Under the pieces are notes generated by a model. That model did no database searches and was not told the origin of the DNA. It saw nothing but the letters and a program-made list of their open reading frames with translations. A program made the position numbers and the translations under genes. Shown here piece after piece: positions 1 to 40,812 of a DNA stretch of 40,812 bases (position 1 is its first letter; every line of letters starts with the position of its first letter). The DNA comes from a virus, in IMG/VR virus record IMGVR_UViG_3300044716_000090, positions 1 through 40,812 of that record. One strand, given 5' to 3'.

Positions 1-2
1 TA

Positions 3-71
3 AACAACTCACAAGAAGTTATATGGCACATACATGGAAAGAATGTATCTACAGCAAGCTTCTTAAAATAA
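3..71 (+). CDS. C-terminal end of a convergent plus-strand gene (partial)
   Basis: The frame starting at base 3 reads 22 codons without a stop and ends at TAA (69-71), about 30 bases before a strong hairpin that also ends the minus-strand block. The placement suggests the last codons of a gene entering from the left and running towards the late genes. The fragment is too short to assign a family. A second open frame runs through the hairpin, so the frame choice rests only on the position of the stop. Tentative. Confidence 0.35.
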   Translation, partial: NNSQEVIWHIHGKNVSTASFLK

Positions 72-99
72 GAACTCCCTTTTGTTTTTTGCTCATAAA

Positions 100-127
100 A
101 AAAGCCCTCCATTTCTGGGGGGCTTTT
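100..127. terminator. Bidirectional rho-independent terminator hairpin
   Basis: An 11-bp stem, AAAAGCCCTCC (100-110) with GGGGGGCTTTT (117-127), has one G-U pair and a 6-base loop. A-runs on one side and T-runs on the other give a U-tract on both strands. It lies just past the stop of the minus-strand methyltransferase gene (144) and past the stop of the presumed plus-strand gene (71), so it probably ends two converging transcripts. Confidence 0.85.
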
Positions 128-143
128 CTTTTAGACCTATAAA

Positions 144-695
144 TTATAATTGGACTAGCCAACTGTTATCAATAAATGTTAAATCTGGTTTACCAAATGC
201 TTCATTTACAGCTTTATAAACACCAGCAACATGACCTTCATTACTGTAATCATGTCCACATATTAAACCACCTGCTTTAATAATAGGTTTATAGTTTTCA
301 ATATCTTTCTTTACTTGATCATATGTGTGAACACCATCAATATACACCAAATCAACTTTTAGATTTTCCAACGTTTTAATAGCATCATCAGATGTCATTC
401 TAATGTGTGAAATATTTTTATACGGTGAAATGTTTTCTAAAAACTTTGTGTAAACTTCTGTAGGTATATCTGCAGAGTGACATGTTACATCATTATCATC
501 ATAGTCATTCATAAAAGGATCTATAGCAATAACTATTTTTACTTCATCAGCAAACATTGTTGTAGATTGTCCTGTATAAGAACCTATTTCTACAATAACA
601 AATTCACTTAAGTTTTGTGTAGCTTTTAAATGCTTAATAAAATCTTGAAAGCCTTTTAAAAAACCATCAGCTCTCATGTTAATTATATTTCCCAT
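144..695 (-). CDS. Class I SAM-dependent methyltransferase (Methyltransf_24-like)
   Basis: A 183-residue cytoplasmic protein with a Rossmann-type SAM-binding fold. The glycine motif VEIGSYTG is at residues 35-42, followed by the acidic strand end AIDPF (D59). Later come a DLVYIDG.H segment and GGLICGHDY, typical of the small Methyltransf_24 or cephalosporin-hydroxylase-like enzymes that act on sugars or small molecules. The substrate is unknown. Phage copies often sit beside glycosyltransferases, and two such enzymes lie upstream here (3618-5156 and 7067-8083), so a sugar substrate is possible. It is the last gene of the minus-strand block, overlaps the preceding small gene in a TAATG junction and is followed by a terminator. 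Confidence 0.8.
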   Translation of the reverse strand: MGNIINMRADGFLKGFQDFIKHLKATQNLSEFVIVEIGSYTGQSTTMFADEVKIVIAIDPFMNDYDDNDVTCHSADIPTEVYTKFLENISPYKNISHIRMTSDDAIKTLENLKVDLVYIDGVHTYDQVKKDIENYKPIIKAGGLICGHDYSNEGHVAGVYKAVNEAFGKPDLTFIDNSWLVQL

Positions 696-865
696 TATTT
701 GGATAATTTTTTACCAGTCATAGGAGCCATAGGGCTTTTACCCTTGTTCCTAGTATTGTCTGATTCCTTCATATAAGGCTTGTTAGGATGTGGGTTCTTA
801 ACTTTAGGAGCTAAACGTGGTTTCCCAGACTTTTTAGCTTTTCCAGATGTCATTCCTTTTGCCAT
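695..865 (-). CDS. Small basic Lys/Pro-rich protein, 56 aa
   Basis: An open frame with ATG at 863-865 begins MAKGMTSGKAKKSGKP and ends GKKLSK before TAA at 695-697. The stop overlaps the methyltransferase start in a TAATG pentamer. The protein is very basic, rich in Lys, Gly, Pro and Ser, and has no hydrophobic segment or cysteine. It fits the run of short basic proteins that fills 695-3262. Function is unknown; binding of DNA or RNA, or an internal virion role, would fit the charge. The tight coupling and matching composition make it likely to be a real gene. Confidence 0.75.
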   Translation of the reverse strand: MAKGMTSGKAKKSGKPRLAPKVKNPHPNKPYMKESDNTRNKGKSPMAPMTGKKLSK

Positions 866-876
866 AGTTATTTATT

Positions 877-1491
877 TTAGCAACCGTATTTACATTTGCC
901 CATAGACTTGCCATAATTAGCTTTAGTTAAACCTACAGCTTTTGTAGCTTTACCCTTGGTGTTCTTACCAATTACATTCTTATAAGAACCTAATTGTGAA
1001 GATACAGTACCACCAGATTTTTTCTTTTCAATCTTCTTCTTTAATTTATCTAAAGAAGGTACTTTATCAAAACTCTTTTTGTCAAGATTTGCACCCATAG
1101 GTCGAGCAGAGCTACCTTTACGAGCTTGCTTATCTAAAGCATTAACCATTTTATCAGCACGTGCATCTCTATCAGCTTTCTTAATCATCTTACCTGGTTT
1201 CATTTCACTAGGAACCATCTTACCAGCTTGAGCTTTCTTAACCTTTAAACCAGACTTACCTTTAGGAGCGTTAGCTGCTGCTGCTTTAGCTGCTTCTTTA
1301 GCTTCTTCACGTTCCATTTTAGCTTTAGCTTTGTCTATTCTACGATCATTACGAGCATATTGTCTAGCAGCTCTATTATTATCACCACCAGAACGACCTT
1401 CTCCAGCAGCTTGTTTAAAAATTCTTAGTCTTGCACCAGATCCAGTGGTAGAAAGACAACCACCTCTTTGGGCTTTTTTAATCTTTGCCAT
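877..1491 (-). CDS. Basic Lys/Ala-rich protein with two KKAQxG motifs
   Basis: A 204-residue, strongly basic protein that starts MAKIKKAQRGG and carries a second copy (VKKAQAG) at residues 84-90. Residues about 45-75 form a charged Ala/Glu/Lys/Arg helix that could be a coiled coil. The rest is Lys/Gly/Ser-rich and probably disordered, ending with a short Cys-containing tail (GKCKYGC). No enzyme domain is visible. The same N-terminal motif begins the proteins at 1513-1932 and 2510-3028, so these are related. A nucleic-acid-binding or internal virion role is inferred from charge and position near the late genes, not shown. Confidence 0.8.
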   Translation of the reverse strand: MAKIKKAQRGGCLSTTGSGARLRIFKQAAGEGRSGGDNNRAARQYARNDRRIDKAKAKMEREEAKEAAKAAAANAPKGKSGLKVKKAQAGKMVPSEMKPGKMIKKADRDARADKMVNALDKQARKGSSARPMGANLDKKSFDKVPSLDKLKKKIEKKKSGGTVSSQLGSYKNVIGKNTKGKATKAVGLTKANYGKSMGKCKYGC

Positions 1492-1512
1492 TTTTATAAG
1501 TTTAAATTGTTA

Positions 1513-1932
1513 TTATTTCTTTTTAGATATTTTACCACCTTTACGCATGCTAGGAGTACGTTTTGCTTCTTTTGCAGCAGCTTTCACTTCACGCTTTTCT
1601 TCACGTGCAGCTTGTCTACTTTGTTTTTTATAATCACGTTCGCTTTGACGAGCATCTTTAGCAGCAGCTCTGCTAATACCACATCTACCACCTTCGCTAG
1701 ATCCCCACTGAGCTTTCTTAAGCTTACCAGATTTCAAAGCACCGATAGTTTTATCTACCACCTTTCTACTAACTGTACGAGGTTTTTTCATTAAATCAGA
1801 TGTAGCTGTAAATTCTTTTTTACCACTAGCATAACCAGCAGTATCAATAGCTACTCTTTGTTTTGGGGTATAGCGACCTTTGGTGCTATATGTAAGGGAA
1901 TCTCCCTTTTGTGCTTTTTTTACCTTTGCCAT
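1513..1932 (-). CDS. Basic KKAQxG-family protein, 139 aa
   Basis: Starts MAKVKKAQKGD and has a second KKAQWG at residues 72-77. After the second copy comes a highly charged Ala/Arg/Glu/Lys helix (about 85-125) like the one in the 204-residue neighbour, then a Lys/Gly tail ending KISKKK. There are no membrane segments or recognised enzyme motifs. The start follows the stop of the upstream gene (1934-1936) by one base, so the two are probably translated together. It is a paralogue of the flanking basic proteins. Function unknown. Confidence 0.8.
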   Translation of the reverse strand: MAKVKKAQKGDSLTYSTKGRYTPKQRVAIDTAGYASGKKEFTATSDLMKKPRTVSRKVVDKTIGALKSGKLKKAQWGSSEGGRCGISRAAAKDARQSERDYKKQSRQAAREEKREVKAAAKEAKRTPSMRKGGKISKKK

Positions 1933-1933
1933 G

Positions 1934-2347
1934 TTAGCATTTCCATTTACGAAGTGATTTATTAATCCTACTATTAGGATCGTTTGCTGTTTTTGAACTT
2001 GTGAGTTTCTTTTTCATACCTGACATCCTAGCACAGAATGATTTCTTTCTAGAACCACCTTCAGGTTGAGGAGCTTTTAAACCAGGCTTACCTGGATTAG
2101 CTCTGTTATATGAGGCTCTTCCTTTAGCGTTTAAACCACCTTCAGGATTCTTACCTTCTTTTCTTTGCCAAGCTGGGCTCACCTTCCCACCACTCTTTAA
2201 TGTGGATCCTTTAAACTCTCCCTTCTTTTTAACAAGAGGACCATTAGGAACAGGAGTGATTTTACCACCAGCTCTAAGAACTCCTTTACCTACATAAGCT
2301 TCTGCTTTCTGTGGGTTATAAACTTTTGTTTTAGGGACTCTAGCCAT
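1934..2347 (-). CDS. Conserved basic phage protein (DUF6321-like)
   Basis: A 137-residue basic protein without the KKAQ motif. Its C-terminal half has a conserved pattern I recognise from many aquatic phage and virus proteins: PAWQRKEGKNPEGGLNAKGR, then a Gly/Pro/Lys stretch, then KSFCARMSGMKKKLTS and a terminal DPNSRINKSLRKW-type block. This resembles the family I recall as DUF6321; the name needs a Pfam search. The biochemical role is not known to me. The conserved Arg, Ser and Cys residues suggest a compact domain rather than a purely disordered basic tail. It sits inside the run of small basic genes. Confidence 0.75.
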   Translation of the reverse strand: MARVPKTKVYNPQKAEAYVGKGVLRAGGKITPVPNGPLVKKKGEFKGSTLKSGGKVSPAWQRKEGKNPEGGLNAKGRASYNRANPGKPGLKAPQPEGGSRKKSFCARMSGMKKKLTSSKTANDPNSRINKSLRKWKC

Positions 2348-2348
2348 A

Positions 2349-2510
2349 TTATTTAGCTTTACGCTTTGCAGCTATTTTCTTAAATGTCTTAGCAAGAGCT
2401 TTAGCCTTACCTGTACAACCAGGTTTGGTGATAGGAGTGCATTTGCCTTCTGTACCTCTAGCCTTAATAGACTTAGACACCTTCTGCATCCACTTTTTAT
2501 CTGTAGCCAT
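2349..2510 (-). CDS. Small basic Cys-containing protein, 53 aa
   Basis: An open frame with ATG at 2508-2510, overlapping the stop of the upstream gene in a TAATG pentamer, and TAA at 2349-2351. It begins MATDKKWMQKVSKSIKARG, then has EGKCTP and GCTGKAKALAKTF, two cysteines about 15 residues apart. The pattern of a Trp near the start, RGTEGKCTP and a C-terminal ALAKTFKK helix recalls short conserved phage proteins seen beside other small basic genes. I cannot name the family with certainty. The Cys pair could bind metal or form a disulfide. Function unknown. Confidence 0.75.
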   Translation of the reverse strand: MATDKKWMQKVSKSIKARGTEGKCTPITKPGCTGKAKALAKTFKKIAAKRKAK

Positions 2511-3028
2511 TATTTTTTCTTTTTCATTTTACCACCAGATTTCATCTTTGTAGCACCTAACTGTTTGTCCTTCTTAAGGCTTACAGGGGTTTTCTTGCCA
2601 GCAAGAGTTTGTTCTTGAACCTTAGTCCAAGCACCTTTAGGATCGATTGGTCCTACACGCTTATTAGAAGCTTTTAATCCAGCTTGAGCTTTCTTAATTT
2701 TAGCACCCTTCTTAGCAATAACACCACGTCCTTTAAGAATGTCAGCTTGTGTAATCTTACCATCCTTGTTTAAATCAGGGAATGATTTACCGTTTTTAGC
2801 TTTAGAGGCTGCTCTAGCTTCTTCCATTGATTTTCTAACTCTAGATCCAGCATCAGGCTCAAGAGAATCATAAAGCTCACTACCACGTTTTTTACGTGTG
2901 GCTCTTAGTTTCATACGTTCTGCTACCTCTTTAGCTCTTTCAGGATTCTTTTCAGATATTCTGCCAAGTCTTTTCTTTTGTCTGCCTGTAATACGATCAC
3001 CAGATTGGGCTTTTTTAACTTTTACCAT
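2510..3028 (-). CDS. Basic KKAQxG protein with an EF-hand/dockerin-type loop
   Basis: A 172-residue basic protein starting MVKVKKAQSGD, with a second IKKAQAG at residues 111-117. Between them, residues 85-96 read DLNKDGKITQAD, which fits the calcium loop pattern DxNxDGxIxxxD of EF-hands and dockerin repeats, here as a single copy. The N-terminal third is an Arg/Lys-rich helix and the end is a Lys run (KMKSGGKMKKKK). It is therefore a nucleic-acid-like basic protein with one probable Ca2+-binding loop. It is related to the 204- and 139-residue neighbours through the KKAQxG motifs. Role unknown. Confidence 0.8.
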   Translation of the reverse strand: MVKVKKAQSGDRITGRQKKRLGRISEKNPERAKEVAERMKLRATRKKRGSELYDSLEPDAGSRVRKSMEEARAASKAKNGKSFPDLNKDGKITQADILKGRGVIAKKGAKIKKAQAGLKASNKRVGPIDPKGAWTKVQEQTLAGKKTPVSLKKDKQLGATKMKSGGKMKKKK

Positions 3029-3032
3029 TTTA

Positions 3033-3113
3033 TTATATATTAGATTGTTCTAGACATTTAGGACATTGTCCTTCCTCAAGAGCTAATTCATGTATTGGGC
3101 AATGATCGTTCAT
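3033..3113 (-). CDS. Tiny Cys/His (zinc-ribbon-like) protein, 26 aa
   Basis: ATG at 3111-3113 overlaps the upstream stop in a TAATG pentamer, and TAA is at 3033-3035. The 26 residues contain CPIH and, 13 residues after the first Cys, CPKC. These are four possible zinc ligands in the order C-x2-H and C-x2-C. Such a spacing is typical of very small zinc ribbons. The coupling to its neighbour and the clean metal-ligand pattern support a real gene despite its size. Function unknown. Confidence 0.6.
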   Translation of the reverse strand: MNDHCPIHELALEEGQCPKCLEQSNI

Positions 3114-3262
3114 TACTTCTTAGCCTTAGCCTTGATTTTCTTTTCCTGCTTTAACATAGCAGATGTAGGCTTCTTTCCAGAGCCTTTTGCAGCACGAATG
3201 TTGTCCCACAACCCACGTTGTGAGACAGAACCATCCTTGCGTTTAATCATTTCTTTTGCCAT
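3113..3262 (-). CDS. Small basic protein, 49 aa
   Basis: Starts MAKEMIKRKDGSVSQRG with ATG at 3260-3262, three bases after the stop of the 95-residue acidic protein, and ends in a Lys/Ala run before TAA. It has a central LWDNIRAAKG segment, is very basic and has no membrane segment. The order and composition match short conserved phage proteins found among late genes. Function is unknown; it is a member of the small-basic-gene run driven from the promoter at 3579-3610. Confidence 0.75.
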   Translation of the reverse strand: MAKEMIKRKDGSVSQRGLWDNIRAAKGSGKKPTSAMLKQEKKIKAKAKK

Positions 3263-3265
3263 AAT

Positions 3266-3553
3266 CTATTGATTTTCAGCCTCTTTGATAACACCAGATT
3301 CTACTGATCTAGCTAGCACTTGCTCAATTGTATTGTTAGCTCTGTTAGCTAAAAGGATACGAGCAGCTTCTTCTGTAGCTAATTGTGAACGTAGTGAGTT
3401 AAGGATTACACCAAACTCAGCACCATTGATAACAAAAATATCATCTGTATTCCAGGTGTATTTCTTGTTAGGATCGTACTTTACAGGTTCTTGAACAGGT
3501 TCTTGAATGTTTACTTCTTCTTGAACTGGGGTTACATCTAATTCTTCTGACAT
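3266..3553 (-). CDS. Small acidic protein, 95 aa
   Basis: An acidic protein, unlike its very basic neighbours. Residues 1-30 are a Glu/Val/Gln/Pro-rich, probably disordered segment. Residues 33-95 contain TWNTDDIFVINGAEFG and a helix with repeated Ala/Leu/Glu, which look like a small folded domain. I have an impression of similar proteins in other crAss-like genomes but cannot name a family. It ends with TAG. It is the first gene after the promoter at 3579-3610, so it leads the basic-protein operon. It might balance or chaperone the basic proteins; that is only a guess from charge. Confidence 0.7.
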   Translation of the reverse strand: MSEELDVTPVQEEVNIQEPVQEPVKYDPNKKYTWNTDDIFVINGAEFGVILNSLRSQLATEEAARILLANRANNTIEQVLARSVESGVIKEAENQ

Positions 3554-3578
3554 ATTATATATTTTTTGGTTTTATGGA

Positions 3579-3610
3579 CAAAGATATGTATTTCTATTAT
3601 ATCTACCAAA
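3579..3610 (-). promoter_or_regulatory. Bacteroidota-type promoter (TTTG-N20-TATCTTTG)
   Basis: On the minus strand, TTTG (3610-3607) and TATCTTTG (3586-3579) are separated by 20 bases, matching the known Bacteroidota -33/-7 consensus TTTG and TAnnTTTG. It lies in the 64-base gap between 3618 and 3553, so transcription would start near 3572 and read the 95-residue gene and the basic-protein run. The match implies use of the host housekeeping sigma factor or a phage factor with the same specificity. Confidence 0.75.
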
Positions 3611-3617
3611 TTTATTT

Positions 3618-5156
3618 TTAATACTTAAATACCCTTCGTTCCCTCCAAGCTTGATCATAATGTAAGTTACCATACTTATTACCATAAACTATACCAACGT
3701 GATTTCCAAGCTTGTTTATAAATATATTACTCTCAAACTCATCCTGTACAATCCCATTTAGATTTCTTAATATCTTACTTTCTTTATATGTACCAACACT
3801 AATGTCACGATTGTTAAAGTATTTCTTATATCCTTGTTTTATAAATGCTTCACCTAATACTTTTGGACCAACAACACCTAATGGATGATTATCGTATTTG
3901 TTATTTTTAATATTATCTACAGAAATTTGAACAGCTTTATCAACTACACTATCTCCAGCTTTAACACACATAAAAGCATTATATAAATAAGATTTGTTTG
4001 ATGGATCATCTCTTACAAACACTCTATCTACACCTTCTGTTATCTCATCGTATGGTACTAATGGAATCTGTGAGAAGTCTCCATAGCATCCACCATACTG
4101 TTTCAAGATTAAATATCTCCAAAAGTCAGCTTGATAAGCAGTAGGTATTAACTTCTGATGAAGTCTAAAATATTCTTCTCCATAATGATGATGTATAGAT
4201 AACATGCAATCCTCATCAGAAAAATAGAATAACTCATAGCCAGGGTTTTTCTTAAGCATGTCTAAGAAAACATGTTTATATATCTCAGGAAGATCTTCTA
4301 ATTTAAAGGGACCTGTTTTAAATATCCATTTAGGAATACCATCGCCTTCCCATTTTCTGTCCTTTATGTCTTTAAAAGTTTTGATAGTGTTTGGTGAGTT
4401 ATATATTTGTCCTTTTTTCCACAAAATACCATACCTTTCTTGAGTGGTATAGAGTATTTCATAGTGTTTAGGATGTTTTATTTGTACAATATTAACACCT
4501 GGAGCAGATTCAATAAACTGATTAGGAACACGATGATCGTAGATTATAGTATCTTCTCCCACCACTCCTAAAGGAATATCAGCTACATTATTTACTTCTC
4601 TATATACTGTACCAAATACATGTGGACTAGTTACAGATAAGTCAGTTTCAGTATAGATTCTATTAGTAATATTGTATATACATTTTTCTATAGTAGCCTT
4701 TAATAATGGATTATTTTTAGGACTAATTATAAATGCACTATATAGACCTTGCATGCCATTGTAATCTCCTGCTGTATCTTTAGCATACACATAAGTGTAA
4801 TGTTTAATTATATCAGAAAATGGTACAAGAGTTTGCATACTAAAGTCCATATACACACCACCATATACATCCAATATAACATATCTAAATACGTCTGCCT
4901 TGTATGCTTCTGGAATTACTGTATTGTAAGCAAGCAATAACTTGTCGTTATTCTGATCTTCAATAAACTGCAATCTATCTTCTCTAGTGAAGTAGAATAA
5001 TTCGTAATCAGGATTGTTCTCTAATTGCGTATTGTATATGTTGGCTATTTCAGGATGTAGATTTTCCACCGTTTCATTCCCTGTTCTGAATATCCATTTA
5101 GGGGTTTCTGGTTGATCCCAAGTTCTTCCTTTTAAATCTTTGTAAGTTTGTATCAT
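3618..5156 (-). CDS. Tandem GT32-like (DXD-region) glycosyltransferase, two domains
   Basis: A 512-residue cytoplasmic protein made of two copies of the 'glycosyltransferase sugar-binding region containing DXD' fold (GT32/OCH1 type). Domain 1 spans about 15-240, domain 2 about 270-500. Each has PKWIF(R/K)TG at its start, NP.YELFYF, an AY.AD..RY..L..YGG.Y block and a later LGVVG segment. In the canonical family the YGG.Y block runs into DxD, which binds the metal-nucleotide sugar. Here both copies read DFS (104-106 and 360-362), so the second Asp is replaced by Ser in both. It likely transfers sugars to virion or host glycans, and the methyltransferase at 144-695 may act on the same product. 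Donor unknown; activity uncertain given the changed motif. Confidence 0.8.
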   Translation of the reverse strand: MIQTYKDLKGRTWDQPETPKWIFRTGNETVENLHPEIANIYNTQLENNPDYELFYFTREDRLQFIEDQNNDKLLLAYNTVIPEAYKADVFRYVILDVYGGVYMDFSMQTLVPFSDIIKHYTYVYAKDTAGDYNGMQGLYSAFIISPKNNPLLKATIEKCIYNITNRIYTETDLSVTSPHVFGTVYREVNNVADIPLGVVGEDTIIYDHRVPNQFIESAPGVNIVQIKHPKHYEILYTTQERYGILWKKGQIYNSPNTIKTFKDIKDRKWEGDGIPKWIFKTGPFKLEDLPEIYKHVFLDMLKKNPGYELFYFSDEDCMLSIHHHYGEEYFRLHQKLIPTAYQADFWRYLILKQYGGCYGDFSQIPLVPYDEITEGVDRVFVRDDPSNKSYLYNAFMCVKAGDSVVDKAVQISVDNIKNNKYDNHPLGVVGPKVLGEAFIKQGYKKYFNNRDISVGTYKESKILRNLNGIVQDEFESNIFINKLGNHVGIVYGNKYGNLHYDQAWRERRVFKY

Positions 5157-5163
5157 TGTTGGT

Positions 5164-5445
5164 TTATAATGTTATATCAAAGACAATAGTTGCGGAACTC
5201 TTTATACTTTTAGACAGATCTAGATGGATCTGTAAGAGGTTATGAAACTTCAAAATCTCTTCTAGCAACATGTCATTATACATAGGTATAGACGGTGCTA
5301 GTCTAAAGTGATAGGAATTAGGATTCCTAGTAATTTCCAATGTGGCTAACTCATCCACAGAATCTATAATTCCCTGGAGGTGAGCAAAATAAGCAAGTTC
5401 GTTATCTTGCATCACCTCTGGGAAAAATTTCTTGTTAATTTGCAT
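5164..5445 (-). CDS. Conserved hypothetical protein, 93 aa
   Basis: Begins MQINKKFFPEVMQDNE, a pattern close to the first residues of the Dps-like neighbour (KSLFPDEMMKSGE). It then has a helix, a segment FRLAPSIP and a C-terminal ILKFHNLLQIHLDLSKSI. No catalytic motif, signal peptide or membrane segment is seen. Its start overlaps the stop of the Dps-like gene in a TAATG pentamer, so the two are probably produced together and may form a pair. I do not recognise a named family. Confidence 0.75.
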   Translation of the reverse strand: MQINKKFFPEVMQDNELAYFAHLQGIIDSVDELATLEITRNPNSYHFRLAPSIPMYNDMLLEEILKFHNLLQIHLDLSKSIKSSATIVFDITL

Positions 5446-5849
5446 TAAGACAAGGTTAATAAGTATTTAGTTTTTGCTGCTTCTCCAGATAATGCATCTG
5501 CTAGATTTGCTATATCGTGATAGCTGTTTGCTTCAGCATAGCTTTTTAAAGAGGATGCAAAAGATAAAAGCTTTGACACACATTCATCCCCTGTACAATT
5601 TGTAAGAGGTTCTATCTTGTATGGAGCAGGACGCTTACCTGTATATCCCATAAGCTTTTCAATTACACCATCTTTGAAATCCTGTACATAATCGTACAAT
5701 GCTCCTAGAGCTTGATGCTCAGCATAACTCTTTGTCTGCCAATGGGTTAAATGTAATTGCTCATGGAAATGTGTAAGCTTACCAGCTATTGTTTCCAAGT
5801 TTAGTTCCCCTGATTTCATCATTTCGTCAGGGAATAGTGATTTTGCCAT
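5445..5849 (-). CDS. Dps/ferritin-like protein (DUF5856-like)
   Basis: A 134-residue helical protein with a ferritin-type ligand pattern. H36-W37 is followed by H45, then D57, D60 and E64, with H27, H29, E30 and H33 on the preceding helix. The spacing resembles the Dps ferroxidase signature (HW, then H, then DxxAE). It also contains a CTGDEC Cys pair and a final helix (residues 110-130). The sequence resembles the family I recall as DUF5856, found in phages of Bacteroidota. It may protect DNA from iron and peroxide, or serve as a structural ferritin-like fold. It is coupled to the 93-residue gene downstream. Iron binding is inferred from residues only. Confidence 0.75.
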   Translation of the reverse strand: MAKSLFPDEMMKSGELNLETIAGKLTHFHEQLHLTHWQTKSYAEHQALGALYDYVQDFKDGVIEKLMGYTGKRPAPYKIEPLTNCTGDECVSKLLSFASSLKSYAEANSYHDIANLADALSGEAAKTKYLLTLS

Positions 5850-5865
5850 TTTTATTATTTATTTA

Positions 5866-6291
5866 TTATCCACAACTATAAACACTCAATACACCACCTA
5901 CACCAACTAAATAGAGAGGTGCAAACATTCCACCACTATAAATTACATATCCTGCTGTAACAGGAATAGTTAATGCTGCATCACTGAATACAGATATACC
6001 TGCTTCAAGTGTAGAGGATGCTGAATAGAACACTAAGCTTCCGTAAATAGTAGTGGTACATGCATCGTCTGTATTTAACCAATAGCCTTTTACAAATGCT
6101 GTAGGGGTAACACCTCCACCTTGAGTGGTAGTAGTTGTAGTTGTTGGAATAGAATTACAACATTCGTTTGCATTAATTTCCACCCAATTACCTACAGCAG
6201 GTTTGAACCTTTGTAGAATTGGACCACCAGCTATCACTCTACCTGTGCCATCATATCTAACCCAGGCTTTTAATTTACTTTGATTTGCCAT
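5866..6291 (-). CDS. Modular virion protein: conserved N-terminal anchor, Thr linker, small domain
   Basis: The first ~50 residues (KLKAWVRYDGTGRVIAG, later NECCN) closely match the start of the neighbouring protein at 6352-7050, so this is a shared anchor module. A Thr run followed by QGGG (about 49-60) is a linker. The rest (about 65-141) is a small beta-rich domain with the pattern SDAALTIPV and a terminal Cys, again similar to a domain in the neighbour. There is no signal peptide. The layout (constant anchor, flexible linker, variable tip) is typical of phage head- or tail-decorating adhesins. Receptor unknown. Confidence 0.75.
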   Translation of the reverse strand: MANQSKLKAWVRYDGTGRVIAGGPILQRFKPAVGNWVEINANECCNSIPTTTTTTTQGGGVTPTAFVKGYWLNTDDACTTTIYGSLVFYSASSTLEAGISVFSDAALTIPVTAGYVIYSGGMFAPLYLVGVGGVLSVYSCG

Positions 6292-6307
6292 TTTTTTTGT
6301 ATTTTTA

Positions 6308-6332
6308 AGAGCACACCATAACGATGTGCTCT
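6308..6332. terminator. Hairpin in intergenic gap, weak terminator candidate
   Basis: AGAGCACA (6308-6315) pairs perfectly with TGTGCTCT (6325-6332) across a 9-base loop. It lies between the stop of the 232-residue adhesin (6352) and the start of the 141-residue adhesin (6291). On the minus strand it is followed by TTAAAAATAC rather than a long U-run, so it may be a partial terminator or an RNA-stabilising hairpin. Confidence 0.5.
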
Positions 6333-6351
6333 ATTTTATTTAATTATATTA

Positions 6352-7050
6352 TTATCCGCAAACAACACATTCACCAGGAGCACCTCCTGCACCTTGTGCT
6401 GTTGTAGGACTTGTTTTAACGAAGAGTTTAGATATTCCATTATATACTATATAAAACTCTTCAGGAGCACTTGAGAAATCTCCAGATATTGCAAGAGGAG
6501 CATCACATAAAGATTCTCCAGTTGTAAACTGCACTTGAATTGCTGTTCCTGAACCACAACTTGAATTACTAAGTACTGCAAATATACCAGCTTGAGTTGT
6601 TGTAGTTGTTGTTGTAAGTGATGAACAAGGTTGTGGATTTTCAATTGGACCATTCACACTAGTTATTTCCCATACAACACCATTAATAGCTACAAAAGTA
6701 CCACTAAAATAATTATATGGTTCTGTTAATGCAGCATCTGTATATAGTTGTACACCTGTAGTTAATGTAGAAACTGATGTATACAAAATTGTAGTTAATC
6801 CATTGATCTGTTGACAAGACCAAGTTGCATTAAATGATGTATACGCTACCCATGCTGTTGGTGTGGTTCCACCACCTCCTTGTGTTGTAGTGGTACTTGT
6901 TGTAGGAATGTAATTGCAACATTCATATGCTTGAATTTCATGCCACTTACCCACCTTAGGTTTGTTTTTTCTAAGGATTAGGCTACCAGCAACGATTCTT
7001 CCGCTTCCATCGAAGCGAACAAAGGCTCTTAAGTCTCTCTTATTACTCAT
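6352..7050 (-). CDS. Modular virion protein with two Thr-linked domains
   Basis: A 232-residue paralogue of the protein at 5866-6291. Its N-terminal anchor has DLRAFVRFDGSGRIVAG and YECCN at about 44-48. It has two Thr-rich linkers: one near residues 50-60 followed by QGGGG, and one near 145-152. Domain 1 (about 65-140) contains LYTDAALTEP, matching the domain in its neighbour. Domain 2 (about 153-232) has a different, Cys-containing sequence ending ECVVCG. It therefore looks like the neighbour plus one extra tip domain. Probably a virion-surface adhesin or decoration protein; no enzymatic motif is seen. Confidence 0.75.
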   Translation of the reverse strand: MSNKRDLRAFVRFDGSGRIVAGSLILRKNKPKVGKWHEIQAYECCNYIPTTSTTTTQGGGGTTPTAWVAYTSFNATWSCQQINGLTTILYTSVSTLTTGVQLYTDAALTEPYNYFSGTFVAINGVVWEITSVNGPIENPQPCSSLTTTTTTTQAGIFAVLSNSSCGSGTAIQVQFTTGESLCDAPLAISGDFSSAPEEFYIVYNGISKLFVKTSPTTAQGAGGAPGECVVCG

Positions 7051-7066
7051 AATAATCGTTTTTTTG

Positions 7067-8083
7067 TTAATATAATAAATTGTATTTTTCTTTTAGTTCT
7101 ACCAGTTTAGATGCATAATAGTGAGTGCAAAACTTATTACTAATCTCACTATTCATAACCTCTTGTAAATGAGGATCATCTAGAGGATCTTGCCCTGTGT
7201 GATACTTTCCCTTATAGAAAGCAGGATACCCATTGGCTTTATCACCAACAATTCCTGCATTATGTAGGAGTCCCATTCTCTCTAGTTTTTGAATTGGATC
7301 AGAAGACCAAGCAAAATCCATTTCAGGAATAATCTTCGCTTCTTGTTTCCTATACCAAATAGCCCAGAGAACAGCCCACATATCAGCACACCAACTTTGA
7401 AAGCCTTTATCTTCATTCTCAAAGAATTCTCTGTTTATGTTTAGTAAATGTGTTCTAATTACCAAACAATCTTGCAACACCTTATCCCAGAAATCACTAT
7501 CGATGTTCTTTAATAAGTATTGTGCTCCTCCTGAATGTAAATTATTAGCCTCAGCTATCTCTCTAGTTATGCCTGTAAGCTCTGCTGTTTCAGCTAGAAT
7601 GTCTCTAGTCTTGTACAACTCAAGCTTCTCAGGCTTTACATCTCTCACCTTACTATCAAAATATGAAGCGTTGATATAACTGTTTGTATCAGATAGATAG
7701 TTTATATCATCATCCAGATAAGCGTCTACATTGAATTTATCTGTAAACACTACGTCTGAATCACAATACATAACAGCTTTATCCTTCATCCCTGGATTCT
7801 CTGCAAAATATCTTTTCAGACAATAAGGACGTAACACAGGAATATAAACTCCTAACATGTTACTAATCTTGTGCTCATCTTTGTAGAATACAAATTCAGC
7901 TTCTGGATAGAGATCTATCACTTGCTGCCATTTGGTATTCTTTTCCCTATAACTAGGAATGAATATAAGCACAATTGCCTTGTCTGAATGTCCAATTTTC
8001 TTTAAGCTCTCTATCCATAAATGTACCTGCCATGTGTAATAGGTATCATCTGGTTGAGCACAGATAAATCTGAGATCCTTCAT
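7067..8083 (-). CDS. GT-A-type glycosyltransferase
   Basis: A 338-residue protein with the GT-A metal-binding motif CDSDVVF (DxD at residues 108-110) after a hydrophobic strand (KAVMY). A PYCLKRYF segment lies upstream. Downstream are LHSGGAQYLLKN (about 182-193), typical of the acceptor/product side of nucleotide-sugar transferases, and an HNAG segment near 277. No signal peptide or membrane helix is seen, so it acts in the cytoplasm. Unlike the protein at 3618-5156, its DxD is intact. It sits among the adhesin genes, so it may glycosylate fibres or decoration proteins (the Thr-rich linkers are candidate sites); that is inference. Confidence 0.75.
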   Translation of the reverse strand: MKDLRFICAQPDDTYYTWQVHLWIESLKKIGHSDKAIVLIFIPSYREKNTKWQQVIDLYPEAEFVFYKDEHKISNMLGVYIPVLRPYCLKRYFAENPGMKDKAVMYCDSDVVFTDKFNVDAYLDDDINYLSDTNSYINASYFDSKVRDVKPEKLELYKTRDILAETAELTGITREIAEANNLHSGGAQYLLKNIDSDFWDKVLQDCLVIRTHLLNINREFFENEDKGFQSWCADMWAVLWAIWYRKQEAKIIPEMDFAWSSDPIQKLERMGLLHNAGIVGDKANGYPAFYKGKYHTGQDPLDDPHLQEVMNSEISNKFCTHYYASKLVELKEKYNLLY

Positions 8084-8110
8084 ATATGTAGTTTGTTGGT
8101 TTTGTTTTCT

Positions 8111-8269
8111 TTATGGTGTAGCAGTTGTAGTAGTAGTTGTTGTACTGGTACTAGATGTTGTTAATACAACATTACCTGCCACCTGTGTTAATTTCTCTAA
8201 CTGCTTAGAAATATTCCAAAGTAGTTTAGCTTTCTGACTCCATCCTATTTGTTGACTTGGTATTGCCAT
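8111..8269 (-). CDS. Short anchor module ending in a Thr linker, 52 aa
   Basis: ATG at 8267-8269, TAA at 8111-8113. The start MAIPSQQIGWSQKAKLLWNI is a near copy of the start of the protein at 9522-9893 (MAIPSRQIGWGTEELLLW), including ISKQLE.LT. After residue 33 it has a Ser/Thr run and stops at TATP, with no tip domain. It is either a complete short anchor or an adhesin that has lost its C-terminal domain. The reading frame is clean and the similarity to the paralogue supports it as real. Confidence 0.75.
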   Translation of the reverse strand: MAIPSQQIGWSQKAKLLWNISKQLEKLTQVAGNVVLTTSSTSTTTTTTTATP

Positions 8270-8280
8270 GTTGTTATAAT

Positions 8281-9510
8281 TTAAACGTTACCCATTTGTA
8301 ATGAACCTTGTACTCCACTGAATGGATTAAGTGCAGAGTAAGTTGCTCCAGAGTTTGTAGCGTTATGGTTATTACCACTATTGTCAGTTAATTGTGTCTC
8401 TAAAGTATTTCCTTGGAAGATCAATAACTTAGTTCCTACAAGATTAGTTAATTGAGAAGTTGGTACTGTAAATCCAGAAGTATCATAAACTTGAGTAGTA
8501 GTCCATCTAAAGTTGGTCATTAATCCGTTGAATCCTGAGCTAGGCTCATTACCATATCCAATTGTCAATGGTAAACTTTGGCTAGAGATAGATCCACTAT
8601 AAGCTGCAGTGTTTACTTGAATACCATTTACAAACATATAAGCTGTAGATCCTACTCCCATTATACATATGTGAGTCCATTGTCCTGCAGTAAATGTAAC
8701 TCCTGAAGCGAGTAGAGGTGAGTTATTTGCCCAGAAATATAATGAGCTTCCACTACCTTCAATAGAGATAGCATTAGGAGCAGGGTATGCACCAAAGCTA
8801 TATGGACGAGGGAAACCATTAAAGTTAGTTACATTAACAAACATCTCAATAGTGAAATCTCCTACAATATCAAAGTCTGTACTAGCTGCAATACCTATAT
8901 AACCTGGTTCACCTTGATTTACAATAACTTCCCATCCTTTACTTTGTAAGGCTGCTCTAGATGCAGCACTATTTTCTGTAGGAATAGCATTTGTACCACC
9001 AGCTAAATCTACAAATCCATTCTCTACACCACTGCCATCTAACCATTGTAATGTATAATCTACAGCTGTTGCTGTAAGAGCATTACCATTAAGGTTAACA
9101 CTGCTAAGATTTGCTTCAGGTAATGTTATTGATGTAATATTATTACCAGAAAGATCAAATCCTGTAAGAGCATTGAATGATGATGCTGATATATCTATGG
9201 ATCCTGATATATCACACTGATCCATATCAAAAAATTGTAAGCTATTAAGTCCTGAAATATCAGGAATACCAGCTGAGAAATTACTATCATCAAGACGTAA
9301 TTCCTCAAGGGCTGTACATCCTGATAAGTTAATACCAGTTAATGATGGATTACCACTACCATCAAGTAGTTCAGTGTCACTTACATCTACATTTATTAAA
9401 TTTGTAAGTCCAGATAGATTTACTGTTTGTAAAGAGTTCCAGTCTGCATTAAAAGTTTGCAGATTGGTTAAGTTTTGTAAACCTGATATTGATGTTATTA
9501 CTGTTGCCAT
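8281..9510 (-). CDS. LRR plus LamG-like adhesin
   Basis: A 409-residue protein in two parts. Residues 1-180 have about seven leucine-rich repeats of the bacterial-surface type (SGLTNLINVDVSD, SGCTALEELRLDD, SGLNSLQFFDMD and similar). Residues about 200-400 form a LamG/concanavalin-like beta-sandwich (DFTIEMFVNV, GQWTHICIMG, YMFVNGIQV), a fold that binds sugars. There is no signal peptide, as expected for a virion protein. It follows the PKD-like protein by 11 bases and could act with it as a receptor-binding tip. Receptor unknown. LRR and LamG calls are from repeat pattern and motif spacing. Confidence 0.8.
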   Translation of the reverse strand: MATVITSISGLQNLTNLQTFNADWNSLQTVNLSGLTNLINVDVSDTELLDGSGNPSLTGINLSGCTALEELRLDDSNFSAGIPDISGLNSLQFFDMDQCDISGSIDISASSFNALTGFDLSGNNITSITLPEANLSSVNLNGNALTATAVDYTLQWLDGSGVENGFVDLAGGTNAIPTENSAASRAALQSKGWEVIVNQGEPGYIGIAASTDFDIVGDFTIEMFVNVTNFNGFPRPYSFGAYPAPNAISIEGSGSSLYFWANNSPLLASGVTFTAGQWTHICIMGVGSTAYMFVNGIQVNTAAYSGSISSQSLPLTIGYGNEPSSGFNGLMTNFRWTTTQVYDTSGFTVPTSQLTNLVGTKLLIFQGNTLETQLTDNSGNNHNATNSGATYSALNPFSGVQGSLQMGNV

Positions 9511-9521
9511 GTTTGTTAAGA

Positions 9522-9893
9522 TTAATCAGTACCCCAAAAAGATAAATAAGTTACTTTAGTTGCATCACTGAAACATAATTGTACAGTGTGTGCTGTATTC
9601 TCAGCAGTGTAAAGATGTTCTATATCTACAGCAACACCAGTAGCAATAGTACCATTACTTGTAGTACCATCACCCCATGTAGCAGTGTATGTTATATCTG
9701 CTGATACTTCAACAGTCATTCCAAAGTTAAGTCCACCTAATGTAGTGTCAGCTACAAAACTAATACAGTTTGGATCAGCTTGTGGTTGACCAATATTATA
9801 TATAACTCTAGTAAGATATTCCAATTGCTTGGATATCTGCCACAGAAGAAGTTCTTCCGTGCCCCAGCCAATCTGTCTAGAAGGTATTGCCAT
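9522..9893 (-). CDS. Anchor module plus PKD-like domain, 123 aa
   Basis: Residues 1-36 (MAIPSRQIGWGTEELLLW, ISKQLEYLT) are the same anchor module as at 8111-8269. The remainder is a beta-rich domain with TWGDGTTSNG and a following EHLYTAENTAHTV, the classic WGDG and Y.....Y/H.V pattern of PKD/Ig-like domains. It ends at LSFWGTD and is followed 11 bases later by the LRR protein in another frame. The anchor probably ties a swappable tip to the virion. Function as a minor adhesin or decoration is inferred. Confidence 0.75.
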   Translation of the reverse strand: MAIPSRQIGWGTEELLLWQISKQLEYLTRVIYNIGQPQADPNCISFVADTTLGGLNFGMTVEVSADITYTATWGDGTTSNGTIATGVAVDIEHLYTAENTAHTVQLCFSDATKVTYLSFWGTD

Positions 9894-9895
9894 GA

Positions 9896-10849
9896 TTAAT
9901 ATGTTTTATTTAGTATAAATATATCACTGTAAATACTGTTGCTTGTACTAGCAGCACCCCACTGAACAGTGATATCTAATGTATTAGAAATTGTTGTATT
10001 AAAAGTTGTACTATTTACTACGTTAAATGCAAATCCTTGAACAGAAGCATTGTTAGTTTTTGTATAATGGAAACTACCTAATGATACAATAGATGCTACA
10101 CCAGCAGTTCCAAGTTGTCTAATTGTAAAATCAACGTTTAGAGAAAACACATCGTTTGTAACACTACTTCCAAGGTTTTGAGGACCACTATCTAGAAGAA
10201 CAACAGATCCTGCCTTCACTCTAACTCTTATAGTTTGATTATTTGTAGCGTTAATAACACCACCAACAATCGCTCTAAAGCTGTCACCAACATTAAATCC
10301 ATTGGCTGGTACAGATAATGTACCTACACCACCGTTAACCAATGATGTTTCTACTGTTGTGTTAGTAATAATAGTACTGTTGGCTGTTTGAGCAAATAAA
10401 CCAGGCATACCTACTGGACCTTGGATACCTTGTATTCCCTGTATTCCTTGCTCTCCTTGAGGGCCTTGAATACCTTGTGGTCCTGGAGGTCCTTGTAAAT
10501 CACCTACATCTTCCCAAGCATTAGTTGCTGTATTCCAAACATATAAAGAACCATCTGATTCAATTATCCATGCTGTACCTGGAAGTCCAGGATCACCACC
10601 AGCACCTGCTTCAAACGCAGCTAAGTCAGGATAAGAACCAAGTACAGTTAGAGCTGCACCAGTTTCACCCTGAATACCCTGTGGACCTTGTACACCTTGT
10701 GGACCCTGAGGACCAACAGGACCTTGAGGACCTACTGTTCCACCATCAGCAATACTTTCAATAAGGTTATCTAAATTAAGCCAGCCCTCGTAACCATTGC
10801 ATGGGTTACAAAGTTCTCTCCAAAATCCTGGCTTTACGAATGTAGGCAT
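9896..10849 (-). CDS. Collagen-like fibre protein
   Basis: A 317-residue protein. The N-terminus (FVKPGFWRELCNPCNGYEGW) has a Cys pair and is a likely virion-attachment segment. Gly-X-Y repeats run at about 40-64 and 120-150 (GPQGPQGVQGPQ, GIQGIQGIQGPVG), indicating collagen-like triple helices. Between them is a ~55-residue domain (YPDLAAFEAGAGGDPG to WNTATNAWED) common in phage fibres. Residues 155-317 form a beta-rich trimer head (DITVQWGAASTSNSIY). It is likely a trimeric head or tail fibre. It is the first gene after the promoter at 10871-10901 and starts the adhesin operon. Confidence 0.85.
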   Translation of the reverse strand: MPTFVKPGFWRELCNPCNGYEGWLNLDNLIESIADGGTVGPQGPVGPQGPQGVQGPQGIQGETGAALTVLGSYPDLAAFEAGAGGDPGLPGTAWIIESDGSLYVWNTATNAWEDVGDLQGPPGPQGIQGPQGEQGIQGIQGIQGPVGMPGLFAQTANSTIITNTTVETSLVNGGVGTLSVPANGFNVGDSFRAIVGGVINATNNQTIRVRVKAGSVVLLDSGPQNLGSSVTNDVFSLNVDFTIRQLGTAGVASIVSLGSFHYTKTNNASVQGFAFNVVNSTTFNTTISNTLDITVQWGAASTSNSIYSDIFILNKTY

Positions 10850-10870
10850 AATGAATAATTAAATAATGTT

Positions 10871-10901
10871 CAAAGATATGTTGTTTTTTACTATAATCAA
10901 T
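10871..10901 (-). promoter_or_regulatory. Bacteroidota-type promoter (ATTG-N19-TATCTTTG)
   Basis: On the minus strand TATCTTTG (10878-10871) is preceded, 19 bases away, by ATTG (10901-10898), one mismatch from the TTTG -33 box. It lies in the gap after the hairpin at 10925-10955 and about 20 bases before the collagen-like gene, so it probably starts the adhesin operon. Confidence 0.6.
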
Positions 10902-10924
10902 GAGTATCAATAATTTACAATAAC

Positions 10925-10955
10925 CAAATTAATTAAAATGATTCTAATTAATTTG
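10925..10955. terminator. AT-rich inverted repeat, terminator candidate
   Basis: CAAATTAATTA (10925-10935) pairs with TAATTAATTTG (10945-10955), an 11-bp perfect inverted repeat with a 9-base loop. It sits one base past the stop codon of the beta-barrel gene (10957) and upstream of the adhesin promoter, marking a transcription-unit boundary. The stem is AT-rich and lacks a strong U-tract, so termination strength is uncertain. Confidence 0.5.
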
Positions 10956-10956
10956 A

Positions 10957-12195
10957 TTATAAATTCACCTTACTTCCCACCACTGCAAAAAACAGTGCAG
11001 GTTGATCAGGAATTGTACTCAAACTTGTTCTTACACCAAGATTCACCTTGAATCTTTTTGTTATAGAATAGTCCACACTAGCACCTGTTAGAAATCCCAT
11101 GTCTTCACTTACTAAGAATTCTTTTTGCTTAGTAGCATAAGTAACTGGGCTTCCAGATATGTACAAGTCTGGGCTAATTGTAATTCTTCTGTTAATAGGG
11201 AAGGGTTTAGTGTAGAACAGTAACAACGAATGTGTTATGTTGTATTGCTTCTTTCCCTCTGCATATTCAGAGTTATTAACACTAATTGTAAGGTTAGCTC
11301 CTGTCACTCCCATTTTACCCATAGGATAGATGTAAGCATATGTTGCAAACCCAAACATGCTACCAAATGCATAAGCAACAGTAACACCATAGTTATTTAA
11401 GCTCTGTAGTTTACCACCATCGAAGTTCATCTTAGTGTATCTACCTGATAGAGCGAATTGTTTTAGATTGCTCCAGACCATTCCTGTAAGTCCCCAAGAC
11501 ATATCACCTGCCATAGAGCTCTGTGATATACCTCCCGTAGCAATAATGTTTACAGATCTGTCTAAACTCTGTCCTCCTGTAAAATCAGAATTGAATAGTA
11601 TAGGGTTAACTCTTGCTTGGGCTCTGCCTCCAGATTTAGAAGAGGACTTACCCCCTCCCCCCTTACTTTCAGATTTGCTTTCTGATTTGGATTCCCCTGA
11701 TGAGCTTTCAGAACTGCTTGATTCTGAGGAACTTGATGAGCTCTCTGAGCTACCACCACTAGAAGAACTGCTGGACGAACCAGTTGCAGAGCTACTAGCT
11801 GCACTAGAGGCAGCACTAGAAGCTGCTGAACTTGCTGCTGAAGAACTAGCTGAGGAAGCAGCTGCAGATGCAGCAGCACTCACTGCAGCAGATACAGCAC
11901 CTGCTGTAACTTGAGTAGCAGTGGCAGCAGTCTGAGCCACAGAGCAAGGAGACAATTTTCTATATTCCTCGTAAACTTGGTTAATCCACGTCTGGAAAAC
12001 CCCAGAACTAACATCAGCAGAAGTAAAAGTCCTATGCTTATTATAAAACACAACAGTAGTGCTGCCAGTGATAGGGATACTAAAAACAGTAACAAGTTTC
12101 GTACAGGGGTCAGTGAATGTCTGGATGATCGTTTGTGAATATCCATATATTGGTAGTATTACTACCACTATTAAAGAAATTATAAACTTCTTCAT
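10957..12195 (-). CDS. Secreted protein with Ser/Ala-rich linker and predicted outer-membrane beta-barrel
   Basis: Residues 1-20 are a clear Sec signal peptide (MKKFIISLIVVVILPIYGYS, then Q). A small Cys-containing domain follows (C31 and C84 could pair), then about 105 low-complexity residues (86-192) that shift from Ala/Ser to Ser/Glu to Ser/Lys/Gly. Residues 193-412 have alternating polar/hydrophobic strands (GDMSWGLTGMVWSN, FALSGRYTKMNF, RRITISPDLYISG, FKVNLGVRTSL) ending ALFFAVVGSKVNL, typical of an outer-membrane beta-barrel with strand-to-strand turns. It is not a normal virion protein. Its start overlaps the stop of the CsgG-like gene. It likely inserts in or displays at the host outer membrane; the role is unknown. 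Confidence 0.7.
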   Translation of the reverse strand: MKKFIISLIVVVILPIYGYSQTIIQTFTDPCTKLVTVFSIPITGSTTVVFYNKHRTFTSADVSSGVFQTWINQVYEEYRKLSPCSVAQTAATATQVTAGAVSAAVSAAASAAASSASSSAASSAASSAASSAASSSATGSSSSSSSGGSSESSSSSSESSSSESSSGESKSESKSESKGGGGKSSSKSGGRAQARVNPILFNSDFTGGQSLDRSVNIIATGGISQSSMAGDMSWGLTGMVWSNLKQFALSGRYTKMNFDGGKLQSLNNYGVTVAYAFGSMFGFATYAYIYPMGKMGVTGANLTISVNNSEYAEGKKQYNITHSLLLFYTKPFPINRRITISPDLYISGSPVTYATKQKEFLVSEDMGFLTGASVDYSITKRFKVNLGVRTSLSTIPDQPALFFAVVGSKVNL

Positions 12196-12911
12196 TACTT
12201 GGTGAAGATTCCTTTTTTAACCATACGGTCCAGGATTCTTGCACAAGCAATATCTAAAGCCTTCTTAGTTGCTATAGAAATAGTGGATTGATTAAACTTA
12301 ACTGGATCCAGGGAAGCATCTGATAGACCACTAGTTTCCTTTGTAGTCTTAGCTTCACCCAGTCCAGAACCAGAGAACACAACACCTGTTTCAGCATCCG
12401 TGAATCTCACTTGCAGTCCTAGCCTTGTAACCATGAGTTGCTTGGTACCATCCTTGAGGCTGATAGATTCATCCTCTGATATAGAATAGTCATAGCACTC
12501 AATAGTAACAAAGTATTTTGCAAGGTTTATTTTACCTCTCCCATCTAATTTGTTTTCAGAGATACCAGCCTGCGAAGCTTGGAATTGCTTTACCATTCTG
12601 TTCTTGATCTCTGTTTTATCTTCTGTGAATTTGAATCTGTTTAGATTCTCTAGGTATTCCATAGATATGTTAGCAACACCTAGCCCAACACGTTTCTCTT
12701 TAAGCTCAGGATAGAGCTCATACATCTCATCATTAATACCACATTTCAATATCTGGATTGGGATTTGAGGTCCATCATAATCCAGGAAGCTCGAAATGTC
12801 TATAGCCTTCTCAAAGCTAGCCTTGTATTGCTCTGTAGAGGTTTTGGCAAGCTGAGCTTGTAACAAATTTATATATAAAAATGTTACAAGAACCAGTAGT
12901 AATCTCTTCAT
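12195..12911 (-). CDS. CsgG-like secreted protein
   Basis: A 238-residue protein with an N-terminal signal peptide (MKRLLLVLVTFLYINLLQAQ). The mature part follows the CsgG/HfaB layout: a GLGVANISMEYLENLNRFKF block, a Gln-rich helix before G (KQFQASQAG), a strand YFVTIECYDYSI, then LGLQVRFTDAETGVVFSG and a C-terminal helix (IATKKALDIACARILDRM). CsgG forms an outer-membrane secretion channel for curli fibres in Bacteroidota and Proteobacteria. Unlike CsgG it has no lipobox Cys, so it may stay periplasmic. It is coupled to the beta-barrel gene, suggesting a joint export or envelope role. Alternative: another periplasmic member of the same fold with no channel activity. Confidence 0.6.
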   Translation of the reverse strand: MKRLLLVLVTFLYINLLQAQLAKTSTEQYKASFEKAIDISSFLDYDGPQIPIQILKCGINDEMYELYPELKEKRVGLGVANISMEYLENLNRFKFTEDKTEIKNRMVKQFQASQAGISENKLDGRGKINLAKYFVTIECYDYSISEDESISLKDGTKQLMVTRLGLQVRFTDAETGVVFSGSGLGEAKTTKETSGLSDASLDPVKFNQSTISIATKKALDIACARILDRMVKKGIFTK

Positions 12912-13126
12912 TTGTTTCTATTTAAATGCTTCGATAATAAAATATAAGACAGAAAAAATGATCCTGAGATACAATAAAAAATAATATCTGCTACCCAGAA
13001 AGAACCTGTAGCGTTCATTATAGTCTTGAATAAAAAGTCGTAACCAAACGGGAGAAAGAACATGGCTAGCATTAAGCTCATGTCTTTCATGTACGTCAGT
13101 CTCTTGAATGTTTTTCTTTTGGTCAT
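12908..13126 (-). CDS. Small two-helix membrane protein, 72 aa
   Basis: Begins MTKRKTFKRLTYMKDMSL and has two hydrophobic segments (about 17-36, MLAMFFLPFGYDFLF; and 42-65, SFWVADIIFYCISGSFFLSY). It ends in TGA overlapping the CsgG-like start (ATGA). A second frame, 12918-13136, is open over the same bases but reads as scattered charged and aromatic residues. This frame is preferred for its clear membrane pattern and stop-start coupling. Short proteins of this kind occur in crAss-like late regions. It could be a holin partner or an inner-membrane helper of the secreted proteins. Confidence 0.65.
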   Translation of the reverse strand: MTKRKTFKRLTYMKDMSLMLAMFFLPFGYDFLFKTIMNATGSFWVADIIFYCISGSFFLSYILLSKHLNRNK

Positions 13127-13150
13127 GAGTATCCATGTTGTTAGATTAAG

Positions 13151-13744
13151 TTAAAAATCTTTGATCTTCCCACAATGGATACATTCATAGTCTCCATCAT
13201 GGTCTACATCAGCAAATACATGCTCACACTGTTTGTGCTCGTGATGTAGGAACTCAAGCTTTTCCATTTCTTGCTCGTGTTCTTGTTGGTCTTTTCTTAA
13301 CTCATATTCTTGTTTATTTTCTACGATAGCCATTTCTGAAGCACGCTCTGCAGCTTTAACAAAAGCATCAGGCACTGTAGGAGCAACTGGTTTGTTACTC
13401 TCTTTCATATCATTTGTATGAGAGAGGGTTGTACCATCTTCCTCATCCATCTTCTGAACAAGCATCTTGTCTTTGTCTGTATCGCTGAACCAATAGTCTA
13501 TAATCTTTCCATAGGAACCAATGAAAGCTCCTAACATTAAGAACAATAACTCTTTCCATTCAGCAGGCATTGTAGCATTGTAATTAACAGCTACAAATAT
13601 ACCACCAATGATAAGCATGAATGATCCAAGCACTAATGCAGTGATGTACCATCTTCTTGCCATCATAGATGCTAAGAGTTCACGAAAGCCTGTAGCTTGT
13701 TGCTGCTTTACTTCTTCAGCTGGTTTTGATTTAAATAAGTCCAT
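13151..13744 (-). CDS. Holin-like membrane protein with Cys/His C-terminal tail
   Basis: A 197-residue protein. Two membrane segments lie at about 32-55 (ITALVLGSFMLIIGGIF) and 63-86 (LLFLMLGAFIGSYGKII), separated by a short loop, a holin-like layout. The C-terminal half (90-170) is a long charged coiled-coil-like helix (ELRKDQQEHEQEMEKLEF). It ends with a Cys/His cluster (CEHVF ... DGDYECIHCG), spaced like a small zinc ribbon. The holin call is inferred from the two helices; the zinc-ribbon tail is unusual for a holin and could bind another protein. It overlaps the 45-residue basic gene upstream by 37 bases. Confidence 0.6.
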   Translation of the reverse strand: MDLFKSKPAEEVKQQQATGFRELLASMMARRWYITALVLGSFMLIIGGIFVAVNYNATMPAEWKELLFLMLGAFIGSYGKIIDYWFSDTDKDKMLVQKMDEEDGTTLSHTNDMKESNKPVAPTVPDAFVKAAERASEMAIVENKQEYELRKDQQEHEQEMEKLEFLHHEHKQCEHVFADVDHDGDYECIHCGKIKDF

Positions 13745-13845
13745 ACGTTTGCTATTACTTGTTGATTTAATTTAATAAGCTCAGCTTTCTTTATACCAGA
13801 TCTTCTAGATCTCTGAGCAGTTGGTTTCTTTTTCTTCTGTGCCAT
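13708..13845 (-). CDS. Small basic protein, 45 aa
   Basis: The ATG at 13843-13845 gives MAQKKKKPTAQRSRRSGIKK, then a helix LIKLNQQVIANVWTYLNQ. A longer frame upstream lies inside the preceding gene, so this start is preferred: it directly follows that gene's stop (13847). The protein has a Lys/Arg-rich N-terminus and an amphipathic C-terminal helix. It overlaps the holin-like gene start by 37 bases. It could associate with membrane or nucleic acid; function unknown. Confidence 0.55.
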   Translation of the reverse strand: MAQKKKKPTAQRSRRSGIKKAELIKLNQQVIANVWTYLNQNQLKK

Positions 13846-13846
13846 A

Positions 13847-14149
13847 TTACCACTTTGGAGCTTCTTCTTTAAACTCATCACCTTCTTTCTTTTTAACTTT
13901 AGGTGCTGGCTGAGCTGCAGGTTTTTCAACCACTCTCTCAATCACCTTAGTTCCACCACTAGCAGATTGTGCTTGGTTAGAATTGGTAATGTTAATTACA
14001 GGAGCAGCAGCTGCTGGGGCAGCTTCTTTCTCATCCCCACCAGTTAGTTTGGTTGTAAACCAACCACCTACACCTAGTGTAACTGTACTAACTAATCCAA
14101 TTAAAATGTTTTTTATAGAGGTGCCTCCTCCTGCTTGTTCTTCTGACAT
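13847..14149 (-). CDS. Single-pass membrane protein with Pro/Lys-rich tail, 100 aa
   Basis: Residues about 10-35 are a hydrophobic, Gly-rich segment (IKNILIGLVSTVTLGVGGWF). The rest is Ala/Pro/Lys-rich and probably extended, ending FKEEAPKW. There is no lipobox or enzyme motif. It could be a spanin-like or scaffold membrane protein. It lies between the small lipoprotein gene and the basic/holin-like pair, within the envelope cassette. Role unknown. Confidence 0.65.
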   Translation of the reverse strand: MSEEQAGGGTSIKNILIGLVSTVTLGVGGWFTTKLTGGDEKEAAPAAAAPVINITNSNQAQSASGGTKVIERVVEKPAAQPAPKVKKKEGDEFKEEAPKW

Positions 14150-14152
14150 ATA

Positions 14153-14530
14153 TTAATGTTTAATAGTTATAGATCTTTTATATTCTTTACCAGAGATGTC
14201 AATTAATTCAAGAGTGTAATCTCCAGTTTTAACATCTGAGTAGTCTAATGTTCTGACAACCAATGTGTTATCAGCTGTAAAGCCTGTAGCTTTTTTAACA
14301 TCTCCACTTAAATCAATTAACCTCAAGGAGTATTTAGCTCCTGGTGTAAGGTTCATTGTTACATCCACCTTATCACTAACTAGTGCTGTGGATAGGTTTA
14401 CAATAGCTGTAGCTGTAGATTCCTTTCCTAGGTTAATTACCTGAGGAGCAGGGATGTCCACCTTTGTACAAGCAATCACTGTAGCAAGTATTAGTATGTA
14501 GAGACCTAGTAATATTCTTAGTTCTTTCAT
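14153..14530 (-). CDS. Small secreted lipoprotein, 125 aa
   Basis: The N-terminus MKELRILLGLYILILATVIAC is a lipoprotein signal peptide with a lipobox ending at C21 (TVIAC). The mature part has a short linker with VINLGKESTATA and then a beta-sandwich-like domain (KYSLRLIDLSGDV, NTLVVRTLDYSD, GDYTLELIDISGKEYKRSI) resembling Ig-like or T9SS-C-terminal-like beta domains, without a sorting-signal tail I can confirm. It would be anchored to the inner or outer membrane, facing the periplasm. Its start overlaps the stop of the cohesin/dockerin gene (TAATG), so the two probably act together. Confidence 0.7.
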   Translation of the reverse strand: MKELRILLGLYILILATVIACTKVDIPAPQVINLGKESTATAIVNLSTALVSDKVDVTMNLTPGAKYSLRLIDLSGDVKKATGFTADNTLVVRTLDYSDVKTGDYTLELIDISGKEYKRSITIKH

Positions 14531-16227
14531 TAGAAATTATTATAGCCTGTTAATTTAATTGTTGTTGTATTTAAGTTTACACCCAGTTGGTTACCCTTGT
14601 TATCTGAGGCATCCAGATTAGATGTAATCTTGATAGCTGAATTGATATCCAATCCACTTTGTAATGTAGAGAATACCAACTTGAAAGGGGTTAAATCCTT
14701 TCCTGTATATGGAGTTTTTAATTCTCTATCAACAGCACCAAACTTAATACGTCCTTCGTGGTTGTTTACAAACACTATCCATGTAGGCATATCAACCTTG
14801 ATAGATTCAAACTTAACCTTCTTTGGATCATATACAAACTCAAACTGCAATGCTGATAGCTCAGCCTTATTTGTATTTACATTCACTGGAATAGTGAACT
14901 CATTACTAGTAAGTGTTAAGTTATTTAAGCTAACATCTATATCAGGAATATTCTGATTAGGTGTATTAACAAATCCTGCAGCAAATGTAGTTACTGTTGG
15001 AGCTTGTGTCCTAACAGATGAATGTGATCTATTGATATCTCCAGGGATTAAATAGCTAATACTTAATGGTCTAGCTACATCACTAGTCTTGAAGTTTATA
15101 GTGTATCTATCTGTTACATTTCTCCAAGAGGTAGCAGATAGGGTGTCATATGTACCACTTAAGAAAGCAGGAACATTCCATAATGTCTGTCCTTGTTGTG
15201 CTTTAAATATTGTGTCAGCTCCTACAGCCTGTGCAAATAGTCCTGTAACATCTCCACCATCAAACGCTCTATTATTATTAATATCAGCTGCTAGAAATCC
15301 AATACCAGAAGCAATGTTGCTATTGCTGAATGTACCATTTAGATTTTGTTTTACAAACTCAGACATAGCAGCTGTGTAATCACTCACTGTAATTGCTCTA
15401 TTCAATATAGCTGGAATGCTATCTGATATAACATTTACTAAAATCTTATAAGCTGTGTTAGGGCTTAGCTCACTACCAAGAGTGAATGTACCATTAGCAG
15501 CTGGAGTGACAGTAGCTCTAACTACATTTGTAGCTGAGTCAACAAACACTATCCTAGGTTGATATCCAGTTGTTAGATTGCTATTTAGTTTCACCTCACC
15601 ATTAACAAGTGCATTAGCCACTGGTGTAAGTCCTATCCAAGCTGAGTTAGGTTTAGGCATTCTTACATCATGAAAGGTTCCTCCATAGTTACCACTGAAT
15701 GCTTGAGCAAAGTTGTAATAAACAGAGTCATATGCAAATCCTGCAGCCACCTGCTCCACTCTAAATCTGATGTTACATAATGTACCATCTATTAGGTCAG
15801 CACTTGATACAGCCCATATACGATTGATAGCTCTACCACTAGTCTGACTATAACCATAACTAGCGTTGTTTGAGTTTTGTTGTCCAGATTCTGTTGTATT
15901 CTGTGCAGTTCTGTTTAAGAAGTATCCAGGATAGTATTGATTCTGATAAGATGTTTGTGCTCCCTGAGGAACAGCATTACCAAATGTAAGATCTATCATA
16001 TTGATAGCTGTAATCTGGTGTTGAAAGTCTAGGTAGAAAGAACGTACAGGTTTACCTGCAGCTGCTTTATACACTAAAGACACTTGTACAGTGTCACCTT
16101 TTTTGATAGCCCCACCGTTAATGTTGGTACCAGCAACATTAGGAATTAGCCTCAATTCAGGATTTTGTCCATAAGAAGTTGTCACAATTATTGTAAAAAG
16201 TGTGACAAAAAATAATAGTTTATTCAT
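14530..16227 (-). CDS. Secreted cohesin/dockerin-like scaffold protein
   Basis: A 565-residue protein with a signal peptide (residues 1-20, cleaved near SYG-Q). Residues about 25-195 form a beta-rich cohesin-like domain (IKKGDTVQVSLVYKA). About 208-275 is a CarboxypepD_reg-like beta domain (VNGEVKLNSN, AANGTFTLG). About 281-336 plus 396-400 resemble a dockerin pair (AADINNNRAFDGGDV and IPGDINRSHSS). About 428-562 is a second cohesin-like domain (EFTIPVNVNTNKAELSALQF, RIKFGAVD). Cohesin-dockerin pairs build extracellular scaffolds. No Cys lipobox and no enzyme motif are seen. It is coupled to the lipoprotein (14153-14530) and follows the 214-residue protein. A phage gene of this type is unusual; the role is unknown. 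Confidence 0.7.
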   Translation of the reverse strand: MNKLLFFVTLFTIIVTTSYGQNPELRLIPNVAGTNINGGAIKKGDTVQVSLVYKAAAGKPVRSFYLDFQHQITAINMIDLTFGNAVPQGAQTSYQNQYYPGYFLNRTAQNTTESGQQNSNNASYGYSQTSGRAINRIWAVSSADLIDGTLCNIRFRVEQVAAGFAYDSVYYNFAQAFSGNYGGTFHDVRMPKPNSAWIGLTPVANALVNGEVKLNSNLTTGYQPRIVFVDSATNVVRATVTPAANGTFTLGSELSPNTAYKILVNVISDSIPAILNRAITVSDYTAAMSEFVKQNLNGTFSNSNIASGIGFLAADINNNRAFDGGDVTGLFAQAVGADTIFKAQQGQTLWNVPAFLSGTYDTLSATSWRNVTDRYTINFKTSDVARPLSISYLIPGDINRSHSSVRTQAPTVTTFAAGFVNTPNQNIPDIDVSLNNLTLTSNEFTIPVNVNTNKAELSALQFEFVYDPKKVKFESIKVDMPTWIVFVNNHEGRIKFGAVDRELKTPYTGKDLTPFKLVFSTLQSGLDINSAIKITSNLDASDNKGNQLGVNLNTTTIKLTGYNNF

Positions 16228-16871
16228 TATAATAGCTTGTTTACCAATGAGTTAGACGCTTTCTTTAAAGCTGAACTTAAATTCTGTTGGTTAAACTTGC
16301 CACCTTCATCTATTAATAATGTGGACATACTTGTTTCAGCCGCAGACTCCTCTGCAAAAGCTTTTTTAATAACTTTACCATCTTTAACTAATGTACCATA
16401 TAGTCTAATGACTACTGATTCTTTTTCTTTATGGAATACAGACACCTGTGAACTGTTTTTTAACACATCCAAATATACGATGTCTGCTGTAATTTGCAAA
16501 CTAGCTGATGGGTCAATGGCATAATCCATATCCTGTAACACTTCTTCTATAACATTCTTAACACCAAACTCCAGGTTACGGTTACCAGCAAGAGCACCTA
16601 TCTTCACTTTGTTAGTGATAGCACCAATGCTGATTTTGTTAGACTGTTCATAGTAGATGTTACCTGGACTATTCTTAAATCTGCCATCAAACTTCCATGT
16701 AAGTTGATTGACTATGTTTTGAATCTTCTCATGCTGGTTTGTAAACTCCAGATATAAGAAAAACAACTGTGCACTTAACGCACAGAAAATGAATATCAGA
16801 ACACCATAGAGAAAAAACAAAAATAGTTTCTGCCCTATGTATGTTCCGATGCTTGATAGTTTTGCCCTCAT
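16227..16871 (-). CDS. Membrane-anchored periplasmic protein (YajG/CsgG-like fold suggested)
   Basis: Residues about 15-37 are one membrane helix (LFLFFLYGVLIFIFCALSAQLF), placing the rest in the periplasm. The C-terminal region has a strand-helix pattern (ASLQITADIVYLDVLK, ESVVIRLYGTLVKDGKV) and ends with a helix (LSSALKKASNSLVNKLL), recalling the YajG/CsgG-like alpha-beta fold of envelope lipoproteins. No catalytic motif is visible. Its stop overlaps the start of the cohesin/dockerin gene (TAATG). It appears to be the first gene of the envelope cassette and could be an inner-membrane anchor for it. Confidence 0.65.
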   Translation of the reverse strand: MRAKLSSIGTYIGQKLFLFFLYGVLIFIFCALSAQLFFLYLEFTNQHEKIQNIVNQLTWKFDGRFKNSPGNIYYEQSNKISIGAITNKVKIGALAGNRNLEFGVKNVIEEVLQDMDYAIDPSASLQITADIVYLDVLKNSSQVSVFHKEKESVVIRLYGTLVKDGKVIKKAFAEESAAETSMSTLLIDEGGKFNQQNLSSALKKASNSLVNKLL

Positions 16872-16880
16872 AATTTCTTT

Positions 16881-17006
16881 TTATTTTCCTTGTCCTCTAT
16901 ATTTCTTGACAGCTTTGTCCTTAGGTCCGTTAGTCTTTTTAGCTTTTCCCCCTTTGCGTTTACCAAAGCTAATCTTTCTAACTTCCCCACCTTTTGCTTT
17001 TGCCAT
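16881..17006 (-). CDS. Short basic conserved phage protein, 41 aa
   Basis: ATG at 17004-17006 gives MAKAKGGEVRKISFGKRKGG and the protein ends KYRGQGK before TAA at 16881-16883. I recognise the arrangement (ISFGKR, then KGGKAKK, GPKDKAVKKYRGQG) from many short Bacteroidota-phage proteins, but not a named function. It is Lys/Gly-rich with no membrane segment. It sits between the endolysin and the envelope cassette. A nucleic-acid or virion-internal role fits the composition. Confidence 0.7.
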   Translation of the reverse strand: MAKAKGGEVRKISFGKRKGGKAKKTNGPKDKAVKKYRGQGK

Positions 17007-17024
17007 GTGGTTGGTTTTTAAATG

Positions 17025-17642
17025 TTAAACTAATAATGAATGATATTCTTTGAAGTGCTTGATACGATCTGCAAGACCAATAGTACCACCGTTTACACGC
17101 TTAGTAATCTTAGTCACAACAGCATCAGAAACACCTTCATCTGCTATTTTATTTAAACCATTCTTGCTCCAGAACCAAGCTGCAGATAACAATACATACT
17201 GTGTACCAACTAAGTTAGGATCTGCATCAGGTCCTAAACCAATTGATTTAAAGAATGCTGTGTAGTTATCTTTACCAGTTAACTGGATTGCTCCTCTTCC
17301 ACGGAACTTAAAACCATCTCCTGATGATTCAGGACCATTACCCATACGTCCACCATATACAAGATTAGCAATCTTCTCAGGCTTCTTAGCATAAGCAGCT
17401 GCCTTAGGTTCATCAATTGTTTTATCAGGTCTTGTAAAATACTTCTTGAAAATACCTGTAAGTCCTTTAGCAGAATAGTTTAGGTTTTCATTAAAAACTC
17501 TAAATCCACCACTCTCATGTCCTGTTTGTGCAAGGAAATGAGCAAGTCTTGTTGGAGTGTTTATTTGAAACTTCTCCATCACCTCAGGTATCTTTTCTAA
17601 TATACTATCAGGAATATGTCCTTTTAACTTATTTAGATTCAT
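17025..17642 (-). CDS. GH19-type endolysin
   Basis: A 205-residue protein of the glycoside-hydrolase-19 type used by many phages to cut peptidoglycan. Key pattern: AHFLAQTGHESGGF with catalytic-acid candidate E43, NENLNYSAKGL with second-Glu candidate E52 (nine residues later, as in phage GH19 enzymes), and GRGAIQLTGKDNY (about 114-126) in the substrate groove. No signal peptide is seen, so export needs a holin. Neighbours upstream are spanin-like and holin-like genes. Its start overlaps the end of the 50-residue gene. Length matches single-domain phage GH19 endolysins. Confidence 0.9.
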   Translation of the reverse strand: MNLNKLKGHIPDSILEKIPEVMEKFQINTPTRLAHFLAQTGHESGGFRVFNENLNYSAKGLTGIFKKYFTRPDKTIDEPKAAAYAKKPEKIANLVYGGRMGNGPESSGDGFKFRGRGAIQLTGKDNYTAFFKSIGLGPDADPNLVGTQYVLLSAAWFWSKNGLNKIADEGVSDAVVTKITKRVNGGTIGLADRIKHFKEYHSLLV

Positions 17643-17781
17643 TTTTCTTTTTCTTTTTAGCAGGCTTCTTTTTAGGAGCTGCAGGTTTAATTGGAACTAC
17701 TGGTGCTACAACCTCTACAGCTTTACCTGCAAGTTCTTTCTTACCAAATAGTTTCTTAATTAATTCTAAAATCTTCTTCAT
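17629..17781 (-). CDS. Small Lys/Pro/Ala-tailed protein, 50 aa
   Basis: ATG at 17779-17781 gives MKKILELIKKLFGKKE, an amphipathic helix, followed by AVEVVAPVVPIKPAAPKKK and a Lys run ending NESK. The gene overlaps the endolysin start by 14 bases in another frame. The hydrophobic/cationic N-terminal helix could bind membrane, which suits a lysis accessory. The function is not known. Confidence 0.65.
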   Translation of the reverse strand: MKKILELIKKLFGKKELAGKAVEVVAPVVPIKPAAPKKKPAKKKKKNESK

Positions 17782-17784
17782 GTT

Positions 17785-18402
17785 TTATTTTTTAAGTTTC
17801 CAAAATGTTTGAAAGCCATAACTTATTTGACCTTCAACGCTTGTACCAACTGTTACATTGTATATCTGATCGCTCTTAGTCTTAAGAAGCACACCAGCGT
17901 TTAAGCTTGTAACACCTAATGTCTTATTACCACCTATACCACCACCTACATATAATTGATTCTTAGGAGGAGCATACTTAGTGATAGTTGTAGTTGTATG
18001 TATAGTAGGTATCTTATAGTGATATTGATACCCACGGTTATCTAGTTTGTTAGAATGCACTGTATCACTTACAACAATATATCCTACAGAGTCAAGCTTA
18101 AGACTGTCTTTGTAAATATTCTTAGCTAAGAAAAGACTCAATAGGTTTTCATATTGAATCTTTAAAGCAGCGTAGTTTGTATCAGCTATATACTGAGGAG
18201 GAAGTGTATCATGTACTACAGGAAGTGTTTTATAAACAGTCATCCTCTTTACGATGAGACTATCACGCACTTCATAAGTGGTATCATGTACCACCACTGT
18301 GTCAGGTCCCTTAGCAGCTTTATCAGGTCCACAACCAGTTCTTTGTAATACTATGATTGCAATTAGTACAATCACAGCTAATGATAATATGTTCTTATTC
18401 AT
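17785..18402 (-). CDS. Spanin-like membrane protein, 205 aa
   Basis: Residues 2-20 (NKNILSLAVIVLIAIIVL) are one membrane helix, followed by Thr/Asp/Val-rich repeats (DTVVVHDTTYEVRDSL) and a segment with a short coiled region (NYAALKIQYENLLSLF, about 94-109). The C-terminus (about 150-205) has alternating beta strands with GGGIGGNKTLG. This layout is common beside lysis genes in Bacteroidota phages, where an inner-membrane protein spans the periplasm. It lies between the endolysin side and the holin. The spanin role is inferred from position and topology. Confidence 0.6.
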   Translation of the reverse strand: MNKNILSLAVIVLIAIIVLQRTGCGPDKAAKGPDTVVVHDTTYEVRDSLIVKRMTVYKTLPVVHDTLPPQYIADTNYAALKIQYENLLSLFLAKNIYKDSLKLDSVGYIVVSDTVHSNKLDNRGYQYHYKIPTIHTTTTITKYAPPKNQLYVGGGIGGNKTLGVTSLNAGVLLKTKSDQIYNVTVGTSVEGQISYGFQTFWKLKK

Positions 18403-18619
18403 TGTCTTTCTTTTTAGTTGAAAACTTATCCCATGTAGTGAATCCCATTCCTACAAACACAATACCAGCCACTAGATCTGCTAGGTGTGTGCTAACATTA
18501 AAGTTGAATATAAAAGCAGCCAATAAACAAAATGCACTTAGTGTAACAATTGTTCTCTTATGGCTGGTAGATCCACGCTCATCTGTGAGCATGTCTTTTA
18601 AAATATCTTTAAGGCTCAT
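18395..18619 (-). CDS. Holin-like small membrane protein, 74 aa
   Basis: Two hydrophobic segments (about 23-40, IVTLSAFCLLAAFIF; and 46-62, LADLVAGIVFVGMGF) sit between a charged N-terminus (LKDMLTDERGSTSHKR) and a Lys-rich C-terminal tail (KFSTKKKDNE). This is a class II holin-like topology. It overlaps both neighbours (the spanin-like gene and the coiled-coil gene), typical of a compact lysis cassette. It may open the inner membrane for the GH19 endolysin. Confidence 0.7.
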   Translation of the reverse strand: MSLKDILKDMLTDERGSTSHKRTIVTLSAFCLLAAFIFNFNVSTHLADLVAGIVFVGMGFTTWDKFSTKKKDNE

Positions 18620-18896
18620 ATGATTTCTTTTTTAATTTGATGTAGGCAAACTCTCTGTTATCAGCAATCCTGATAGTAAGAGGAGGTTCCTCTACAGGTG
18701 CAATAGGAGCACTTGCTTGTGTTTTATAGACATTCCTCTCTAGGTTGTCTATACGTGTTTTGTCAATATTGCTCTGGGCCATTAGAGCTTTAACATCAGA
18801 TTTAATTTCACTGACATCATGCCAAATCATCATAGCTAGTATTGACACTAGGCTAGGAAAAATCCAAACTTTGAAGGCTTCAATTTGTTGTTTCAT
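18609..18896 (-). CDS. Membrane-anchored coiled-coil protein, 95 aa
   Basis: Residues about 10-26 are a membrane helix (VWIFPSLVSILAMMIW), followed by a coiled-coil-like stretch (EIKSDVKALMAQSNIDKTR, IDNLERNV), a Pro-rich linker and a short basic end. Similar small proteins (XhlA-like or spanin-like) accompany holins in many phages. It overlaps the holin start by 11 bases. A lysis helper role is likely but unproven. Confidence 0.6.
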   Translation of the reverse strand: MKQQIEAFKVWIFPSLVSILAMMIWHDVSEIKSDVKALMAQSNIDKTRIDNLERNVYKTQASAPIAPVEEPPLTIRIADNREFAYIKLKKKSYEP

Positions 18897-18912
18897 TGTT
18901 TCATAAATGACA

Positions 18913-18948
18913 ATAGCATGCCCTTCCCTAATTGGGGAGTCATGCTAT
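18913..18948. terminator. Long intergenic hairpin
   Basis: ATAGCATG (18913-18920) pairs with CATGCTAT (18941-18948), and inside it CTTCCC (18923-18928) pairs with GGGGAG (18934-18939, one G-U pair) around a 5-base loop. It lies between the GT9-like gene stop (18971) and the lysis gene start (18896). No U-run follows on the minus strand, so it could be a weak terminator, an RNA-processing site or a stabilising hairpin that tunes lysis expression. Confidence 0.6.
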
Positions 18949-18970
18949 GTAGTTTAAAAATAGAGGGTTT

Positions 18971-19846
18971 TTACGCTTTCAGGGAAGCAATTATTTTGTC
19001 AACGTTGAAGATTTCATCTTCATTATTATAAGGAAACTCTAATAGGTTTCCTAAGATGTCGAACTTCTGAAAATATGCACTACGAAGTTCAGGCTTTTTT
19101 GTATGTGGGTTGGCTAAAATATTCTTATGAATATCATAACCAAATACTGTAGGAGTGTTAGCTATCCATAATACAGTGGAAGGTTTGTTTAAACCAGCTG
19201 CTGCATGTTGTCCGAAGCTATCCATAAATAATCTCTTCTCACTTAATTCTGTTAGTACAGCTAAAGCTCTGAAGTTTTCTGTTACTGTTATTGTTCCAGG
19301 GAAAGATGTTTGATCTTCTCTTCTCATGTGAACAATGTTATAGTCTTTTTTAAATTCCTCTATAACACTTGATACAATATTGGCTGGAATATCCCTAGCC
19401 CATGAGTATTTAAGTTCTTGTCCTGGGCCACCACCATTGGTTTGCATTAGTAATATAGGCTTATCAGATGTAAACTTAGCACTAAAGAACTGACGTTCTC
19501 TGCCAGTTAAATAGATTTGTGGCTTCACACTCTCAGGAGCAGGTAAACCATATATCCTAGCCCATGTATGACTAAGATGTTCATCTTGTTTAATATAGTG
19601 TGTATCTACATAAGGATCGTGTGCAAGAACAACGAACTCCTTATTTTCTATATAATCTTGATAAAAGTAACCAGTTTGACCAAAGGCAAATGATCTATGA
19701 ACATATGGGTTGTTTAAGAACACCTCAGGATATCCACTAACCACAATTAGTTGATCATCAGGGTATTGGTGATGTATCACCTGACAAATTGATGTAGCAA
19801 GGATGCATTTACCAATACCCCCATTGATCTGGAAAATAATGTTCAT
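18971..19846 (-). CDS. GT9-like glycosyltransferase (heptosyltransferase type)
   Basis: A 291-residue GT-B-type protein. It starts MNIIFQINGGIGKCILATSI, the GT9 nucleotide-sugar-binding start (GG.GD/K....), followed by PDDQLIVVSGYPEVF. The C-terminal half has RLFMDSFGQHAAAGLNKPS, the GT9 acceptor/donor loop pattern (D...HAAA.LGKP in heptosyltransferases). No signal peptide is seen. In bacteria this family adds heptose or other sugars to LPS cores. In a phage it may alter host LPS or glycosylate virion proteins. It lies just upstream of the lysis genes. Confidence 0.7.
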   Translation of the reverse strand: MNIIFQINGGIGKCILATSICQVIHHQYPDDQLIVVSGYPEVFLNNPYVHRSFAFGQTGYFYQDYIENKEFVVLAHDPYVDTHYIKQDEHLSHTWARIYGLPAPESVKPQIYLTGRERQFFSAKFTSDKPILLMQTNGGGPGQELKYSWARDIPANIVSSVIEEFKKDYNIVHMRREDQTSFPGTITVTENFRALAVLTELSEKRLFMDSFGQHAAAGLNKPSTVLWIANTPTVFGYDIHKNILANPHTKKPELRSAYFQKFDILGNLLEFPYNNEDEIFNVDKIIASLKA

Positions 19847-19864
19847 ACTATTAATTTCGAGAAA

Positions 19865-20251
19865 CTATAACTCTTCTTCCTCTTCTTCTACAAATGTAAC
19901 ACCAGTTACCCAACCCTTTAGGAATGTAAATTGCTCTAAACCTTGTGGGTTGGTAATGTTAATCTTTTCAAACACAACCTCTTGATTATCAAGGTCTTGT
20001 AACTGTTTGTTCAAAACCTTAATACTCTGTTTAGAGAATCTGTAATTACCCTTTTCATCAAGTATTAAAATGTCTTTTTCATCTACAGAGGCATTATCAA
20101 TTCTTAACTCATTAGCCTTATCTTGATATTCTTGAAGATTAGGTTTTATTTTCTCGTAGATTTTGATAAGCTTCTTTTGTACCTTAGTTTCCTCATTAGT
20201 AATGATTGACTGTAAGATGTTACCTAGTATCTTTAAATCTAAATATTTCAT
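19865..20251 (-). CDS. Helical hypothetical protein (DUF1617-like organisation)
   Basis: A 128-residue protein with an N-terminal helix (LGNILQSII), a long charged helix (KKLIKIYEKIKPNLQEYQDKA), DEKGNYRFS and a second helix, then a short beta end and a Glu run (EEEEEEL) at the C-terminus. The layout (two helices, a D/EKGxY turn, then an ...EV.F.KI domain) recalls phage DUF1617-type proteins; this is only a resemblance. It is the first gene after the promoter at 20272-20303. Function unknown. Confidence 0.65.
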   Translation of the reverse strand: MKYLDLKILGNILQSIITNEETKVQKKLIKIYEKIKPNLQEYQDKANELRIDNASVDEKDILILDEKGNYRFSKQSIKVLNKQLQDLDNQEVVFEKINITNPQGLEQFTFLKGWVTGVTFVEEEEEEL

Positions 20252-20271
20252 AAAGTTGGTTGTTTTAACGG

Positions 20272-20303
20272 CAAATATATGGTAATTATTCTAAACTACC
20301 AAA
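20272..20303 (-). promoter_or_regulatory. Bacteroidota-type promoter (TTTG-N20-TATATTTG)
   Basis: On the minus strand TTTG (20303-20300) and TATATTTG (20279-20272) are 20 bases apart, matching the -33/-7 consensus exactly. It lies in the 67-base gap after the 99-residue gene and directs transcription of the 128-residue, GT9-like and lysis genes. The TTTGGTAG start of the -33 region is identical to that at 3610. Confidence 0.75.
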
Positions 20304-20318
20304 TTTTTGTTAAGTGAA

Positions 20319-20618
20319 TTAAGGAGCAGGAGCTATTGGAGCTGCTGGTTCAGGGTTTTGATTTGCTGCTTTAACTAAGCCTAATTGACTAAGAACATTA
20401 GCTTCTACATCAGCCCAGTTAGCACCAGACTCAGATAAACCTGCTGTAACTGTAAGTGACTTATTAGCAACAGACATACCATCTGATAACATGCTCACCC
20501 AAACATTTGCTTGGTTAGCAAACAATTCACAATTACCACTAACACTTAGCTTAGTAACTGTTCCGATTGATGAACCATTGATTTCAATACTTGCTGGTTC
20601 TACATAGATTGTTTTCAT
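20319..20618 (-). CDS. Small beta-rich hypothetical protein, 99 aa
   Basis: Begins MKTIYVEPASIEINGSSIGT and has GNCELFANQANVWVSML, NKSLTVTAG and a helix ANVLSQLGL, then a Pro/Ala tail. Its length and beta pattern suggest a compact virion-associated fold. There is no signal peptide or enzyme motif. I cannot name a family. It lies between the fibre genes and the lysis promoter. Confidence 0.65.
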   Translation of the reverse strand: MKTIYVEPASIEINGSSIGTVTKLSVSGNCELFANQANVWVSMLSDGMSVANKSLTVTAGLSESGANWADVEANVLSQLGLVKAANQNPEPAAPIAPAP

Positions 20619-20627
20619 TTTTATTAT

Positions 20628-20810
20628 TTATTTTAGTTTACAAATATACTTATTATATCTCATTGATATATTTTGTTTGAAATATACAAACAATAATATA
20701 GCTAGTCCTACTATTAATAGGCTATTGTCAACAGTAGAAAAGTTCTGAACTGGTTTAATAATGAATTCAACATTATTTAGGTTAATTGCTGTGTCTACAC
20801 TTGTTTCCAT
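20628..20810 (-). CDS. Single-pass membrane protein, 60 aa
   Basis: After a polar N-terminus it has one hydrophobic helix at about 30-45 (LLIVGLAILLFVYF) and a basic, Lys-rich end (RYNKYICKLK), so the tail probably faces the cytoplasm. There is no lipobox or enzyme motif. A weak promoter-like TATCTTTG precedes it at 20833-20840. Real but of unknown role. Confidence 0.55.
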   Translation of the reverse strand: METSVDTAINLNNVEFIIKPVQNFSTVDNSLLIVGLAILLFVYFKQNISMRYNKYICKLK

Positions 20811-20832
20811 TTTTATAAAGGGTTTATTTTTA

Positions 20833-20840
20833 CAAAGATA
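20833..20840 (-). promoter_or_regulatory. -7-like box TATCTTTG
   Basis: TATCTTTG on the minus strand in the gap before the 60-residue gene matches the -7 consensus TAnnTTTG, but no TTTG lies 19-21 bases upstream. The nearest (20867-20864) is 23 bases away, inside the LamG gene. It may be a weak promoter. Confidence 0.4.
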
Positions 20841-20855
20841 TAATATAAATTGGAC

Positions 20856-21725
20856 TTACACACCAAATCTTGCTCTAGTAGAATTAAAATTTTGCAACAC
20901 TTCCGCAGCAGTTAATTCTCTGTGATATACGTGTAATAATCCAATTTGCTGGTTTGCTTTATAATCAATGTTTGCTGTACACCATCCTGCTGTAGAAGCT
21001 CTTAAAGTGGTGGTATTGGTAGGAGTTGCTGTTGCAATAAGACTTCCGTTTACATATACTCTCATTCTGGATGAAGTTCCAGGGAGCCATGTACCAACCA
21101 TATAGAACCAAACATTATTAGCGAATGTTCCACCTCTGGCTAGAGGCTGGGAGAAAGCCATTGTACCTGGGTCTATACCAACACCCACTGACATATACTG
21201 AGATGTACTAGGTGTTGATTTCCCAATAAATAAACTCCAACCATTTGTTTGCCAGAAACCAAGATCTTGCCCTCTTTCAAATAAAGTAAAGTTGGTAGCA
21301 CTATCTGCTGTTCTAAACCATCCTCCAAATGTAAAGGCACCAGTATCAGGTCCTTTTGCTCCAGCCGAATTTGGGAATGATACAAATCCAGTGTTACTAG
21401 TTAATGACATAAATTTTGGTGCAGTGGAATTATAAGCTACTGCTCCACTAAAGGTGGCATTATATCCATTTCCACTTAAATCAAACCACGTAGTTCCTGT
21501 TCCAGGATACGAAGTGGTATTATTAGCATCTACATATATGTTTAAGCCACTCGTAATGATAGGGCTTGCGTTATATCCATAGAATTCACTAATAGCATCA
21601 GGTGTACTAAATCCAGCATTAGCACTAAGTTGCCTTAGGCTATATGTTGAAGCGAATCCCCCATCATTAACCTGCTCATTTCTGATTTGTGATATGCTGA
21701 GTGGTCCACTAACTGGTAAGGACAT
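20856..21725 (-). CDS. LamG-domain adhesin, 289 aa
   Basis: Residues 1-50 (MSLPVSGPLSISQIRNEQ, SLRQLSANAGFSTPDAISEF) form a conserved phage N-terminal attachment segment seen on minor tail proteins. Residues about 57-285 form a LamG/concanavalin-like beta-sandwich (GLNIYVDANN, TWFDLSGNGYNATF, AFTFGGWFR, NNVWFYMVG, MRVYVNGSLIA), typical of sugar-binding phage tips. The start overlaps the end of the giant fibre gene by 17 bases in another frame. It likely binds a host surface glycan as a tip or accessory fibre. Confidence 0.8.
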   Translation of the reverse strand: MSLPVSGPLSISQIRNEQVNDGGFASTYSLRQLSANAGFSTPDAISEFYGYNASPIITSGLNIYVDANNTTSYPGTGTTWFDLSGNGYNATFSGAVAYNSTAPKFMSLTSNTGFVSFPNSAGAKGPDTGAFTFGGWFRTADSATNFTLFERGQDLGFWQTNGWSLFIGKSTPSTSQYMSVGVGIDPGTMAFSQPLARGGTFANNVWFYMVGTWLPGTSSRMRVYVNGSLIATATPTNTTTLRASTAGWCTANIDYKANQQIGLLHVYHRELTAAEVLQNFNSTRARFGV

Positions 21726-24700
21726 TGATTATATTTTTAAGTTCTTCAATTTGTTTCTGCTGCTCTTTGAATGCTTCAATGAATAATCCTGCAAAGTTAC
21801 CATATTTAACACCATATTCGTCTATATCATTTGCATACGAAACAGCTTCTGGTAACACTTGATTTACTTCTTGTGCAATAACCCCAAGCTGCCTTCCTTT
21901 TTCTTCTTCACCAATTTTATCATAAAATACACCACGAAGATTTGTCACTTTTTCAAGAGCGTTATCTATAGTGATTATGTTATTTTTCTTACGAGCATCA
22001 GAGAAAGCAACCACATCGCCAGTTGCAAAAATAGCTCCCTCAACGTATAATCTATAAGATGTTGAGTTAGTTGATGTACCTATTGACAATCTACCTGTTC
22101 CATATAGAGAATAGAATATCCAACCACCAGCATAACCTATATCATGCAAACCTATATCTGTAGACACTCTACCCATTAAAGCAAATTGTGACCCAATACC
22201 ATATCCTGCCCAACCATTTCTACCACTACCATGTGTTGCTATATTGCCATAAAGATTACCTTCTGCATCTGGAGAACGAAGTCCATAACCATATGAATTA
22301 AAATATAATCCTCCAGTTCCATTTACATAAAACCAATCATTAGTAGTAACAGCACCAGCAGCAGTAATATTACTAGCAGATTCCCAGCTACCATTATCAT
22401 TACACCATGCTCCCCAACCTTCTGCTTGCGTTAAGAATCCTATACGGTTAGAGTTACAATGTATTCTTCTTGTACCTTCATCACTGTCAACCATATAGAT
22501 ATTGCTGCTAGTAGAACTACCAACAGTTAAATCTGTACCCAATACTGTAGCATTACCGCTATTATCAACCCTAAATGACCAACTACCAGCATTATTTAAA
22601 AAACCAATTTGATTAGAGTCATTAGCATATACATAACCTCTAATTGAGGTCACATGACCCCCTGTATAAAATCTAATACTAGAAATATTTGTTGTACTTG
22701 ACATATCCCAATACCCATTTGTATTAGAGGATAAGTGTTGGGTTGTTACCTGATTATATAAACCTTCATTAGAATTATTATTTCTAAACCAAGCATTGTT
22801 ATAAATATTTGTAAATGTAGGGCCATTACCTGTACCTAAATTTTGGTTAATTGTATATGCTGTAATATTAGCTGATGAACCAGTAATGTTAATTCCCCAT
22901 GTACCACTTGCCCCACTACCTGTTAAACTTGGAGCGTAACTTGTATAATTACCACTGTGCAAAAATTGATACCATGTAGCGTTCCAACTACTATTAATAC
23001 CATTTCTTAAAGCTAATCCGGGTAACCCTGAAGCGTTCACTCCACTCCAATTACAAAAAGCTAATTGATATGAAGAATCTCCTGTACTTGCAGATGTACC
23101 ATCCCAAGGAGAGTATGTCATTACACCAGCATAGTTACCAGTTGCACCAGTTACACTACCAGCGGTTGCAAAATCATATCTTACAGACCTTGGGTTTGTT
23201 GTTGGTAAAGCAAATGTGTTAGGGTTTCTACTACCATCAGGAGAAGCTACAAAAGTGGTAGTTGTTGCAGATGTAGCATTACCATTTAATGCTCCAACAA
23301 ATGTAGAAGCAGTAACAGTACCCGATGTAAATATAGTACTGAAACCTGCTCTTGGACTAATATCTAAATTACCTGTACTGTTATTATACAAAAAGCTTGC
23401 TTGGAATCCTGATGAACCTGCATAGAATCCTCTGCTTGCAGCAGGGCCACCTAATCCAGCATAAACACTTCCATTTTGAACATTAACATCCCCATTGGTT
23501 GTAACAGTGCTATTAAATGTAGCTGCTCCTGTAGAAGCTATTCTAAATCTCTCGGTATTGCTTGTATATGCAACAAAGTTTTCTCCATCTGCACCAACTC
23601 TAACATTGAAAGCGTTTGCAGTAGAAGTTCCCTTGAACCCTATTGTAGAAAGAGTACCACCATTATTTATAGCACTTATAGGAACAGTATCACCACCGGT
23701 AATAAACCAAGCTGCAACACCTGTTGTACTTTCGGCAACCATTCTTACACCTGTATATGATGATGTAGTCCCCAATGTTAAATTTCCATTAGCTGCCAAC
23801 GTCATTGCTTGGGTATAACTTATTGCTGCACCTGCCGTTCCTGATGGTGCAACATACCATTCGTGATTATTTGTACCAACAGATAATCTATATTGTTGTG
23901 ATGATAATCCTGATGCACGATAATAATATGTAGCACCTATTGCATAAGCATTTGTAGTTAATCCTAAACGTAAACTTGCATTAATTCCACTAAATGGGTC
24001 GCCTCCAATATCTAAAGCTACGTTACCACCTCCCCACGCACTCGGTGTAACTCCTAATCCTAAATTGCCACCATCAAATCTAAACGCACCACCACTTGTA
24101 AAAAATCTTAAATCAGTTGAATTAGAATATATATATGCTTTGCCTACATCACCTGTTTTAAATTCAATTTGACCACCCGTTGAACCATTTAATGATAATG
24201 TTGTATACCCTGTGCTAAATGTTGGTGTAGTAGTATTTATTCCAACATTTGTACCATTATCAAATAGTATACTATTACCTATTGTACTTGCACCTGTAAA
24301 CTTAGGTAGGTAGTTAGTAGTACCTGTACCTTGAGTAGGAGAATATCCTAGAGCTGAACACACGTTAGCTCCTGTTAAGTTTAAGCAGATGTTACCACTT
24401 GTTGTTACAGGAGAAGCACAAACGTTTATGTTTGTAGCTACCACACCTACAGAGGTAACTGTACCTACACATGATGTGTAACCATTTGGATTGGTTGCAT
24501 TGTATGGTGTATATCCTAATGCTCCACAAACATTGGCTCCAGATAAGGAAATAGCTAATGTTCCAGATGTTGTAATAGGACTACCTGTTACAGAAATGTT
24601 AGTTCCTGTAGCATTTACACAGGTCACTGTACCTGTACATGATGTACGACTATTGAAACTGTTCCAATCAGTACTTGATAAGAACCCGTTTGACGCAGCA

Positions 24701-27700
24701 CCTGCTTGTGTAATACCAACTGTACTACCAGAAAGGGTAATAGGAGCTGTAACTGAAATAGCGTTTTGCTTATTATTAAATGTAGACCAATCTGCACTAC
24801 TTAAAGCACCTCTATTAGTTGCACTTGCGGTGGGTACGTTTAATGTGATAACTGGAGTGGTAGTACTATTTGCAACTGTTGAACTTAAATCAGTACCAGT
24901 TGTACCTAAAGTTAAAGCAGCTACACTTGTTACTGTTCCAGTACCTGTTATATCACTTAACATTGCAAATGTTCCGTTCTTATCAGGGAACAAATATTGT
25001 CTTGTAGTATTACCAAGTAAAGCAGCACTTAAATCAACACCCCTTTGGCTTAGGTCTGTTTGGCTATATCTTAAATACAAGCTGGTTTGTCCAAGTGCGT
25101 ATATAGAAGTATAACCCTGTGCACCTGAATTAGAAGAATTATATTGCTTAAACGCAAAATAACCACCTGTTGTAGAACCATCGCCATCTGAAAGATAGTT
25201 CCTAGCAGTTATGTTATTAGTTCCTAAATTAACACTTGTTGTTGCTCCTGTGTATGGAACATATCCACTTAACTGATTTGTTAGGGCTAAAGTTCCTGTA
25301 CTTGATGGAAGGGTATAGGTAGAACTACCATCAGTTATGGTTGAGCCTAAAGTCAATTGACCTGATACTCTTACTGTACCATTTATATCAGTGGTAAATG
25401 CAGATGCTGTTGATGTACCAACTAAAACTTGACCACCAAGCGGTTGAAGTCTTAATGCTCCTGAAGCAATTGCAATTCCATAATATGATTGCAATTGTGC
25501 AAATGTTGTAGCAGTGTTGCCACCTGCAGTAAATTGTACAAATCCATTATTACCTCCAGCAGCAGGATCTGAATTTATTAAAGTTAATTGTGCAGCAGTA
25601 CCTGAAGTATTTTTAATAAGCACCCCTCCATTTACATCTAACTTAAATTGAGATGGATCATGTGGAGAAGCTGTGTTAATACCAATACTAGTTCCACCAT
25701 CATATATTAAACTATTTGTTAATGTATGTGTACCATTAATTTTAGGAACGTAGTTTGATGTCCAACTACCACTTGCAAGAACTGGATTGGTTAATGTTGA
25801 TTGCTTATTGTTAAATGTGTTCCAATCTGTTGAACTTAAATAACCGTCAGTTGATGCTCCTGATTGTGTGATAGATAAAGTTCTACTTGAACTTAAATCA
25901 CCCCCACCTTGTAGAGGAGCACTTGTAGATATTGTTGTTGCAGAATTTGTAGGAGTGTATCCTAAAGCACTACATACATTAGTACCACTAAGTGATAAAT
26001 CAATTATACCACATGATGTGATAGGGCTTCCAGTTACACCAATGTTTGTACCACAAACAGCAACGCTTGTCACTGTTCCAGAGAAACAATCAGCAGATGA
26101 TATTGTGAAGTTAGGATAGGTTCCTGTAATAGAAGTTGTTCCACCTCCTGTGAGAGAAACTATTTGATCAGGACAAGAGTTTCCAATTTCTCCTGAGGTT
26201 GCATTATATGAAATACCAGCACCTGCACATACAGCACCTCTAGCTCTAGCATCGGTGAAGTAGAGATTAGTACCTTCTGTAACAACAGATGTGTCTAATG
26301 TTTGAAATGTTTTATCCCCTCTATAATACTGACTTGTTGTACCAGCAACAATTAATGGTTGTTTATCGTTAAATGTTGTCCAATCTGTAGCACTTAAATA
26401 ACCATCTGTGGTTGTATTAGATTGTGAAATACCAAATACACCAGTGGTAGAACAATAAGTTAAAGGAGCTGTATGACCTATAGCAGCTCTCACTCTTGCA
26501 TCTGTATAATATAAATCACCACATTCAGTAACTTGACAAGTTAAATAGTCACCAGTGGTAGCTACAACAGCACCAAATCTACCAAATACACTAGTTACAC
26601 CATCACTGTTATCTATCTTAACCCATCCTGTAGCAGATTTAACTGCTAAGTCACCAACATGCCAATCATTGATACCACCAAGGTTTGTTGTACCAGATAC
26701 AGAAACTCTCCAAGCAAAACCTGTTGTTGTTGTTCCAGATATATCAGGAGTGTTTGTAGCAGCATTCCAATCACCTTGTAATATAATACCACCAGCTGTT
26801 GCACTATCAATGTAAGTTTTAACAGCTAATTGTGTTGGATAGAGAGTGTTTGATGAACCTAAAGAAGTACATGTAGATTTGTTTGCTACATCTTCAGGAG
26901 TGTATCCTAATACAGAACAAATATGTCCACTACTTGTAGGGTTTGCACTTGTAATTAAACCTTTGCCATTTACAGCAATGTTTAATAAAGTTTCAGATGT
27001 GTATACATCATTATTAACTGTAGCTAATGTAAGACTGGTACAAGTTCCTGTAGAACCTGTTCCTGTTACATCACCAATAAATTCTAATGATCCAGAGATA
27101 GTATCTGTGGTAACACAGGTTACTAACCCTTTATTGTTCACTGTAATTACAGGAACTTGTGTAGAGCTACCAAATGTACCTGTTGTAGCATTCACTGTAG
27201 CAAGAGTTAATGCTACAGATCCAGGACCTGAAGCTGTTGCATCACCAGTGAGGTCTGTAATATAATTACCAGAAGCTTGTTTATTATTGAATGTATTCCA
27301 ATCAGTTGAGCTTAAGTAACCATCGGTACCAGCACCTGATTGTGTAATACCTAATGTACCACTGTTAGTGATTGTGCCACCAGTTAAAGGAGCAGAAGTT
27401 GCAATGCTTGTAACAGTTCCTACAGACCAACATCTGTCAGCTGTAAGGTCATATGTTACACCATTAATATCTAATTGTCTGCTATCTGGAACAGGTGTAT
27501 ATCCTAAAGCATCTTGCTTATTGTTAAAGGTGCTCCAATCAGTAGAAGTCAATAGACCAGTGCAAGATGCTGAAGCTGTAGATACATCTACATTTATACA
27601 TCCTGAAGTGGTAACTGGACTTCCAGATATAGAAACTCCTGTAGTTGTTGAGCACAATGCTACGCTTGTAACAGTACCAACACAAGTAGTTTTGTCATTG

Positions 27701-29361
27701 AAGGTATTCCAGTCTGTACTACTTAAGTAACCATCAGTTGTTGAATTTGATTGAGTGATAGATAATAATCTATCTGCACTTAAGTTTCCACCTCCTTGCA
27801 AAGGTGCAGTTGTACCAATTGATCTTGATGTACTCACCTTATCATTGAAGGTAGTCCAATCTGCTGAATCTAAGAATCCGTCTTGTGTTCCACTTGCTTG
27901 TTTAACTTGTATACTAGTTCCTGTACCTATCACAGCATTAGTTCCACCTGTGATAGTAAGAACTCCACTAACTGCTTCTGTAAGATTACCTTTAGTTAAA
28001 GCATCTTCTTTATCGTTAAAGGTGGTCCAGTCTACACTAGATAGATAACCGTTTGTTGAACAACTAGCCTGACTAATAGATAGTGTAGGTGTCAATCCTC
28101 CTGTTGTAGCAAGAGGAGCTGTAGCTGATATATTAGAAATGTATGATAGAGAAGGAATATCTGCAGCCACCAAAGCCCTAAAACTAGGAGCACCTGATCC
28201 ACCATTAGGACCAGCAAGCACTGTATTAGCTGCTGCATTAGCTAATGCAAAGCTTAAAGCAGGAGTTGTTGTAGGATTGGTTACAGATGTAGTGAATAGT
28301 GGAGATAGGTTACCAGCACTAAAGCTTGTAACTGTACCACCTAAAGATGGGTAGTCATTGATAACTGTGAAGTTTGGATATGATCCAGTTACACTAATAC
28401 CAAAACCACCATTTAGCACCACAGTTTGGTCAGGTGCTGTATTTATAATTGATATACTTGGAGTGGTATTAGGATTGCTTATAGAAGCGTTAATACCTGT
28501 ACCAGCAGTGATAGATACACTTGTAACTGTACCTACGTTCCAGCTTCTGTTAGCTGTTAAATCATGAGCTACACCATTGATAGACAATTCAATAGCATCA
28601 TTTACAGGCACATATCCTAGTGCTGTAGTGATATCACCACCACTTACAGGAGTGGCAGATGTAATGAGTCCCTTACCGTTTACAGCAAACTTAAGGAAGT
28701 TGTTGCTTCCATAAACATCTGTATTAACTGTATCTAATGTTAGTGTAACTGGGGATCCAGTGAAACCAAAACCATCTACATCTCCTACAAAGCTTAATGA
28801 TTGTGCTGGGTAGTTGATTGGTGTAGGAGTGACATTTGTAATTCTACCCTTACTATCCACTGTGATTGCAGGAACATTTCCTGAATTACCATATGTACCA
28901 GGAGAACCAAACACTGTGGCTAATGTAGCAGTTACAGAACCAGGTCCATTAGCTAAAACATCTCCTGTTAAGTTTGTAATATAGTTACCTGAAGGCTGAT
29001 AGCTAGTTGGATCTAAGCTACCATCACCCTTTACAAAATCTGTTGATGTACCACCTGTGGTGATGAGAGCAGAAGCTTCCAATGTACCAGCAAAGGCAAT
29101 GTTGTATAATCCACCAATTGTTGTATTCTTAACAAGTGCCCCACCCAACATAACTGGTTGACCAGGAGCTAATTGCTCAAGACCGTTTGTAAATATATAA
29201 CCTAGATTGGAATCTTGGAATTTTTGGTCTATCTTCTGTAAGGCAGTCTGAAGGTTGTCATTTGTGACAATACCTGTATACACCAAAGTGTTACCTTCGT
29301 AGAATACGCAGGTAGCATTTAGTATAACTGGACACGGTTCAGCTGAACAAGTAACATTCAT
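21709..29361 (-). CDS. Giant tail fibre with shaft repeats and S74 chaperone
   Basis: A 2550-residue trimeric-fibre-type protein. The N-terminus (MNVTCSAEPCPVILNATCVF) has a Cys-rich attachment segment, then a helix. A long beta-rich shaft follows, with nine copies of a repeat like DGYLSSTDWNTFNNKQ and many SVALCSTTTGVSISGSP-type strands. The last 97 residues (from S2454, SDARKKNNI) are a Peptidase_S74 intramolecular chaperone: SDxRxK at the cleavage site, RQLGVIAQEV and a terminal coiled coil. Cleavage before S2454 is expected after trimerisation. It is a main receptor-binding fibre. It ends with TAG inside the LamG gene. Confidence 0.9.
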   Translation of the reverse strand: MNVTCSAEPCPVILNATCVFYEGNTLVYTGIVTNDNLQTALQKIDQKFQDSNLGYIFTNGLEQLAPGQPVMLGGALVKNTTIGGLYNIAFAGTLEASALITTGGTSTDFVKGDGSLDPTSYQPSGNYITNLTGDVLANGPGSVTATLATVFGSPGTYGNSGNVPAITVDSKGRITNVTPTPINYPAQSLSFVGDVDGFGFTGSPVTLTLDTVNTDVYGSNNFLKFAVNGKGLITSATPVSGGDITTALGYVPVNDAIELSINGVAHDLTANRSWNVGTVTSVSITAGTGINASISNPNTTPSISIINTAPDQTVVLNGGFGISVTGSYPNFTVINDYPSLGGTVTSFSAGNLSPLFTTSVTNPTTTPALSFALANAAANTVLAGPNGGSGAPSFRALVAADIPSLSYISNISATAPLATTGGLTPTLSISQASCSTNGYLSSVDWTTFNDKEDALTKGNLTEAVSGVLTITGGTNAVIGTGTSIQVKQASGTQDGFLDSADWTTFNDKVSTSRSIGTTAPLQGGGNLSADRLLSITQSNSTTDGYLSSTDWNTFNDKTTCVGTVTSVALCSTTTGVSISGSPVTTSGCINVDVSTASASCTGLLTSTDWSTFNNKQDALGYTPVPDSRQLDINGVTYDLTADRCWSVGTVTSIATSAPLTGGTITNSGTLGITQSGAGTDGYLSSTDWNTFNNKQASGNYITDLTGDATASGPGSVALTLATVNATTGTFGSSTQVPVITVNNKGLVTCVTTDTISGSLEFIGDVTGTGSTGTCTSLTLATVNNDVYTSETLLNIAVNGKGLITSANPTSSGHICSVLGYTPEDVANKSTCTSLGSSNTLYPTQLAVKTYIDSATAGGIILQGDWNAATNTPDISGTTTTGFAWRVSVSGTTNLGGINDWHVGDLAVKSATGWVKIDNSDGVTSVFGRFGAVVATTGDYLTCQVTECGDLYYTDARVRAAIGHTAPLTYCSTTGVFGISQSNTTTDGYLSATDWTTFNDKQPLIVAGTTSQYYRGDKTFQTLDTSVVTEGTNLYFTDARARGAVCAGAGISYNATSGEIGNSCPDQIVSLTGGGTTSITGTYPNFTISSADCFSGTVTSVAVCGTNIGVTGSPITSCGIIDLSLSGTNVCSALGYTPTNSATTISTSAPLQGGGDLSSSRTLSITQSGASTDGYLSSTDWNTFNNKQSTLTNPVLASGSWTSNYVPKINGTHTLTNSLIYDGGTSIGINTASPHDPSQFKLDVNGGVLIKNTSGTAAQLTLINSDPAAGGNNGFVQFTAGGNTATTFAQLQSYYGIAIASGALRLQPLGGQVLVGTSTASAFTTDINGTVRVSGQLTLGSTITDGSSTYTLPSSTGTLALTNQLSGYVPYTGATTSVNLGTNNITARNYLSDGDGSTTGGYFAFKQYNSSNSGAQGYTSIYALGQTSLYLRYSQTDLSQRGVDLSAALLGNTTRQYLFPDKNGTFAMLSDITGTGTVTSVAALTLGTTGTDLSSTVANSTTTPVITLNVPTASATNRGALSSADWSTFNNKQNAISVTAPITLSGSTVGITQAGAASNGFLSSTDWNSFNSRTSCTGTVTCVNATGTNISVTGSPITTSGTLAISLSGANVCGALGYTPYNATNPNGYTSCVGTVTSVGVVATNINVCASPVTTSGNICLNLTGANVCSALGYSPTQGTGTTNYLPKFTGASTIGNSILFDNGTNVGINTTTPTFSTGYTTLSLNGSTGGQIEFKTGDVGKAYIYSNSTDLRFFTSGGAFRFDGGNLGLGVTPSAWGGGNVALDIGGDPFSGINASLRLGLTTNAYAIGATYYYRASGLSSQQYRLSVGTNNHEWYVAPSGTAGAAISYTQAMTLAANGNLTLGTTSSYTGVRMVAESTTGVAAWFITGGDTVPISAINNGGTLSTIGFKGTSTANAFNVRVGADGENFVAYTSNTERFRIASTGAATFNSTVTTNGDVNVQNGSVYAGLGGPAASRGFYAGSSGFQASFLYNNSTGNLDISPRAGFSTIFTSGTVTASTFVGALNGNATSATTTTFVASPDGSRNPNTFALPTTNPRSVRYDFATAGSVTGATGNYAGVMTYSPWDGTSASTGDSSYQLAFCNWSGVNASGLPGLALRNGINSSWNATWYQFLHSGNYTSYAPSLTGSGASGTWGINITGSSANITAYTINQNLGTGNGPTFTNIYNNAWFRNNNSNEGLYNQVTTQHLSSNTNGYWDMSSTTNISSIRFYTGGHVTSIRGYVYANDSNQIGFLNNAGSWSFRVDNSGNATVLGTDLTVGSSTSSNIYMVDSDEGTRRIHCNSNRIGFLTQAEGWGAWCNDNGSWESASNITAAGAVTTNDWFYVNGTGGLYFNSYGYGLRSPDAEGNLYGNIATHGSGRNGWAGYGIGSQFALMGRVSTDIGLHDIGYAGGWIFYSLYGTGRLSIGTSTNSTSYRLYVEGAIFATGDVVAFSDARKKNNIITIDNALEKVTNLRGVFYDKIGEEEKGRQLGVIAQEVNQVLPEAVSYANDIDEYGVKYGNFAGLFIEAFKEQQKQIEELKNIINVLTS
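24642..28060 (-). repeat. Nine shaft repeats (D-G-Y-L-S-S-x-D-W-x-T-F-N-x-K) within the tail fibre
   Basis: Nine copies with consensus (D/N)G(Y/F)LSSxDWxTFN(N/D)KQ lie between 24642 and 28060, each usually preceded by a Gly/Thr-rich APL...LSITQS segment. The spacing varies, and between them are many SVxxCGTNIGVTGSPITS-type strands, so the shaft is a mosaic of two short modules. They are probably repeated turns of a triple-stranded fibre. Confidence 0.75.
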
Positions 29362-29396
29362 ATCTATAGGTTAGGGTGTATTGTAAATATAACAAA

Positions 29397-29450
29397 GCGA
29401 ATGTGCAGGATACACATTCGCAAAGTTAATGAATATAGTTTATTTTCAAT
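29397..29450 (-). promoter_or_regulatory. Hairpin overlapping a -7-like box before the fibre gene
   Basis: GCGAATGTG (minus strand) pairs perfectly with CACATTCGC (29397-29405 with 29413-29421, 7-base loop). On the minus strand TAACTTTG (29428-29421), a -7-type box, overlaps the stem's outer base, and ATTG (29450-29447) lies 18 bases upstream. The stem is followed by UUUGUUAUAUUU. It could be a terminator for the 1666-residue gene, a promoter with a 5' hairpin for the fibre mRNA, or both. Confidence 0.5.
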
Positions 29451-29496
29451 GAGTTAGGATAAAGAATGCCACATAATATAGCAATAATTCACCATT

Positions 29497-32400
29497 TTAT
29501 TTACCAAATGGACGAGCTTCAGACTGTGCCTTCATACCAAGATCTTTTGCTACATCTGGAAAGAACATCAATAACATTGCATCCACTTGTGAAGCTATAG
29601 GGAATCCTTTCAAAGCATACTTGATCACTTGGTTTTTCTTTGCCAACTCTTCATCTCCTACACCTAGAGCATACATCTCTGTACCAAAGTTTAAAAATAG
29701 TTTCTTGAAGTTTTCCAAGTAACTTATTGCTGGGAAGATACCTGATGTGGTTAGGGTTAAGAAGGACGTTGGATTGTAGAAATAAGCAACCTCATCTCTC
29801 ACCTTATCCATCACCCTTAGCATATACTTATATCTGTTCTTTGAAGATCTGTCTTCATCATCATCTGGTTCTACAGCCTTGGCTCCTATAATCAGTGCTG
29901 AGAGGGTAAGATAGAACATGAAGTCTGTCATTTGGTTACGTATGTTATTACTTACTAGTTCTACAAACTCACCTTCTGTCATTCTTAGTGTCTTACCTGT
30001 ATCCTTCTCATAGTCAGACTTCTTCTTTTCATATAGGGTCTTTACTTGATCTACAAACTTTTGGTCATTCCCTCCTAAAGAACTTATGAGGCTATCCATG
30101 GAACCAACAAAGTCTTCTGTTAAAAGTCTGAACATGTTTCTGGTTCTACCCCACTCATAAGCCTCTGTAGCAGAGTTATACTTAAGGTTACCAAATCTTA
30201 CGTCTACAAGTCTTGGTATCCAGTTTTTAAATACCATGAAAGACTTACCGTATATATTTAGATTAATCTTTCTAAGGTCATCTTCAGATAGGTTACCTAA
30301 CGCATCCTTAGTAATAGCCTGTACCTTTCTTCTAAGTTCAATTACACTATCAGATTTTCTGTCCAAGCCTTCCACTACAAGTTCGTTGTTTTCCACCTTA
30401 GCTAGCTTCATAAATCCTTTCTCATCAAGAAGTCTTTTAACTTCTGTCTCAAAGTTAGTTTTTAATTGTTTTCTTTCCTCAGCAGTGCCTGTAAACATCT
30501 TTTCAAACTCTGGCTGTTTCTTTAAGTATTCTCTTACGTTGAACACTTTACCATCTTCTACAATAGAGTTTTCTAGGTAGCTAAAGAAGTTAATAGACTG
30601 TACGTATTGATCTCCAGTTCTCATCAAAATCATTAGGAAATCTTGTATTCCTTCCTGGCTAAACTTACTAACAGACAGTTCCTTAGCAAGGATGCTGTTA
30701 TAGTTTTCTGTTAATGGTTGGAAGTATTGAAGAGCCCCAATGTATTTTTTAGAGTCAACACCATTCATCTTCCCAGCTAACATAAACTCATTACGTATAA
30801 AGTCTGCCTTTGTAAAGAACTTACCAGCGTTGATGTAACTCTGGAAGCTACCACCTAAGAAGTTTGATAGTGCTGATATAGGATTTAATCCTAATGTCTT
30901 TAGCTGGAATACATTGTTTAGCTGTGTAATAGTTTTGTTTAGAGAAATCTGTGCATCATCGTAGTCTTCAGAAAACACTTTTCTACCTAATATCTTGTTA
31001 GCCCTCTTACCAAAGTTTGATATGCCACCTAGTAGTTGATCAAAGTTTTCACTCTCTACATACTTGTGACCATACACAATAGCCTCCATCATATCTCTTA
31101 CCAACTTAGTGTTGTCAGAGTTGTCTGATGTTGTTTCAAGGGTGCCATCAGTTCTATACTTTGTTTTACCAAAATAGGAAGTCTTGATAGCTTCTTTATT
31201 TCCTTCAGTCTTTACAATTAAGTTTAACTGATTTTCAATATTACTTAAATATTCATAGCGAATAGCCATGCTATTTAATAAAGTCATGTTTCTAAATAAG
31301 TCTTCACTTGCTTCCTCTGAAGTTTCTTTAGTGAAGTATTTAGGAATATTATATACAGGTTCTTTGGTAATAGGATCAATTTGACCATACCCAACATCAC
31401 CTTCTGTAATAGTAATGTTTCTTAGTAAGGATTCACCAAGTTTAAACTCTCCACCCATTACAATCTTCTCTGTAAGACTCTTTCTTATAAATGGTAAGAA
31501 CACCCTAGCATCAGCTTTGTTAATATAACCAATCTGCTCTAGGTATTCGTTTCTCTTTCTAATATAATCAAAGAATGCTTTAGCTGGTGCATTTTCAGGT
31601 TTAGTGAGATTCTTCCATTCCTCTGATTCCCAATTATCTCTTTTAGGATATTTCTTAACAAAGTCATATAACAACCAACCAGGAGACTCAGATGTAGAGG
31701 TGTTGTATAATGTATTCACATCAGCAATCTCTCTCTTCTTATCTCTATTGATTGTTTCCTCATCACCAAATCTAGTCTTATCTTCTATTCTCTTAAGTTC
31801 TTTTTCTTTTTGTTCAGCTAAGAACTCATTGTATTTAGCTACATCTATATTATCTCTTACCCACTGATAATCCTTTTGAGCAATCTTACTTTTCAAGGTT
31901 TTGTAGAACTCAGGATCAAACTCATTAATTAGTTCATTGCTTCCTTTCTTCTTGAGAATGTCAAAGTAGTTTTTGTTTGTAAGCCCTTTAGAACTAGCCC
32001 ACTTATCATATTTCTCTTTAATCTTTACTAGCTCCTGACCTTGCTCTGATGTCTCAATGGATGCAAGACCAAATGCTTTGTTAGCCATCTTATATAAAAT
32101 CTCAGTAGACTTAAGTTGGATTACAGATGTAGAGTTGAACAACTTACTGAATCCTTTAACCACCTTCTCAGGCTTTAAAAAGTCCATAACATTTGCATCT
32201 TTAGCAATAACATTTTCAGCAAAGTCTTTTCTAACTTCTTCAAGATCAGCTTCTAGTTCATTTGCACTTTCTGCTGTGTCTCTAATATCTTGCCATAAAG
32301 CTTGATCTTTCTCAGATAAATCTTTTTTGAACAATCCTTTTAAGTCTGTTGCTAAAGCTCTGTACACCATTAGAGATGTTTCATAAGATAGGATCTTATC

Positions 32401-34497
32401 AGAAAGCTCACTCTTTTGTTTGTCTGTAAACGAATTAGCATCTTGTCCTTTCCAAGTGTTATTGTAAGTATCTATAACTCTTTGAATGTCAGCGTTTAAT
32501 AACTTAGCTTGCTTTAACAAAGGCTCAACGTTCTGTCTCATTTGTAATTGTCTAATAGACTCATACAATGAATTCAATAACTCAGCCTTACTTCTTTTCT
32601 CTTCAGGAGTAGCTTTCTTAGAAGATATAGTATCATATATCTTATTAAGCTTCTCAATCAATGTATCTATTTTCTTAACACCAGTCTTTTCAGTTTCTAG
32701 TCCTACAGGTAGTAAGTATGCAAGTTCTTCTTTCTTAACATCTACATCACCTATCTGAACACCTGTCAATTGTGGTAGAACACCTTCCTTAGGAATTGCT
32801 CCAGAATATATTGCTCTGATAGGAATCATTCTTGTTTGTTCAAAGTCTTCTGGCTTAACACCATATCCTTTTTCTACAATAGACTTGTATTGTTTCATCT
32901 GTTGTCTCCAAGCATTCACCTTATACCAAGGAACATCTTTATATCTCTGAACATTCATGTCCATAAACTTCCAGTCTAAAATGCTCACCTTTCCTTCAGG
33001 AGTGATGGCAATAAAGTCTATAGTACCAGCTACATCACGTGCTGCATCATATACAGTCATCTCAGCAAGAAACTTGGTATTAGGAGGAAACTGCTCTAGA
33101 CGTGCAGCCATGTTCCTCTTTAATATATTGTAAAGGTCTTTATTCTTTGGATTTAATTGAGATACATACCCACTATCATTAGGTCTTTCATTCTCAAGTC
33201 TTAATGTACTATCTTCATTTAAGAAGTAGTTTTTAAGCATGTTCTCTATATCAGCATGACCTGCTGTACCTTTCTCTTTCTTAAGATCATCAACAGCTTG
33301 ATCATACTCAGACTTAGTCAAGTCTTTATTAGCAAATCTTGTGCTATACCAATCCTTAACAAAGTCAGTAACTCTTCTCTTGATTCTGTTACCATTAATT
33401 AAATACCCAGTATCATCTTTAGTAATTTGATCACTAGTCATTCTTAACTTATCAAATATAAGTTGCTGAGGATCAACAGCCTGTTGAAAGAACACACCCT
33501 CTTTATTTCTAATATCATCCACTGTACCAATCTGGTCACCAGACAACACTAACATAGCAGCTTCATCAAATCCAGACTTAACAAATAGATTTTTGATAAA
33601 GTCAACTATTTGATTCCACCAACCTTCCACTTTAGCTAATAGCTCAGGCTTTTCTGTAGAACCTTCATTCTTTTTGATAATGGTCTCAGCCAAGATTTTA
33701 CCAATAGCTTCTTTCTTTAACTTTCTAATGTTAGGTTTACCATCAGAAAACTGGTATTGTTTATATTTACCATATGTAGCTAGGACATCAGAATACATTT
33801 TGTACCCATTGATTTCTCCTAGTAACTTGTTAAATAGCTGTGGATTCTTTTGCTCTAATATTTCTACAACAAAGTGCATAGCCTCTTCTGTAAGAGCTAC
33901 ATTCTCTTTTCCTTGTATAACTTGTACAAGCTTTTGTACAATGTCAGCAACACCATTTACATCTTGCTTAACACCATCCACTTCTATAGCCTGTAGTGTT
34001 TTTATATTTACACCAATCCTCTTTAATAAGTCTTTAACAAGACCTACTGTTTGGGTTGATGCTTGAGACGCAGGGATATCATCTGTTTGTAATAATACAC
34101 TATCACCATCTGAGTTAACACCAAATGTAGTGTCATTCTCAAGATCTAATCTACTAGCTTCAGGTGTTTCCTGATCAAGTTCAGCTAAAGCTTGTTCAAG
34201 CTCAGCTGCATCTTTTGCATTCAAAGCATCTAACTGCTTTACTGTAGGAGCAATAATAACTCCCACCTTATCTGAATATGCTTTTGGAAAAAACACCTTC
34301 CCTAGAGCAATTTCAGAATTGATTGCATTGTTAAGTGTATCTGCTACAGAACGAGACACTCCATAGAAGTTGTTAGGATTAACCTTCTCTTTAGGAGAGG
34401 TTGTCACTTCTATGAAATCCTTCCCATCAAACCTTAAATAAGGTTTGCCCTGTACGTATTTCTCAACAGCAGTTTTTATACCTGTTTGACAACTCAT
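29497..34497 (-). CDS. Giant virion cargo protein with zincin-like motif and RecB-type PD-(D/E)XK nuclease
   Basis: A 1666-residue protein. Residues about 195-310 have a zincin-like start (LTEEAMHFVVEIL; E204, E205, H208) followed by a helical GWWNQIVDFIKNLF segment. Residues about 405-560 form a RecB/Cas4-type PD-(D/E)XK nuclease: H414 in GHADIE, D494 in GTIDF, D508-x-K510 in ILDWK and QxxxY at 533-537. The middle is long coiled coils. Residues 1523-1542 are one membrane-like segment (MTDFMFYLTLSALIIGAKAV), followed by a C-terminal helical domain. It is encoded directly after the RNA polymerase (TAATG overlap). It is probably a packaged, injected protein that processes DNA or host targets. 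Confidence 0.7.
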   Translation of the reverse strand: MSCQTGIKTAVEKYVQGKPYLRFDGKDFIEVTTSPKEKVNPNNFYGVSRSVADTLNNAINSEIALGKVFFPKAYSDKVGVIIAPTVKQLDALNAKDAAELEQALAELDQETPEASRLDLENDTTFGVNSDGDSVLLQTDDIPASQASTQTVGLVKDLLKRIGVNIKTLQAIEVDGVKQDVNGVADIVQKLVQVIQGKENVALTEEAMHFVVEILEQKNPQLFNKLLGEINGYKMYSDVLATYGKYKQYQFSDGKPNIRKLKKEAIGKILAETIIKKNEGSTEKPELLAKVEGWWNQIVDFIKNLFVKSGFDEAAMLVLSGDQIGTVDDIRNKEGVFFQQAVDPQQLIFDKLRMTSDQITKDDTGYLINGNRIKRRVTDFVKDWYSTRFANKDLTKSEYDQAVDDLKKEKGTAGHADIENMLKNYFLNEDSTLRLENERPNDSGYVSQLNPKNKDLYNILKRNMAARLEQFPPNTKFLAEMTVYDAARDVAGTIDFIAITPEGKVSILDWKFMDMNVQRYKDVPWYKVNAWRQQMKQYKSIVEKGYGVKPEDFEQTRMIPIRAIYSGAIPKEGVLPQLTGVQIGDVDVKKEELAYLLPVGLETEKTGVKKIDTLIEKLNKIYDTISSKKATPEEKRSKAELLNSLYESIRQLQMRQNVEPLLKQAKLLNADIQRVIDTYNNTWKGQDANSFTDKQKSELSDKILSYETSLMVYRALATDLKGLFKKDLSEKDQALWQDIRDTAESANELEADLEEVRKDFAENVIAKDANVMDFLKPEKVVKGFSKLFNSTSVIQLKSTEILYKMANKAFGLASIETSEQGQELVKIKEKYDKWASSKGLTNKNYFDILKKKGSNELINEFDPEFYKTLKSKIAQKDYQWVRDNIDVAKYNEFLAEQKEKELKRIEDKTRFGDEETINRDKKREIADVNTLYNTSTSESPGWLLYDFVKKYPKRDNWESEEWKNLTKPENAPAKAFFDYIRKRNEYLEQIGYINKADARVFLPFIRKSLTEKIVMGGEFKLGESLLRNITITEGDVGYGQIDPITKEPVYNIPKYFTKETSEEASEDLFRNMTLLNSMAIRYEYLSNIENQLNLIVKTEGNKEAIKTSYFGKTKYRTDGTLETTSDNSDNTKLVRDMMEAIVYGHKYVESENFDQLLGGISNFGKRANKILGRKVFSEDYDDAQISLNKTITQLNNVFQLKTLGLNPISALSNFLGGSFQSYINAGKFFTKADFIRNEFMLAGKMNGVDSKKYIGALQYFQPLTENYNSILAKELSVSKFSQEGIQDFLMILMRTGDQYVQSINFFSYLENSIVEDGKVFNVREYLKKQPEFEKMFTGTAEERKQLKTNFETEVKRLLDEKGFMKLAKVENNELVVEGLDRKSDSVIELRRKVQAITKDALGNLSEDDLRKINLNIYGKSFMVFKNWIPRLVDVRFGNLKYNSATEAYEWGRTRNMFRLLTEDFVGSMDSLISSLGGNDQKFVDQVKTLYEKKKSDYEKDTGKTLRMTEGEFVELVSNNIRNQMTDFMFYLTLSALIIGAKAVEPDDDEDRSSKNRYKYMLRVMDKVRDEVAYFYNPTSFLTLTTSGIFPAISYLENFKKLFLNFGTEMYALGVGDEELAKKNQVIKYALKGFPIASQVDAMLLMFFPDVAKDLGMKAQSEARPFGK

Positions 34498-37400
34498 TAG
34501 AATTTACATTTAAAGTCTTTAGTAGTTAAATCTGTTTCTGTTTCAGGCTGTGAATTTACTTCATTTTCCTCAATCCCTGTAAAATATTTTACAATTTCTG
34601 AATTAGGAATTTCATCAACCACCTTGCCTGTATTATTATCTAGCTCAGAAGGTTTATTAAACTTGTGGTATTCAGAAATGAATTGTCCATCTCCATATAA
34701 GTTTACCATCTTGAATACAAACTTTCCTTTATATGTTCTCACTGCTTCACCACCTACAAACTTAACCTTTTGATATCCAAACACTTGTGAAATCATTGGA
34801 TCACCTTTAGCTTTCATTTCACTATATGCAGCTCTTGTTACGGTTTTACCAGTCATGAAATCAATCATCTCACCATACTTAGTAGTAATGATACGTGGGA
34901 TAACCACTAGGTCATATCCTCCTGCTTTAGATTTTTCACCTACAGTGAGTACAAGTTTATCATTCTCACCTACACCAATCTGTGGGATTTCTACAAAGCC
35001 TGTAAACTTATATTGAGATACAATTTGATTTTTGAATTCACCAATCTCTGTAACAGACTCCTCGTCCACATATGGAGCAATAGAAGGAGTGATGTCTGGG
35101 TTCTTCCAATTGTTTCTTTGATACCAGTTGTTTCTAGCAAACTCTCTAACGTTTTCATCTATTGCAGCTGTGTTTACAATGTTCTTCACTTCTGCAGAAT
35201 AATCTTCAATAGGAATGATGTTCTTGATAGACACAGCAGATTGATATGTACCTTGTATAATTGCAGCTTTGATTAAGTCTTTATATAATTGGTTTGTGTT
35301 AGGGTCATCTCTTAACTCTCTCATCATACCAATGTACATGTTCTCATCATAAGCTTCTTTAACATTAGCTCTAAGTTTAATTGTCTTAGGACTGTTTGGT
35401 CTCTCTGCAGAAACCACAACTAGGTCTTGTAGTATTTGTTTGTTAGGATATTTCTGTTTAGCCTCTTCTAATTTCACAGCTACAGACTCTGGTCCAAAAG
35501 ATAACTCACTGATATTCAATGGGTTCTTTCTACCTGTTTGAATAACATAATCAAGTAGACTAGCTGTTGCTTTCTCAGCCACTCTGTTAAATTTATCTTT
35601 AGCTATATAAAACTTCTCAGCATATTGTTGGATGGTATCTTCAAGTACACCTCTGAATTCAGATTGGTTAAACTTAAGGATGGCACCTAATGCTGAATTA
35701 GATTGATCTAACACAGTCTTTTCTGTACCTAGGAAAGAACTATCCAAAACTTTCTTTGGAGAACTGATAGCACCTTTATCTTGTGCACGATCAGTCATTA
35801 GTTCCTTTCTATAGAAGTCATCAGCATTTCTAAATGTAGTGGTATCATAGTTGATAGCCTGTGTGAAATTAAAGTTTTCATCAGCTAGGGCAACGTATAA
35901 TAAGAACTCATTTAATATTTTATGTTGCTCAGCATTCTGAGGTTCAGTCATTGTATTGCTAGCAAATGCAGATATGTTATCTTCAAAGTTACCTTCAGCA
36001 ATTGTAGCTCCTTGGATAGCTTTTTGATTTGCAGGGAATTGTAACTTAGCTTGCTTGATGTACTCAACATTGCTTATTGCATATCTAGGAGCACTGTTAG
36101 CATCTAAGTTCTTAATATGTTCTCTGATGATTGGTTGATTCATGAACATAGCCACAGTGTTCATAGAAACACCTGCACGCTCTAACAACATGAATGTACC
36201 TACAATTCTATTGCTGTAGATAATCTTCATGATGTATGGATCTTTTGCAATATCCACAAAAGCATTTGCATACATTGATAGCTTATCAGAGATGTATTCA
36301 CCAGCTTGGTCTTTCATACCAGAAAGTGATATGTGCTCAAAGCCACCATCTGTAAACTTGTTATGTTCTAGAACCATCTCTGTTTGAGGGTTCTCTACAA
36401 ACACATCAGTCTTTTGTGAAAGAGAGTTACCTGTAATATTCACAGCAGCAATACCAATCCATCTCTTACCAGTTAAGAACGCATGTCTTTGGTTAGTCAT
36501 GTAGTTTCTATCTAGCAATCTGTTCTTGATATCACCTTCATTCTCTCCTCTTAACACATCTAGTCTATCAGCAATCTTCTTAAGAGTCTTGTCTGTATTA
36601 GGGGCAGTGAGTCTATCAAAGTTATCTGGTAGAGTTAGTAATGCTTCAAGAGATCTAAAGTATTCATTCTCAAGAGATTGTTTGTAAAGCTTATCTGCTA
36701 ATACACCATAGTCATCAACTCTGCTTCCAGAGATTTCACTATTAATATCTAACATTGCTTTGATGTCCTCTTCAAAGATGAAATTTTTGATAGCTTCTTT
36801 TGCTTGTTCTCCATACCCAAAGAATGGTACAGATTTAATTTTACCAGAAGGGGTTACATAGATGTTCTTTAAATACAAGTTTAATTTATCTATGTCAAAG
36901 TCAGATCCAGATTTGGTAGTGATTTCAGAAGGAACCACAATTGTCTTACCCATAAACTCAGGTAAGAAACCTTTTATTTTAAATACCTCTGCAGAGTTTA
37001 AACCCTGTGTTGGAATACGAAATCCTATACCCTTTAATATCTCTGAGTCTTTTAATAACTCAAGTAACTCTTCATCAGTTTTACCTTTAGGTAATTGATT
37101 CTTGAACCATGCAGGAAGATACACTTCTATGTATGGATCTTCTTTACTGTAAAACTTAAGAGCAGACTTCTTCAGTCCTTCTCCTCTAGACTCACCAGCT
37201 TTCTCCCACATTGTAACAGGAACCTGTACAGCAGGGAAGCCACTCACCTTAGGAGATACAACAGACTTATCTACAATTGAATATAGAATGTTCTTGATTT
37301 GAATATAGTTTGTAGAAGCTTCAAAAGGAATGTAAAACTCTCCAGTTTCAGGATCAATAGATATACTATCAATACCATTCTCAGACATTTCTCTCTTGAG

Positions 37401-40400
37401 CATTTCTTGTCTAAGTGTATTAGCAACAGTTGTTTTATCTGTAACTTTGAATCCATCACCTAGGTCTTCAATAGCAAGCTTTCTTAATAACTCATTGTAG
37501 CCATTAAGTAACATTTCTTTTAATACCTCTGTATTCTTCTCCACTGCCTTTCTAGCATCTTCATTGATAGCTTTGCCATCATTGTATAAGTCAACAGTAG
37601 ACAACTTAGTTAACTGAGAACCAAGTGTTTGCTTGCTATCTTTGTCATAACTATTTTCCACTTGGATACCATAGCTATTCCAATCAACATTAATTGTGTT
37701 GTTGAAAGCTTCCTCATTAAAGCTACCATCTGCGTTGTATAACTTATGTAAATTCTCAGCACCCACCTTTCTACCAGATACCACCACAGCATAGTCATAC
37801 CCTTCATTGAACATCTTCTCATAAAACTTACCAAGGTTAGTTCCTTTAATAGCCTTATAGTATAAAGGCATTTGTGAAAACTTATCTAATACAAGGTCAG
37901 TGTAAGCTTTACCATATTTATTACCAGATACAATAGGTTTTAACACCTCTGTAACAAACTTAGGTTCTGGTTGTTGTAGTAATGCTTCATCATGTTTGCG
38001 AAGAGCATCACTAGAATATGTATAGCCTGGAACGTTCTGTCTTGTGAAAGCCATTTGCCATTGATGCCAATTTTCAGTTTCATCTGACCATTGACCATTC
38101 TTTAACTTCACTTCTTTATATGCAGCATCCATAATCCAAGAAGCAGCATCTGCTTCATTTGATTTAGGATAGAAACTATCTGTTACATTTACATCAGCAG
38201 CTGTTAGTGTCTTAGCAAAGTTTTTATGCTCATGATACCCATAGTCATTAGGTGTCAATTGAACACCTGCCACTGTATTATATTGTTTGTTAAACAAGTT
38301 GTTAAACTCATCAGTGTTTAATGTAATTCTTCTTGGAGATAAGAAAGACTTAATACGCTTAGTCTCATCTAACTTACTACCATCAATCTCAAACTGATAT
38401 GGATCACCAAATAACACCTTGTGGAATTCCACGTTGTTAATCATGTAGTTAGCGTTAGCAAACTTGATAACATCATTAACTTCTTGATCTGTCATATCTA
38501 ACTTGTTCAAGCCAGCTTTATCAGCAAAGTTGTTTTCCAACTCAGCCATTATGAACAAACCTTCTTTTTTACTAGCAATAACCTTCTGTGTTTCAACTAG
38601 GTTTTCTCTAGTCTTAGCTACAGTGTCATTTAATGCTTTTAAAATACCTGTATTTAAACTCTCACGATTCTTATCAATGAAATCATTAACGTCTGCTTCT
38701 GATGCTCTCTTTTCAATAAGACCACCTATTGTCTTTAACAAGTTATCAGGAAGCATGTCTTTTAAGAATCTAAGCTCTGTAGCTTTATCACCCACATTTC
38801 TAAGCTTAGCTCTATTGGTAGAGTCTTGAGCTAACTTTATCTCATCCTTTAAATATCCTAAGAACACGTCTGTGAACAATGCATCTGCATTTCCAGCAGC
38901 TACATCTGTATAGGCAATTGTATTACCTAAGTCCATCATCCATTCCCTGGAGCTATCTGCAGGGATTAATACATAATATCTACCATCTAGGTTTTGATTG
39001 ATTTCTGTAATATATCTATCACCTATGCTTAGAGCAGAAGTTGATTGTCCTTCATTATTAACAACATCTTTAGCTCCTTGAATATATTGTACTTTGATTT
39101 CAGCAATTCTGTTACCTTCCTCATCAAAGAACTTACCACCTGGTTTTAATACTTGGCTACTTGTAGAGAACACATCATTTAACTGAGGCATGTTCTGCTT
39201 TAGTTCTTCTAACGTATCAGAAGAGTTAAATGTATATTCTAATAGAGAAGGATAGTTTGCATCTGTATCAGATTGTATTCTATTACCATCTACACCAAAG
39301 TATGTACTATCTTCCGCAGGAGAAGCAGCCACTGTATATAACTTAGCCAGCTCATTTAACTGTGTACGAATACCAAGCTTTCTACCACCAAAGCTCATTA
39401 GCTCATCAGTCTTAGATAAACCAGTCTTGATACCAGTTACAGCTTCAGAGAAAGCTTTCTTATTCTTCACCTTATTGTATACAGCCATTGGGAATTCTAT
39501 ACCCAAGTCTGCTAGGAATGCAATCTTATCTTGAGGAAGTTTGATATTATAATCAGCCTTCTTAACTGTATAAACTCTCTTCTTCTCATCATAGTTGATG
39601 ATAGAACCAGGTTGTTCAGCCTTAGCTTTCATATTCTCTACCCACTCAGATCTTATTCCAGCAATAGCAGAAGCTTGATTAGCAGGAGCTGTGTATACAT
39701 TATTACCATCCATGAACATAGCCAACGCATCAGGTCTTTGTTTTGTAAACACCTGATAGAAGTTGGTAAACAATCTAATGTCATGTGGTTGATAGCTAGC
39801 AAAGTCAATCTTACCAGTCTTTAAGTTACCACCTAAACGCTCAAACAATCTAACGTAGTCACTGTTTTGTTTAGCTAATTCATGTAGCTTAGATACAAAC
39901 TCAGGAACGTTTCTTGTGTTAGAAAGTCTACTCATTAATGTTGTAAATGCCTGATTGAAAGGCAATAACTTAAGTCCACCAATACTAGATATATCAGCAT
40001 CAGGACGTCTAAGTTCTGAAGAAGTTTCTTGATTTAAACCTTTTGTTTTAATCAATGTACCAATCAATAACTTAACAGCATAAGGAGAAGACTTCTTAAA
40101 GTTCACTGTAAATGCTTCAGCAGCATAGTCTTTTCTATTAGCTCCATCATCATTCACTGTAACTCTACTATCTTCATCAAACTCAATTCTGTATGTCTTT
40201 AAGAACTCTTTAGCTCTCTCAACTAACTTAACGTATTGATTCTCAGAGATTTGTGTTACAGGGTCCTCACCAATAACATTATTCTTTATGTATTGCTCTT
40301 TGATTCTATTAAACAATTCAGAAGCTGTAATGTCTTCTATATTAAACAAAGATCTGTTATTAGCAAATATTTCACCAAACACTCTAGCTGTAATGTCTTG

Positions 40401-40812
40401 TACAAACTCATTAGTTTGTTTAGCATTAATGCCTTCAATCTTTCTATATTGAGCAGCTTCATTCTTTACACTCTCAGGTAGAGTTCTATCTACAAACTCA
40501 CCTGTATCAATAGATTTGAATAGATCTTCTTTTAAGCTAGGCTTATTTACAAATGATTTGAAGAAGTCCATAAGAGCTTTGAAGAAGTTCCTAACTCTTT
40601 CTTTTAAATTTCTAGCAGGTAGTTTACCAAGTCTGAACTCAGCAAAGTCATCAGCTATTCTTTCCTTAGCTTGTTGATCTGTAGCATTAGCATAGTCTAT
40701 TCTTCTACCAGACTCTCTGTCTAAGAAAGAACCAGCTTGATTCTTGAACTCATCAAGGATAGCTTGTTGTTCTCCTTTAGATAGGAAACCTTTCCAGATA
40801 CCTTCAAATATC
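34497..40812 (-). CDS. Virion-packaged single-chain RNA polymerase (crAss-like type), N-terminus outside window
   Basis: The frame is open to the right edge, with 80 codons upstream of the first visible Met (40571). The upstream part (ADDFAEFRLGKLPARN, FFKALMDFFK) looks coding, so the true start is outside the window. The key signature DFDID is at bases 36888-36902 (residues 1224-1228 from the visible Met), preceded by GFRIPTQGLNS and VVPSEITTKSGS. This matches the DxDxD active-site loop and double-psi barrel region of crAss-like virion RNA polymerases (such as phi14:2 gp66), distant relatives of cellular and RNA-interference polymerases. It is packaged and injected to transcribe early genes. 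At least 2104 residues are visible; gp66 is about 2180. Confidence 0.85.
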   Translation of the reverse strand, partial: IFEGIWKGFLSKGEQQAILDEFKNQAGSFLDRESGRRIDYANATDQQAKERIADDFAEFRLGKLPARNLKERVRNFFKALMDFFKSFVNKPSLKEDLFKSIDTGEFVDRTLPESVKNEAAQYRKIEGINAKQTNEFVQDITARVFGEIFANNRSLFNIEDITASELFNRIKEQYIKNNVIGEDPVTQISENQYVKLVERAKEFLKTYRIEFDEDSRVTVNDDGANRKDYAAEAFTVNFKKSSPYAVKLLIGTLIKTKGLNQETSSELRRPDADISSIGGLKLLPFNQAFTTLMSRLSNTRNVPEFVSKLHELAKQNSDYVRLFERLGGNLKTGKIDFASYQPHDIRLFTNFYQVFTKQRPDALAMFMDGNNVYTAPANQASAIAGIRSEWVENMKAKAEQPGSIINYDEKKRVYTVKKADYNIKLPQDKIAFLADLGIEFPMAVYNKVKNKKAFSEAVTGIKTGLSKTDELMSFGGRKLGIRTQLNELAKLYTVAASPAEDSTYFGVDGNRIQSDTDANYPSLLEYTFNSSDTLEELKQNMPQLNDVFSTSSQVLKPGGKFFDEEGNRIAEIKVQYIQGAKDVVNNEGQSTSALSIGDRYITEINQNLDGRYYVLIPADSSREWMMDLGNTIAYTDVAAGNADALFTDVFLGYLKDEIKLAQDSTNRAKLRNVGDKATELRFLKDMLPDNLLKTIGGLIEKRASEADVNDFIDKNRESLNTGILKALNDTVAKTRENLVETQKVIASKKEGLFIMAELENNFADKAGLNKLDMTDQEVNDVIKFANANYMINNVEFHKVLFGDPYQFEIDGSKLDETKRIKSFLSPRRITLNTDEFNNLFNKQYNTVAGVQLTPNDYGYHEHKNFAKTLTAADVNVTDSFYPKSNEADAASWIMDAAYKEVKLKNGQWSDETENWHQWQMAFTRQNVPGYTYSSDALRKHDEALLQQPEPKFVTEVLKPIVSGNKYGKAYTDLVLDKFSQMPLYYKAIKGTNLGKFYEKMFNEGYDYAVVVSGRKVGAENLHKLYNADGSFNEEAFNNTINVDWNSYGIQVENSYDKDSKQTLGSQLTKLSTVDLYNDGKAINEDARKAVEKNTEVLKEMLLNGYNELLRKLAIEDLGDGFKVTDKTTVANTLRQEMLKREMSENGIDSISIDPETGEFYIPFEASTNYIQIKNILYSIVDKSVVSPKVSGFPAVQVPVTMWEKAGESRGEGLKKSALKFYSKEDPYIEVYLPAWFKNQLPKGKTDEELLELLKDSEILKGIGFRIPTQGLNSAEVFKIKGFLPEFMGKTIVVPSEITTKSGSDFDIDKLNLYLKNIYVTPSGKIKSVPFFGYGEQAKEAIKNFIFEEDIKAMLDINSEISGSRVDDYGVLADKLYKQSLENEYFRSLEALLTLPDNFDRLTAPNTDKTLKKIADRLDVLRGENEGDIKNRLLDRNYMTNQRHAFLTGKRWIGIAAVNITGNSLSQKTDVFVENPQTEMVLEHNKFTDGGFEHISLSGMKDQAGEYISDKLSMYANAFVDIAKDPYIMKIIYSNRIVGTFMLLERAGVSMNTVAMFMNQPIIREHIKNLDANSAPRYAISNVEYIKQAKLQFPANQKAIQGATIAEGNFEDNISAFASNTMTEPQNAEQHKILNEFLLYVALADENFNFTQAINYDTTTFRNADDFYRKELMTDRAQDKGAISSPKKVLDSSFLGTEKTVLDQSNSALGAILKFNQSEFRGVLEDTIQQYAEKFYIAKDKFNRVAEKATASLLDYVIQTGRKNPLNISELSFGPESVAVKLEEAKQKYPNKQILQDLVVVSAERPNSPKTIKLRANVKEAYDENMYIGMMRELRDDPNTNQLYKDLIKAAIIQGTYQSAVSIKNIIPIEDYSAEVKNIVNTAAIDENVREFARNNWYQRNNWKNPDITPSIAPYVDEESVTEIGEFKNQIVSQYKFTGFVEIPQIGVGENDKLVLTVGEKSKAGGYDLVVIPRIITTKYGEMIDFMTGKTVTRAAYSEMKAKGDPMISQVFGYQKVKFVGGEAVRTYKGKFVFKMVNLYGDGQFISEYHKFNKPSELDNNTGKVVDEIPNSEIVKYFTGIEENEVNSQPETETDLTTKDFKCKF

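Follow-up and report, generated by a model that had tools for sequence, protein, structure and literature searches.

About six genes form an obligate conserved unit in hundreds of Bacteroidota viruses. We studied this unit in a window of 40,812 bases, which covers positions 1 to 40,812 of a 111,328-base virus record, and in the relatives of its proteins (Table 1). The reading that we favor, with about even confidence, is that the unit is a dedicated export-and-anchor module that displays adhesin-like proteins on the infected Bacteroidota cell and remodels its outer surface. The module as a whole appears to be new, matching no described system in the open-licence literature; its folds and its sorting domain are already known, and there are separate earlier reports of phage-encoded CsgG and of type IX secretion system (T9SS) cargo. 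Two parts of the module hint that the host's own machinery for surface secretion is captured, and the retention of more than 50% identity in the core protein across crAss-like, Immutovirus, and very large phages indicates an important task in Bacteroidota phages. The module provides a testable way into phage control of the host surface, and it is accessible at the bench because an isolated pair, Flavobacterium sp. LMO8 and immuto, carries it.

Table 1. Genes of the module and its close neighbors in the window
Feature	Position	Strand	Description	Evidence
BARREL	10957..12195	-	signal peptide, 2-Cys beta domain, helix, linker, 12-stranded barrel	AF2, Foldseek
CsgG-like	12195..12911	-	secreted protein; most conserved gene of the module	AF2, Foldseek
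72-aa protein	12908..13126	-	small membrane protein, accessory; 35/81 first-scan loci	
TM197	13151..13744	-	two membrane segments, C-terminal zinc-ribbon-like Cys motif in tail	alignment
TM100	13847..14149	-	single membrane segment, Pro/Ala/Gln-rich tail, invariant C-terminal Trp	alignment
LP125	14153..14530	-	lipoprotein, T9SS sorting-domain-like Ig fold	lipobox VIAC, hhalign
COH	14530..16227	-	secreted; N-terminal beta domain, dockerin-like loops, C-terminal cohesin domain	Pfam
YajG-like	16227..16871	-	N-terminal membrane anchor and periplasmic CsgG/YajG-superfamily domain	Pfam, hhalign
Endolysin	17025..17642	-	GH19 type, frequent neighbor	phrog_181 E 4e-68, PF00182 E 1.7e-7

A first-pass annotation had proposed an envelope cassette made of the BARREL, CsgG-like, LP125, COH, and YajG-like reading frames. 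Their coordinates proved exact, all five lie on the minus strand, and the stop-start overlaps described there are present as TAATG at 16227, 14530, and 12195; the cassette also takes in TM100 and TM197, which were absent from that list of parts. The export signals were found where they had been read, with hydrophobic signal-like N termini in BARREL (ending in GYSQ), the CsgG-like protein (LLQAQ), COH (SYGQ), and LP125 (the lipobox) and an N-terminal membrane segment in the YajG-like protein. By a crude hydrophobicity rule, not a trained predictor, a signal-like N terminus is kept in 143 of 148 CsgG-like, 261 of 281 cohesin, 121 of 124 YajG-like, 110 of 157 barrel, and 67 of 69 LP125 relatives. 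Export of the module proteins is well supported at the level of predicted signals. Sec signals, a lipobox, and an outer-membrane barrel are a poor fit to cytoplasmic assembly, which argues for the proposed action in the host envelope and not in the virion.

Some 240 loci came from three scans seeded with the CsgG-like protein, all on viral contigs, the longest of 434 kb; scanning genomes added one contig, from a Bacteroidota metagenome-assembled genome (MAG). Locus counts take in near-duplicate contigs unless distinct proteins are stated; a set of 92 loci represents distinct CsgG-like proteins with full flanks. The YajG-like, cohesin, and barrel genes each occur in all 92 of these loci and TM100 in 90; these genes share one strand throughout, and only a few gene orders recur. 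TM197 occurs in 68 of the loci. Searches in the reverse direction found a CsgG-like gene in 63 of 63 loci when seeded with TM100 and in 42 of 48 when seeded with the YajG-like protein. The YajG-seeded loci that lack it mostly have two cohesin genes, so the CsgG-like gene may fall beyond the flank examined. The cassette genes of the window are common to 35 to 81 of the first 81 loci. The neighborhood search therefore upholds the cassette as a unit, obligate, larger, and far more conserved than could be seen from the window.

The carriers of the module include crAss-like phages, Immutovirus, and phages of 250 to 434 kb. The terminase of the window itself matches those of crAss-like and Cellulophaga phages, its best named relatives being Leptolyngbya phage Lbo-JY46 (40%) and Cellulophaga phages phi17:2 and phi4:1 (32%). 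Just 3 of the 15 records with the module have a crAss-type terminase, so the module crosses phage lineages. Among 297 Bacteroidota genomes, a single one has the CsgG-like gene, and that one is the MAG mentioned above (L087). Immutovirus immuto is the only named phage searched that has the gene; its module corresponds to gp014 to gp019, annotated as hypothetical except for "cohesin domain." The cohesin and YajG-like proteins of the window had no match in the named-phage search. One module-bearing contig of 97 kb (L346) has an IMG number, 2603880160, that looks like that of a genome rather than a metagenome, a possible link to a host.

The CsgG-like protein has 483 relatives in IMG/VR and is about 51 to 62% identical to members outside the window's lineage and at least 79% identical to those inside it. 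Its CsgG-like fold, suggested in the first-pass annotation, was recovered by structure prediction: for an AF2 model built from 55 relatives (pLDDT 77), all top Foldseek matches in the PDB were E. coli CsgG, the first being 4uv2 (E 5e-7, prob 1.00), with modest TM-scores of 0.40 to 0.49. Pfam CsgG (PF03783) has no match in the 111-kb record at E 10, and among the 55 family members it matches one, at E 0.01, below the cut-off. The window copy has no lipobox, its signal (LLQAQ) being without a Cys at that place. Judged from the model, the protein would be related to CsgG at the level of the fold only. The two membrane-spanning hairpins that build the CsgG pore have spacings of 32 and 48 residues in the E. 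coli protein; the spacings here are 29 and 40, and the first region is more charged. A 10-residue gap at this place in an hhalign alignment to a CsgG set had at first hinted that the hairpins are missing, which the landmark spacing did not confirm, so that the protein may or may not form a membrane pore of its own.

The neighboring YajG-like protein had been described as a membrane-anchored periplasmic protein; the anchor was found, and the domain can be refined to a predicted second member of the CsgG/YajG superfamily. Pfam YajG (PF03923) recognizes 19 of the 64 relatives, with E 2.2e-6 at best, the window protein itself reaching E 0.075. Comparison of the CsgG-like and YajG-like families by hhalign, which was uninformative with shallow alignments and clear with deeper ones, gave 97.5% (E 6e-12), and on this profile evidence we regard the two proteins as homologous. 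The gene-finding profiles of the two families cross-match, and genes were assigned by the better score. A PDB sequence search with both families returned chance matches only. We also considered TraT, a surface exclusion lipoprotein that forms an outer-membrane ring blocking a second element (PMC11733297); its link to the YajG-like protein is marginal, and we claim no relationship, with Pfam TraT matching 2 of 64 relatives (best E 0.0016).

The third envelope component, proposed in the first-pass annotation as an outer-membrane beta-barrel, was modeled by AF2 (mean pLDDT 74). In the model, a small N-terminal beta domain with two Cys residues is followed by a long helix and then by a linker, Ser-rich and disordered, which leads into 12 strands that span residues 199 to 411 and reach the C terminus. 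Its best Foldseek matches in the PDB are NanC (E 2.4e-8) and the amyloid exporter FapF (E 1e-7), in agreement with a barrel. The combination of a periplasmic protein that lacks a membrane span with a separate outer-membrane barrel porin is reminiscent of class 3 OPX proteins, whose fold and cargo are different, so that the likeness is one of analogy only (PMC9603273). Among the small membrane proteins, all 222 TM100 proteins end in the terminal Trp, preceded by an acidic/lysine-rich tail, and this C terminus looks like a recognition motif. In relatives of TM197, the two membrane segments are followed by DEDGDG repeats that resemble calcium loops and by a zinc-ribbon-like Cys tail, features that are odd for a holin.

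The candidate displayed product is COH. The cohesin domain that had been read in it is called by PF00963 at residues 443 to 557 (E 4.5e-7, 30.6 bits against a cut-off of 24.1). The dockerin that had been read alongside it was borne out only in part: DINNN and DINRS loops are present at residues 315 and 397, but the window protein itself draws no dockerin call. Outside the window's lineage, the COH of most loci ends in a T9SS sorting domain (CTD); examples are immuto gp15 and the cohesin protein of L087, both with a type A domain at the C terminus (44.8 and 30.9 bits, respectively; cut-off, 23). The L087 contig, which is of this type, was binned in a MAG that encodes SprA, the T9SS translocon. 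In the window's lineage, COH lacks the sorting domain, neither TIGR04183 nor PF18962 being found in the window COH, and the adjacent LP125, of related fold, is present instead. The first-pass annotation had taken LP125 for a lipoprotein partner; its lipobox is evident, and it can be refined to a relative of the sorting domain. The LP125 of the window scores 13.9 bits with TIGR04183/PF18962, below the cut-off of 23; the mature domain aligns to the full CTD by hhalign (95%, E 2.5e-8), and the CTD HMM matches 16 LP125 relatives (best E 2.5e-5).

Across 239 loci, 154 have only the CTD, 72 have only LP125, and none has both. From these sequence relationships, LP125 appears to replace the sorting domain that COH carries elsewhere. 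A quick tree of the CsgG-like proteins places at least two switches between the arrangements, one of them (L041/L081) within the window-type clade, where the window-type gene order occurs with a sorting domain and without LP125. The mutual exclusion is therefore mostly lineage structure (two switches), not many independent events. An apparent co-occurrence of CTD and LP125 in a second locus set was discarded, as the sorting-domain model was matching LP125 itself.

We favor a model in which the module proteins are made in the cytoplasm and most of them, according to their sequences, exit via Sec. As synteny and folds suggest, the CsgG-like and YajG-like proteins would probably assemble into a ring in the periplasm, either below the outer-membrane barrel or joined to it, and TM100 and TM197 in the inner membrane may connect to this complex. 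COH would be the displayed product, which in many phages could be transferred to the surface and anchored there by the host T9SS through its sorting domain; in the window's lineage, the mutual exclusion suggests that LP125 does the anchoring. The cohesin may in turn be a docking site for partner proteins that have dockerin-like or lectin domains. The likeliest benefit, and the weakest step of the model, is that the displayed layer might block adsorption of competing phages, as a form of superinfection exclusion, or alter adhesion of the infected cell. A superinfection block was among the possible roles offered in the first-pass annotation, beside an outer-membrane change ahead of lysis and the building of a surface structure. 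The display model draws on the obligate co-occurrence on one strand, the N-terminal signals, the CsgG fold, the barrel, the CsgG/YajG homology, the cohesin, dockerin, lectin, and CTD domains, the exclusion between CTD and LP125, SprA in the MAG, the near absence from Bacteroidota genomes, and the sharing of the module by crAss-like and unrelated phages. Counting against it are the modest Foldseek TM-scores, the endolysin and holin-like neighbors, which also fit lysis, the lineage structure behind the CTD and LP125 exclusion, and the absence of a sorting domain from the window COH, which bears on outer-membrane crossing. We hold only tentatively, and rather doubt, the fullest version of the model: an undescribed virus-encoded outer-membrane machine (CsgG-fold ring, barrel, and inner-membrane link), present in unrelated Bacteroidota phages, that would load the cohesin protein onto the host T9SS, or substitute a lipoprotein anchor of its own, so that infected cells are coated and rivals kept out.

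T9SS sorting domains on phage proteins, expected to use host secretion, are known from Cryophage and from BACON-bearing gut phages, which encode T9SS cargo proteins (PMC7468147, PMC6949934), and superinfection exclusion has been suggested for the Cryophage cargo (PMC7468147). Those cargo genes lack a fixed module, whereas the cargo described here is part of a fixed set of genes that also supplies envelope proteins, and its sorting domain is exchangeable for a separate lipoprotein.

The explanation that ranks second, and that we consider unlikely, is that the module is a lysis accessory, in which the CsgG-like, YajG-like, and barrel proteins would weaken or open the outer membrane late in infection together with the endolysin and holin-like proteins. 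A GH19 endolysin, which is probably outside the module core, lies within 10 kb in 67 of the 92 loci, on the same strand in 54; by eye, TM197 and the small membrane proteins look like holins, and a role in lysis has been proposed for the CsgGF pores of phage Melnitz (PMC9004378). However, TM197 matches only PHROGs of unknown function, with no holin assignment, and no part in lysis is known for cohesin, lectin, or T9SS sorting domains. The immuto module adjoins replication and nucleotide-metabolism genes, with the endolysin about 6 kb away, and it is this separation that places a purely lytic role second to display.

We place lower still a curli-like (type VIII) or Fap-like secretion system, in which a CsgG-like ring and a FapF-like barrel would export a fiber that coats or clumps cells ("sibling capture"). 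Curli-pore genes for CsgG and CsgF are known in pelagimyophages and in Methylophilales phage Melnitz (PMC7029224, PMC9004378), and lysis or sibling capture has been proposed for such pores (PMC9004378, PMC7029224). Our module resembles these in being a small phage operon that encodes a protein of the CsgG fold and in which no curlin was identified. Unlike them, it occurs in Bacteroidota phages, lacks CsgF, is similar to CsgG at the fold level only, and has a 12-stranded barrel as a protein of its own, another CsgG/YajG-type protein, and cohesin and T9SS parts. The barrel and its preceding helical periplasmic region are like those of FapF, which is among the top matches, but this likeness is by fold only, and NanC/KdgM barrels match as well. 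A Pfam scan of ten cassette proteins found no curlin, CsgE, CsgF, or Fap family, and the silence of Pfam CsgG and the missing lipobox in the window protein also speak against a curli system, of which the module is not a member.

A nutritional or adhesive role, in which displayed cohesin, lectin, and dockerin proteins would bind polysaccharides or particles and hold the infected cell near food or hosts, seems to us quite improbable. Among 44 sampled COH family proteins, Pfam found a cohesin domain in 28, a CTD in 20, a C-type lectin domain in 12, and weak Dockerin_1 matches in 5 (best E 2.2e-4), and laminin-G-like domains likewise occur; these partner domains would suit binding, but the 44 proteins have no catalytic domain, and such a role leaves unexplained why conservation is by far the strongest in the periplasmic CsgG-like protein. 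The arrangement recalls the cellulosome in that a cohesin is borne on one exported protein and dockerin-like repeats on others at the same locus. It differs in having no cellulase or scaffoldin series, and with weak dockerin calls the cohesin pairing is putative.

Lectin-like folds are known in tail proteins and the cassette adjoins tail-fiber genes in the window, but we regard virion proteins of an adsorption complex or decoration with incidental Sec-like N termini as very improbable, given the misfit of the export features with cytoplasmic assembly, the restriction of the flanking fiber genes to 0 to 4 of the first 81 loci, and the presence of the module in phages without a crAss-type terminase.

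The window terminase, portal, and capsid proteins match head-and-packaging PHROGs. A collagen-like protein with GPQGPQG repeats (9896-10849) adjoins the cassette. A 512-aa protein (3618-5156; phrog_28262) apparently contains a glycosyltransferase-like domain twice in tandem, and the products of 7067-8083 (phrog_4417) and 18971-19846 have a glycosyltransferase look by eye. A Dps-like protein is encoded at 5445-5849 (phrog_858, E 5e-15), and four small Lys-rich proteins lie in tandem at 877-3028, several of them with common KKAQ-G and SGGK motifs.
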